A DNA stretch of 42,165 nucleotides from Acidobacteriota bacterium (GTDB taxonomy: Bacteria; Acidobacteriota; Vicinamibacteria; Vicinamibacterales; UBA2999). The notes under the pieces were generated by a model. The model was not told the origin of the DNA, did not search any database, and saw nothing but the letters and a program-made list of their open reading frames with translations. This document shows, in pieces, positions 1 to 42,165 of this stretch (positions are counted from its first letter, which is position 1; each line of letters starts with the position of its first letter). Made by a program: the position numbers and the translations under genes. The stretch is taken from contig JACQTK010000178.1 in assembly GCA_016210845.1 (NCBI GenBank), positions 1 through 42,165 on the forward strand, given 5' to 3'.

Positions 1-7
1 GACTTTC

Positions 8-32
8 GGCGGACCTGAAGGTCCGCCTCTAC
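8..32. repeat. Dispersed 3'-end hairpin (copy 1)
   Basis: GGCGGACC (8-15), loop TGAA (16-19) and GGTCCGCC (20-27) form a perfect 8-bp stem, followed by TCTAC (28-32). The TAG stop of the minus-strand gene at 29-325 is read from CTA at 29-31, inside the tail. The same stem sequence occurs at 18033-18052, and the same architecture with another stem at 19178-19202. Confidence 0.8.
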
Positions 33-325
33 GACCCTACACAGAGTGCTTCACACGCGGCACTGCTTTCGCCACCGGGACCGGTGGCGATGCCCGTCTC
101 GAGGCACTCGGTAATACACACCGCCATCTCGTGGCCGCGGGGGGGCGGATCGAGGTTGCGGCAGGCGGTGGTGCAGCACCACGCGCAATTGGCAGGGTCG
201 CCGGCCCCGATGCCGAGCAGCGCCAGCGCGCCCACGGCCAGTCCGCTTCCCAGGCGCCAGATCGCCTCCCGGCGCGACACCGCACTCGACACCGACTTCG
301 CCAGTACGTCGAACCGATGCTCCAT
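29..325 (-). CDS. Tat-exported eight-cysteine small protein
   Basis: The 98-residue product has a twin-arginine-type leader (SRREAIW with Arg18-Arg19, then a hydrophobic stretch to about residue 42). The mature part carries eight cysteines at residues 47, 50, 51, 55, 70, 74, 91 and 95 (CAWCCTTAC, CITEC, CEALC). I chose the ATG at 325 because GAGGAA lies 7 nt upstream; a longer frame to 424 would overlap the neighbour and bury the leader. It starts 26 nt after the stop of the thioredoxin-like gene (352-1026), so the two are probably co-transcribed. Export with many cysteines beside a CxxC oxidoreductase suggests a disulfide-rich or metal-binding periplasmic protein. I do not recognise the family; resemblance to the methylamine dehydrogenase small subunit is only in general layout. 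Confidence 0.75.
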   Translation of the reverse strand: MEHRFDVLAKSVSSAVSRREAIWRLGSGLAVGALALLGIGAGDPANCAWCCTTACRNLDPPPRGHEMAVCITECLETGIATGPGGESSAACEALCVGS

Positions 326-351
326 TGCCGTTCCTCTTTTCTGCCTTCTCC

Positions 352-1026
352 TCAACCCCAATTGGAGGCGGGCGATGCTGCCAGGGCAGGACCGCCGGTC
401 AGGACGGACGCCGCACGCGACCACAATCCCAGAATGGCGTCGGGCCCCTTCGCAACGGGCGCCGCGACGCGCCCATCTCCGTCGATCAGGTACGCAATGG
501 GCGTCGCGAACATCGCGTACAGCTTGGAGATCTCCCAGTGCCGCTGCAGCCCTATGGGAAACGTCAATCGGTGCTGCGCCGCCTTCGCGCGGTTCGCGTC
601 CACATCACCGCGGCTGATCATGACGATCTGGACGCTCCCGGATCGACCACGCTGCTCGAGCCGCGGTGCGAGCGCGTCGCACGGACCGCAGTGCGGATCG
701 GAAAACACCAGCAAGAGGGGACACCCCCGGAACTCCGCGAGCGACAGCTCACCGCCGTCGAGGCGCGCCACACGAAAGTCGGGCGCCGCCGTGCCCTGTG
801 CCAGCCCGTCGCGCTTCAGACGGCTTTTCGCCAGCAGGCCTCCGCCCTTGACCGAATCCTCATCCACCGCCGCACCGCCGCCGGATGTCAGCGTCAGCTG
901 CTCGATCTGGCGTTCCAGCAACTCGAGGCGTTCCAGGATGCGCCCGTTCTGCCTCAGCAGCTGGACGCCGAACCAGCAGCCAAAGGCGACGAAGCCGAAC
1001 GCAAGCGCCAGAACGAGCAGGGTCAT
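352..1026 (-). CDS. Membrane-anchored thioredoxin/TlpA-MauD-like protein
   Basis: The 224-residue protein has an N-terminal transmembrane anchor (residues 1-24), a short predicted coiled coil (about 26-46) and a thioredoxin/redoxin domain from about residue 80. It carries the active-site motif DPHCGPC (Cys113, Cys116) and the late cis-proline region FATPIAY. Such proteins (TlpA, ResA, MauD) work outside the cytoplasmic membrane and reduce or isomerise disulfides of exported proteins. MauD-type membrane thioredoxins are known helpers of cysteine-rich partners, which fits the Tat-exported eight-cysteine protein encoded just downstream. The longer frame extends into the LOG gene antisense; the ATG at 1026 starts a proper membrane anchor. 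The substrate assignment is an inference. Confidence 0.8.
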   Translation of the reverse strand: MTLLVLALAFGFVAFGCWFGVQLLRQNGRILERLELLERQIEQLTLTSGGGAAVDEDSVKGGGLLAKSRLKRDGLAQGTAAPDFRVARLDGGELSLAEFRGCPLLLVFSDPHCGPCDALAPRLEQRGRSGSVQIVMISRGDVDANRAKAAQHRLTFPIGLQRHWEISKLYAMFATPIAYLIDGDGRVAAPVAKGPDAILGLWSRAASVLTGGPALAASPASNWG

Positions 1027-1157
1027 CACAGGTTCACTGTGTGCAACTGCAGAGCTTATACGAATACTCAGGTTACACGTTATGTGACTCGGGCGCCATC
1101 CATGGCTACGAGAGTGCGCCAGGCGTGCGGAATGGACACATCCCTGGGCTTGTTTCC

Positions 1158-2018
1158 TTACGATCGCGTCTTCGCGATGCCTGGGGTCTCCCTTTCCTGG
1201 GGTGTCGCCGGCGCAAGATGGTGCTCGGTCAGGTGGGCCTGGAGAAGCTGGAACGCCTGCTGGGGCGTATCCGCCCGCTGGAGCAGGGCCAGGTCGGCAG
1301 CCTCGATCGCGCCCCAGTCCACCAGCGGTTCCAAGTTGAGGATCGGGTCCCAGTACTCCTTCCCGTACAGGATGATTTGAATCTGCTTCGCCAGCTTCTC
1401 GGTCTGCATCAGCGTGAGGAGCTCGAACATCTCGTCGAGCGTCCCGAAGCCGCCCGGAAAGATCACGAGCGCCTTCGCCAGATACGCGAACCAGAACTTC
1501 CGCATGAAGAAGTAGTGGAACTCGAAGTGCAGGCCGTCGGTGATGTAGGGGTTGGCCCCCTGCTCGTAAGGCAGCTTGATGTTGAGGCCGATGGTCTTGC
1601 CCCCTGCCTCCTTGGCGCCGCGATTGGCGGCTTCCATGATGCCTGGGCCGCCGCCGGAGGTGACGACGAAGCGGTGGTGCGGCGACGCGAGGGCGAGCGA
1701 CCACGCGGTGAGCAGGTGCGCCAGCTCCCGCGCCTCCTCGTAGTACCGCGACCACTCCACCGCCTTCTTCCTGCGCGCGAGATGCTCGTCGGCAAGGCCG
1801 AGCCGGGCCGCGGCGCGGCGCGTGAGCCGCTCGAGCGCCGCTTCCGCGTGCTCGCGGCTGTGGATGCGCGCGGAGCCGAAGAAGACGACGGTGTCCTGGA
1901 TGTTCTGGGCCTTGAACCGGCGAAGCGGCTCGAGGTACTCGGCGAGAATGCGAATGGGACGAGCTTCCTCGCTGTCGAGGAACTCCTGGTCGAGGTAGGC
2001 CAGCGGCTGCAGCTGCAT
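1158..2018 (-). CDS. LOG-family nucleotide 5'-monophosphate phosphoribohydrolase
   Basis: The 286-residue protein has the family motifs GGGPGIMEAANRGA (about 122-135) and FPGGFGTLDE (about 187-196), which bind the phosphoribosyl group and supply the catalytic Glu and Arg. LOG/TIGR00730 proteins, often mis-named lysine decarboxylases, cleave nucleoside monophosphates to a base and ribose 5-phosphate. They act in cytokinin activation in plants and in nucleotide salvage in bacteria (YgdH/PpnN). An N-terminal extension of about 40 residues before the Rossmann fold puts it nearer the longer type II LOGs than the roughly 190-residue short forms. It is divergent from the SRPBCC gene, with 41 bp between starts. 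The exact substrate cannot be read from the sequence. Confidence 0.88.
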   Translation of the reverse strand: MQLQPLAYLDQEFLDSEEARPIRILAEYLEPLRRFKAQNIQDTVVFFGSARIHSREHAEAALERLTRRAAARLGLADEHLARRKKAVEWSRYYEEARELAHLLTAWSLALASPHHRFVVTSGGGPGIMEAANRGAKEAGGKTIGLNIKLPYEQGANPYITDGLHFEFHYFFMRKFWFAYLAKALVIFPGGFGTLDEMFELLTLMQTEKLAKQIQIILYGKEYWDPILNLEPLVDWGAIEAADLALLQRADTPQQAFQLLQAHLTEHHLAPATPQERETPGIAKTRS

Positions 2019-2059
2019 CCAGCAATTATCGAGTCACGCCGCAGCCGGCTCAAGGCACA

Positions 2060-2539
2060 ATGCTGGGACGCATGCGGGAGTTCGCGCACAGCCTGGTGAT
2101 CAACGCCCCGCCCGCCGCCGTGCTGGACGCTTTCTTCGATCCGGAGGCGCTGGCCGTCTGGTGGCAGATCTCGCGATCGGTGTGCATCCCGCGTCCGCTC
2201 GGCGGGTATGCCGTGGAATGGGAGCCGACCGAATGGCGCGACGAGCTGCTCGGCCGCCTGGGCGGCGGCTTTCACGCCACGGTCATCGACTTCAAGCCCG
2301 GCCGCGAGTTCTTCCTGGCGGACGCCTACTGGCTGCCCCCCGACGGCGAGCCGATCGGGCCCATGGCGCTCGAAGCCAGGTGCAGCCTGCAGGGTGAGGC
2401 GACGCTGCTGCACGTGCGGCAGTCGGGCTGCGACCCCGACAGCCCGCGGTGGATTCGCTATTACGACATCATCTCGACTGGATGGACGCTGGCGCTCGAC
2501 GCGCTGAAGACGCACCTCGAGGAGCGCTGGGGGTCATAG
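2060..2539 (+). CDS. SRPBCC/AHSA1-type ligand-binding domain protein
   Basis: The 159-residue product begins REFAHSLVINAPPAAVLDAFFDPEALAVWW, the typical opening of START-like (SRPBCC) folds related to Aha1 and polyketide cyclases, and ends with the long helix TGWTLALDALKTHLEE. These folds form a hydrophobic cavity and bind lipids or small ligands, or modulate a partner; no catalytic residue can be named. ATG at 2060 (AAGG 4 nt upstream) or ATG at 2072 could start translation. It converges with pyruvate kinase, with no gap between the stop codons (2539/2540). Confidence 0.75.
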   Translation: MLGRMREFAHSLVINAPPAAVLDAFFDPEALAVWWQISRSVCIPRPLGGYAVEWEPTEWRDELLGRLGGGFHATVIDFKPGREFFLADAYWLPPDGEPIGPMALEARCSLQGEATLLHVRQSGCDPDSPRWIRYYDIISTGWTLALDALKTHLEERWGS

Positions 2540-3958
2540 TCACACGCGTTGGATCTTGAGGACGTTCGAGGGCCCGGGCGCGAGATCCGGCGTGATGCTG
2601 ACGAGCACGATCGGCGAGGCCGGCGGGATGTCGCCGCGGGCGACGAGCTGGCCGCCCACGCGGCTGGCCGCGACCGTCACGTCGCCGCTCAGATCGGCGA
2701 CCACAGGCACCACGCCCCAGGCCAGCGCGAGGCGGCGCGCCACGTCGGGCCGGTCGGTCGCGGCGTACACCGGCGCGCGGGGCCTCAGCGCCGAGAGCAG
2801 CCGGGCTGTCTTCCCGCCGCGGGTGACGGCCACGATGGCCGTGGCGTCGCCGCGCTCGGCGAGCGTGACGGCGGCCTCGCAGAGCGCCCGGGCGTGACCG
2901 GTGAGCAGCTGCCCGCCGCTGAGCGGGACCCGCTCCACCCGCGGAATCGTCTCCGCGTCGCGGATGATCAGGTCGAGCGTCTGCACGGCGCGCACGGGGT
3001 GAGCGCCGATCGCCGTCTCTCCCGCCAGCATGACCGCGTCGACGCCCTCGTCGACCGCCGTGGCCGCGTCGCTGACCTCGGCGCGCGTGGGCCGAGGCTC
3101 GGACCGCATCGACTCGAGCACCTGCGTGGCGACGATCACGGGGACGCCGAGCGCGCGCGCACGGCGCGCCACGTCCTTCTGCACCCGCGGCACGCGCTCG
3201 AGCGGCAGCTCGAGCCCCAGGTCGCCGCGGGCGACCATCACCGCGTTGGCCGCCTCGAGAATCTCGTCGATGCGCGCGACGGCCTCGGCGCGCTCCAGCT
3301 TGGCCACGATCGGCAGGTCGGGAGCGCCCGCCTGCGCCAGCGCCTCGCGCGCCTGCCGCACCTCGTGAGCGCTCCGCACGAAGCTGAGCGCGATCCAGTC
3401 GACGCCCGACTTCACCCCGAATCTCAGGTCGTCGATGTCCTTGGGCGTCAGCGCCATCGACGGCAGCTGCACGCCCGGTACGTTGATCCCCTTGTGCTCG
3501 CCGAGCAGCCCTCCGTCGATCACCGTCGTACGGACGTCGGTCGTCCCCGTATCGTCCACGCGCAGGGCGATGCGGCCGTCGTCGACCAGCAGTACGTCGC
3601 CGCGCCGCACGACGCGAGGCAGATCCGGATACGGGATCGACACCCGACCGGGTTCGCCAGGAGCGTCCCCCACGACGATTCGCAGCTCGTCGCCCGCGGT
3701 GAGCGCCAGCGACACGCCGTCGCGCAGCGCGCCCGTGCGGATCTTCGGGCCGCCAAGGTCCTGCAGCAGCGCCACGCTGCGCCCGTGCTTCTGCGCCGAG
3801 GCGCGCACGCGCGCGATCGCCTCTGCGTGCGCGTCGCGCGTGCCGTGCGAAAAGTTGAGGCGGAACACGTCGACGCCCGCGATCGTCATCGCGTCGATGG
3901 CCTGCGCGCTGCTCGTGGCAGGGCCGATCGTCGCGACGATCTTCGTATGCCTCATCAT
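2540..3958 (-). CDS. pyk: Pyruvate kinase
   Basis: The 472-residue enzyme converts phosphoenolpyruvate and ADP to pyruvate and ATP, the last step of glycolysis. Diagnostic segments are TKIVATIGPATSS at the N-terminus, NFSHG (35-39, K+/ATP site), DLGGPKIRTG (about 67-76), the catalytic lysine segment IVAKLERAEAV, the metal-binding VARGDLGLELP, and PTRAEVSDAATAVDEGVDAVMLAGETAIG in the barrel. The length is normal for bacterial enzymes. Two consecutive ATGs begin the frame (MMRHTK); the second may be the true start. The gene stands alone, divergent from the small gene at 4004. Confidence 0.97.
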   Translation of the reverse strand: MMRHTKIVATIGPATSSAQAIDAMTIAGVDVFRLNFSHGTRDAHAEAIARVRASAQKHGRSVALLQDLGGPKIRTGALRDGVSLALTAGDELRIVVGDAPGEPGRVSIPYPDLPRVVRRGDVLLVDDGRIALRVDDTGTTDVRTTVIDGGLLGEHKGINVPGVQLPSMALTPKDIDDLRFGVKSGVDWIALSFVRSAHEVRQAREALAQAGAPDLPIVAKLERAEAVARIDEILEAANAVMVARGDLGLELPLERVPRVQKDVARRARALGVPVIVATQVLESMRSEPRPTRAEVSDAATAVDEGVDAVMLAGETAIGAHPVRAVQTLDLIIRDAETIPRVERVPLSGGQLLTGHARALCEAAVTLAERGDATAIVAVTRGGKTARLLSALRPRAPVYAATDRPDVARRLALAWGVVPVVADLSGDVTVAASRVGGQLVARGDIPPASPIVLVSITPDLAPGPSNVLKIQRV

Positions 3959-4003
3959 GACGCTCGAATGTTAATAGGGTACTCTGTAAACCTTGACCTT
4001 CTC

Positions 4004-4192
4004 ATGACGATCAAACAGTGGCTCGACAATGCCACGCAGGATGCCGAGCGTCGCGGGTTGCCCGACCTGAAGCCGCTGCTCGAGACGCTCGCGCGGGCGA
4101 CCTCGGCCCTGCGGTCGGCCGACTGGAACGCCGACGCGACCGGCGAGACCTGCGACGGGCCGCGGAGGCAGGGACACACGGAGGTCGATTGA
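4004..4192 (+). CDS. Small conserved-looking protein upstream of amidase
   Basis: This 62-residue frame begins MTIKQWLDNATQDAERRG and continues LPDLKPLLETLARATSALR. It is an amphipathic, largely helical small protein with a C-terminal tail of low complexity. It is in frame with a much longer antisense shadow of pyruvate kinase, so an automatic call may miss it or overextend it. The ATG at 4004 lies 45 bp from the divergent pyruvate kinase start. It ends 48 nt before the amidase start and probably shares its transcript. No function can be assigned; helix-rich small proteins next to amidases can act as subunits (compare GatC with GatA), but no sequence similarity to GatC is claimed. Confidence 0.6.
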   Translation: MTIKQWLDNATQDAERRGLPDLKPLLETLARATSALRSADWNADATGETCDGPRRQGHTEVD

Positions 4193-4240
4193 TCAGAACA
4201 CTCTCCGTGCCGCCGTGTCTCCGTGACCCGCGGGAAGCCC

Positions 4241-5599
4241 ATGCCCGCTGAGCCGCGCACGATCGCCGAGATCGCGCGGGCGCTCGAATCGGGCAAGACC
4301 ACGTCGGAGGCCATCACCGAGCAGTGCCTCGACCGCATCGCGGAGCGCAATCCCTCGCTGAATGCGTTCATCACCGTGCTCGCCGACGAGGCGCGGGCGC
4401 AGGCGCGGGAGGCGGACCGCGAGATGCGCGCGGGCCGCCGCCGCGGCCCCCTGCACGGCGTCCCGATCTCGCTCAAGGATCTGTTCGACCTGCGCGGCAC
4501 GGCGACGACGGCCGCGTCGCGTGTCCGCCGAGGCCACGTTGCGCGCGCGGATGCGCCCGCCGTGAGCCGTCTGCGGGCGGCGGGCGCCGTTTTCGTCGGC
4601 AAAACGAACCTCCATGAGTTCGCGCTCGGCACCACGAACGAGGAGTCGGCGTTTGGCCCGGCGCGACACCCGCTCGATCCCAAGCGGTCGCCCGGCGGAT
4701 CGTCGGGGGGCTCCGCCGCGTCGGTGCTGGCGGGGATGGCGTACGCATCGCTCGGGTCGGACACGGGCGGCTCAATCCGTATCCCATCCGCCGCATGCGG
4801 GCTCGTCGGGCTCAAGCCCGCTTTCGGGGAGGTCTCCACAGAAGGAGTGGTGCCTCTCAGCACAACCCTCGACCATGTCGGACCGATCTGCCGGTCGGTG
4901 GAAGATGCCTCGATTCTGTACAGTATTCTGCGAGGCTTCGCGCCGAGCCCACGGGCTCCGCAAGAGGCTCCCCGAGGGCTGACGTTGGGTGTGCTGCGCG
5001 GGTACTTCACCGCGGTGCTCGACCCACAGGTGGCCGCCGCATTCGACAGCGCCTGCGCGCGACTCCAGCGGCAGGGCGTGCGGCTGGACGACGTCGACAT
5101 TCCGCACGCGAGCGACATCGCGCCGATCTACCTACACATCGTGCTCTCGGAGGCCGCCGTGTACCACGCGATGACGCTCGAGACCCGCCCGGACGACTAC
5201 ACGCCGAACGTCCGGCTGCGGCTGGAAATGGGGCGTTACATCCTCGCGGAGGACTACGGGCGGGCGCTGCGCGGACGCGAGGTCCTGACGCGCGAAGTCG
5301 ATGCCGCGCTGGAGGGGCGTGACGGCCTGCTGCTTCCGGCTCTCGCCGTCCCAGCCACCAAGCTTGGCGCGTCCGACGTGCGCGTGGGCGCGTCGGAGGA
5401 ACCGGTGCGGAACATCACGCTCCGGCTCACACAGCTGTTCAACCTGACGGGGCATCCGGCCTTGACGATGCCGTGCGGGGTGACCACCGAAGGACTGCCT
5501 GTCGGCGCGCAGCTCGTCGGACATCGTCCGCGGACGCCGCCGATGCTGGACGTCGCGGGCGCGATCGAGCCCTACTGCGGTCCGGGGACGTCGCGTTGA
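4241..5599 (+). CDS. Amidase-signature family hydrolase (GatA-like)
   Basis: The 452-residue enzyme has the complete Ser-cisSer-Lys triad: Lys79 in PISLKDLFD, Ser154 in PGGSSGGSAA and Ser178 in SDTGGSIRIPS. The numbering matches GatA of the tRNA amidotransferase. The family hydrolyses amides through an acyl-serine intermediate. The C-terminal half (GRYILAEDYGRALRGREVL) looks like stand-alone amidases rather than true GatA, and no gatB or gatC is nearby, so I infer a general amidase. ATG at 4241 is preferred over the upstream GTG at 4223 because GGGAAG precedes it. The substrate is unknown. Confidence 0.9.
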   Translation: MPAEPRTIAEIARALESGKTTSEAITEQCLDRIAERNPSLNAFITVLADEARAQAREADREMRAGRRRGPLHGVPISLKDLFDLRGTATTAASRVRRGHVARADAPAVSRLRAAGAVFVGKTNLHEFALGTTNEESAFGPARHPLDPKRSPGGSSGGSAASVLAGMAYASLGSDTGGSIRIPSAACGLVGLKPAFGEVSTEGVVPLSTTLDHVGPICRSVEDASILYSILRGFAPSPRAPQEAPRGLTLGVLRGYFTAVLDPQVAAAFDSACARLQRQGVRLDDVDIPHASDIAPIYLHIVLSEAAVYHAMTLETRPDDYTPNVRLRLEMGRYILAEDYGRALRGREVLTREVDAALEGRDGLLLPALAVPATKLGASDVRVGASEEPVRNITLRLTQLFNLTGHPALTMPCGVTTEGLPVGAQLVGHRPRTPPMLDVAGAIEPYCGPGTSR

Positions 5600-5736
5600 G
5601 GCTCGGGACGCGCGGGCAGCGGTTGCGGCGGGATATCGGGCGGCGGCGCCGGGCTGATGTCCGGCGGCGGCGTGTCGATGATGTCGGGGACGCCAGGCGG
5701 CCTCGGGACGTCGGGCTTTCGGGGATGCTCGAACAT
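5572..5736 (-). CDS. Possible small proline-rich protein
   Basis: The 54-codon frame reads MFEHPRKPDVPRPPGVPDII followed by repeated PPP-DI-P units (DTPPPDISPAPPPDIPP) and ends at 5572, overlapping the amidase 3' end by 28 nt in convergent orientation. The regular proline/aspartate pattern is more protein-like than the alternative frames. The ATG at 5736 has GGTGAG directly abutting it, which is too close for a good ribosome-binding site, and no better in-frame start is visible. It may be a real but weakly supported gene, or coincidence in GC-rich DNA. Confidence 0.35.
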   Translation of the reverse strand: MFEHPRKPDVPRPPGVPDIIDTPPPDISPAPPPDIPPQPLPARPEPQRDVPGPQ

Positions 5737-5795
5737 CTCACCGGACAGGATGCAACCCAGGGGCCGGCCCGGGCCCTCGAGACCGCTGAGCTGTG

Positions 5796-6872
5796 ATGCT
5801 CGGACTGCTGTTTCACGCGTGGGAGCGCCGACTCGCCTCGGTCACCAAGGACCGCGTGGTCCGGCCGTTCGAGTGGGGCCTCGACTGGATCTCTCCGAAT
5901 GGTCACGAGCCGCTTCCTCCTGAGGAGCGCCTGCGCCGCTGGGTCGACGAGGTCATGCGCGAGACCGAGGCGTTCTTCCACGCGCCGACGACGCGCGAGT
6001 ACCAGTTCGACGAGGCCGATCCGGAGCGGCTGCGCCGCGGCGAGGCGGGCACGTTGCGTTTTCCGACCGCCCTCACGACGCCCCACCCCAGCAACAACGT
6101 CGTGGTGGCGCGCTGGTTCCCCGCGCGCGGTGAGCCGCCCGTGGGCTCCCTCGCTGGCACGGCGGCGCGCCGATCGGGACGCGCCGTGCTCGTGCTGCCG
6201 CAGTGGAACGCCGACGTAGAGGGGCACGTGGGCCTGTCGCGCCTGCTCGCGCGGCTGGGCGTCTCGGCCCTGCGTCTGAGCCTTCCCTATCACGACGAAC
6301 GCATGCCCCCCGAGCTCGCGCGGGCCGACTACATCGTCAGCTCGAACATCGCGCGGACGGTCCAGGTGTGCCGTCAGGCCGTGCTCGACGCGCGGCGCGC
6401 CATCGCCTGGCTCGCGATGCAGGGGTACGAGCGCATCGGCATCCTGGGCACCAGCCTCGGATCGTGTCTGGCGATGCTCACCACGGCGCATGAGCCGTTG
6501 ATCCGCGCGCAGGCCTTGAATCACGTGTCGCCCTGGTTTGCCGATGTTGTCTGGCGGGGCCTCTCGACGCGGCACGTTCGCGAAGGGTTGAACGGCCACA
6601 TCGACCTCGAGCGGCTCAGAGACTTGTGGAGGCCGATCAGCCCGTTCTCGTACCTGGAGCGCGTGCGCGCGGCGCGGACGCTGCTGGTCTACGCGCGCTA
6701 CGACCTGAGCTTTCCCGTTGACCTCTCCCGAATGCTGGTCGCCGAGTTCCGGCGCCGCCAGATCCAGCACGAGGTGTCCGTGCTGCCGTGCGGCCACTAC
6801 AGCACGGGGTTGACGCCGTTCAAGTACATGGACGGCTACGTACTGGCCCGGTTCCTGCGGAGGAATCTCTGA
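5796..6872 (+). CDS. Alpha/beta hydrolase family protein
   Basis: The 358-residue protein contains the nucleophile elbow GTSLGS (Ser220), an acid in YARYDLSFP (Asp303) and a histidine in PCGHYSTG (His334), in the right order for a Ser-Asp-His triad. RAVLVLPQWNADVEGH (about 129-144) is the beta-strand and oxyanion region. No signal peptide is visible, so it is likely cytosolic. About 125 residues precede the hydrolase core, longer than minimal hydrolases. GTG at 5793 directly precedes ATG 5796. The substrate cannot be predicted; ester or thioester hydrolysis is typical of the fold. Confidence 0.85.
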   Translation: MLGLLFHAWERRLASVTKDRVVRPFEWGLDWISPNGHEPLPPEERLRRWVDEVMRETEAFFHAPTTREYQFDEADPERLRRGEAGTLRFPTALTTPHPSNNVVVARWFPARGEPPVGSLAGTAARRSGRAVLVLPQWNADVEGHVGLSRLLARLGVSALRLSLPYHDERMPPELARADYIVSSNIARTVQVCRQAVLDARRAIAWLAMQGYERIGILGTSLGSCLAMLTTAHEPLIRAQALNHVSPWFADVVWRGLSTRHVREGLNGHIDLERLRDLWRPISPFSYLERVRAARTLLVYARYDLSFPVDLSRMLVAEFRRRQIQHEVSVLPCGHYSTGLTPFKYMDGYVLARFLRRNL

Positions 6873-6903
6873 GATCTTCTCAATCCCTCCGTTACCTGTC
6901 GAA

Positions 6904-6923
6904 GCGCACGCTTCAGCGTGCGG
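6904..6923. repeat. Dispersed 3'-end hairpin (copy 2, one mismatch)
   Basis: GCGCACGC (6904-6911), loop TTCA (6912-6915) and GCGTGCGG (6916-6923) pair with a single mismatch. The TGA stop of the minus-strand gene (6924-6926) abuts it directly, and it lies 32 nt after the stop of the plus-strand hydrolase, so it sits between convergent genes. Confidence 0.65.
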
Positions 6924-7169
6924 TCAGAGATATTCCAGCAGCATGAGGAGGGCGTTGTAGACCACCTCGGCGAGCTGGCGCACGAGCGGCGAGATCTCGC
7001 CTTCATCCACCGCGTTGGCCACCGTGACCGGATCGGTGAGCAGCAGCCAAATCGTCGCGCCAGCGATGACGGCCGCGACGATGCCGACGAGCGCCGCCAC
7101 GCTGATGACGCGGCCGACCTTGACGTCGGCATCCAAGTCATGAGGGCTCTCGGAAGCGGTCACGGCCAT
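6924..7169 (-). CDS. Small single-pass membrane protein
   Basis: The 81-residue product has one strong transmembrane helix (VISVAALVGIVAAVIAGATIWLLL, about residues 20-43), an acidic N-terminal tail and an amphipathic C-terminal helix (ISPLVRQLAEVVYNALLMLLEYL). It stands alone between a convergent hydrolase and the M16 peptidase pair, and its stop abuts the hairpin at 6904-6923. No family is recognised. A single anchor with an amphipathic helix suggests a small membrane or regulatory subunit, but that is only a guess. Confidence 0.65.
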   Translation of the reverse strand: MAVTASESPHDLDADVKVGRVISVAALVGIVAAVIAGATIWLLLTDPVTVANAVDEGEISPLVRQLAEVVYNALLMLLEYL

Positions 7170-7212
7170 CCAACAGTACTACGCTATCGGGAGACCCCGG
7201 TTTACAAGGATT

Positions 7213-8589
7213 TCACACGTCGGCCGGCAGCAGCTGGGGCTCTCCCAGGCCGAGGGCGTCCATGGAGTCGGCAATCGTCCCATGATCGCCAACCACGAGC
7301 GTCGTCACACGCGCGGGATCGAGATAGCGGGCCGCGACACGCGTCACATCAGCCGTCTCGACGGCGCTCACGCGCGGCACGAACTCCTCGAAGTACGTTG
7401 CGGGAAGGTCGTACAAGGCGAGCTGGGCGACGGAGCGGGCTACCTGCTGGGCCGTCTCGAAATTGCGCGGATACCCCCGCGTCAGCGACGCCTTGGCCAG
7501 CGCCATTTCGCCGTTTGACGGCGGGCGGACCTCACGGATCGCACCGAGCTCCTGGAGCGCCTCGCGAACCGCCTCCGCCGTGGCGGCGGTGTGCACGCTC
7601 GCCTGCTGCGAGAAGGGCGTGACGCCGCGCCGCCAGTCGAATCCGGTTCGCGCCCCGTACGTATAGCCCTTCTCCTCGCGCAGCTTGAGGTTGATGCGGC
7701 TCACGAACTGTCCGCCGAGCACGGCGTTCATCACGAGCAGCGCGTGATAGTCGGGCGTGTTGCGCCGTGTCGCGAGCTGACCGATGCGAAGCTCCGACTG
7801 CGCGGCGGCCTCGCGCGGCACGATCGCCAGCCGAGGCGCAGCGTGCTCAGGAACGAGGTCGGCGGCCGCCGGCGGACCCGCGCCGAGAGCGGCAGCTATC
7901 GCGGCCCAGCTACCGAATTCCGCCTCTGCAATCCGGAAGAGCTCTTCATGCAACAAGGCCCCGGCCGCGACGAGCGTCGCGCGGTCGGGACGGAACGTCG
8001 CGCCGTGAAAGGCCGCGACATCCGAGAGCGACGCGGCGCGCAGGGCCGAGTCGCTGCCGATGGGAAGGTGGCCGTACGGATGATCGCCGTACACCAGCCG
8101 CAGGAACGCGCGCTCGGCGACTGCAGGCGGGAGGTCCTTCAACTGACGAAGCCGATCCAGCCTCAACTGCCGCACGCGATCGAAATCGGCCTCGCTCAAG
8201 GTGGGGCGGACGAGCATGTCGGCCAGCAGCGCGGCGCCTCGTGCCGCGAACCGCGACAGCGTGGTGAGCGTGAACACCGTGGCGTCGGCGCCGACATCGA
8301 CGTCGTAGACAGCGCCAATCCGCTCGAGCGCCTCCGACACCTCGATGGCGCTCAGCCCTCCGGTCCCTTCATCCACCATGTCGGCGGTGAGGGCGGCCAG
8401 CCCCTCGCGGCCGCGCGGATCGGCGCCAGCGCCACCCTCGATCTGCATGACGAACGTCACGACGGGCACATCCGGATGCTCGACCGTCTGCACCCGGAGT
8501 CCGTTCGGCAGCGTGTGTCGAACCACCAGCGGAAACGTGAACGGCGGATCTGGACCGACGTCGGGCAGGCGCGAGCGATCGGCTCCCAT
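7213..8589 (-). CDS. M16 peptidase-like subunit lacking zinc ligands
   Basis: The 458-residue protein is a full-length M16 (pitrilysin-type) family member. The HxxEH zinc motif is replaced by a degenerate stretch (GLAALTADMVDEGTGG), while the substrate-binding Arg/Tyr region FVSRINLKLREEKGYTYGA is kept. This is the non-catalytic partner of two-subunit M16B proteases. Its ATG overlaps the TGA of the upstream catalytic subunit by one base (TGATG at 8587-8591), so translation is probably coupled and the products paired. No signal peptide is seen from this start. An open frame continues upstream antisense to nothing useful; ATG 8589 is the start. Confidence 0.9.
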   Translation of the reverse strand: MGADRSRLPDVGPDPPFTFPLVVRHTLPNGLRVQTVEHPDVPVVTFVMQIEGGAGADPRGREGLAALTADMVDEGTGGLSAIEVSEALERIGAVYDVDVGADATVFTLTTLSRFAARGAALLADMLVRPTLSEADFDRVRQLRLDRLRQLKDLPPAVAERAFLRLVYGDHPYGHLPIGSDSALRAASLSDVAAFHGATFRPDRATLVAAGALLHEELFRIAEAEFGSWAAIAAALGAGPPAAADLVPEHAAPRLAIVPREAAAQSELRIGQLATRRNTPDYHALLVMNAVLGGQFVSRINLKLREEKGYTYGARTGFDWRRGVTPFSQQASVHTAATAEAVREALQELGAIREVRPPSNGEMALAKASLTRGYPRNFETAQQVARSVAQLALYDLPATYFEEFVPRVSAVETADVTRVAARYLDPARVTTLVVGDHGTIADSMDALGLGEPQLLPADV

Positions 8590-9911
8590 CAGGACACCGA
8601 GACAGGCTCGGAGCCTGGCAGCGCCAATGCCTGCTGGCCGCGCGGGACGACGCTCAGCACGACGCGGCGATCGAGCCGCAGGAGGTGTTCGGCCGCCTCG
8701 CGAACGCTGTCGCGCGTGGCCTGCTGGTAGCGCGCCAGGTCGGCGGCGAAGAATCCTGGGATCCCGCGCAGCACGTTGTACGCGTTCAGCTGATCGGACT
8801 TGCCGCCAAAGCCGCCCACCGTCTGGAGCCGGTACATGAACTGCGCCTCGATCTGCGCCTTGGCGCGTTCCATGTCGTCCTCCGACGGCCCGCGGTCGAT
8901 CAGGCGCTGCAGTTCGGCATCCATGGCGGCCGCCAGCTCGGTGAGCGAGCGCCCGGGCGACGCCGTGGCAACCACCAGGAAGAAGCCGCTCAGCTCGCGC
9001 GAGCTCTGATGGGCCGAGACGTCGAGCGCGAGGCGCCGCTCGTACACGAGCGTGCGGTACAGCCGCGACGTCTTGCCGTGCCCCAGCACGTCGCCGAGCA
9101 GATCCATCTCGGCATCGCGGCTGGCGAACATCGCGGGCGAATGCCACGCCATGTAGACGCGCGGCAGCTCCACGCGATCCTCGAGGACGAGGCGAATCTC
9201 CCGCGGGACGGCGGCATCCGCGCGCATCGGTTCGGGACGCTGGCCGGCCGGCAGCTCGCCGAAGTACTCCTCGGCCAGATCGAGCGCGCGGGACGTCTCG
9301 ATGTCGCCCGCCAGCGCGAGCGAGGCGTTCGACGGGTGGTAGTACGTGCGGAAGAAGGCCTGCACGTCGTCGAGCTGCATGGTGCGGATGTCGTCGGCGC
9401 CGCCGATCGTCATCCAGTGGTACGGATGATCGGGTGGGAACAACGCGGCCAGAACCGCCATCAGCGCGAGGCCGTACGGGCGATTCTCGTAGTTCTGGCG
9501 GCGCTCGTTGAGCACCACGTCGCGCTGCGTCTCGAAGCGCTCGCGTGTCACTGCGGACCGCAGGTAGCCCATCCGGTCCGATTCCATCCAGAGCGCGAGA
9601 TCCACGGCGCCGGTCGGCACCACCTCCCAGTAATTCGTTCGGTCGGTGTTCGTGGAGCCGTTCAGGAGTGCACCGGCCCGCTGAAGCGGCGCGAAGTAGC
9701 CAGTGTTGTGATGCTCGGACCCTTCGAACATCAGATGCTCGAAGAGGTGCGCAAACCCCGTTCGTCCGGGGCGCTCGTTCTTGGAGCCCACGTGGTACCA
9801 GACGTTCACGGCGACGATCGGAACATGATGGTCTTCGTGGACGAGCACGTCGAGGCCGTTGGCGAGCGTGCGTTTGGTGAAGGGAAGGTCGACGGGGGCC
9901 ACTGCGAGCAT
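8589..9911 (-). CDS. M16 family zinc metallopeptidase, catalytic subunit
   Basis: The 440-residue protein carries the inverted zinc motif HLFEH (His55, Glu58, His59), with the third ligand probably Glu136 in VVLNER, 77 residues on, as expected for M16B peptidases. The C-terminal half repeats the fold without catalytic residues. It is expected to form a clamshell heterodimer with the product of the coupled downstream gene and to degrade peptides. No clear signal peptide is present (MLAVAPVDLPFTKRTLANGL), so both subunits may be cytosolic, unlike many periplasmic pairs. It starts at ATG 9911. Confidence 0.94.
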   Translation of the reverse strand: MLAVAPVDLPFTKRTLANGLDVLVHEDHHVPIVAVNVWYHVGSKNERPGRTGFAHLFEHLMFEGSEHHNTGYFAPLQRAGALLNGSTNTDRTNYWEVVPTGAVDLALWMESDRMGYLRSAVTRERFETQRDVVLNERRQNYENRPYGLALMAVLAALFPPDHPYHWMTIGGADDIRTMQLDDVQAFFRTYYHPSNASLALAGDIETSRALDLAEEYFGELPAGQRPEPMRADAAVPREIRLVLEDRVELPRVYMAWHSPAMFASRDAEMDLLGDVLGHGKTSRLYRTLVYERRLALDVSAHQSSRELSGFFLVVATASPGRSLTELAAAMDAELQRLIDRGPSEDDMERAKAQIEAQFMYRLQTVGGFGGKSDQLNAYNVLRGIPGFFAADLARYQQATRDSVREAAEHLLRLDRRVVLSVVPRGQQALALPGSEPVSVS

Positions 9912-9952
9912 CCTACCGGCAAGGAGGACGCCCGGTAAACCGCAACCAGGGC

Positions 9953-10018
9953 GCGCACGCGGGAGCGTGCGCTCTACAGCAACGGAGTCCCCGTTGCGCG
10001 GGGGCTCTATTCAGCCCC
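9953..10018. repeat. Three tandem hairpins, first of the dispersed 3'-end family
   Basis: GCGCACGC-GGGA-GCGTGCGC (9953-9972) is followed by TCTAC (9973-9977), matching the dispersed family. Next come GCAACGG/CCGTTGC (9979-9985 with 9991-9997) and GGGGCT/AGCCCC (10001-10006 with 10013-10018). The cluster fills the space between the end of the PhnDCE operon (stop at 10030) and the start of the M16 pair. It may terminate the transporter transcript. Confidence 0.7.
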
Positions 10019-10029
10019 GCGTGGCGCGA

Positions 10030-10812
10030 TCAGGCAGCGGGCGCGGGCGGGAGCACCATCCGCCGCACGCGGCCGCTGAGGTAGTCGATTGCAATAACGA
10101 CGCCGAGCGTCAGGAGCAGGGCCGTGAACAGATTGCGGTACTGCAGCAGCTGCAGGTACCCCAGCAGGTGAAAGCCGATGCCGCCAGCGCCGACGAAGCC
10201 CATGATGGACGAGGCGCGCACGTTGTACTCGAACACGAAGAGCAGCTGGCTCAGGATGCCGTTCGCCGCCTCGGGAAGGAGCGCAAACCGCGTGAGCTGC
10301 GCGCGGTTGCAGCCGACGCTGCGGACGGCGTCCACGACCTCGCCGTCGACGCCCTCGAACACCTCGTACAGCAGCTTGCCCAGGTAGCCGAGCGTGTAGG
10401 CAGCGATGCCCATGGCGCCCGCGGCCGGCCCCAGCCCGAACGCCACCACGAAGACCACTGCCCACAGCAGCGCGGGGACCGTGCGGACGCCCGCCAGCAG
10501 CAGCCGCACCGGCCCGGTGACACCGGGACCGAAGACGGTTCTCGTGGCCAGCAGCGCCAGCGGCAGCGCCCCCGCGACGCCGAGCACCGTGCCGACGTAG
10601 GCGATCTGCAGCGTCTCGAGGGTGGCGCCCAGCAGCGTCGGCAGCGGCTGCGGGTTCGGCGGAAACAGCCCTCGCACGAATTCCGTGGTGTTGAGGACGC
10701 CGCGGCGGAGCTGCGCGGCGTCGAGCAGGCCGAGGTTCCCCATCATGGCCAGCGCCAGGCCGGCCGCCACGCCGGCCGTGATGAGGAACACCGGAGGACG
10801 TCGCGATCTCAT
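10030..10812 (-). CDS. phnE: Phosphonate-type ABC transporter permease (PhnE)
   Basis: The 260-residue membrane protein has about six hydrophobic helices and the binding-protein-dependent permease EAA-like loop EVVDAVRSVGCNRAQLTRFALLPEA, followed by NVRASSIMGFVGAGGIGF, typical of PhnE. It forms the membrane channel for the binding protein encoded at 11588 and the ATPase at 10809. Its ATG overlaps the phnC stop (ATGA, 10809-10812), so translation is coupled. The family transports phosphonates, phosphite or phosphate, but the iron-uptake surroundings raise the possibility of another ligand. Confidence 0.92.
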   Translation of the reverse strand: MRSRRPPVFLITAGVAAGLALAMMGNLGLLDAAQLRRGVLNTTEFVRGLFPPNPQPLPTLLGATLETLQIAYVGTVLGVAGALPLALLATRTVFGPGVTGPVRLLLAGVRTVPALLWAVVFVVAFGLGPAAGAMGIAAYTLGYLGKLLYEVFEGVDGEVVDAVRSVGCNRAQLTRFALLPEAANGILSQLLFVFEYNVRASSIMGFVGAGGIGFHLLGYLQLLQYRNLFTALLLTLGVVIAIDYLSGRVRRMVLPPAPAA

Positions 10813-11591
10813 CGGCCCATCAGCGTCATGACGGACGCGAACGTGAACGCATTGGCCGCCCCCTCGTGGATCTTGCGGCCGTCGCGGATGAACACGACGC
10901 GGTCGCCGTATTCCGCGACGAGCTCCACCTCGTGCGAGGTGATGAGGAAGGCGACGCCTGTCCGCGCGATGCCCTGGACGATATCCAGCATCTCGCGCGT
11001 GGTGAGCGGATCGAGCTGCGACACGAACTCGTCGGCGAGCACGAGCGTCGGGTGCTGCATCAGCGCGCGCGCGATGGCAACCCGCTGGCGTTCGCCGCCG
11101 CTCAGGCTGAACACCTTTTCGTCCGCCTTCGCGCGGATGCCCAGCGAGTCGAGCGTCGCCAGCGCCTCGTCTCGGAGCGTGTGCGGAAACGCGCCCACGA
11201 GCGAGGCGAGCGTGCCCACGCGCGCGAGCGTCCCCGACAGCACGTTGTCCAGCACGGTCAGGCTGCGCACGAGGCCGAGGTGCTGGGGAATCCACGCCAC
11301 CGACCGCTCCAGCGCCCGGCGGGACCGCGCGTGGGTGCGGCCGGCCACCGGCTGGCCGAACAGCGAGAGCGTGCCCGCGTTCAGCGGCAGGAGCCCCTTG
11401 ATCACCTTCAGCAGCGTGCTCTTGCCGCTGCCGCTCGGGCCCAGGATCATGCAAATCGATCCAGGCGCGACGGCCAGATCGATGTCGCGCAGCACGGGCC
11501 GGCCTGGCACGTACCAGCACGACAACCCCACCGTCTCGACGGCCGGCGCCGGTGCGGGTTCGGGGAACGCCGACAGGGCGGCCTGGCTCAC
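10809..11591 (-). CDS. phnC: Phosphonate-type ABC transporter ATPase (PhnC)
   Basis: The 260-residue ATPase has Walker A GPSGSGKST (51-59), the signature LSGGERQRVAIARAL and Walker B LVLADEFVSQLD, followed by the switch histidine in ITSHE. It powers the importer formed with PhnE and PhnD. The start is the GTG at 11591, whose GTGA overlaps the phnD stop (11588-11590); the longer frame to 11930 runs antisense through phnD and is not real. An N-terminal segment rich in alanine and proline precedes the ATPase domain. Confidence 0.93.
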   Translation of the reverse strand: MSQAALSAFPEPAPAPAVETVGLSCWYVPGRPVLRDIDLAVAPGSICMILGPSGSGKSTLLKVIKGLLPLNAGTLSLFGQPVAGRTHARSRRALERSVAWIPQHLGLVRSLTVLDNVLSGTLARVGTLASLVGAFPHTLRDEALATLDSLGIRAKADEKVFSLSGGERQRVAIARALMQHPTLVLADEFVSQLDPLTTREMLDIVQGIARTGVAFLITSHEVELVAEYGDRVVFIRDGRKIHEGAANAFTFASVMTLMGR

Positions 11592-12511
11592 CGCAAGCGC
11601 TCGGTGAACTGGAGGTTGGTGGCCTGCAGCGACTGCTGCAACGTCGCCAGGTGCTCCTCGGTGGTGGCTGGCTGGAACCGCACGAAGATTCCCGAGATGA
11701 ACTTTCGCATGAGGTCGCGGTGCTCGGGCTCGCCGAGCGCCATCAGCGCGTCGCGCAACTGGCTGCGAAGCGGCTCCTCGAGCGTCTTGCCGAACACGAC
11801 CGCATGCGAGGGGATCGGCCCCTGCTGCTCGATCACGCGCGTGGCGCCGAGCACCTCGTTGTACAGCGCGGCAGGCACGTCGCCCGCGATGACGGTGGCG
11901 TCGACCTGGCCGTTCTTCAGCGCCTCCCATGCCTGGGCGTAACCGCCCGCGAACAGCACCCGGCCGAAGAAGTCCCCGGGATCGACTTCACCTTCGCCGC
12001 GCGCGACCAGGCCGCGCTCCACGAGCTTTGCCATCGGCATCACGTAGCCCGATGTCGACAGCGGGCTCGGAAACGCCACGCGCCTCCCTTTCAGATCGTC
12101 GAGCGACGTGTACGGGCTCTCAGGCATCACCACCCAGTACGAGAAGTAGAACGGCCGCTCCACCTGCTCGCGATCGACGAGCACCTGCCGCACTTCGGCG
12201 AGGGCGACCTCGGCGCCCGCGTGCTTCTGTGCCAGAGCCGCGGGCCACGCACTCATGAACGCCGCGTCCGCGTGGCCGAAGCGGAGCGCCTCGATGACGC
12301 CCGCGAAGAGCGTGGGCACGCGCAGCTCCACGTCAACGCCCGCGAGCCGGCTCTCGAGGAACTGCTCCAGCTCCCTCGATTCGGCAGCGAGCTGCTCGGC
12401 CGTCGCGGTGGGTTGCACGGCAATCACGAGCGCACGGGGCGCGGGCGACGCAGGCTGCTGGCAGCCGGCGGTCAGGACGACGAGAGCGAGAAAGAAGGCG
12501 GCGTTCCGCAT
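11588..12511 (-). CDS. phnD: PhnD-type substrate-binding lipoprotein
   Basis: The 307-residue protein has a lipoprotein signal (MRNAAFFLALVVLTAGC, lipid-modified Cys17). Its mature part matches the PhnD/PF12974 binding-protein pattern: LVIAVQPTATAEQ, then GHADAAFMSAWPAALAQ, YWVVMPESPYTSLDDLKGRRVAFPSPLSTSGYVMP, and GQVDATVIAG. It captures the substrate outside the membrane and delivers it to PhnE. First gene of the operon, preceded by a good promoter (12577-12605) with a palindromic operator (12548-12562). No phosphonate-degrading (phn lyase) genes are nearby. Confidence 0.92.
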   Translation of the reverse strand: MRNAAFFLALVVLTAGCQQPASPAPRALVIAVQPTATAEQLAAESRELEQFLESRLAGVDVELRVPTLFAGVIEALRFGHADAAFMSAWPAALAQKHAGAEVALAEVRQVLVDREQVERPFYFSYWVVMPESPYTSLDDLKGRRVAFPSPLSTSGYVMPMAKLVERGLVARGEGEVDPGDFFGRVLFAGGYAQAWEALKNGQVDATVIAGDVPAALYNEVLGATRVIEQQGPIPSHAVVFGKTLEEPLRSQLRDALMALGEPEHRDLMRKFISGIFVRFQPATTEEHLATLQQSLQATNLQFTERLR

Positions 12512-12547
12512 GGCGCTGTGACTCCTTGTCGCGGCGAGGACTAAAAA

Positions 12548-12562
12548 TGAGACTGAGTCTTA
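12548..12562. promoter_or_regulatory. Fur-like operator of the phnDCE operon
   Basis: TGAGACT-G-AGTCTTA is a 7-1-7 palindrome with one mismatch. It lies just downstream of the predicted phnD transcription start (about 12570) and 37 nt before the phnD ATG. It shares its sequence with the perfect palindrome at 12719-12735 on the other side of the divergent promoter region. Regulation by a Fur-family metal sensor is inferred from the resemblance to TGAGAAT-type Fur boxes. Confidence 0.65.
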
Positions 12563-12576
12563 GTTTCGCCCTACTC

Positions 12577-12605
12577 ACAGTACCCGAGCTGACATTCGAG
12601 GTCAA
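12577..12605 (-). promoter_or_regulatory. Predicted phnDCE promoter
   Basis: On the minus strand a TTGACC -35 box (12605-12600) is followed after exactly 17 nt by TACTGT (12582-12577). The expected start near 12570 places the palindromic operator immediately downstream, where a bound repressor would block transcription. Confidence 0.6.
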
Positions 12606-12677
12606 CAAGCCTGTCTCCCCACATACAGCGGCGACCTCCCAGATTTCGGGCCATTTGCGCGGTTCACCTGAAATCCC

Positions 12678-12707
12678 TTGACGACCAAATCAGCCCCGAG
12701 ATATCGT
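12678..12707 (+). promoter_or_regulatory. Predicted TonB-receptor promoter
   Basis: TTGACG (12678-12683) and TATCGT (12702-12707) are separated by 18 nt. The predicted start, about 12714, lies at the left edge of the perfect 17-bp palindrome at 12719-12735, and about 70 nt before the receptor ATG. Confidence 0.55.
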
Positions 12708-12718
12708 TTAAGCCGAGA

Positions 12719-12735
12719 TTGAGACTCAGTCTCAA
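12719..12735. promoter_or_regulatory. Fur-like operator of the TonB receptor
   Basis: TTGAGACTCAGTCTCAA is a perfect 8-1-8 palindrome placed at the predicted transcription start of the TonB receptor. The central TGAGACT-N-AGTCT core is shared with the operator of phnDCE (12548-12562). Known Fur boxes of several phyla have the related core TGAGAAT-N-ATTCTCA, so a Fur-family repressor (iron, zinc or manganese) is the likely ligand; its identity is an inference. Confidence 0.7.
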
Positions 12736-12784
12736 CATTGGCTGGCCCCGATTTCGGGGCCCTCGATTCGTGGAGCCCTTACCC

Positions 12785-15214
12785 ATGCGACGTTTCATCC
12801 TGTTCCCGCTCGTCGTCCTGCTCGCCTCGAGTGCCGCCCACGCCCAGACCACTCAGCTCGCCGGTTACGTGACGTCCGCGGCCGGCCAGCCTGTCGTCGG
12901 GGCTGAAGTCGTCATCCAGTCGTCCGGAGGGGCGGCCTCGACCGCCGTGACCGATGCTGCCGGACGTTTTGCGTTTCCCGTCGAGCCAGGAGCCTATCGG
13001 ATCTCTGCCGAAGCCATCGGCCTGTCACCCATCGTCCGGTCCGTCACCATTGCGGCGGGCACGTCCGTCGATCTCACGCTCGTCCTGCCCGACATCGTCC
13101 GCGAACGCATGAACGTCGTCGGCGATGCGGGCAGCGTCGACCGAATCCCCGGTGCGGTGGCGGTGATCGATCGGAGGGAAATGGAGAAGGTGAAGCTCGC
13201 CACCGACGATGTCCATCAGATGCTCCGTCGGCTGCCCGGGCTGAACATTCAAGAAGAGGAGGGCTACGGCCTGCGTCCCAACATCGGCATCCGCGGCACG
13301 GGCACCGACCGGAGCAGCAAGATCACGCTGATGGAGGACGGCGTGCTCATCGCCCCCGCGCCGTACGCCGCCCCTGCGGCCTACTACTCGCCGATCGCGG
13401 GGCGCATGGAATCGATCGAGGTGCGCAAGGGATCGAGCCAGGTGAAGTACGGGCCGATCACGACCGGAGGCGTGCTCAACTACGTCTCGACCAGCATTCC
13501 ATCGAGCCTTCAGCTGCGCACCACGGTGACGGGCGGCGGCCAGGGCACGCGCAAGCTCACGGCGAACGTCGGCGACTCGTACCGCAACTTCGGCTGGCTG
13601 ATCGAGACGTTCCAGTTCGACAACGATGGCTTCAAGCGGCTCGACGGCGGCGGCGACACCGGCGTCCGACTCGAGGACTACCTGGCGAAGTTCCGAGTCA
13701 ACACCACGCCGACGCCAACGCTCTACCAGGAAGTCGAAGTCAAGCTCGGTCGTGCGGAACAGCTCGGTAATGAAACCTATCTGGGCCTGACCGACGCCGA
13801 TTTCGCACGAGCCCCGTACCGCCGGTACGCGGCGTCCCAGGTCGACGTTCTGGATTGGACCCACACGCAGTACCAGGTGCGGCATCTCCTTGCCCGCCAG
13901 AACTGGGACCTGACCACAGTGGTCTATCGCAACAACTTCCACCGTGCGTGGTACAAGCTCGACAGCGTGCTCGGCGGCGGTCTGGCGGGCACGCTGGGCG
14001 CACCGGGCGCGAACGCCGGGCGGATGGCCGTGCTTACTGGCGCCACGAGCGCCCCCAACGCGCTGGTCGTGCGGAACAACAATCGCGGGTACTACGGCGC
14101 GGGCGTGCAATCGGTCCTCGGCACGGCGGTGTCGCGCGGGCCCGTCCGGCATCAGATCGAAGTCGGCGTCCGATATCACCAGGACGAAGAGGATCGGTTC
14201 CAGCAGGACGACGCGTATCAGATGGTCGACGGCCGGATGATCCTGACGCGAGCGGGCGGCCCGGGCAGCCAGACCAACCAGGTGGCGGGCGCGAGCGCCC
14301 TGGCGGGCTTCGTGGCCGACACGATGTCTTGGGGCCGGTGGACCCTCGCCCCTGGCCTGCGCTACGAGACGATCGACCTCGAGCGCATCACCTACGCGCG
14401 CACCGACGCGCGCCGCACGGGATCGACCGATGTGCTGGCGACCGACGTCAATGCGGTCATTCCAGGTGTGGGCGTGAGCTATGCGCCGAGAGCCGACATG
14501 AGCGTCTTCGGCGGCGTGCACCGGGGGTTTGCCCCGCCCGGGCCAGGCGCCGCCTCGGGGACGCAGGCCGAGCACGGCATCAATTACGAGCTCGGCACAC
14601 GGGCACAGCGCAACGCGGTCAGCGCGGATGTGGTGGCGTTCGTGAACGATTACCGCAACCTGCTGGGGCGTGACTCGCTGGCCACGGGCGGCAGCGGCGA
14701 GGGGCAGCTTTTCAACGGCGGCAAGGCGCGCGTCTCTGGGCTGGAAGCATCGGCGCAATGGGACATCGGGAACACCGCACGCCTGCCGATCGCCCTTCCC
14801 GTCCGTGTGGCCTACACCGCCACCCAGGCCGAGTTCCGCAACAGCTTTCGGAGTCAGTTCGGCCCGTGGGGGAACGTGCTCATCGGCGACGAGCTGCCGT
14901 ACGTGCCCCATCATCAATTCTTTGCCAGCATCGAGGCCGGCGGTCAGGCGGTGCGCGTACGGCTCGAAGCCTCCTACGTCAGCCGCATGCGAACCCTCGC
15001 CGGCCAGGGAGCGTTCGTGCCGAGCGAGTCGACCGACGCCTATCTCGTCGTGGGTCTTTCTGGCGAATACGCGCTCACGAACGGTACCAGCCTCTTCGCG
15101 AGCGTTCAGAACGTGACTGACAACGTCTACATCGCGGCTCGCCATCCGTCCGGCGTGCGGCCTGGCCTGCCGCGCCTCGCGCAGGTCGGGCTCAAGGTCG
15201 ATTTCGGACGCTGA
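12785..15214 (+). CDS. FecA-like TonB-dependent outer-membrane receptor
   Basis: The 809-residue protein has a signal peptide ending AHAQ (residues 1-22), a carboxypeptidase-regulatory-like beta domain (about 23-105), a plug domain (about 110-250) and a 22-strand barrel ending in DFGR. The plug contains RGTGTDRSSKITLMEDGV and VRKGSSQVKYGP-TTGGVLNYVS, a pattern seen in FecA-type ferric citrate receptors. It imports a scarce ligand across the outer membrane using TonB. The Fur-like operator at its promoter and the FTR1-type iron permease 33 nt downstream support iron or another metal chelate as cargo. ATG 12785 was chosen because it starts a clear signal peptide. Confidence 0.93.
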   Translation: MRRFILFPLVVLLASSAAHAQTTQLAGYVTSAAGQPVVGAEVVIQSSGGAASTAVTDAAGRFAFPVEPGAYRISAEAIGLSPIVRSVTIAAGTSVDLTLVLPDIVRERMNVVGDAGSVDRIPGAVAVIDRREMEKVKLATDDVHQMLRRLPGLNIQEEEGYGLRPNIGIRGTGTDRSSKITLMEDGVLIAPAPYAAPAAYYSPIAGRMESIEVRKGSSQVKYGPITTGGVLNYVSTSIPSSLQLRTTVTGGGQGTRKLTANVGDSYRNFGWLIETFQFDNDGFKRLDGGGDTGVRLEDYLAKFRVNTTPTPTLYQEVEVKLGRAEQLGNETYLGLTDADFARAPYRRYAASQVDVLDWTHTQYQVRHLLARQNWDLTTVVYRNNFHRAWYKLDSVLGGGLAGTLGAPGANAGRMAVLTGATSAPNALVVRNNNRGYYGAGVQSVLGTAVSRGPVRHQIEVGVRYHQDEEDRFQQDDAYQMVDGRMILTRAGGPGSQTNQVAGASALAGFVADTMSWGRWTLAPGLRYETIDLERITYARTDARRTGSTDVLATDVNAVIPGVGVSYAPRADMSVFGGVHRGFAPPGPGAASGTQAEHGINYELGTRAQRNAVSADVVAFVNDYRNLLGRDSLATGGSGEGQLFNGGKARVSGLEASAQWDIGNTARLPIALPVRVAYTATQAEFRNSFRSQFGPWGNVLIGDELPYVPHHQFFASIEAGGQAVRVRLEASYVSRMRTLAGQGAFVPSESTDAYLVVGLSGEYALTNGTSLFASVQNVTDNVYIAARHPSGVRPGLPRLAQVGLKVDFGR

Positions 15215-15247
15215 GGAGCAGGCCAGACGGGAGTGCCGACGTTCGCC

Positions 15248-16015
15248 ATGGCGCAAGGCTTCGTCATCACGCTCCGTGAAGGGCTCGAGGCCTTTCTCAT
15301 CGTGGCAATCAGCCTTGCGTATCTGCGCAAGACGGGCCGCTCGGGCCTCGTGCGGGCAGTCTACTGGGGCATCGTGGTGTCGATCCTGGCGAGCGGAATC
15401 GCAGGCCTGCTCTTCCGGCGCGCGGCGAACCAGGCGCTCTGGGAAGGTGTCCTCGCCATCGCCGCCGCGCTGCTCGTGGGCTCGCTGATCGTGCACATGC
15501 TACGCGCGGCGAAGACGATCAAGCGGGACATCGAGCGGCAGCTCGAGGCCTCGGCGATCAAGCCCGCGGCGACCGCGTTCACCGGCGTATTCCTGTTCAC
15601 GGTGCTGATGATTACGCGCGAGGGCATGGAGACGGTGCTCTTCCTGAACGCCGTGCTGTTCCAGGTCCAGTCAGCGGCGGTGTTCACCGGTGCGCTGGGC
15701 GGGCTGCTCGCGGCCGCGGCCGTCGCGTGGCTGTGGTCCAGATACGGCCACCGGGTCAATCTCGCGCGCTTCTTCCAGGTGACCGCGATCTTCCTGTTCC
15801 TCTTCGTCGCTCAGCTCCTGGTCTACGGCTTCCATGAGCTGACGGAGGCCAGCGTGCTGCCGTACAGCGAAGCGCTGCACGCCGCGACGGAACCGTACGG
15901 GCCCGACGGCTACTACGGCCGTCTCCTCACCTACCTGCTGGTCCTGCTCCCGCTGGGCTGGCTCGCCGCCACCGCGTTCGAGCGGAGGTCCGCCACAGAG
16001 CGCGAGTATCAGTGA
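15248..16015 (+). CDS. FTR1/EfeU-family iron permease
   Basis: The 255-residue protein has about seven hydrophobic helices and both hallmark REXXE motifs: REGLE at 10-14 and REGME at 124-128, which bind iron in the yeast Ftr1/EfeU family. The length is normal. Family members import iron across the cytoplasmic membrane, usually with an oxidase or P19-like partner, none of which is adjacent. ATG 15248 gives MAQGFVITLREGLE, the usual family start; an upstream GTG at 15233 would add five residues. It follows the TonB receptor by 33 nt and is probably in its transcript, so it shares the Fur-like control. Confidence 0.92.
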   Translation: MAQGFVITLREGLEAFLIVAISLAYLRKTGRSGLVRAVYWGIVVSILASGIAGLLFRRAANQALWEGVLAIAAALLVGSLIVHMLRAAKTIKRDIERQLEASAIKPAATAFTGVFLFTVLMITREGMETVLFLNAVLFQVQSAAVFTGALGGLLAAAAVAWLWSRYGHRVNLARFFQVTAIFLFLFVAQLLVYGFHELTEASVLPYSEALHAATEPYGPDGYYGRLLTYLLVLLPLGWLAATAFERRSATEREYQ

Positions 16016-16136
16016 GAGCGGGCGCGGCGCCGACCTCCTTGACGACCCGCACGAGGTATGCGTAATCGACGGCGAGGCGCTGCCATGCCGTCAGAAGGCC
16101 CGCAGGTCCGACGAGCCTCTGCCGTATCCGGAACAT
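15927..16136 (-). CDS. Possible small protein, convergent with FTR1 gene
   Basis: The 69-codon frame starts at ATG 16136 with AAAGG 5 nt upstream and reads MFRIRQRLVGPAGLLTAWQR, then LAVDYAYLVRVVKEVGAA. The first 40 residues look protein-like and helical; the C-terminal third overlaps the 3' end of the FTR1 gene and is Arg/Ala-rich, as antisense frames usually are. It may be a small gene or the end of a decayed one. No family is recognised. Confidence 0.3.
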   Translation of the reverse strand: MFRIRQRLVGPAGLLTAWQRLAVDYAYLVRVVKEVGAAPALTDTRALWRTSARTRWRRASPAGAGPAGR

Positions 16137-16297
16137 GTCGCCTTTCGCGCACGATCCGTCCCCGCAGGCGGTCAGGGGGCGCCTTCAATACACCGAAACA
16201 CACAGCAGAGAGGCGAAGATCCGCTCGGCAGCCTGCGTCGCGGGCGTGGCATGGGTCGTGGACAGGCGATCGGCAGCGCCTGACGGAGGAGACATCC

Positions 16298-16840
16298 ATG
16301 GCCCGCGCTCGCATCGGCTGGCTCGCAACACTTCTCGTGGCAATTCTGCTCCCCGCCGACACCCTGGCCCAAGGGCGGGGCCGCGGCGGCGGAGCCGACC
16401 GCGATCGCGGGCCGGCATTCTGTCGCAGCGGGGCGGGGCACCCGGTGTTCGGGTGGGAATGGTGCGAGCAGCGAGGATGGGGCCGCGGCCGCGGTCCTCT
16501 GCCGCGAACCTCTCCAGACGTGCGTCGCTATCCGGCCCCCGTGCCCTTTCCCGATCGCTTTCCGAGCCGTCGATACAGCGATGTCGCGTTCGACAATGGG
16601 TACGCCGATGGGTACGAAAAGGGGCTCGACGACGGACGCGATGGACGGGCGTACGATCCGGTTCGACATCGGTGGTATCGCGAGGGCGACCGTCGCTACG
16701 ACAGCCGGTACGGCTCGCGGGCGCAGTACCAGAACATCTACCGCGATGGATTCAGGCGCGGCTACGAAGCAGGCTACCGCGACGGGGACCGTTACGGGGC
16801 CGAGCGTCGTGACAGCTTTCGCCTGCCCTGGCCGTTCTGA
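16298..16840 (+). CDS. Secreted protein with Gly-Tyr-Asp repeats
   Basis: The 180-residue product has a signal peptide (cleavage after LAQ, residue 25) and a basic Gly/Arg-rich segment with two cysteines. Two similar blocks of period-four pattern follow: YADGYEKGLDDGRDG and FRRGYEAGYRDGDRYG. A strong GGAGGAG ribosome-binding site lies 8 nt before ATG 16298, while the track's longer frame lacks one. Such G-Y/F-x-x-G repeats occur in YMGG-like exported proteins and in envelope glycine-zipper-like proteins, but no function is assigned. It probably has its own transcript. Confidence 0.75.
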   Translation: MARARIGWLATLLVAILLPADTLAQGRGRGGGADRDRGPAFCRSGAGHPVFGWEWCEQRGWGRGRGPLPRTSPDVRRYPAPVPFPDRFPSRRYSDVAFDNGYADGYEKGLDDGRDGRAYDPVRHRWYREGDRRYDSRYGSRAQYQNIYRDGFRRGYEAGYRDGDRYGAERRDSFRLPWPF

Positions 16841-17051
16841 GACGAAGCTGATCCGTTCGTGTCGAATTTGCACGGTGCGGACGAGCCCCATACAGCTGCC
16901 GCGCCGCCCTCGGATAGCCAGACTGAGGCGACACGACCTTTAGATACAACACCTTACGTGGTTCAGGCCCTGGTCGGATCAACCTGGAATCGACGGGCAT
17001 TCCGGTTGCTCCGCGGAAAGTGGAGATTGCCAGCGCGGGAGGAGACACTCA

Positions 17052-17642
17052 ATGAGACGCTCGGTTTGGCTCGTCGCAACGTCGCTGACGCTCACGGCGG
17101 TCGTCAGCTCCGTCGACGTGGTGCGCGCGCAGGGCCGTGGCGCGGGTGCCGGAGGGCGCCGCGGCGCGCCGGTCGCCACGCCTCCCGTCACCGCACCGGC
17201 GGGGCGGGCGGCGCCCGCCAGGCCGCAGGGGCCGCCACCGGTCGCGGAGCGCGCCGCTCAGGACCGCGGTCGCGGCGCGAGTGCGCCCACCGAAGCCGCT
17301 GGACAGCCCCCGGTCTGGGCACGCGAACGCCGCCCCCCGACGGCGAGCGAGCTGGTCGCACACAATCCGCCGCTCGCGGCGCGCCTGCAGGCGCTGCTGC
17401 CCGACACGGATTTGCAGGCCGCCAGCAGCGGCTTCTCGAACCTCGGTCAGTTCGTGGCGGCAGTCCACGTATCCGACAATCTCGACATCCCCTTCGATCG
17501 GCTCAAGGTCAGGATGGTCGATGAAAAGATGAGCCTCGGCGACGCCGTTCGCGCGCTGCGGCCGGAGACCGACGCGGATGCGGCCGCCGAGCGGGCGGAA
17601 CGCCAGGCCCGCGCGAACATGCGGGACGTACGAGAAGACTGA
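17052..17642 (+). CDS. Secreted Ala/Pro/Arg-rich hypothetical protein
   Basis: The 196-residue product has a signal peptide (MRRSVWLVATSLTLTAVVSS, cleavage near VRAQ), a low-complexity Ala/Pro/Gly/Arg linker to about residue 90, and a conserved-looking helical C-terminal domain (LVAHNPPLAARLQALLPD through LGQFVAAVHVSDNLDIPFDRL). GGGAGGAG lies 8 nt upstream of ATG 17052. A short domain of this kind, with SGFSNLGQFVAAVHVSDNL, is frequent in exported proteins of uncertain role in related genomes; this is from memory. No catalytic motif is visible. Confidence 0.75.
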   Translation: MRRSVWLVATSLTLTAVVSSVDVVRAQGRGAGAGGRRGAPVATPPVTAPAGRAAPARPQGPPPVAERAAQDRGRGASAPTEAAGQPPVWARERRPPTASELVAHNPPLAARLQALLPDTDLQAASSGFSNLGQFVAAVHVSDNLDIPFDRLKVRMVDEKMSLGDAVRALRPETDADAAAERAERQARANMRDVRED

Positions 17643-18027
17643 TGCGGGGCTGAGGACGCAGGGGCTGAGGCCCCCGCTCGACAGGTGATTGACTGTAGTG
17701 ACCGTGCGTAGGGCGCAGCCCTCAGCCTGCGCGCTGCGAGGACCGCTATCCACATCCGGCTCTCCCGCGAGCGTCGCGCGTGGCAAGACGCCCCCGACGC
17801 CCTCGGCCTCACGCTGACCCATGCCTATTCGACGGAGCACAATCCGCTCGACGCGGCCCGCCGCGGGCGATCGCCGCCGCACCGGCGCGAGCGGCAGCGC
17901 CTGGGTCGTCGCCTCGCCCTGCGGTCGTGCTCTTCGCCGCCGTCGGGCGGACGCTGGGCGCCGCCGACGCCTCTCTGACGCGATCGTCGTCAGCGCAGGC
18001 GTCGCGTCAACCTCGCGCGCCGGTGAC
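17643..18027. other. Non-coding gap of about 385 nt
   Basis: No frame here has a credible start, ribosome-binding site and protein-like composition. A stretch starting near 17748 translates as HIRLSRERRAWQDAP and on to LTLTHAYSTEHNPLDAA without a start codon, which could be a remnant of a decayed gene. An imperfect member of the dispersed hairpin group (GCGCAGCC/GCCTGCGC) lies at about 17713-17732. Confidence 0.4.
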
Positions 18028-18054
18028 GTAGAGGCGGACCTTCAGGTCCGCCTA
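18028..18054. repeat. Dispersed 3'-end hairpin (copy 3)
   Basis: GTAGA (18028-18032) precedes GGCGGACC (18033-18040), loop TTCA and GGTCCGCC (18045-18052). The stem is identical to copy 1 (8-27). The mrp stop codon (CTA at 18052-18054) sits at the edge of the stem. Confidence 0.8.
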
Positions 18055-19155
18055 CCGCACGGGAATGAGCGGGATCTTCCCCTTGTTGGCTTCGGCCGCC
18101 TTGTGCGCGGCCACGGAGACCTGCGCGGCGGCGCGCTCGGCCACCGTGAGGAACGCGCGCGCCGCTGACGAGCCAGGCTCGCTGACCACGAGCGGCACGC
18201 CCGTGTCGCTGCCTTCGCGAATGGGCTGGTAGATCGGCAGGCGGCCGAGAAACGGCACCTCCATCACCTGGGCCAGCGCTTCTCCGCCGCCGTGCCCGAA
18301 GATGTCGGTCTCGTAGTGGCAGTTCGGGCAGGCGTAGTAGCTCATGTTCTCCACCACGCCGATCGGGGGGATGTTCAGCTTCTGGTACATCCGGATCGCT
18401 CGTCGCGTATCGGCGAGCGACACCTGCTGCGGCGTCGTGACGAGGATGGCCCCCGCCACGGGCACCGTCTGGCTGAGGCTCAGCGCCACGTCGCCGGTGC
18501 CTGGCGGCATGTCGACAATGAGGTAGTCGAGATCCTTCCAGGCCACGTCGCGGAAGAACTGCTGGATGGCGCCGTGGAGCATCGGGCCCCGCCAGATCAC
18601 CGCCGAATCCTCGCCCGTGAGGAAGCCCATCGAGACCACCTGCAGCTCGTGCACTTCGGCGGGCATGATCCGCTGACCGTCCGTGGTCAGCTGCTGCGCG
18701 GTCAGCCCCAGCATGATCGGGACGTTCGGGCCGTAAATGTCCCCATCGAGAATGCCCACGCGGCTTCCGCACTTTGCGAGCGCCAGTGCCAGGTTCACGG
18801 CGACCGTCGTCTTGCCGACGCCACCCTTGCCCGCCCCCACGGCAATCACGTTCTTCACGCCAGGCAGGGGCGTACGTCCGGTCTCGGGCACGGAGACGGA
18901 CCGCACGCTGGCGGTCATCTGCACGTCGACCGCTTCGACGCCTGGGATCGCGCGCACGGCGGCGGCGGCCTGGTCGCGCATCTGATCCTTGACCGGGCAC
19001 GCGGGCGTCGTGAGCTCGATGGTGAAAGCCACCCGACTGCCGTCGACGCTGAGATGCTTGACGAACCCGAGCGACACGATGTCGCGGCGCAGGTCGGGGT
19101 CGACAACCACGCGCAGGGCGTTGAGGACGGCTTCCCGATCGGGGGCGGAGGGCAT
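18052..19155 (-). CDS. mrp: Mrp/NBP35-type Fe-S cluster carrier ATPase
   Basis: The 367-residue protein joins an N-terminal MIP18/DUF59 domain (about 1-85) to a ParA/MinD-type ATPase with the deviant P-loop GAGKGGVGKTT (about 107-117) and Walker B-like DYLIVDMPPGTGD. A CPNC motif in MSYYACPNCHYETDIF supplies the conserved CxxC that bridges a [4Fe-4S] cluster between two subunits. It loads clusters onto apo-proteins in the cytosol. The start ATG 19155 and length fit the family (about 350-370). It is transcribed alone; copy 3 of the hairpin covers its stop codon. Confidence 0.95.
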   Translation of the reverse strand: MPSAPDREAVLNALRVVVDPDLRRDIVSLGFVKHLSVDGSRVAFTIELTTPACPVKDQMRDQAAAAVRAIPGVEAVDVQMTASVRSVSVPETGRTPLPGVKNVIAVGAGKGGVGKTTVAVNLALALAKCGSRVGILDGDIYGPNVPIMLGLTAQQLTTDGQRIMPAEVHELQVVSMGFLTGEDSAVIWRGPMLHGAIQQFFRDVAWKDLDYLIVDMPPGTGDVALSLSQTVPVAGAILVTTPQQVSLADTRRAIRMYQKLNIPPIGVVENMSYYACPNCHYETDIFGHGGGEALAQVMEVPFLGRLPIYQPIREGSDTGVPLVVSEPGSSAARAFLTVAERAAAQVSVAAHKAAEANKGKIPLIPVR

Positions 19156-19177
19156 TGGTTCATTCTATCGCGCGATC

Positions 19178-19202
19178 GCGCAGGCTGAAGCCTGCGCTCT
19201 AC
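19178..19202. repeat. Dispersed 3'-end hairpin (copy 4)
   Basis: GCGCAGGC (19178-19185), loop TGAA (19186-19189) and GCCTGCGC (19190-19197) form a perfect 8-bp stem, followed by TCTAC (19198-19202). The TAG stop of the minus-strand gene at 19199-19600 is read from CTA at 19199-19201 inside the tail. The stem differs from copies 1 and 3 by compensated changes, while loop and tail are the same. Confidence 0.8.
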
Positions 19203-19600
19203 AGGCGCCCAGGTCCCGTGGGCGTCCGGGGTTCGAACAGGCGACGTCCCTCGTTCGTGAGCAGCACCCAGAGCGCGTAGATGCCGAGCGCCGTGCCGAA
19301 CGGGAGCACGAGCAGGTCGACCACCGCGAGGGCGAGCATGAGGATCCGACCCGCGGCGAGACGACGCCCGAGCAGCGATGCCGCCCACGCGTGCGCCGCG
19401 CCCCACAGCAGCGTGAAGACGCCGATGGAGGCGAAGGCCGCCGCCGTCAGTCCCGCGGCGAAGCTCAGCGTCTCGCGGTCGGGACCCTCGAGGATGGCGA
19501 GGGCCCCGGCCGCGAGCAGCAGCATGGAGACGCCCACCAGCAGGGCCAGCGCGCCCCAGAGCGCCGCGAGGATGCCGAGCAGCCTGACGTGCCGTTCCAC
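19199..19600 (-). CDS. Small polytopic membrane protein
   Basis: The 133-residue product has three to four hydrophobic helices: LLGILAALWGALALLVGVSMLLLAAGAL, FAAGLTAAAFASIGVFTLLWGAAHAWA and ILMLALAVVDLLVLPFGTALGIYALWVLL, with a short basic C-terminal tail. It starts at GTG 19600, one base after the TAG of the DnaJ-like gene, so the two are almost certainly co-translated. The longer upstream frame is an antisense-like shadow of the zinc-finger gene. No family can be named; position suggests a membrane partner for the DnaJ-like protein. Confidence 0.7.
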   Translation of the reverse strand: MERHVRLLGILAALWGALALLVGVSMLLLAAGALAILEGPDRETLSFAAGLTAAAFASIGVFTLLWGAAHAWAASLLGRRLAAGRILMLALAVVDLLVLPFGTALGIYALWVLLTNEGRRLFEPRTPTGPGRL

Positions 19601-19601
19601 G

Positions 19602-20054
19602 CTACGCGACGAGCACGTGGAGCTCGATGCGCGTGGGCGGATGATGGCGAGGCGTGAGGGTGACGTGGAGGCGCGTGCCGTGGAGGACGCCTGGGGGCAC
19701 CGAGACCCGCAGCTGCTGGCACCGCAGCTCGGTACCGCTGCCCGCACAGTGGCGGCAGCGCTCGGTCCACGTCTCGCCGCGGCCGCCGCACCGGCGGCAG
19801 GTGCAACGGACGGGCACCTCGAGCGGCACGGTGGCGCCCTCGCGTGCCTCGCGCGCCGACAGCCGCACGGCCGCGCTCACGTCCGGATCGCGCTCGTCGG
19901 CCAGAAAGGCGCTGCGGATGCGATCCACCGCCGGCGCCACCGACGGGAAATCGACGACAACCTCGTCGGCGAAGCAGCTCGTCTCCGAGGACACGTCGCC
20001 GCCCGCGACGGCAGAGCCGCCGCCCCCGCGGGGACGGAACGTGTGACGGCCCAT
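19602..20054 (-). CDS. J-domain-less DnaJ-like zinc-finger protein
   Basis: The 150-residue product lacks the J domain. It has two CxxCxGxG-type motifs (CRRCGGRGE and CRHCAGSG, about residues 85-107) embedded in beta-rich sequence resembling the DnaJ C-terminal substrate-binding domain (VPVRCTCRRCGG, LRVSVPPGVLHGTRLHV). DnaJ has four such motifs; here one zinc centre at most could form. It may bind unfolded or specific client proteins. ATG 20054 is used, as a TTG lies just before it. It is coupled to the membrane protein downstream. Confidence 0.7.
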   Translation of the reverse strand: MGRHTFRPRGGGGSAVAGGDVSSETSCFADEVVVDFPSVAPAVDRIRSAFLADERDPDVSAAVRLSAREAREGATVPLEVPVRCTCRRCGGRGETWTERCRHCAGSGTELRCQQLRVSVPPGVLHGTRLHVTLTPRHHPPTRIELHVLVA

Positions 20055-20093
20055 CAACTGTTGCTACCATAGGGGCCGTATCCGCAGAAGTCA

Positions 20094-20258
20094 ATGGCCG
20101 CCAAGGAATGTCCGATGTGCGGGGAAACCATGCGGCTCCGCGAGCGCGAGGTCGTCGACCGCATGCCAGGCACCACGCAGACCAAGGCCACCAGGTATCA
20201 GGAATGGGTCTGCCCGGAGTGCGATTACTTCGAGGAAGCCGAAGAAGCGGGAAGCTGA
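20094..20258 (+). CDS. Small double-CxxC zinc ribbon protein
   Basis: The 54-residue product reads MAAKECPMCGETMRLREREV then continues to QEWVCPECDYFEEAEE. Two CPxC knuckles (residues 6-9 and 40-43) about 30 apart make a classic zinc ribbon. It is too short for most automatic callers, but the ATG at 20094 and compact, charged composition are convincing. It faces the divergent DnaJ-like gene and converges with another small zinc ribbon (20269-20490). No partner can be identified. Confidence 0.7.
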   Translation: MAAKECPMCGETMRLREREVVDRMPGTTQTKATRYQEWVCPECDYFEEAEEAGS

Positions 20259-20268
20259 AGGAGGGGCG

Positions 20269-20490
20269 TCAACGCGCGCCGAGCGTCAGCAGCAGTTCCT
20301 TTCGAATCCCTTCGTCCATCTCGTCGAGATTCAGGGCCGTCTCGCACTCGTCGCACAGCACCTCGAGCACGGCCGGCCGCCCCTCCTCCGAGACCTCGAC
20401 GCGCGCCTCGTCCAGGTGGACGACGTGCATCTGGAGCGTCTTGACCAGGAAGTTCTGGTCGTTCCCGCACTGGGGACAGGTCAGCGCCAC
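20269..20490 (-). CDS. Small zinc ribbon protein
   Basis: The 73-residue product begins (M)ALTCPQCGNDQNFLVKTLQM and has a second CxxC in EVLCDECETAL, so it can form a zinc ribbon, with an acidic, helical C-terminus. The start is GTG 20490 with AGAGGAG 6 nt upstream; the longer frame to 20601 adds an unrelated hydrophobic stretch. It converges with the gene at 20094-20258, leaving 10 nt between stops. Function unknown. Confidence 0.7.
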   Translation of the reverse strand: MALTCPQCGNDQNFLVKTLQMHVVHLDEARVEVSEEGRPAVLEVLCDECETALNLDEMDEGIRKELLLTLGAR

Positions 20491-20610
20491 GCGCGACTCC
20501 TCTTTTGTCGTCAACAGCAAACTCCCTTGGGACGCGTACCGGACGTCCAGAATTCGATTGTAGGGGATGGCTTCTGCGCCCGCAATGCAGAAAGTCAACA
20601 AGCTGGGCTG

Positions 20611-20853
20611 TCAGACCTGCGGCTCGCCGCCCTCGGCGCACAGCGGATCGGGCACCCCCAGGCTGATCACCTCGCCGGTTCTGTGCCCGAAGAACCGGCA
20701 ATGCGGCCCTTTTGCCTCGACGATATCGACGTCCACGACCATGGGGCTCGCCCGATACACCGCCGCCACGCACCCGCACGGCATCGTTTGCAGCGCGACC
20801 AGGGTGAGGGCTGCGGCGCGGGAGCCACGTGCGATCGAGGGAATGACAGTCAT
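20611..20853 (-). CDS. Small exported hypothetical protein
   Basis: The 80-residue product has a signal-like N-terminus (RAAALTLVALQTMPCGCVAAV) with three cysteines by residue 30, and a short mature part with two more (GPHCRFFGH, DPLCAEGGE). AAAGG lies 7 nt before ATG 20853. It may be an anchored or exported cysteine protein; the cleavage site and lipobox are not clear-cut. It stands between the zinc ribbon gene and DUF488. Confidence 0.5.
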   Translation of the reverse strand: MTVIPSIARGSRAAALTLVALQTMPCGCVAAVYRASPMVVDVDIVEAKGPHCRFFGHRTGEVISLGVPDPLCAEGGEPQV

Positions 20854-20898
20854 ACGTGACCTTTAGACTACGCTAAACGCCTTTTGGTTCCTGTCGGA

Positions 20899-21417
20899 TC
20901 ACACCAGCGCAGGATAGTCCACCATGGCGCCGCGGACGCGCGCGAACGGGGTGAGCCGATGGGGCTGTGCATCCCCTCTGGACAGGATATGACGCACGCC
21001 GACGCCTCTGGCGACCAGGGCGTCGGCGATGAGCTGGCGGTGGCACTGCCACCATCTGGCCTCCGCGCACATCACCGCCACCAGATGATCCGTGGCAAAG
21101 GCGAGTAGCGCCTCGATTCCCTCGTGAAACTCGCGGGTCTGCATGTGATCGGCGTAGCCGCGGAAGCCTTGGTGGCGCCAGCCGCCGTTCGGTGAGTCGG
21201 GACCCGGCTTGCGCAGGCCGCCAAGGGCAGGGAGATGCTCGTAGGCGATGCCGTGCGCTGGCAGCAGGCGCGAGAGCGCGTCGCGCGAGAAGTGCGGATG
21301 ACGCCGCGACCGTGGAACCGTCCGGACGTCAACGACACCGGTGACGCCATGCGCCTTCAGCAGATCCAGGAAGGCGTCGGCCGTCCTCGTCGAGTGGCCG
21401 ATGGTCGCAATCAGCAT
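20899..21417 (-). CDS. DUF488-family protein
   Basis: The 172-residue product shows the family's IGHST at residues 6-10, DVRTVPRSRRHPHFS, and the CAE-(5)-CHR motif in CAEARWWQCHR. The family has no agreed function; conserved cysteine and basic residues suggest a nucleic-acid or thiol-dependent activity. The start is ATG 21417, which overlaps the addA stop by 7 nt, so it is probably the last gene of the AddAB operon. The longer frame runs into addA and is dismissed. Confidence 0.88.
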   Translation of the reverse strand: MLIATIGHSTRTADAFLDLLKAHGVTGVVDVRTVPRSRRHPHFSRDALSRLLPAHGIAYEHLPALGGLRKPGPDSPNGGWRHQGFRGYADHMQTREFHEGIEALLAFATDHLVAVMCAEARWWQCHRQLIADALVARGVGVRHILSRGDAQPHRLTPFARVRGAMVDYPALV

Positions 21418-24104
21418 CCCTCGGCAACCCGCAGCTGATGTGCCGCGCCAGACGAGGCGCGCCACGTGACGCGCCCGCGGTTGGGCTCGTGCGTCCACAC
21501 TTCGAGCAGCGACGCGGGGAAGACCTCGGCGAGGCTGCCACGTGCGGGCTGCACGCGTCCGCCCTCGACGACCGATCCCAGATACAGCCGGTCGCGCGCG
21601 CGGGTCAGTGCCACGTACAGGAGCCGCTTTGTCTCCTCCAGCTCCTTTGGCCGGTCGTCCTCGTCACCGTCGGACTCGTAGTCGCCCACAGCGGCCGACG
21701 GCTCCCCCTCGGGATCGACGGCAATGCGAATCGGGCTCCGGCGCGCGCTCGTCCCACGCGCGAGGTTCACGAGAAACACAATCGGAAACTCGAGCCCTTT
21801 CGACGCGTGCACCGTCATCAGGCTCACGGCGTCCCGGGCGTCGATGACGGCGTTGGCTTCGTCACCAACCGCCAGCCGATCGAGGGAGGCGGCGATCCGG
21901 CCGAGCGTGGCATATCCGCGGTTCTGCAGGCGGCGCACCAGCGCTCGGATCTTCTTGAGGTTCGCGCGCGCCTGTTCCAGGCGCGGCCCGTGCAGCTCGG
22001 CGACGTAGGCCGACTCCTCGAGCGCGAGGTCGAGCAGCTCGGCGGGCGGGATCCGATCCGCCAACCCACGCCATCGGGCGGTGGCGGCTCGCGCCTCGGC
22101 GAGCGCGCGGCCATCCGCCGCGTCGAGCTGCGCCATCGCATCGGGCGGCCTGGCGGATCCGAGCGCGTCCTCGAGGCCCGGCGCCAGGCGCCGCAGCGCC
22201 TCGTCCGACAGACCGACCATCCGTGATCGCATCAGCGCGGCCGCGCGCAGGTTCGACCACGGATCGGCGAGGTACCACAGCAGGGCCAGAACGTCCCTGA
22301 TCTCCTCGGCATCGAAGAACCCGAGACCCTTGTAGACGTAGGTCCGAATGTCGCGCCGCATCAGGGCCGCCTCGAACTCGCGGTGGCTGTCGCGGGTGCG
22401 AAACAGCATCGCGATATCGCCAGGGCGCACCGCCCGGGGCACGCCACTCTCGCGGTCGCGCACGACGGCCTGCGTCGCCAGCAGGCGCGCGATCTCCGCT
22501 GCGGCCACCTCGGCGCAGCCCTCGGGCGTGTCGGCGGCGACGATGCCCAGCGCCTCGCATGGTGCTCCACGAGCGGCGCGAGCCGTGTCAGGCTCGCGAG
22601 CCACGGGAAAGCAATCTTCGTCCTCGTATCGAAAGGCGTCGGCGCGACCGGACACCTTGTCCATGTCGCGGCAGACGTCGTTCACGAACGACAGCAGAGC
22701 CGGCACCGATCGGAAACTGCGCGAGATCGTGCGGCGCACCTCGCCGCCGCCCGGACGCAGCGTGCCGAGGTACCTGGCCGCATCGCGCATCACGGCAGCG
22801 TCGGCGTCGCGGAAGCCATAGATCGACTGCTTGCGGTCGCCGACGATGAAGATCGACGGCTGGAGGGGGCCCTGGTGCGCCAGCCCGTCGCCTTCGCCCC
22901 AGGAGCGCACGAGCAGCGACACCAGCTCCCATTGGGCGCGGCTGGTGTCCTGGCACTCGTCGACCAGCACGTGGTGGTAGCGCGATTCGAGGCGGTAGCG
23001 GCTCTGCGCGAACTCTTCCATTTGCCGCAGCAGATCCAGCGCGCGGAGGAGCAGATCGGGGAAATCGAGGACGGCGTGGGTGTCCAGCGTGCGCCGATAC
23101 TCCGTTTCGGCGATGCGAAACATGCGCCAGACGCCGCGGGAGACGAGCACGTTGAGATTGCGCCGGTACTCGGCGAGGACGCGGCCGATCGCGGCGGCGT
23201 GCTCGACGACGAGCGCCTGGTGCGCGCGCCAGTCGGCGGCGCTCGCAAACGCCGCCTTGGGATACGGCGACCTCGCCCGGGGCGCCGCGTCCTGCGTCAG
23301 AAAGTGCTCGCGGACTCGCACGACGGTGGCATGCACGGCCACCGCGTCCTGGGCCGCGTCGCCAGCGACCGCCTGCCGAAGCGCCCGAAGGCTACGGCTC
23401 AGCACCTCGAAGCGAGGCTCGAGCGGGCCCGTCGCAAGAAAACCGTCGAGGCCGCCGCGCATCGCCTCCAGGGCCTCGACCAGCGCCGCCGCCGCACGGC
23501 GGCCCGCGCCGGCGACATCGAGGGCGCCAGGCCCTGCACCCAGATAGCGCGACAGCGCGCCAGCCGCGATGAGCCGACGACTGAGGAGCGCGGCCAGCCC
23601 TGCGCGCGCACGACGCTCGCCGAGCTGCGCGAACACGAGGGCGACGTGCTCGTCTTCGCAGGCGGCCGACCGACAGATGCGCATGGCGCGATCCAGCGAC
23701 TCGTCGACGAGCCGCGGTACCTCCGTCTCGTCCGCCACTTGAAAGCCAGGGTCCACGTCGGCTTCGAGCGGAAACTCACGCAGCAGCGACAGGCAGAACG
23801 CGTCGATGGTCGAGATGGTGATGTCGCCTGCACGGTCCCGCAGCGCGCGCCAGCGCGCAGGCGCGATCTCCCCCCGTCCGGCCAGTGCCTGCAGCGTGGT
23901 CATGATGCGGTCCCGCATCTCCGCCGCCGCCTTGCGCGTGAAGGTGATGGCCAGGATGTTGGCGGGCTCGACGCCCGCCTGGAGCAGGTTGACGTAGCGG
24001 TCGACGAGCACCCTGGTCTTGCCCGTGCCCGCCGAGGCTTCGAGCGCCACGTTGAAGCGCGGATCGACGGCCCGCTCCCGGGCGGCGCCGTCGCTACTCG
24101 ACAT
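21411..24104 (-). CDS. addA: AddA-like UvrD/Rep helicase subunit (helicase only)
   Basis: The 897-residue protein has all superfamily 1 helicase motifs: Walker A ASAGTGKT (23-30), DECQDTSRAQWE (motif II), VGDRKQSIYGFRDAD (III), RSFRS (IV), MTVHASKGLEFPIVF (V) and LLYVALTRARDRLYL (VI). It unwinds double-strand ends for recombinational repair. Canonical AddA (about 1200 residues) has a C-terminal nuclease; this one ends soon after motif VI, so the only nuclease of the complex would be in AddB. ATG 24104 overlaps the addB stop by 11 nt, consistent with co-translation. Confidence 0.93.
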   Translation of the reverse strand: MSSSDGAARERAVDPRFNVALEASAGTGKTRVLVDRYVNLLQAGVEPANILAITFTRKAAAEMRDRIMTTLQALAGRGEIAPARWRALRDRAGDITISTIDAFCLSLLREFPLEADVDPGFQVADETEVPRLVDESLDRAMRICRSAACEDEHVALVFAQLGERRARAGLAALLSRRLIAAGALSRYLGAGPGALDVAGAGRRAAAALVEALEAMRGGLDGFLATGPLEPRFEVLSRSLRALRQAVAGDAAQDAVAVHATVVRVREHFLTQDAAPRARSPYPKAAFASAADWRAHQALVVEHAAAIGRVLAEYRRNLNVLVSRGVWRMFRIAETEYRRTLDTHAVLDFPDLLLRALDLLRQMEEFAQSRYRLESRYHHVLVDECQDTSRAQWELVSLLVRSWGEGDGLAHQGPLQPSIFIVGDRKQSIYGFRDADAAVMRDAARYLGTLRPGGGEVRRTISRSFRSVPALLSFVNDVCRDMDKVSGRADAFRYEDEDCFPVAREPDTARAARGAPCEALGIVAADTPEGCAEVAAAEIARLLATQAVVRDRESGVPRAVRPGDIAMLFRTRDSHREFEAALMRRDIRTYVYKGLGFFDAEEIRDVLALLWYLADPWSNLRAAALMRSRMVGLSDEALRRLAPGLEDALGSARPPDAMAQLDAADGRALAEARAATARWRGLADRIPPAELLDLALEESAYVAELHGPRLEQARANLKKIRALVRRLQNRGYATLGRIAASLDRLAVGDEANAVIDARDAVSLMTVHASKGLEFPIVFLVNLARGTSARRSPIRIAVDPEGEPSAAVGDYESDGDEDDRPKELEETKRLLYVALTRARDRLYLGSVVEGGRVQPARGSLAEVFPASLLEVWTHEPNRGRVTWRASSGAAHQLRVAEGC

Positions 24105-26931
24105 AATCCTTCCGGCACACCGACGGATACGGGCAGAACCCGCAGATCGTCGCGTCGTACGGCCGTGGAGGAAACTCACCGCGCTCGATGCCGTCCACGG
24201 CGGCAAAGAGACGATCGCGTGCGGCCGCCAGCACCTGCGCTGCGTCCTTCGCACCAGGCTTGACCACCGGGATGAAGGCCCGCTTTCCCGAGAACGTCAC
24301 ATACGCCGCCTCATCGATCGTCCAGACCGGCCCCGTGCCCCCTGTGGTCAACCGCTCCTGCGCGCACAATGCGTAGATCGGCACCTGCAGCGCCCGTTTC
24401 GGGCTGGGCCCGGAACCCGACTTGTAGTCGACGACGCGCAGCCGATGGCCTTCCAGCAGATCGACCCGATCCGCGACGCCCTCGAGCGCGACGGATCGGC
24501 CGCCGGCTGCCCCGAGCGTGAAGTCGCCCGCCAGCCGGTACTCCAGCCATCGCTCCCGCACGGGAACCGGCCGCGCGGCTTCGATTCCGAGCACGATCTC
24601 GACCATGCCCACCGAGATCGCCGAGCCGAAGAGCCGCAGCCGCTCGAGCGACGCGTCAGCGTCGGCCAGCCGCGCGAGCATGGGACCGGCCACTTCCTCG
24701 AACAGCGCGCGCGCCCGCTCCATCGACTCCGGGGCGATGGGACCTCCGACCCGCGCGTCCCATTGCCGAAAGAAGCGCTCGAAGACCTCGTGGACGAAGC
24801 GGCCACGGGCCCGCGGCGAGCGCGCGTCCTCGTCCTCGGGCGGCTCCTCCAGGCCAAGGACATCGGCCGCGAAGTACTTGAAGGGGCAATCCTGATACCG
24901 TTCGAGCGCGCTCAAGGCATAGGCAGGGGGCCGGTGCCCCTGCGTCATGCCGCGAGACGGACCGCGCTCGCCGCGAAGCGCCGCCCATTCCTGCGCCGCG
25001 TGTGTCACATCCTCCGAGCGAAGCGGTAGCAGGGTGTACTCTGCAGTCTCCAACCCCGCGTCGCCCAGCTCGTCCAGCAGGCTCGACGGCGCCACGAGCG
25101 CATCATCCTCGAGCGTGAACGTCGAGACCACCAGCCGACCCGATGGCAGGCGCACCAGGTCGCGAAAGGCAGCCTTGGCGCCTTCGAGCCGTTCGGATTC
25201 GGCAGGCCAGCCCAGATCCCGCAGCAGCGCGGGCGAATAGAAGATGTTGCGTCGCGGCGGCTCCGGCCACTCTCCGTCGACCAGCCCCGCGAGCTGCACG
25301 AGCTCGAACTCACCGAACGGCGCGCTCGCCGCGTCCACGACGTGCGCGCCAGACGCGCCGGTCCGCGGCGCAAACGTCTGCCCCTCGATCCAGCGGCGCA
25401 CGAGCGCCGCCACGGTCTCGAACTCCACAGGTCCGGAGTCGAAGCGCGCGAAGGCGTCGCGAAGCGCGGCCACGGTGTCGTGAATGGCCGCCCGCGCGCG
25501 CAGATGCCGCTCCCGACGGACATCCGCCTCCGCGCTCAGCGCTACGGCGGATACGTCACCGGGCACGTCCGGAGGGCGCTCGTGTCGTGTCAGAAAGGAC
25601 AGGAGGACCGTGAGGTGGTCGGCGCCGGACGCGGAGGACCGCAGCGGACGCAGCTCCCGCGCCACCTCTGCCAGCGCCGCCGCCGCGCGGAGCGGAATCT
25701 GCGCCAGCCGCTCGACGTCGCCGAGATATCCCGCGGCGGCCAACGCCTCGTCCAAGGCCCGGACATCCTGCGGCGTGACCGAATCGAAATGGAAATGCGG
25801 CGATCCCAGCAGGGCCACCGAAGGCGCCCGCCCGAAGTTCCCGCAAACGAAAGAGAAGACCAGGTCGAGTGCCGCTGCGTAGGGCTCCGCGGCGAGCGGG
25901 AGCGTGTCGAACATCTGGCACGGAATTCCCGCCGACCGGAGGACCGCTCGCGCCAGGTAGACGTACGGCAGCGGCCGGTGCACCACCAGCGCCGTGCGGT
26001 CCAGCAAACGGGGTTCGTCACGCACCCACCGAGCGAACGCCGCCACTTCATCCTCACGGTCCCGGACGGATTGCGCGGTGCCGCCACCGGGGGGAACGAG
26101 CAGGATCGGAGCCAGCCGACGCCCGCTGGTCTCGAACCGCACTTCCTCGATGCCCGGCAGCAGGCGATGGATTCGCTCGTGGAAGCTTCCTGCCACGACT
26201 GCGTCAGTGGCGACAACGTCGAGCCGCGTCAGCCCGGGGATGCGGGCGAGCAGGTCCCAGTCCACAGGAAACAGGCCGCAGGGATCCAGCGCGCGGTCGC
26301 CGACCGTCAACACGATGTGCTGCCACGGCTGCAGGGATGGCGTGGCGATCAGCAGGCGTGGCAGCGCGTGTTCGTCCAGCGCCCCGCTGTCCTCGCATCG
26401 CCGCTCGAAGCGACGGAACGCAGAGACGAGAAAGCGCGTCTGGCGCAGCAGCCGCTCGGCGCCGCGATCGTGAGACGCGCCCGGCTCCAGCATGCCGACC
26501 GCAAGCCGCTCGAAGGCGTCGACATCCTTCTGGTGGCGCCAGAGGCCGTCGTAGAAGCGCAGGATCTCCGAGGTGAGCCCTGCGCGCAGTCGAAACGGCG
26601 GGGTATGGCCGTCCTCGACGGCGGCGCGGCAGGCGGCGCCGAGCAGGATTTCCCGTTCAGCGGGCGTCAGGATCCGGACGGGCCGTGGCAGCCGCTCTGC
26701 GAGGCGTCGGTACAGGTCGTCCCGCGTAATCAGGTCGGGTAGATCTGCGGCATCGGCCGGCTCGCGCGCGCGGCGCTCGATCGAGCAGAGCAGATGGGCG
26801 GCGGCCGCGCGCGTGGGCACGACAACCAGGCGATCGCGACGGGCGCCTTCGCACGCCAGAGCTGCCACCGCCTCGCGAAAGTCATGGAGGTCGGACACCC
26901 GCACGAGGCGCGTCGTGCGGGCAGCGATCAC
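24094..26931 (-). CDS. addB: AddB-like helicase/nuclease subunit with Fe-S nuclease
   Basis: The 945-residue protein starts at GTG 26931 (GTGA overlap with the upstream stop). It has a degenerate N-terminal helicase-like region and a C-terminal RecB-type nuclease: GVADRVDLLEG, RVVDYKSGSG and the QxxxY motif LQVPIYALCAQE. Cysteines in RYQDCPFKY and in ICGFCPYPSVC provide the four ligands of the [4Fe-4S] staple typical of AddB. With AddA it processes DNA double-strand breaks. An N-terminal Walker A is not evident, so AddA is likely the sole motor. Confidence 0.93.
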   Translation of the reverse strand: MIAARTTRLVRVSDLHDFREAVAALACEGARRDRLVVVPTRAAAAHLLCSIERRAREPADAADLPDLITRDDLYRRLAERLPRPVRILTPAEREILLGAACRAAVEDGHTPPFRLRAGLTSEILRFYDGLWRHQKDVDAFERLAVGMLEPGASHDRGAERLLRQTRFLVSAFRRFERRCEDSGALDEHALPRLLIATPSLQPWQHIVLTVGDRALDPCGLFPVDWDLLARIPGLTRLDVVATDAVVAGSFHERIHRLLPGIEEVRFETSGRRLAPILLVPPGGGTAQSVRDREDEVAAFARWVRDEPRLLDRTALVVHRPLPYVYLARAVLRSAGIPCQMFDTLPLAAEPYAAALDLVFSFVCGNFGRAPSVALLGSPHFHFDSVTPQDVRALDEALAAAGYLGDVERLAQIPLRAAAALAEVARELRPLRSSASGADHLTVLLSFLTRHERPPDVPGDVSAVALSAEADVRRERHLRARAAIHDTVAALRDAFARFDSGPVEFETVAALVRRWIEGQTFAPRTGASGAHVVDAASAPFGEFELVQLAGLVDGEWPEPPRRNIFYSPALLRDLGWPAESERLEGAKAAFRDLVRLPSGRLVVSTFTLEDDALVAPSSLLDELGDAGLETAEYTLLPLRSEDVTHAAQEWAALRGERGPSRGMTQGHRPPAYALSALERYQDCPFKYFAADVLGLEEPPEDEDARSPRARGRFVHEVFERFFRQWDARVGGPIAPESMERARALFEEVAGPMLARLADADASLERLRLFGSAISVGMVEIVLGIEAARPVPVRERWLEYRLAGDFTLGAAGGRSVALEGVADRVDLLEGHRLRVVDYKSGSGPSPKRALQVPIYALCAQERLTTGGTGPVWTIDEAAYVTFSGKRAFIPVVKPGAKDAAQVLAAARDRLFAAVDGIERGEFPPRPYDATICGFCPYPSVCRKDYVE

Positions 26932-28322
26932 GGGAGGCGAGGCGGCTCGAGCAGGGTGCGGATCTCCTGCTGGACCCGAGCGAGGAGCAGCAGGGCCCCC
27001 GCGGCCGAAGACGACGCCTCCCAGGCCGTCGTCACGTCGGCGGCCTGCACGGCACGATACCGTGCGCTCACCGCGTTCTCCGCAAATCGCCACGCCCCGA
27101 TCAGCAGATCGTGGACGACCTGCAGGTCGGCGGGCGTACGAACGCGCTCGAGCCGCTCGGCGCCGCCCGCCAACCTGGCGCGCAAGGACACGAGCGCGTC
27201 CGGCGCGGGACCGTCGAGACGGCGGATCGCCTCCAGCAGCGGCTCCGACTTCACCAGCTGCAGCAGCTGCGATCCGACGGACCGCTGATACTCGAAGTAC
27301 AAGGAGCGTCTGAGCGTCCACTGATCCCGCAGCAGGCGCAGGTGCCGCGCGGCGTCGAGCTGGCCTTGCACGGAGGCGTGCAGGGCCAGCACCATCTCGG
27401 GGCGTCGGCGGCCCAGGCGCGCGTCCTCGCGGGGAATCCGCGCCAGCACGCGCTCGACGTCGCCCACGCGGGCGCGCGCCGCCGCCTGGGTTGCCTGCGT
27501 GACGAGCCGCTGGGCGAGCTGATCGTAGCGGGCGTCGATGGCGCGCTCTTCGCGAATCTGGCTGTCGGCCCTTCGCCGAAGGGCGACGGCGTCCACGGCG
27601 GGCAGAGACGCACCCACCTCGCTCAGCAAGGCGAGCGCAGATTCCAGCAGGGCCACGCGATCGGCGGCACGCTCGGTCAGCTCCGCGACTCGAAAGAGCT
27701 GATCGAGCTGGTCCCGCGGCGACGGCATGGCGGCCAGACGCTCCAATTCCACGGGCGGCGCCAGAGCCACGAGCGTGACGTCGAAGGAGGTGACGCCCGC
27801 CGCGGCCCGAAGACCGGAGATCGCTTCGTCTACCACGGCGACGATCTCCTGGACGTCCTTCTGCCGGTAGCCGTAGTGCTCACGCGGCCAGTCGACGAGC
27901 GTCGCGCGTGCCTGCTCGGCAATCGCGAGCGCACGGGCCCGATCGCGCGTCAGGAGCACCTCGTTCAGCACCGCCGCGACGTCGTTGTTGAGGCGGAGAA
28001 AGTCTCCTTCGCCGCGCGTCTGCGCGTACCGCTGGTAGCGGGCCGAGGCCGCGTGCCGCTCCGTGCGCGGCCAGTCGATCGCGCGTGCCGGTACCGTGAC
28101 GGGATGCAGCCGCGGCTGGTCCGCGGTGCCGCCCACGACCATCGAGAAGATCACCCGATCATCCACGCGGGCGTACTCGCCGTAGCTGACCAGGCTCGCG
28201 CCGTCGGTGAGAAACAGACGCAGCCACAAGACGTCCTGGGCGGCGCCAGCAGCGCTCGACACCACCAGAGCCATCACCGCGGCGACCACAACCCTCTTCG
28301 TCATCATGTGCGGTGATCGCAT
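26928..28322 (-). CDS. Secreted helical hypothetical protein, first gene of AddAB operon
   Basis: The 464-residue product has a signal peptide (VVVAAVMALVVSSAAGAAQ) and a long, mostly alpha-helical mature part, with no recognised domain: GYRQKDVQEIVAVVDEAISGL and LRRRADSQIREERAIDARYDQ look like helical, possibly coiled-coil repeats. It starts the minus-strand operon with AddB (GTGA overlap). ATG 28322 has AGAGG upstream; ATG 28307 is the alternative. The pairing of an exported protein with a DNA-repair complex is odd and may only reflect shared transcription. Confidence 0.8.
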   Translation of the reverse strand: MRSPHMMTKRVVVAAVMALVVSSAAGAAQDVLWLRLFLTDGASLVSYGEYARVDDRVIFSMVVGGTADQPRLHPVTVPARAIDWPRTERHAASARYQRYAQTRGEGDFLRLNNDVAAVLNEVLLTRDRARALAIAEQARATLVDWPREHYGYRQKDVQEIVAVVDEAISGLRAAAGVTSFDVTLVALAPPVELERLAAMPSPRDQLDQLFRVAELTERAADRVALLESALALLSEVGASLPAVDAVALRRRADSQIREERAIDARYDQLAQRLVTQATQAAARARVGDVERVLARIPREDARLGRRRPEMVLALHASVQGQLDAARHLRLLRDQWTLRRSLYFEYQRSVGSQLLQLVKSEPLLEAIRRLDGPAPDALVSLRARLAGGAERLERVRTPADLQVVHDLLIGAWRFAENAVSARYRAVQAADVTTAWEASSSAAGALLLLARVQQEIRTLLEPPRLP

Positions 28323-28366
28323 TCTACCTCTGCGAGAATTCGTCAACGGCCCTTTCGACCTGCGGG

Positions 28367-28476
28367 TGTGGAAAAGTTGTGGACGCCACGTGCAAAAGCT
28401 GTGGAGAAGCTGCCAGCGCAAATTTTTTTTGCGCGGGATCATTCGGAGCGCCTCGCGAGCTGCGCCCTGTGGACGC
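28367..28476 (+). promoter_or_regulatory. Cluster of DnaA-box-like sites with AT tract
   Basis: Four TGTGGA motifs in the same orientation (reading the complement of TTATCCACA) occur at 28367-28375 (TGTGGAAAA), 28378-28386 (TGTGGACGC), 28400-28408 (TGTGGAGAA) and 28468-28476 (TGTGGACGC). Spacing of the first three is 11 and 22 bp, i.e. in helical phase. Next to them GCGCAAA/TTTGCGC with a T tract (28416-28434) gives an AT-rich, easily melted stretch. It lies in the divergent gap between minus-strand and plus-strand genes. It resembles an origin or a DnaA-titrating site; dnaA is not in the window. Confidence 0.4.
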
Positions 28477-28564
28477 GCCTTCGCGATCCGCTTCGCTTGA
28501 TCGCTGGCGTGCGACGCGTAGAATCATCGACCGTTCCCCAATTCTTTCCGGTTCCGCTCACGAC

Positions 28565-28777
28565 ATGACGGTTCATCGCTTCGAAGAAACCATCGGCGGG
28601 CGCGCGTACCAGATTGAGGTCACGCCCGTCAGCAACCGGTGGCGAGCTCAGCTCCAGCGCACCCCTGGCATTCCCGCCGCCATGATGCCCTTCTACGGGC
28701 AGACGCCAGACGAGGCCGCCCGCCACTTGGCACAATGGCTCGCGCTGGCGCACCGCCGGGCGCCATCCGCTGTTTAG
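28565..28777 (+). CDS. Small conserved-looking hypothetical protein
   Basis: The 70-residue product MTVHRFEETIGGRAYQIEVT continues with NRWRAQLQRTPGIPAAMMPF and ends in a helix (DEAARHLAQWLALAHRR). It is basic, soluble-looking and matches no family I recognise. ATG 28565 opens right after the DnaA-box-like cluster. Its last codons overlap the tail of the exported YqgE-like gene (28774) by 4 nt in convergent orientation. Confidence 0.6.
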   Translation: MTVHRFEETIGGRAYQIEVTPVSNRWRAQLQRTPGIPAAMMPFYGQTPDEAARHLAQWLALAHRRAPSAV

Positions 28778-29484
28778 ACCACAATCCTTGTAAATCGGAC
28801 CTGTGACAGAGCAGGTCCCGCCTTCGCGCGCTCCAGTACCCGCGCGCTACGGCGGGCAAGCCCGCCCTCGTGCCGCTCGAACGGCCGCGCGCTGCGAGAA
28901 GGCAGGCCCCGTACTGGAATTGGGCGGTTGGGGCCCATGAAGCGATCCCACAGGCTCTCCGGATCCCTTGTAAAGACGTCGTCGGCCTCGGCCAGGAAGA
29001 GGGCCCAGGCATCGGTACGGGCCAGCTCGGCATCCAGCTGGCCCGGGCCCCAGGCGGCGTGCCCCCGAAACACCTTCAAGGACTCCGGAACTGGGCTCGC
29101 CCTCAGCGCAGCGTCGATGACCCCTTGGTCCGCACTGGACCACACGCCTGCAAATACCGTCAGATGCGGCCCGACTGGCGGGTCTCCCCGCCCCAGCACG
29201 ATGATCCGCTCCGGGGCCACAGGACCGCCGATGAAGAGTCGAAGCCGTGAGTCCGGCGCCTCAGGCGGTGAGGCGTCGGTCGGGCGGTTGAGGACCAGGC
29301 CGAGCGTCCCGCGTTCGTCGTGCGCGAGCACAAGGATGACGGTTTGCTGGAATCGCGGGTCCGGGATGTCGCGTCTGGCGACCAGCAGCACGCCAGGAGC
29401 AGGCCCTCGGGCAGCCAACTGAACCGCTGGGACGCACGGGGCCGCCGTGAGCAGCAGAGTCGGCAGTATCAGGGCGATTCGCAT
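28774..29484 (-). CDS. Exported YqgE/AlgH-like protein with extended C-terminus
   Basis: The 236-residue product has a signal-peptide-like N-terminus (MRIALILPTLLLTAAPC) followed by the YqgE/DUF179 signature: GVLLVARRDIPDPRFQQTVIL, LGLVLNRPTD, GGPVAPERIIVLG and HAAWGPGQLDAELARTDAWAL. YqgE proteins are normally cytosolic and about 187 residues; here about 45 extra residues follow DPESLWDRFMG. The extra part is read through a dispersed hairpin (28851-28866). GGAGGGG lies just before ATG 29484; the longer frame is not needed. Confidence 0.88.
   Translation of the reverse strand: MRIALILPTLLLTAAPCVPAVQLAARGPAPGVLLVARRDIPDPRFQQTVILVLAHDERGTLGLVLNRPTDASPPEAPDSRLRLFIGGPVAPERIIVLGRGDPPVGPHLTVFAGVWSSADQGVIDAALRASPVPESLKVFRGHAAWGPGQLDAELARTDAWALFLAEADDVFTRDPESLWDRFMGPNRPIPVRGLPSRSARPFERHEGGLARRSARVLERAKAGPALSQVRFTRIVV
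28851..28866. repeat. Dispersed-type hairpin inside the YqgE-like gene tail
   Basis: GGCGGGC, loop AA and GCCCGCC form a perfect 7-bp stem, preceded by GCTAC and followed by CTCG. It is similar to the 3'-end hairpins but lies within the reading frame of the YqgE-like gene, whose stop is 75 nt further on. Confidence 0.55.
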
Positions 29485-29566
29485 GACCCCTCCAGCCGCG
29501 GTCAAAGCGGTTCCGCCAGGTGGAGCCCCTCCACGCGACGCCCAATCGGGCCTATGATCCGGACTC

Positions 29567-31255
29567 GTGGATCCACTGCTCGCCACCCTCGCGTGTTTTC
29601 TCGTCTACGTGGCCGGCTACCGGTTCTACGCCCGCCGCCTGGCCACGCATCTGTTCGAGCTCGATCCGGCCCGCGTGACGCCAGCGCACGCCTGCCGCGA
29701 CAACATCGATTACGTGCCGGCAAACCGGTACGTCCTGTTCGGCCACCACTTTACGTCCATCACGGGTCTGTCGCCGATGCTCGGCCCGGCCATTGCCGTG
29801 ATCTGGGGATGGGTACCGGCCATGATCTGGGTGGTCCTGGGTGCGGTCCTCATCGGCGCCGTGCACGATTTCAGCGCGCTGGCCGTCTCGATCCGCGCGA
29901 GGGGCGCCTCGATCGGCAAGATCGCCGAGACGATCATCGGCCGACGGGCCAAGACGCTCTTCCACGTCATTATCTTCTTCCTCATCGCGCTGGCGATGGG
30001 CGTGTTCGTGCAGGTCGTGGGCCTGCTGTTCTCACCTGCCTACTACCCGCAGGCGGTGCTGCCCTCAGCCGCCCTGATGATCATCGCCGTCGCGATCGGC
30101 CTGCTCGTTCACAGGCGCGGGATGTCGGTGCCGACTATCAGCATCGTGGGGTTCGGGCTGACGATTCTGTTCGTGTGGGCGGGCGTCGAGTTCCCCGTGG
30201 TCGGGCCGACGGTACCACAGTGGATGTGGCTCATCCTGGGGTACGCGTTCCTGGCGAGCGTCCTCCCCGTCTGGCTGCTGCTGCAGCCGCGCGACTATAT
30301 CAACGGCATTCTGCTCATCCTCGGGCTCGGAGCCATGTACGTGGGCCTGTTCGTCACGCAGCCCGACTTCGCGGCGCCCGCGGTGAACGTCCGTCCGGCG
30401 GGGGCCCCTCCGATGTTTCCGTTCGTGTTCATCGTGATCGCCTGCGGCGCGGCCAGCGGCTTCCACTCGCTCGTCTCCTCGGGGACGTCGGCCAAGCAGC
30501 TCGACCGCGAGCCCGACGCGCGCTTCATCGGGTACGGCTCGATGATCGGTGAGTCGCTGCTGGGCCTGATGGCGGTGCTGGCATGCAGCGCCGGCTTCTA
30601 CTCGCGTGACGAGTGGCTGGCGCACTATCGGACGTGGGAGAGCGCCGACGGGCTCGGCAACAATATCGCCGCGTTCGTCGGCGGGACGTCGCGCTTCCTC
30701 CAGAGCCTCGGTTTCCCCAGCGATCTGGCGGCCTCGCTGGTCGCGCTGATCATCGTCTCGTTCGCGCTCACGACGGTCGACTCCGCGACGCGGCTGCTGC
30801 GCTACAACATCTCCGAGATAGGCGAGACCGTGAGGATCCGGGCGCTCGGAAACCGGTATGTGGCATCGGGGCTGGCAGTGGCCGCCATCGCGTTCTTCGC
30901 CTTCTATGAGATGAACGGCCAGGCGGCGGGCCAGGTGCTGTGGCAGCTCTTCGGGACGACCAATCAGCTGATGGCTGGGCTGGCGCTGCTGGCCGTGACG
31001 CTGTACCTGCTGCAGCGTGGGAAGTCGGTCGCGTACACCCTGCTGCCCATGGGCTTCATGCTCGTCACCACCCTCACCGCCATGGCGAGCAAGCTCGCCG
31101 AGTTCTGGCGGCTCGAGCAGTGGACGCTGCTCGTGACCGGCGGCGCGCTCTTCGCGCTGGCGTTGTGGCTCGTCGCCGAGGCGTGGCTGGCGGTCCGACG
31201 ATACCGCCAGCAGCCGACGATCCAGACCCTCGACGTCGCGTTCGAGCAGGTGTGA
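29567..31255 (+). CDS. cstA: Carbon starvation protein A family transporter (CstA/BtsT)
   Basis: The 562-residue polytopic membrane protein has the CstA family landmarks: AGYRFYARRLATHLFELDP near the start, then FGHHFTSITGLSPMLGPAIAVIWGW, IGAVHDFSALAVSIRARG-SIGKI and SGFHSLVSSGTSAKQLDREPD. The length is near the usual 560-700. Characterised members import pyruvate or peptides under carbon starvation. The start is GTG 29567, 82 nt from the divergent YqgE-like gene. It is monocistronic and converges on the metallo-beta-lactamase-fold gene. Confidence 0.96.
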   Translation: MDPLLATLACFLVYVAGYRFYARRLATHLFELDPARVTPAHACRDNIDYVPANRYVLFGHHFTSITGLSPMLGPAIAVIWGWVPAMIWVVLGAVLIGAVHDFSALAVSIRARGASIGKIAETIIGRRAKTLFHVIIFFLIALAMGVFVQVVGLLFSPAYYPQAVLPSAALMIIAVAIGLLVHRRGMSVPTISIVGFGLTILFVWAGVEFPVVGPTVPQWMWLILGYAFLASVLPVWLLLQPRDYINGILLILGLGAMYVGLFVTQPDFAAPAVNVRPAGAPPMFPFVFIVIACGAASGFHSLVSSGTSAKQLDREPDARFIGYGSMIGESLLGLMAVLACSAGFYSRDEWLAHYRTWESADGLGNNIAAFVGGTSRFLQSLGFPSDLAASLVALIIVSFALTTVDSATRLLRYNISEIGETVRIRALGNRYVASGLAVAAIAFFAFYEMNGQAAGQVLWQLFGTTNQLMAGLALLAVTLYLLQRGKSVAYTLLPMGFMLVTTLTAMASKLAEFWRLEQWTLLVTGGALFALALWLVAEAWLAVRRYRQQPTIQTLDVAFEQV

Positions 31256-31272
31256 GCTCTGGCGCGTACGTG

Positions 31273-31302
31273 CGTAGGGGCGACGCGTGCGCCGCCCCTA
31301 CG
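31273..31302. terminator. Hairpin between convergent genes
   Basis: CGTAGGGGCG (31273-31282) and CGCCCCTACG (31293-31302) form a perfect 10-bp stem around a 10-nt GC-rich loop. It lies between the convergent stops of cstA (31255) and the metallo-beta-lactamase-fold gene (31322). There is no run of T, so any role as a bidirectional terminator is inferred from position. Confidence 0.5.
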
Positions 31303-31321
31303 ATCGAATCTCGACTGTTCG

Positions 31322-32857
31322 TCAGTTGGTCGCCGCCGCGGGCGCCAGCGCCACGACCTCGGCGCGGGGGACGGCGCGCTCCGGGTTGAGCGCGTGCGCC
31401 GGAATCATCGACTCCCACTGCAGCTTCAGCTGGTCGGCCGCCGACAGCGTCGCCCGGAGCACCTGGACCTGGTTGGGATTCGGCATCCCCGCGACCGGTG
31501 TGTCCGCTGTGTAGAGGACACGTTCGGCCGGCAGGTACACCATCAGGTGGCTGTCGGTGTGCTCGCTGCCAGTGACGCGGTGGATCTCGACGACCTTGCC
31601 GTTGGTGCCGCGCCGGATCTCGCGGTCGCCGATCCCCTGGACGGTCACGCGACGGTTCGCCACCTTCGAGAGGCTGTCGCCGATCAGCGTGCGCGGCCCG
31701 GAGAGCAGCCGCTGCATGGTTTCCGCACTGTTGCGATGCATCAGGATCGTGGCGCCCTCCCCGGCGGCCGCCGCCAGACCGCTGGCGTGGTCGAAGTGTG
31801 GATGCGAATTGACGACGAAGCGGATCGGCTTGTTCGGAATCGCTTGCTTGGCCGCCGCCATCACCGCCGTCCCGCGCGCGTCGCTCTGGCCGCTCTCGAC
31901 CACGAGGATGTGGTCGCCCATATCGACGGCGATCGCGGTGTAGTTGCCGCCGATCTTGAAGACGCCATCGCCGAGCTTCTCCACGGCTGGCCCGGCAGCC
32001 TGCTGTCCGCCGCCGCCCGCTCCGCCGCGGCCGCCCTGCGCAGGCGCGCCGGGCGGGGGTCCACCGGGACCGCCGCCACGAGCGGGGGCTGGAGGAGGCG
32101 TGAGCAGCGCCGCCAGGTTCGCGGGGTTCGGCGTGGCCGACGCGATGTTGGCGTCGAAGGTCTGCAGCCCGGCCTGCCGCTGCACGATGCGGGTCGGGAC
32201 CTGCACCCCGTTCATGTTCTGGTAGTTCGAGTACTCGAACTCAACCAGCAGGTCACCGACCACAGCGTGCTCCATCCGGGTTTCGACCTTGGTTACCTGG
32301 TTCTGGTTGTTGATGTAGCCGGTCACCGTATACATCTGTCCCGACGGCGACTTGAAGTTCGCCGGCGAGAAGGAGACGACCTGCTGGCCACCTTCCTGGC
32401 GGACGGTGGCGTTGTTGGCCGCCGCGCCCTTCAGGAAGCCCCATGGCGTCGTCCAGATGTTCAGCGCCTGCCCCCAGTTGGTACTGGCCTGCTGGCCGTT
32501 GATGTTCTGGTTGAAGACGCCTGGCATCGGTGCGGGCACGCCCGGTACGGTGGGCGGCTGCGTCGGACCCGTCGCCCGCGAGACGAGCGCCATCGCGTCG
32601 GCTGCCTGTCCGAAGTTGATGGTGCGCGTGTACTGGGTGATCTGCGTGAGGTTGGTCGGCCCCATCGGGTTTCCGATGCTCTTGCTCTGGCCAAAGGCCC
32701 CGTTTCGCGCGGTGCCCGAATAGGTAATCGAGTTCAGCGTGTCCGCGCCCATCGCCTTCGATGCCGCGGCGACGACCGAGCTGGCGTTCTGTGCGGACGC
32801 GCCCATCGAGAGGAAGGTCACGAGGAGCGCGGCAACCGTAAGCGTTCTGAGCAGCAT
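31322..32857 (-). CDS. Secreted metallo-beta-lactamase-fold hydrolase
   Basis: The 511-residue protein has a signal peptide (cleavage after ASAQ, residue 23), an N-terminal beta-rich domain of about 240 residues, a Gly/Pro/Gln linker (about 265-300), and an MBL domain with HPHFDH (HxHxDH) in NSHPHFDHASG, then a third histidine in GSEHTDSHLMVYLP and an aspartate in VLYTADTP. The layout predicts a two-metal hydrolase in the periplasm. GGAGG lies 5 nt before ATG 32857. The substrate is unknown; the N-terminal domain resembles outer-membrane lipoprotein-sorting-like folds, as an impression only. Confidence 0.9.
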   Translation of the reverse strand: MLLRTLTVAALLVTFLSMGASAQNASSVVAAASKAMGADTLNSITYSGTARNGAFGQSKSIGNPMGPTNLTQITQYTRTINFGQAADAMALVSRATGPTQPPTVPGVPAPMPGVFNQNINGQQASTNWGQALNIWTTPWGFLKGAAANNATVRQEGGQQVVSFSPANFKSPSGQMYTVTGYINNQNQVTKVETRMEHAVVGDLLVEFEYSNYQNMNGVQVPTRIVQRQAGLQTFDANIASATPNPANLAALLTPPPAPARGGGPGGPPPGAPAQGGRGGAGGGGQQAAGPAVEKLGDGVFKIGGNYTAIAVDMGDHILVVESGQSDARGTAVMAAAKQAIPNKPIRFVVNSHPHFDHASGLAAAAGEGATILMHRNSAETMQRLLSGPRTLIGDSLSKVANRRVTVQGIGDREIRRGTNGKVVEIHRVTGSEHTDSHLMVYLPAERVLYTADTPVAGMPNPNQVQVLRATLSAADQLKLQWESMIPAHALNPERAVPRAEVVALAPAAATN

Positions 32858-32909
32858 ACGTGCCTCCAGATTCCGTGTAGATTTCTGCCCGAATGTGTGT
32901 AGCCCGCGG

Positions 32910-32915
32910 ATTATA
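32910..32915 (-). promoter_or_regulatory. Predicted -10 box of the MBL-fold gene
   Basis: A perfect TATAAT on the minus strand (complement of ATTATA) lies about 50 nt before the ATG at 32857. No convincing -35 box is present at 16-18 nt, so activation by a factor is possible. Confidence 0.45.
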
Positions 32916-33201
32916 TATCTGTCGGGCCTGGCTGGTGTTTTACCGTCCACGGCTGAGCCCTGCACGTGAAATCCCCCTCCCCCAATAAGGGGGGTCGCAA
33001 GCCGCCAGCGACCATGTATTGGCATGTATTGGGGGTGGTGAACCGGACTCGGGCCAGCTCGAACCACCAGACGCCGGACGTCGTATGCCGATCGATAGTC
33101 GCCATTGGACCGCTATGCGGCCCGGAGCGCGGATTTGGTTCCCGTTGTGCCCTCGGCATAGCGGTCTACTAGGCGCGCGGAGCACGCCAAAGAAATACTG
33201 G
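32916..33201. other. Non-coding gap at the backbone/island junction
   Basis: No supported gene. It contains a tandem 10-bp duplication CATGTATTGG (33013-33032) and a C/G-run stretch (32970-32995). Composition changes from backbone-like to island-like here. Confidence 0.4.
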
Positions 33202-33302
33202 CAACCAGCCAAGGGGCGCTGCGGGGATATCACCCCTCGACTTCGCTCGGGGTGGCCTGAGCGACAGTCGAAGGCCAAGGGGCAGAGCCCCTCGGCTGGT
33301 TG
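33202..33302. repeat. 101-bp cruciform repeat element
   Basis: Outer arms 33202-33217 and 33287-33302 are inverted copies with one mismatch (CAACCAGCCAAGGGGC against GCCCCTCGGCTGGTTG). Inside are two further hairpins: CACCCC/GGGGTG at about 33231-33254 and GGCCT/AGGCC at about 33254-33276. The three-armed fold resembles non-autonomous repeat elements (REP/MITE-like) and may mark the left edge of the island. Confidence 0.65.
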
Positions 33303-33318
33303 ATGACAAGCCTGGGCC

Positions 33319-33720
33319 GTGACCATTAATCACGTACTGACCTTCTTGGTCCTGCTGGCGCTGGCCCTCTTCCTGATTCGCGACGTTCGGCGGGCGTCTG
33401 CCTCGCGGCGGGTCGACACCAGCATACGACCCTGGGGATGGCGACTTCGCGGCGCGAGCCTTTCCCTCGCGCTCCCGATCGGGTTCTGGTCGCTGCTCGT
33501 CGAACCGAATCGGTCTGGGCGACGAGGGCAGCGCATTCTCGTGCGCGCGGCACATGGATCGGCACGGATGTGGGGAGACCGAGGGCTTCCTCCCCGTGGT
33601 CAATTCACCGCGAATGGGTGTGTGTGGCTATGGCGTCGAGGAGTGAATTGCCGATTATGGCCGAAGGGAAAAGCCCACCGCAGCTGCTGCCGTTCTGAGA
33701 CGATCATCAAAGGCAATTAG
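33319..33720 (+). CDS. Possible membrane protein remnant
   Basis: A GTG-started frame reads TINHVLTFLVLLALALFLIR, a good transmembrane helix, then another hydrophobic stretch (RGASLSLALPIGFWSLLV). After about residue 68 the translation becomes Arg/Cys/Trp-rich and unlike a protein, and it overlaps the 3' end of the VapC-like toxin gene. It may be a truncated small membrane protein whose end was lost at the island edge. Confidence 0.25.
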   Translation: MTINHVLTFLVLLALALFLIRDVRRASASRRVDTSIRPWGWRLRGASLSLALPIGFWSLLVEPNRSGRRGQRILVRAAHGSARMWGDRGLPPRGQFTANGCVWLWRRGVNCRLWPKGKAHRSCCRSETIIKGN

Positions 33721-34077
33721 CGGCCGCTGCTTCGGACGTTCCCGGCACCATACCAGCGCCGCGGCAAGCTGTGCGGCATCGCCCGCTCGAAGAACGTGCG
33801 CGTCTGGAAGTTCTTCCGCGAGCGACCGGACCTTTTCGCTGGGCTGAATTTCGTCCCACCCGGCACGAAGTTGCCGGAGCAGCCGGATTGCTTTGACTCG
33901 TTCTTCAGCCGTGAGCCGGCCTTCGCGAACGAGCCGAGCGAAGGCACTACGCGCTTCAAGCGGCGTTCCCCACCACACGATGATGCGCTTGAACTCGCGC
34001 TGCAGCCGTCGTCCCTGTGCAGTCGCAGGTTGCGAGCAACACAGAGGAATGATCGCGCTCGCATCCCAGAACGCCAC
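33655..34077 (-). CDS. PIN-domain toxin (VapC-like, module 1)
   Basis: The 140-residue PIN protein begins (M)AFWDASAIIPLC, with the first acidic residue Asp5. It continues with Glu in TPLEARSAFARL, Asp in LRAGDAAQLAAALVW and FDD near the end, giving the usual metal-binding quartet of VapC endoribonucleases that cut tRNA or rRNA. GTG 34077 lies 3 nt after the stop of the antitoxin gene, so the two are co-translated. An overlapping frame ending at 33717 is a shadow. Confidence 0.88.
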   Translation of the reverse strand: MAFWDASAIIPLCCSQPATAQGRRLQREFKRIIVWWGTPLEARSAFARLVREGRLTAEERVKAIRLLRQLRAGWDEIQPSEKVRSLAEELPDAHVLRAGDAAQLAAALVWCRERPKQRPLIAFDDRLRTAAAAVGFSLRP

Positions 34078-34080
34078 ACG

Positions 34081-34365
34081 TCAGTCCTCGTCGCGGTCCG
34101 CGCTCACGGCCGCGATCACGGCGTCGAGTGGGACACTGGGACGGCGCGCCTTCCAAAACGACGCGGGAAGCTTGCCCGTTCCTTTTCGCATCAGGCCGGC
34201 GGCAACGAGGTCCGCGTCGTTCTGTTCGTCTCCCTCGACGGTAAACGGAATGATTTTGGCGATCGGCCGCTGGCGGTCGCGAACGACGATCTCTTCTCCG
34301 GCGCGGACTTCCTTCAGATATTGGGTGAGGCGGTTTCGCAGGTCCGCGATGTTCGTGCTTCGCAT
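34081..34365 (-). CDS. Phd/YefM-type antitoxin (module 1)
   Basis: The 94-residue product starts MRSTNIADLRNRLTQYLKEV and has GEEIVVRDRQRPIAKIIPF, the Phd/YefM DNA-binding fold; the C-terminal third should wrap the toxin. It precedes the PIN toxin gene, as in classic modules. GGGAG lies upstream of ATG 34365. It probably represses its own promoter through the palindrome at 34381-34395. Confidence 0.9.
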   Translation of the reverse strand: MRSTNIADLRNRLTQYLKEVRAGEEIVVRDRQRPIAKIIPFTVEGDEQNDADLVAAGLMRKGTGKLPASFWKARRPSVPLDAVIAAVSADRDED

Positions 34366-34380
34366 CCTGGGCTCCCAATA

Positions 34381-34395
34381 TGGCTATGATAGCCA
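34381..34395. promoter_or_regulatory. Operator palindrome of toxin-antitoxin module 1
   Basis: TGGCTA-TGA-TAGCCA is a perfect 6-3-6 inverted repeat 16 nt upstream of the antitoxin ATG. The minus-strand reading contains TATCAT, one mismatch from a -10 box, so the antitoxin would block RNA polymerase there. Confidence 0.6.
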
Positions 34396-34553
34396 CATTC
34401 ATGCCCGCTGCGAGGTGAGAATTTCGGCAGTTCGGGACCCAGTGAGCGGATATGGATGAGGTTGGGACCTGTCTTGGGCCGATTCGAACCAAATCGTGTC
34501 ATGGCTGAGGCAGTTGGAAGGCCTGAAAGGAGAGGTATAGCGCGGGCGAGCGC

Positions 34554-35246
34554 TCATTTAATGGCCTCAATCATCGCCTCCGGCCCAATCACAATGCCGT
34601 ACCGGTGCGTGATCAGCGCCGACAAGTAGACGGTCGTTCGCTCGATGAATTCCAATTCGGGGGCGACGTCATTCACATCCTGAAGCTCGCCCTTGTGCAC
34701 GATGTTGTGGCGAAGTTTGTCGAATCGGTCGATCCGCTCACCGTCGAATGAGTAGCCCGTGAGGATCTCGTTCTTGCCAACTTCGCATACGTTGTGCAGA
34801 ACCCTGATCCGATTGAGGAGTGACTGGTTGCTCAGCTTCTTGAGGTACTTCGAGACGGCGTCCCGACGAAGTTCCTCCAACCCCTTCGCTTCAACATCGC
34901 GCAGCGCAACTGAAGTGTCCTCCACGAAGCTTCGCCAGTCGTCCGGATTGAGTAACGCGCTCACCGCGCAGTATTCGTTGACGGCTTCATCGAGAAGAGA
35001 ATGGGCGAATACGATGCTCGCAGCAGCGGCGGCGATACGAGCATCTTCGATGGCATTAGCCGCTGCGGCCGCCACCTTGGCTGGCATTTCCTTCAGCGCC
35101 GCATCCCGCTGCTCAGGCGTTCCAAAATCGGGCCGCGTGAGTAGTTCGTGCGCTGCAATGTGAGCAGCGCGGGTAAGGCCTCGCTCAGCAGCCGTGGACC
35201 CGTGCGCCATGTACGCCTGAAGACTGAATATCAGACGCCAAAGCAT
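34554..35246 (-). CDS. HEPN-like domain protein (putative RNase)
   Basis: The 230-residue protein is almost wholly helical and contains RHNIVH (Arg179-x4-His184), the R-x4-6-H motif of HEPN ribonucleases and nucleotidyl-transfer-associated domains. Preceding this are long Ala-rich helices (AAANAIEDARIAAAAASIVF) as in MAE_28990/RiboL-PSP-like HEPN families. It may cut RNA as a toxin or act in phage defence. ATG 35246 overlaps the stop of a 25-codon upstream frame (TGATG). No nucleotidyltransferase partner is adjacent, which is atypical for HEPN/MNT pairs. Confidence 0.7.
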   Translation of the reverse strand: MLWRLIFSLQAYMAHGSTAAERGLTRAAHIAAHELLTRPDFGTPEQRDAALKEMPAKVAAAAANAIEDARIAAAAASIVFAHSLLDEAVNEYCAVSALLNPDDWRSFVEDTSVALRDVEAKGLEELRRDAVSKYLKKLSNQSLLNRIRVLHNVCEVGKNEILTGYSFDGERIDRFDKLRHNIVHKGELQDVNDVAPELEFIERTTVYLSALITHRYGIVIGPEAMIEAIK

Positions 35247-35323
35247 CAGCGACCGGCCTGCCGCACGGCTGAAACGCGCAGCGACAATGGCTTGCCCTCA
35301 TCGAGATCCGCGGCGTGCTTCAT
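35246..35323 (-). CDS. 25-codon leader frame coupled to HEPN gene
   Basis: The frame MKHAADLDEGKPLSLRVSAV (plus RQAGR) ends in TGA overlapping the HEPN ATG by one base (35246). Such coupling may regulate translation of the toxin-like gene. No ribosome-binding site is visible, so it could equally be a remnant. It is too short for conservation to be judged here. Confidence 0.25.
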   Translation of the reverse strand: MKHAADLDEGKPLSLRVSAVRQAGR

Positions 35324-35421
35324 GATGCGACAGCCCTACAGGGTTTGGTCTTCTTCGCAGAGTCCCTGGGCGCGTCGGACGCATGCCATGAGGTGCCGGC
35401 CGCGGGACATTTGAATGCGTA

Positions 35422-35811
35422 TCAGGCGCCCGATTCAGCGCGTCGAAACTTGGACACAGCTGCCCAGAAATCCGCGTCCAAGTCTCGTCTGCCCTGCACC
35501 GACATCATCTGCAGCAGGCCTAGAAAGATGCCGAGGAGTTGTCCAGTCGCAGAGGCCGAACTTGCAAACAGAGCCGAGGCAACGCCTGGTGCAAAGTAGA
35601 GAACGATGAGGACAGGAATGAATAGCAGTACAGACCAAAGGACAGCGGGAAAGACGTAAACGAGAATCGCTGAGGATCGCAGTTCACCGCGAATGATGTT
35701 CCAAACAGTTCGCGGGACCCCATACACGATCGGCAACAACGCGAAGCCAAACCAGATCCGACCAAGGGCGACGCCGATGACGAACACGAGGACGCTCACC
35801 ACGATGGACAA
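35422..35811 (-). CDS. Small polytopic membrane protein
   Basis: The 129-residue product has three or four hydrophobic helices (VVSVLVFVIGVALGRIWFGF, AILVYVFPAVLWSVLLFIPV and LIVLYFAPGVASAL) and a polar C-terminal tail (GRRDLDADFWAAVSKFRRAE). It starts at TTG 35811 or GTG 35802; no strong ribosome-binding site decides. It sits between two putative toxin genes in the island, with no family resemblance. Confidence 0.55.
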   Translation of the reverse strand: MSIVVSVLVFVIGVALGRIWFGFALLPIVYGVPRTVWNIIRGELRSSAILVYVFPAVLWSVLLFIPVLIVLYFAPGVASALFASSASATGQLLGIFLGLLQMMSVQGRRDLDADFWAAVSKFRRAESGA

Positions 35812-35992
35812 ACTCGGGGGGATGCTAACACGGCCATTCGCCTTTCGCTCGTTCTTGGCTCCGATTTGGCTTACGACGGCGTGCGCTCAGTCCATTGCCG
35901 ACGGGTTCCGGAGGGCCGCTCAGGTCCCGGTTGGGCGACCCGGGCAACTCGTGACCTGCGACGTCGCTCGCGACCTGCTCCGCAGGAAATAA
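35804..35992 (+). CDS. Possible small lipoprotein-like frame
   Basis: The frame from ATG 35804 reads MDKLGGMLTRPFAFRSFLAP and has IWLTTAC, a lipobox-like sequence, near residue 27, followed by a basic tail of 35 residues. It starts 8 nt inside the divergent membrane-protein gene. Nothing else supports it. Confidence 0.2.
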   Translation: MDKLGGMLTRPFAFRSFLAPIWLTTACAQSIADGFRRAAQVPVGRPGQLVTCDVARDLLRRK

Positions 35993-36061
35993 AGTTCTGC
36001 GTCAGCCTTCATGGGCGCTCCATTCGCGTCACTCAGATCGGCACTTCACACACCGCGACCG

Positions 36062-36067
36062 TATAAT
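36062..36067 (+). promoter_or_regulatory. -10 box of toxin-antitoxin module 2, possibly leaderless
   Basis: A perfect TATAAT at 36062-36067 is only 9 nt before the antitoxin ATG (36077), so the predicted start (about 36074) would give a near-leaderless transcript. No clear -35 box is present. Confidence 0.5.
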
Positions 36068-36076
36068 GTGAGCGGA

Positions 36077-36373
36077 ATGCCCAGGAAGCATGTGATCCGT
36101 GTCTCCGAGGACCGAGCTGCGGACGAATTCCGTTCGCTGCTGCAGGAGGTTCGTGCGGGCGCGGAGGTCGTCATCGAGCATGGCACCCGGCCCGTCGCGG
36201 TTCTGCATGCTGCGGAGCCGGTTCGCCGGTCCCTCTCCGCCTGCATCGCGATCGCCAAAGAGCACGAGGAACAAACCGGAACCGCTCCCGTCCTCGACGC
36301 CGACTTCGCCGAAGACGTTGAAGCGACCCTCAAGCGCCGCGAGCCGTGGAACCCACCAAGCTGGGAGGAGTAG
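36077..36373 (+). CDS. Antitoxin of VapBC module 2
   Basis: The 98-residue product starts MPRKHVIRVSEDRAADEFRS and has VRAGAEVVIEHGTRPVAVLH, a Phd/YefM-type swapped-hairpin DNA-binding domain. It ends in a charged tail that overlaps the toxin start (36346) by 28 nt, a common coupling. The Phd-like fold is inferred from the pattern GAEVVIEHGTRPVAV. Confidence 0.85.
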   Translation: MPRKHVIRVSEDRAADEFRSLLQEVRAGAEVVIEHGTRPVAVLHAAEPVRRSLSACIAIAKEHEEQTGTAPVLDADFAEDVEATLKRREPWNPPSWEE

Positions 36374-36777
36374 TCCTCGATTCCAGCGTCCTCATCGCCG
36401 GCGAACGGCGCGGGCACACCGTCCGAGAAATCCTTGAACAAGTCCACGCCAGCCAAGGAGACATCGAGGTTGGCATCTCCGTCGTCACGATCGCGGAGCT
36501 CGTGCACGGGGCGTATCGGGCGAAGGACACCGCGCGACAAGAGCGCCGCCTTCAGTTCATCGACCGGCTCGTCAGCGACGTGCCGATGCATTCCGTGACG
36601 GTCGACATTGCACGATTGGCGGGCCGGATCGAAGGAGAGCAGGCGGAGAAGGGAATTCAACTTCCGTTTGGCGATTTGCTGATCGGTGCGACGGCGTTAC
36701 ACCTCGAATATGGTGTTGCTACGGGAAACGCCCGTGACTTCCGGCGCATTCCTGGCCTCCGCGTTGTGACGCTCTGA
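36346..36777 (+). CDS. vapC: VapC-family PIN-domain toxin (module 2)
   Basis: The 143-residue protein has the full PIN acidic set: Asp12 in VVLDSSVLIAGE, Glu in TIAELVHGAYRA, Asp in FGDLLIGATAL and Asp in TGNARDFRRIPGL. VapC toxins are site-specific endoribonucleases that halt translation. The start is GTG 36346; GGAGG upstream is within the antitoxin frame. The gene order antitoxin-toxin and overlap fit a functional module. Confidence 0.93.
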   Translation: MEPTKLGGVVLDSSVLIAGERRGHTVREILEQVHASQGDIEVGISVVTIAELVHGAYRAKDTARQERRLQFIDRLVSDVPMHSVTVDIARLAGRIEGEQAEKGIQLPFGDLLIGATALHLEYGVATGNARDFRRIPGLRVVTL

Positions 36778-36864
36778 ATCGTCGCAAGGCCTTTCAGGCT
36801 CGTCTCGATCCCGCGGGCGCTCATCTCAATCGTCGACCTCGACCGGCTGTGCTAGCTTCGTCAC

Positions 36865-37617
36865 GTGAGCGAGAAGGTGGGATGGAACGACCCGTGTCCC
36901 TGTGGCGGCGGTCGGAAGTTCAAAAAGTGCTGCATTGGCCGACCTGTGGACGCTGCCATCGAGTTGGTTGAAGAAGAGGGCAAGCCGTGGAAGATTGTCC
37001 TCAGGAACTTCGAGCAAGTCGAAACGGCCTTGGGACGCGACGTGCTACGCGGCTTCTGCCGGTGCTTCATCCACGCGGATCGTCTCACAAGCACGATCAG
37101 CAGCATCTACGCAAGCCGGGAACTCCACGGCTCCGAATCAGTCGCATTCGGCCGCGACCTGCATACCCTCGTCTGGTTCACCATCGGAACGCTCCGCGAG
37201 CTTGCGCTCGCGATTCGAGAGTTACGTAGTGCCCTCGCCAGGCAGCGAAAGCTCGATCCAGAGAGTCCGCCGTGGGTGAAACTGCGGGATATCGAGAAGC
37301 GTTGGGAAGACGACGAATCTTTCCGCCGTATGCGGGATAAGGCCGCCTTCCATGTCGATTCTGACGTCATCGACAAAGGGTTGGACGAACTCATCAAGCA
37401 ACGCGATGTGGATCTCGCGCGCGGCGAGGGTCGAAAGTCCGTCAACGCATCACTTACGCTCGGGCTCGAAGCGATGCATAACGGATTAGACATGGACCTT
37501 CAGCAGTACGGGGAGTTCTTGGAGAAGGTCAGCGCTGACCATGGGATAGCTGAGACGATTCAGGAAGCATTCGTACTCGCTTGCCAGTCGGCGGGCGTGC
37601 CCTTTGGCGCTCACTGA
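36865..37617 (+). CDS. SEC-C zinc motif protein with HEPN-like motif
   Basis: The 250-residue product begins with a SEC-C-type metal motif, NDPCPCGGGRKFKKCC (Cys11, Cys13, Cys22, Cys23), as found at the end of SecA. The remainder is helical and includes RDKAAFH (Arg157-x5-His163), resembling the R-x4-6-H motif of HEPN RNases. The start is GTG 36865. It follows module 2 by 87 nt. A SEC-C domain fused to a HEPN-like helical domain suggests a defence or stress RNase; both parts of that are inference. Confidence 0.7.
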   Translation: MSEKVGWNDPCPCGGGRKFKKCCIGRPVDAAIELVEEEGKPWKIVLRNFEQVETALGRDVLRGFCRCFIHADRLTSTISSIYASRELHGSESVAFGRDLHTLVWFTIGTLRELALAIRELRSALARQRKLDPESPPWVKLRDIEKRWEDDESFRRMRDKAAFHVDSDVIDKGLDELIKQRDVDLARGEGRKSVNASLTLGLEAMHNGLDMDLQQYGEFLEKVSADHGIAETIQEAFVLACQSAGVPFGAH

Positions 37618-37648
37618 GGGTGTCGTTCCGGGGTTCCCGGAAACGCAT

Positions 37649-37789
37649 TTACGGCAAGAGCGGCGCGAAAAGAGTGAGGTCCGATGCCTTCACGGCAAAG
37701 ATGCAGCCGGCGTTTCGGACCGCTTCGTTGACAAACTGGCCGGAAGCGAGCGCCGCTTGAACACGGATGATCGTTTCCCGAATAGGCAT
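37649..37789 (-). pseudogene. Possible restriction-enzyme-subunit remnant
   Basis: The 46-codon frame reads MPIRETIIRVQAALASGQFV then NEAVRNAGCIFAVKASDLTL. The opening resembles the N-terminus of type I restriction endonuclease R subunits (VQxLLASGQFVNEAxVRQG), here cut short by a TAA at 37649. AGGTG lies 6 nt upstream of ATG 37789. The rest of the gene is absent, so it is either a decayed remnant or a small chance frame. Confidence 0.35.
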
Positions 37790-38199
37790 GGTCAGCACCT
37801 ACAGGTTCGCCACCGCTTCTCTTGGGCTGGAACCTTCGCAAGTCTACTGTGAAGGCCTGCATAGCTGCCAGAGTTCTCAAGGAGACCTAAATGGCCGGCA
37901 GGTGCTTTGTGTTCGAGATCCGGCCGTGCTTGCGGCCGTGTTTCTGAACCGGTTATAAAAGCAACAGCAGCTCTTGGCTGGCTGTCGGCTCCGCGTCACA
38001 CATCTGACGCGCTCTTGAGCGGGGTCCCTCCGATTCGCGTCGTCACGGCGCGACTGAGGCACCCAACATGGCCACCGGTGCCGCGGGTCACGGCCCATTG
38101 CCCTGACACGCGACCCGAGTACCGCCTCACGCGCACATCCCCGTGAGTCCTGAATAACCTGCAACCGTGGCCGCCGTGCTGTGGCCAAGGAGGCGTCTG
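37790..38199. other. Non-coding gap of about 410 nt
   Basis: No supported gene. The only reasonable signal is a small palindrome AACCGGTT near 37950. Frames on either strand here are short and rich in Arg, Ser and Pro. Confidence 0.4.
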
Positions 38200-39138
38200 A
38201 TGGACTTCGATCCGCGTGATTACGACGGTCGCGAGCGCGACGGACGCGATCGTGACGATGACCGCATCTATGGCTGGGGAGAGGATCCGCGCGAGCGCGA
38301 CGGGCGAGAGCGTGACCTCGACCCGCGCGACCGAGATCCCCGAGACCCCTTCGTGGAGGGCTTAGACCTGCCTCGCGGGCCCGAGCGGGAGCTGGTGATC
38401 GATGACCGCGAACGCGAGTACGAGCTGAATGGCGAGGACAGCCGCATGCTCGCCACCATCGGCGCGTTTCGGGTGGTCCCCGAGCGTGACTTGAAGGGCT
38501 TCCGCGACGCCGAGCACACGCTGGAACACCTTCGCGAAGAAGGGCTGATCCACGCGGTCCAGATTGGTCCCGACGACCGTGCCGACGTGTTGACGGACCG
38601 CGGTTGGGACTTGCTCGAGGCGAACCGCCGCGAGCGCGACGACGACGGCCACGACCCGCGCGACGACGACCGGCAGGAATTCCACGCCGGCGTGGCGCGC
38701 GAGCGGGAGCTGCAGCACGACGCCGATCTCTTTCGGGTCTATCTGAAAGTCGAAGACCGGCTCCGCGACCAGGGCGCCGACATCGAGCGGGTCATCCTGG
38801 AAGTGGACTTGCGCCGCGAATACCAGGAGTGGCTCCAGGAGCACAACCGCGGCCGGTCGGACAGCGACGGCCGGCCGGACCGCACCGACCGCGAAATCGA
38901 GGAGTGGGCACGAGAGCACGACCTGTACTTCGATGGAAAGGTGCACTTCCCCGACTTCCAGATTGAGTACGAGCTGGAAGGCCGCGACCGCCACGAGAAC
39001 GTGGAAGTCACGACTGGGCATTACCGCGGCGCCCATGCCGCGAGCCGGGCGAAGGCGGGCTTCACCTGTGTGCGCGGCGGCCGGAGTGGTGGTGGCGGAA
39101 CCCCGTTCGATCCCGATTACGCGGAGGACCTGGTATGA
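38200..39138 (+). CDS. Probable replication-relaxation-like mobile-element protein
   Basis: The 312-residue product starts with a charged low-complexity block of RD/ERD repeats (about 1-50), followed by a winged-helix-like region (MLATIGAFRVVPERDLKGFR, then LEHLREEGLIHAVQIG) and a C-terminal domain with VHFPDFQIEYELEGRD and VEVTTGHYRGAHAASRAKAG. This architecture matches the replication-relaxation group of mobile elements; the family name is recalled, not computed. AAGGAGG lies 6 nt before ATG 38200. The ATGA overlap with the next gene (39135) couples the two. Confidence 0.65.
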   Translation: MDFDPRDYDGRERDGRDRDDDRIYGWGEDPRERDGRERDLDPRDRDPRDPFVEGLDLPRGPERELVIDDREREYELNGEDSRMLATIGAFRVVPERDLKGFRDAEHTLEHLREEGLIHAVQIGPDDRADVLTDRGWDLLEANRRERDDDGHDPRDDDRQEFHAGVARERELQHDADLFRVYLKVEDRLRDQGADIERVILEVDLRREYQEWLQEHNRGRSDSDGRPDRTDREIEEWAREHDLYFDGKVHFPDFQIEYELEGRDRHENVEVTTGHYRGAHAASRAKAGFTCVRGGRSGGGGTPFDPDYAEDLV

Positions 39139-40173
39139 CCGTCGGGCAGCTGGCGGATAGCACCTACCCGTGGCGGATCGAGGCGATTCAGCGGTTCGGA
39201 TTTACGGTACGCCAGGCGCGATTCCTGGTGCACGTCCTCGTGCACTCCGGCGTGTTCCTCGAACGGCAGTACCGGCTCTTCTCTGGCTTCAAGCACGGGC
39301 ACAACACGGAGACGTTCCTGCGCCGCCTGATAGACCGGAAGTTCGCGTACAGTAGTCACCCCGGGCAAGCTGCACCGCGGTCGCCTGTTCCATGTTCAGT
39401 TCAAACCGCTCTACGAGGCGATCGGCGAGCCCGACAACCGCAATCGGAGGCCGGTCGCCATCGGTCGCATGATCGAGCGGCTGATGCTGCTCGACATAGT
39501 CCTCGGCGACAAGCAGCACACCTGGCTGGGCACTGAAAAGGACAAGCTCGCGTATTTCCGCGCGCTCGACATCTTCGGCCGCAAGTTGGACGACGAGTAC
39601 TTCCCGCGCCTCCACTTTGGCCAGGGACCGCAGAAGGCAATCCGGTACTTCCCCGACAAGCTGCCGATTGGCATCGAGCTGGGGAACGGTCGGTACCGTC
39701 ACGTCTTCGTGTACCTCGCGCGCCAGAGCCTGCCGCACGACTTCCGGGTGTGGCTGTTACGGCACGGCAATCTCCTGCGCGGGCTGCGCGAATGGACCGT
39801 GCGGATCGTCTTCCCGAAGCGGTTCTACACCTCGAAGGCTCTGTCCCTCTGGGCCTTCCGAGATGACCTCACGAAGCGCCTGTCGCTCTCGACTGTCGGG
39901 GCGTTCGAGTGGTATCTGAAGGTCCGCCATGGGCACGACCTGACCTACACGAAAGCGCCCACATACATGAGGTTCGAGGAAGCGGCAAAGAAGTTCCGCG
40001 GACCGCGCTTTGAGGCGCTCGAACAGGTCTGGCTGAACGGGGATCCGACGGTGGTCCACAGTGCGGCGTCCACCATACTGGCCGACCAAGTCGGGCGAGG
40101 TCTGGGCCGCCCGGAAATCGTGCTGCTGCCGCACCAGTACCTCCAGCTCACGTCTCTTGTGGGCGTGGCATAG
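39135..40173 (+). pseudogene. Frameshifted partner of the replication-relaxation-like protein
   Basis: ATG 39135 (ATGA overlap with the upstream stop) opens MTVGQLADSTYPWRIEAIQR and continues to DRKFAYSS before losing sense. Reading with one base less at 39351 (the A after GCGTAC) gives AYVVTPGKLHRGRLFHVQFK and then the long downstream frame to 40173, so a single-base insertion separates two halves of one protein of about 346 residues. The N-terminal part is a winged helix (FTVRQARFLVHVLVHSGVFL); the C-terminal part (LPIGIELGNGRYRHVFVYLARQS) resembles its neighbour's. It is either a true pseudogene, a sequencing error or a programmed frameshift. Confidence 0.7.
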
Positions 40174-40178
40174 CTGAG

Positions 40179-40232
40179 GCCGAAACAGCAGACAACCGAC
40201 CACCCCTATCGGTTGTCCTCAGCTGTTTCGGC
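40179..40232. terminator. Long imperfect hairpin after the mobile-element genes
   Basis: GCCGAAACAGC (40179-40189) pairs with GCTGTTTCGGC (40222-40232) over 11 bp, and CAACCGA (40193-40199) with TCGGTTG (40209-40215), with small internal loops. It starts 5 nt after the TAG at 40173. TTCCTG follows, with only a weak T run, so a terminator is likely but not certain. Confidence 0.6.
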
Positions 40233-40383
40233 TTCCTGCAGAAACCAGCGTTGGCGTCCCGCCTTGGTAGGCGACTCCCTTCGTCTGCTAAGTGACAGCA
40301 CGCGTAGATCGTTACTGGCGCAGGCACCACGCACACGGGCGGCGTTCTGTGCCGCCCGTCCAGTCACTGGCGTGAATCGAAAT

Positions 40384-40475
40384 CAGCACGCCATGACGTG
40401 AATGACCCCCATGCGGCGAGCGCCCGGTCGCCCCAGCGCCCGAATGGCTGGGGTCATTCACGTCATGGCGTGCTG
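40384..40475. repeat. 26-bp perfect inverted repeat
   Basis: Arms 40384-40409 and 40450-40475 are perfectly complementary over 26 bp and begin with CAGCACGCCATGACGTGAAT. The loop of 40 nt is itself GC-rich with GCGCCC repeats. The motif GTGAAT in the arm also occurs in the 13-bp repeat array 300 bp downstream. Confidence 0.85.
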
Positions 40476-40776
40476 CTGAAACGAGACCAAGAATTCGCGG
40501 AATTTCGCGGCACCTGTACGCCGCCGTGTCCGGTGATCTGCGCGCGATCATGGACGTGATCTGCCGCGGGTCTCTCCCGTGATCAGTGGGGTGGTGTACC
40601 CACCGGTCAGCTAAGCGTGAGGCCGCCCGCCATCACGTCATAGAGTCTGGAGCTGTGCTCGACGACGTACAAGGCCGCGGCGCTGCGCGCCGCCCGCGCG
40701 TGTACGGGTACGCGGCTTCGGGCCTTGACGTCGCCTGCGCGCAGCTCCGGGACTTGGCTCTTACGTGATGGCCGGC

Positions 40777-40848
40777 ACGTGAATGGTTGACGTGAATGGT
40801 TGACGTGAATGACAACCTGAATGGCTGAACCTGAATGGCTGACGTTGA
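40777..40848. repeat. 13-bp iteron-like direct repeat array
   Basis: Five copies of a motif with consensus ACSTGAATGGYTG lie head to tail: 40777-40789, 40790-40802, 40803-40815 (diverged end), 40815-40827 and 40829-40841, then a partial ACGTTGACG. Spacing is 13, 13, 12 and 14 bp. Such arrays bind replication initiators or recombination proteins. They lie between replication-relaxation-like genes and the recombinase. Confidence 0.75.
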
Positions 40849-41314
40849 CGCGAAATTCTGACCGGCGTATCCTGCGGATATCTCGTTGGTGTCGGCGCGA
40901 CACCTCCTCCGCATTGCCCAATGCGGAGCGCGCACGGTCAGCGTCATATCCCCCTGATCCAGCGCACTCTCACAGCCAGCTTGCGGGTGAACGTTCGACA
41001 CATCTCCAACGTTCTCGCCGCAGGCATTCGTGACGCACGACACGCGTCCCATTGACCCGTGTAGGAGTTGCGCACGATGTCCTGAGCCGGTTTGCGACCC
41101 AGGTCCCGGATCGGTTCGGGATTTCACAATCGGTGGCGACCAGCACATTGCTCCCAGCCACCGCGCCGGACGCCATATGGCTCCGGCGTGATCGATGTCG
41201 GCCCATCGCCCACATCCGCGCGTAACACCCAGCGCGCTGGCCTGATTCGCCGGCGTGTTGGAGCGCGCAAATCCCAACACATGGTCGTTTGTGCGGATCC
41301 GATGTGGAGCGCTT

Positions 41315-41494
41315 ATGGATCACGAACACGACGTCACGTTCGAGCCGATATCGATCGCGCGGTGTCGTGAAGTCCTGGGGCACGAGGCCGAGGGGCTCTC
41401 AGATATCGAAGTGGACGAAATCCGCCGACATGCAGACGCAATGGCGCATGTCATTGTCGAGATTTTCTTGGAGCAGCGCGCCGCGCAGGAGTAG
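41315..41494 (+). CDS. Small acidic protein preceding the recombinase
   Basis: The 59-residue product MDHEHDVTFEPISIARCREV continues with GHEAEGLSDIEVDEIRRHAD and ends in a helix. It is acidic, soluble and helical. GGAG lies 7 nt upstream of ATG 41315. Short acidic proteins with the pattern GxxAEGLSDxEVxxIR often sit just before serine recombinase genes in related genomes (from memory). It may modulate the recombinase. Confidence 0.6.
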   Translation: MDHEHDVTFEPISIARCREVLGHEAEGLSDIEVDEIRRHADAMAHVIVEIFLEQRAAQE

Positions 41495-41557
41495 CCGATT
41501 GTGACCCGGTTACCGATCACCTTGTCGCAAAGGGACAACGGCGCTAAGCTGCGACCA

Positions 41558-42165
41558 ATGATCGGTGCGGTCATCTATGTTCGCGTGTCTGATCCGCGGC
41601 AAGCGGAGAATTTGAGCCTCGCGACACAGCTGAAAACTTGCGAGGAATACTGCGAACGTCAAGGCTTCGTTGTGCTCGAACGATTCAAGGAGCAGGGCGA
41701 AAGCGCGAAGACGGCGGACCGAACGGAGCTACAGCGACTGCTGCAGTACTGCCGCACAAACAAGGGCAAGGTGCATTTCGTGGTCGTGTTCAATCTCACG
41801 CGCTTTGCGCGTGAGAAGTACGACCACTTTGCCTTGCGCGCACACCTGAAGTCCCTCGGTATTTCGCTGCGCTCCGCCACAGAACCGATCGACGACACCG
41901 CCACCGGCAAGTTGATGGAAGGCGTCCTGGCGGCGTTCGCGCAATTCGATAACGACGTGCGCTCCGATCGCACGAAAGCCGGAATGCGTGCGGCGCTCGA
42001 ATTGGGACGCTGGACGTTCCTGGCGCCCCTCGGGTACCTGAATGCGCCGCGTTGGTCGGGCGAGAGCCTGGTCGAAGATCCCGAACGCGCCCCATTTGTG
42101 CGCCGTGCATTCGAAGAGTTCGCGACCGGCCGCTACACGAAACAGCAGGTGTTGGCCGAAGTGAC
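41558..42165 (+). CDS. Large serine recombinase (partial, cut by window end)
   Basis: The frame from ATG 41558 stays open to the window end (202 codons seen). It starts MIGAVIYVRVSDPRQAENLS with catalytic Ser11 in the YVRVS motif; further landmarks are VVFNLTRFAREKYDHF and GVLAAFAQFDNDVRSDRTKAGMRAAL, which match the resolvase domain of large serine recombinases. The following GRWTFLAPLGYLN opens the recombinase/zinc-ribbon part. It probably catalyses integration and excision of this island, whose attachment site should lie beyond the right edge. Confidence 0.95.
   Translation, partial: MIGAVIYVRVSDPRQAENLSLATQLKTCEEYCERQGFVVLERFKEQGESAKTADRTELQRLLQYCRTNKGKVHFVVVFNLTRFAREKYDHFALRAHLKSLGISLRSATEPIDDTATGKLMEGVLAAFAQFDNDVRSDRTKAGMRAALELGRWTFLAPLGYLNAPRWSGESLVEDPERAPFVRRAFEEFATGRYTKQQVLAEV

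Follow-up and report, generated by a model that had tools for sequence, protein, structure and literature searches.

Gene layout and operators

The window, i.e., the whole stretch of 42,165 nucleotides that was analysed (contig JACQTK010000178.1, from an Acidobacteriota bacterium), contains a phnDCE operon and a TonB receptor/FTR1 operon (Table 1). The preliminary description had called the two divergent, and the gene coordinates and strands bear this out. The three phn genes are tightly packed, with start and stop codons overlapping in series: the GTG start of phnC overlaps the phnD stop, and the ATG start of phnE overlaps the phnC stop. On the other strand, the receptor has its likely start at the ATG at 12785, with the signal peptide MRRFILFPLVVLLASSAAHA. 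Its earlier label, “FecA-like”, holds as a generic similarity to siderophore receptors (best family TonB-siderophore), but the score is well below the curated cut-offs. The permease contains an FTR1 domain with the two REXXE motifs of FTR1/EfeU permeases, REGLE and REGME.

Table 1. Features of the module, with positions in the window
Feature	Position	Strand	Remarks
M16 peptidase, first of a pair downstream of phnE	8589..9911	-	PF00675/PF05193
phnE-like permease	10030..10812	-	TIGR01097, 231 bits, above the equivalog cut-off of 217
phnC-like ATPase	10809..11591	-	PF00005; best family PhnC, 201 bits, below the equivalog cut-off of 266
phnD-like gene (P0001, 307 aa), lipoprotein-type binding protein	11588..12511	-	PF12974, E 4e-50
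Operator 1, TGAGACTGAGTCTTA	12548..12562		37 bp upstream of phnD ATG
Promoter-like pair TTGACG-18-TATCGT, receptor operon	12678..12707	+	consensus match only
Operator 2, perfect palindrome TGAGACTCAGTCTCA	12720..12734		~50 bp upstream of receptor ATG, just downstream of the promoter-like pair
TonB-dependent receptor, 809 aa, N-terminal carboxypeptidase-regulatory-like domain	12785..15214	+	PF00593, PF07715, PF13620
FTR1/EfeU-type iron permease, 260 aa (P0005)	15233..16015	+	PF03239, E 7e-36

The two operons share TGAGACTNAGTCTCA-type palindromes. These boxes had been placed just at the predicted starts; they are indeed present at both promoters, but lie 37 bp (phnD) and ~50 bp (receptor) upstream of the ATG codons. 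Judged from the consensus match of the -35/-10-like pair, the receptor-side box putatively covers the start of transcription. With up to one mismatch, the TGAGACTNAGTCTCA pattern occurs at these two sites only across the 4.18 Mb draft genome, and a reversed control pattern under the same tolerance gave 0 sites. The palindrome is thus confined to the module instead of preceding many unrelated genes. A search of the window with three mismatches allowed was uninformative, matches being no more frequent than expected by chance. Both boxes are 15-bp palindromes of the 7-1-7 type, as in Fur boxes, and differ by two bases from TGAGAATNATTCTCA. As candidate repressors, the genome encodes a single Fur-family protein and at most two proteins of the DtxR family.

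A PhnD clade with transferrin-type residues

The phnD-like protein is the only PhnD-family member in the genome, and it falls in a clade with SH-aLRT 100 that ranges over Acidobacteriota, Chloroflexota, Rokubacteria, Omnitrophota, a deltaproteobacterial lineage and Nitrososphaeria. Its score against the PhnD equivalog family (TIGR01098) is only 127 bits, far below the cut-off of 261. The first control set, all PhnD proteins below 280 bits, turned out to be heterogeneous: Tyr191 and His236 also occur in several of its acidobacterial and archaeal groups, partly with a TonB receptor or DtxR gene nearby. For this reason, only the His191 group was retained as ordinary PhnD.

How does the pocket of the clade compare with that of phosphonate binders? 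Tyr122, Tyr191 and His236 are invariant in 51/51 clade members, and the protein of the module combines them with an anion loop, S152-T153-S154-G155. Ordinary PhnD proteins (n = 67) carry His at position 191 in 66 cases and at position 236 in no case. The phosphonate set is therefore not kept: all clade members have Tyr in place of E. coli His157, and His236 replaces Asp or a small residue (Ala or Ser). Tyr122 and the Ser-Thr-Ser loop are common to phosphonate binders too.

The altered positions correspond to those of transferrin. When the clade profile was compared with the PDB, transferrins were matched with E values of 1e-10 and 2e-7, and in the alignment to human transferrin Tyr122, Tyr191 and His236 fall on the iron ligands Tyr95, Tyr188 and His249. 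With a 60-residue profile, transferrins outrank PhnD as the top matches, and Tyr122 pairs with Tyr95; hhalign (E 5e-9) pairs Tyr191 with Tyr188 and His236 with His249. The latter two matches depend on the full-length profile alignment, since a profile of the C-terminal half alone gave no transferrin match. The transferrin family PF00405 is matched by 6 of 10 members (best E 0.0012).

The correspondence covers three of the four ligands Asp63, Tyr95, Tyr188 and His249: at position 87, the equivalent of Asp63, clade members have Ser or Gly, and one iron ligand must therefore be supplied by another group. At the helix start that forms the synergistic-anion site in transferrin (Thr120, Arg124), the loop and the Gly are conserved and the Arg is absent. 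An AlphaFold model of the protein has a pLDDT of 88. The best Foldseek matches are PtxB, PhnD and HtxB; among solved structures, transferrins come directly behind the group of PhnD, PtxB, HtxB, AioX and ArrX. Among viral structures, nothing useful was matched.

Iron genes and iron boxes in other loci

Adjacency of PhnD homologues to iron genes, raised in the preliminary description, is seen in other phyla. Linkage was counted from homology hits alone, because automatic gene calling is unreliable in high-GC loci. An FTR1, Fur, DtxR or TonB receptor gene lies within 3.5 kb in 8/22 bacterial clade loci, compared with 0/10 ordinary PhnD loci (Fisher p 0.035, a modest value); the other 14 bacterial loci and all archaeal ones have no adjacent iron gene of the families tested. 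Farther out, 644 kb of flanking sequence gave 0 hits to the same families, a contrast that is partly circular because 12 of the 19 nearby hits are the seed sequences themselves. The arrangements vary: DtxR/phnDCE/FTR1 in L011 and L018, Fur-FTR1-phnCDE in L177, phnDCE-Fur in L016, and DtxR in L192.

The regulatory sites recur as well. The palindrome of the module also precedes phnD in L010 and L050 and the receptor gene of two receptor-phnD loci, L009 and L016; the L016 box, TGAGACTGATTCTCA, is one base from the classical Fur box. In five further loci (L015, L174, L175, L176, L014), boxes of the IdeR/DtxR type lie upstream of phnD. None of 40 shuffles was as good, and no control locus reached 5 mismatches.

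Ferric iron as the probable cargo

Taken from sequence, the module is most probably an iron-repressed ABC system importing Fe(III), with a transferrin-like binding protein, that has been mis-annotated as phosphonate uptake. In such a system the TonB receptor would take up a ferric chelate through the outer membrane, and the PhnD-like lipoprotein would catch Fe(III) in a transferrin-type site formed by Tyr122, Tyr191, His236 and a carboxylate, perhaps Asp211. The anion would be held by the former phosphonate-binding Ser-Thr-Ser loop at the helix start. PhnCE would then move Fe(III) through the inner membrane, FTR1 offering a second route, and a Fur-family repressor on the two TGAGACTNAGTCTCA operators would cover both promoters and silence the module under iron-replete conditions. 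The module-only palindrome, the changed pocket and the iron-gene neighbours support the earlier proposal that the importer serves a metal or metal chelate and not a phosphonate. Among the alternatives then offered, Fe(III) together with an anion agrees best with the data; nothing speaks specifically for a siderophore of the phosphonate type.

Could the ligand of the binding protein instead be a small chelate of ferric iron, or a metal other than iron (Mn, Co or a lanthanide), with the transferrin-like residues lining a chelate pocket? This is unlikely, although several points speak for it: a TonB receptor adjoins the phnD operon, regulators of the DtxR family may respond to manganese, the anion loop is retained, and relatives of the Nitrosopumilus type adjoin CbtAB, a predicted cobalt transporter. 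However, the combination of FTR1 with boxes of the IdeR and Fur types points to iron, and two Tyr, a His and a carboxylate are hard ligands of the kind that Fe(III) typically has. Dehalococcoidia members, in which an outer membrane is expected to be absent, retain the system with FTR1 and DtxR (L011).

An ordinary phosphonate, phosphite or phosphate importer that is iron-regulated by happenstance, e.g., through iron/phosphorus balance, is improbable. The PF12974 and TIGR01098 matches, the PhnE score and the conserved Tyr122 and Ser-Thr-Ser loop agree with it, and clusters in which phosphate/phosphonate genes stand together with genes for TonB-dependent Fe(III) uptake have been described in acidophiles (PMC2631029). 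Against it stand the low PhnD score, the replacement of the phosphonate His by Tyr in every clade member, a cross-phylum linkage made of iron genes and iron boxes, and the failure to detect PhnJ (C-P lyase), the one phosphonate-degradation gene searched for, in the genome (93% complete). That the two operons lie side by side by coincidence, with palindromes serving an unrelated regulator, is hardly credible: linkage is indeed limited to a minority of clade loci, but the palindrome is restricted to the module in this genome, and the same box recurs at four loci from two phyla, at each of which it precedes either phnD or the adjacent receptor gene.

An Fe(III) importer of this kind would stand between several known systems. 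It resembles the PhnDCE, PtxABC and HtxBCD importers in gene order, PhnE family, fold, Tyr122 and the Ser-Thr-Ser loop, but differs from them in Tyr191 for His157, His236 for Asp/Ala/Ser, iron-type operators and neighbours, and in that PhnJ was not found. With transferrins (PF00405) it shares detectable homology, the positions of Tyr95, Tyr188 and His249, the second-shell Glu83 and, in part, the anion helix; unlike them, the protein is a single-lobe lipoprotein feeding an ABC permease, has Ser/Gly at the Asp63 position and lacks Arg124. Its probable job, periplasmic Fe(III) binding and ABC import, is also that of the FbpABC/FutABC/hFBP ferric importers, the “bacterial transferrins”, whose binding proteins are described as convergent (title of Bruns 1997, cited in PMC10182148). 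Membership of the FbpA/FutA group was rejected: theirs is a different binding-protein family, which the module did not match in scans. A precedent for ligand change within the PhnD fold is given by AioX and ArrX, arsenite/arsenate sensor proteins that are not ABC importers of iron. Arsenic sensing was likewise rejected, an unsystematic look having revealed no two-component or arsenic genes in the operons.

The archaeal relatives raise a broader question. Those of the Nitrosopumilus type, from ammonia-oxidising archaea, have the Asp63 equivalent too, and thus all four residues, Asp-Tyr-Tyr-His; their profile alone matches transferrins weakly (best E 0.0012). Ecological studies read these archaea as having phosphonate uptake (phnCDE) (PMC13018155), and an iron-specific transporter has been reported missing from them (PMC6776035), for which the Tyr/Tyr/His proteins would be direct candidates. 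Whether prokaryotes keep living transferrin homologues is an evenly balanced matter: PhnD-family proteins with a Tyr-Tyr-His ferric site (Asp-Tyr-Tyr-His in the Nitrosopumilus type) may power a PhnCE-type importer, may be the missing iron importer that has been counted as phosphonate uptake, and may show the kind of protein ancestral to transferrins. A deep link between transferrins and PhnD-type proteins has already been published and is cited as a phylogenetic statement; the papers searched mention no present-day iron-regulated prokaryotic PhnDCE clade with the transferrin ligand set. If Fe(III) is the cargo, this link would become functional, with extant prokaryotic relatives bearing ferric ligands, and the widespread phnCDE annotation, phosphonate uptake, would be erroneous for one clade that Tyr191 and His236 make recognisable.

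A minor observation concerns the M16 peptidase gene next to phnE, which is a possible member of the same operon. An M16 pair is also found downstream of phnD in L010, where phnCE is absent.

An iron-linked module around phnDCE

The preliminary description had proposed that a PhnDCE-type importer and a TonB receptor/FTR1 pair diverge in the window, with a palindrome at each promoter, and this layout is indeed present (see the table). With TGAGACTNAGTCTCA or the wider TGAGAMTNAKTCTCA as query and no more than one mismatch allowed, a pattern search of the entire genome containing the window (a 4.18 Mb draft, 93% complete, with Acidobacteriota as closest relatives) returns only the two sites of this module, to which the palindrome is thus restricted at that stringency; reversed as a control, the wider pattern matches nowhere in the whole genome. 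The receptor-side palindrome lies directly downstream of a promoter-like pair found by consensus match, a position that fits what one would expect of a repressor site.

The same draft holds one PhnD-family gene, one FUR-family gene, and one clear DtxR-family gene plus a second below threshold, and PhnJ was not found in it. The FUR-family domain (locus L001, contig C206) begins a 359-residue open frame, possibly a fusion, which adjoins a HesB/ErpA-like Fe-S gene recognized by eye.

Positions of features in the window and in other PhnD loci
Sequence	Position	Strand	Feature
Window	7213-9911	-	M16 peptidase pair, after phnDCE
Window	10030-12511	-	phnD, phnC, phnE, translationally coupled
Window	11588-12511	-	PhnD-like protein, 307 aa
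Window	12548-12562		Intergenic palindrome TGAGACTGAGTCTTA
Window	12720-12734		Intergenic palindrome TGAGACTCAGTCTCA
Window	12785-16015	+	TonB-dependent receptor, then FTR1 permease
L010	3387-6769		Four ORFs divergent from phnD
L010	7925-10610		M16 peptidase pair, directly after phnD
L011	9524-11584		FTR1 fused to 4Fe-4S ferredoxin-type membrane domain
L018	9376-11412		FTR1 fused to cytochrome c domain

In L010, phnC and phnE are missing. Conceivably, these peptidases could help to release iron as FusC/PqqL do.

A binding site homologous to that of transferrin

What does such a protein bind? The earlier suggestion of a metal rather than a phosphonate is strengthened by the pocket. Position Tyr191 is occupied in E. 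coli PhnD by His157, and the solved structure of the Ala mutant at this residue (entry 3s4u) is an open form with no ligand. Tyr122, Tyr191, His236, and Asp211 are invariant in all 51 members of the clade, whereas ordinary PhnD proteins (n=67) carry His at 191 in 66 cases and at 236 in none.

Against the PDB, the clade profile matches PtxB, PhnD, HtxB, ArrX, and AioX first and transferrins next (6wb6, E 1e-10; human serotransferrin, E 2e-7), and the confidently predicted fold of the window protein (mean pLDDT 88) is likewise closest to PtxB/PhnD/HtxB/AioX/ArrX, then to transferrins (E 1.5e-12). With a profile limited to 60 residues at the anion loop, transferrins rank first, and the invariant Tyr122 is aligned with human Tyr95.

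The human N-lobe holds iron by Asp63, Tyr95, Tyr188, and His249, and Glu83 is the second-shell partner of His249. When all proteins of the Tyr191/His236 type are aligned, profile to profile, with this lobe (query identical, letter for letter, to PDB entry 3ve1; E 5e-9, 27% identity, 176 columns), Tyr122 pairs with Tyr95, Tyr191 with Tyr188, His236 with His249, Glu106 with Glu83, and Ser87 with Asp63. The site of the window protein is homologous to that of transferrin, and membership among the transferrins is rejected because one of the four ligands has no counterpart in this clade; we infer that another group supplies it.

Most likely, the module as a whole serves ferric uptake. The TonB receptor would import a ferric chelate, the PhnD-like lipoprotein would take Fe(III) with an anion on its retained Ser-Thr-Ser loop, and PhnCE would import the Fe(III) so delivered; FTR1 would offer a parallel iron route, and a Fur-family repressor would switch both operons. 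The sequence itself establishes the gene layout, the operators, the exchange of residues, the clade, and its linkage to iron genes; the metal and anion bound, the fourth ligand, and the identity of the regulator are inferred. Judged by sequence, the system is filed among the ABC ferric importers, like FbpABC in its probable way of working but built from PhnDCE parts. An evolutionary link between transferrin, phytotransferrin, and phosphonate-binding proteins is already published (McQuaid 2018, as cited in PMC7676907), and acidophile clusters combining TonB receptors with phosphate/phosphonate genes have been noted (PMC2631029). A search of the open-access literature turned up no description of an extant prokaryotic PhnDCE clade that combines transferrin ligands with regulation by iron.

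Distribution and genomic neighbors of the clade

Chloroflexota, Rokubacteria, Omnitrophota, one deltaproteobacterial MAG, and one thaumarchaeote have PhnD relatives that are ~60% identical, and in an 84-protein tree the clade forms a single branch (SH-aLRT 100). Within bacteria, a profile of ten clade proteins separates it sharply (>400 bits vs <175 for other PhnD). It is rare in Acidobacteriota (4/396 genomes), present in 1/95 of the Rokubacteria phylum and about 10/400 of the Chloroflexota set, and common in Nitrososphaeria (about 30/300), where scores grade down to ~150 bits. Three clade-related genes (L101 on G877:C2, L158, and L165) each carry one in-frame stop codon in the assembly.

The proposed adjacency to TonB/FTR1 genes recurs: FTR1, Fur, DtxR, or a TonB receptor lies within 3.5 kb in 8 of 22 bacterial clade loci vs 0 of 10 ordinary PhnD loci (p 0.035). 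None of these genes appears in 644 kb of farther flank, a near/far contrast that is partly circular because 12 of the 19 nearby matches are the search seeds themselves. By Pfam, DtxR and FTR1 adjoin phnDCE in L011 and L018, and Fur does so in L016; L177 has Fur and FTR1, and L175 an FTR1 fragment at a contig end. L192 has a DtxR homologue, TonB receptors lie upstream in L009 and L016, and L011 shows the system maintained in Dehalococcoidia with DtxR and FTR1, though no TonB receptor lies at that locus. Different phyla therefore attach different iron regulators, Fur or DtxR, to one transporter.

The exact window palindrome lies upstream of phnD in L010/L050, and TAAGACTGAGTCTCA and TGAGACTGATTCTCA precede the receptors in L009 and L016. 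Five Chloroflexota/Rokubacteria loci carry IdeR-like boxes upstream of phnD (e.g., TTAGGCTAACCTAA in L015), and at equal stringency none of the control loci does. The ORFs divergent from phnD in L010, which share the box TGAGACTGAGTCTCA, are outer-membrane-protein-like, small, weakly cytochrome b561-like, and ApbE-like; they are possibly a flavin-based iron reductase operon, most of them being without Pfam support. In thaumarchaeal phnDCE loci (L201-L208, L228, L231), the conserved palindrome ATAACGNCGTTAT, upstream of phnD and near its start, is likely the operator of an archaeal regulator.

Related PhnD groups

Archaeal phnCDE has been counted as phosphorus acquisition (PMC13018155), and no iron-specific transporter is reported for N. 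maritimus SCM1 (PMC6776035). Nitrosopumilus-type PhnD (n=7, L218-L224) has invariant Asp142, Tyr169, Tyr244, His290, and Glu161, by alignment the complete Asp-Tyr-Tyr-His set plus the Glu83 equivalent; the Asp63 match comes from the human N-lobe alignment, and because a gap there displaces the Tyr169/Tyr95 pair, that pairing is taken from aligning the PhnD proteins with one another. These loci adjoin CbtAB and two TrmB-like regulators, so that this branch possibly handles cobalt.

In another Acidobacterial PhnDCE group (L053-L057, L061, L063-L065), His236 is present, and the linked genes encode a MauG-like di-haem peroxidase and an outer-membrane protein of the Phenol_MetA type; a DtxR gene adjoins it in L061, and the group is possibly a further metal system. 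A third (L058-L060, L062), with Tyr191/His236, lies immediately behind a TonB receptor.
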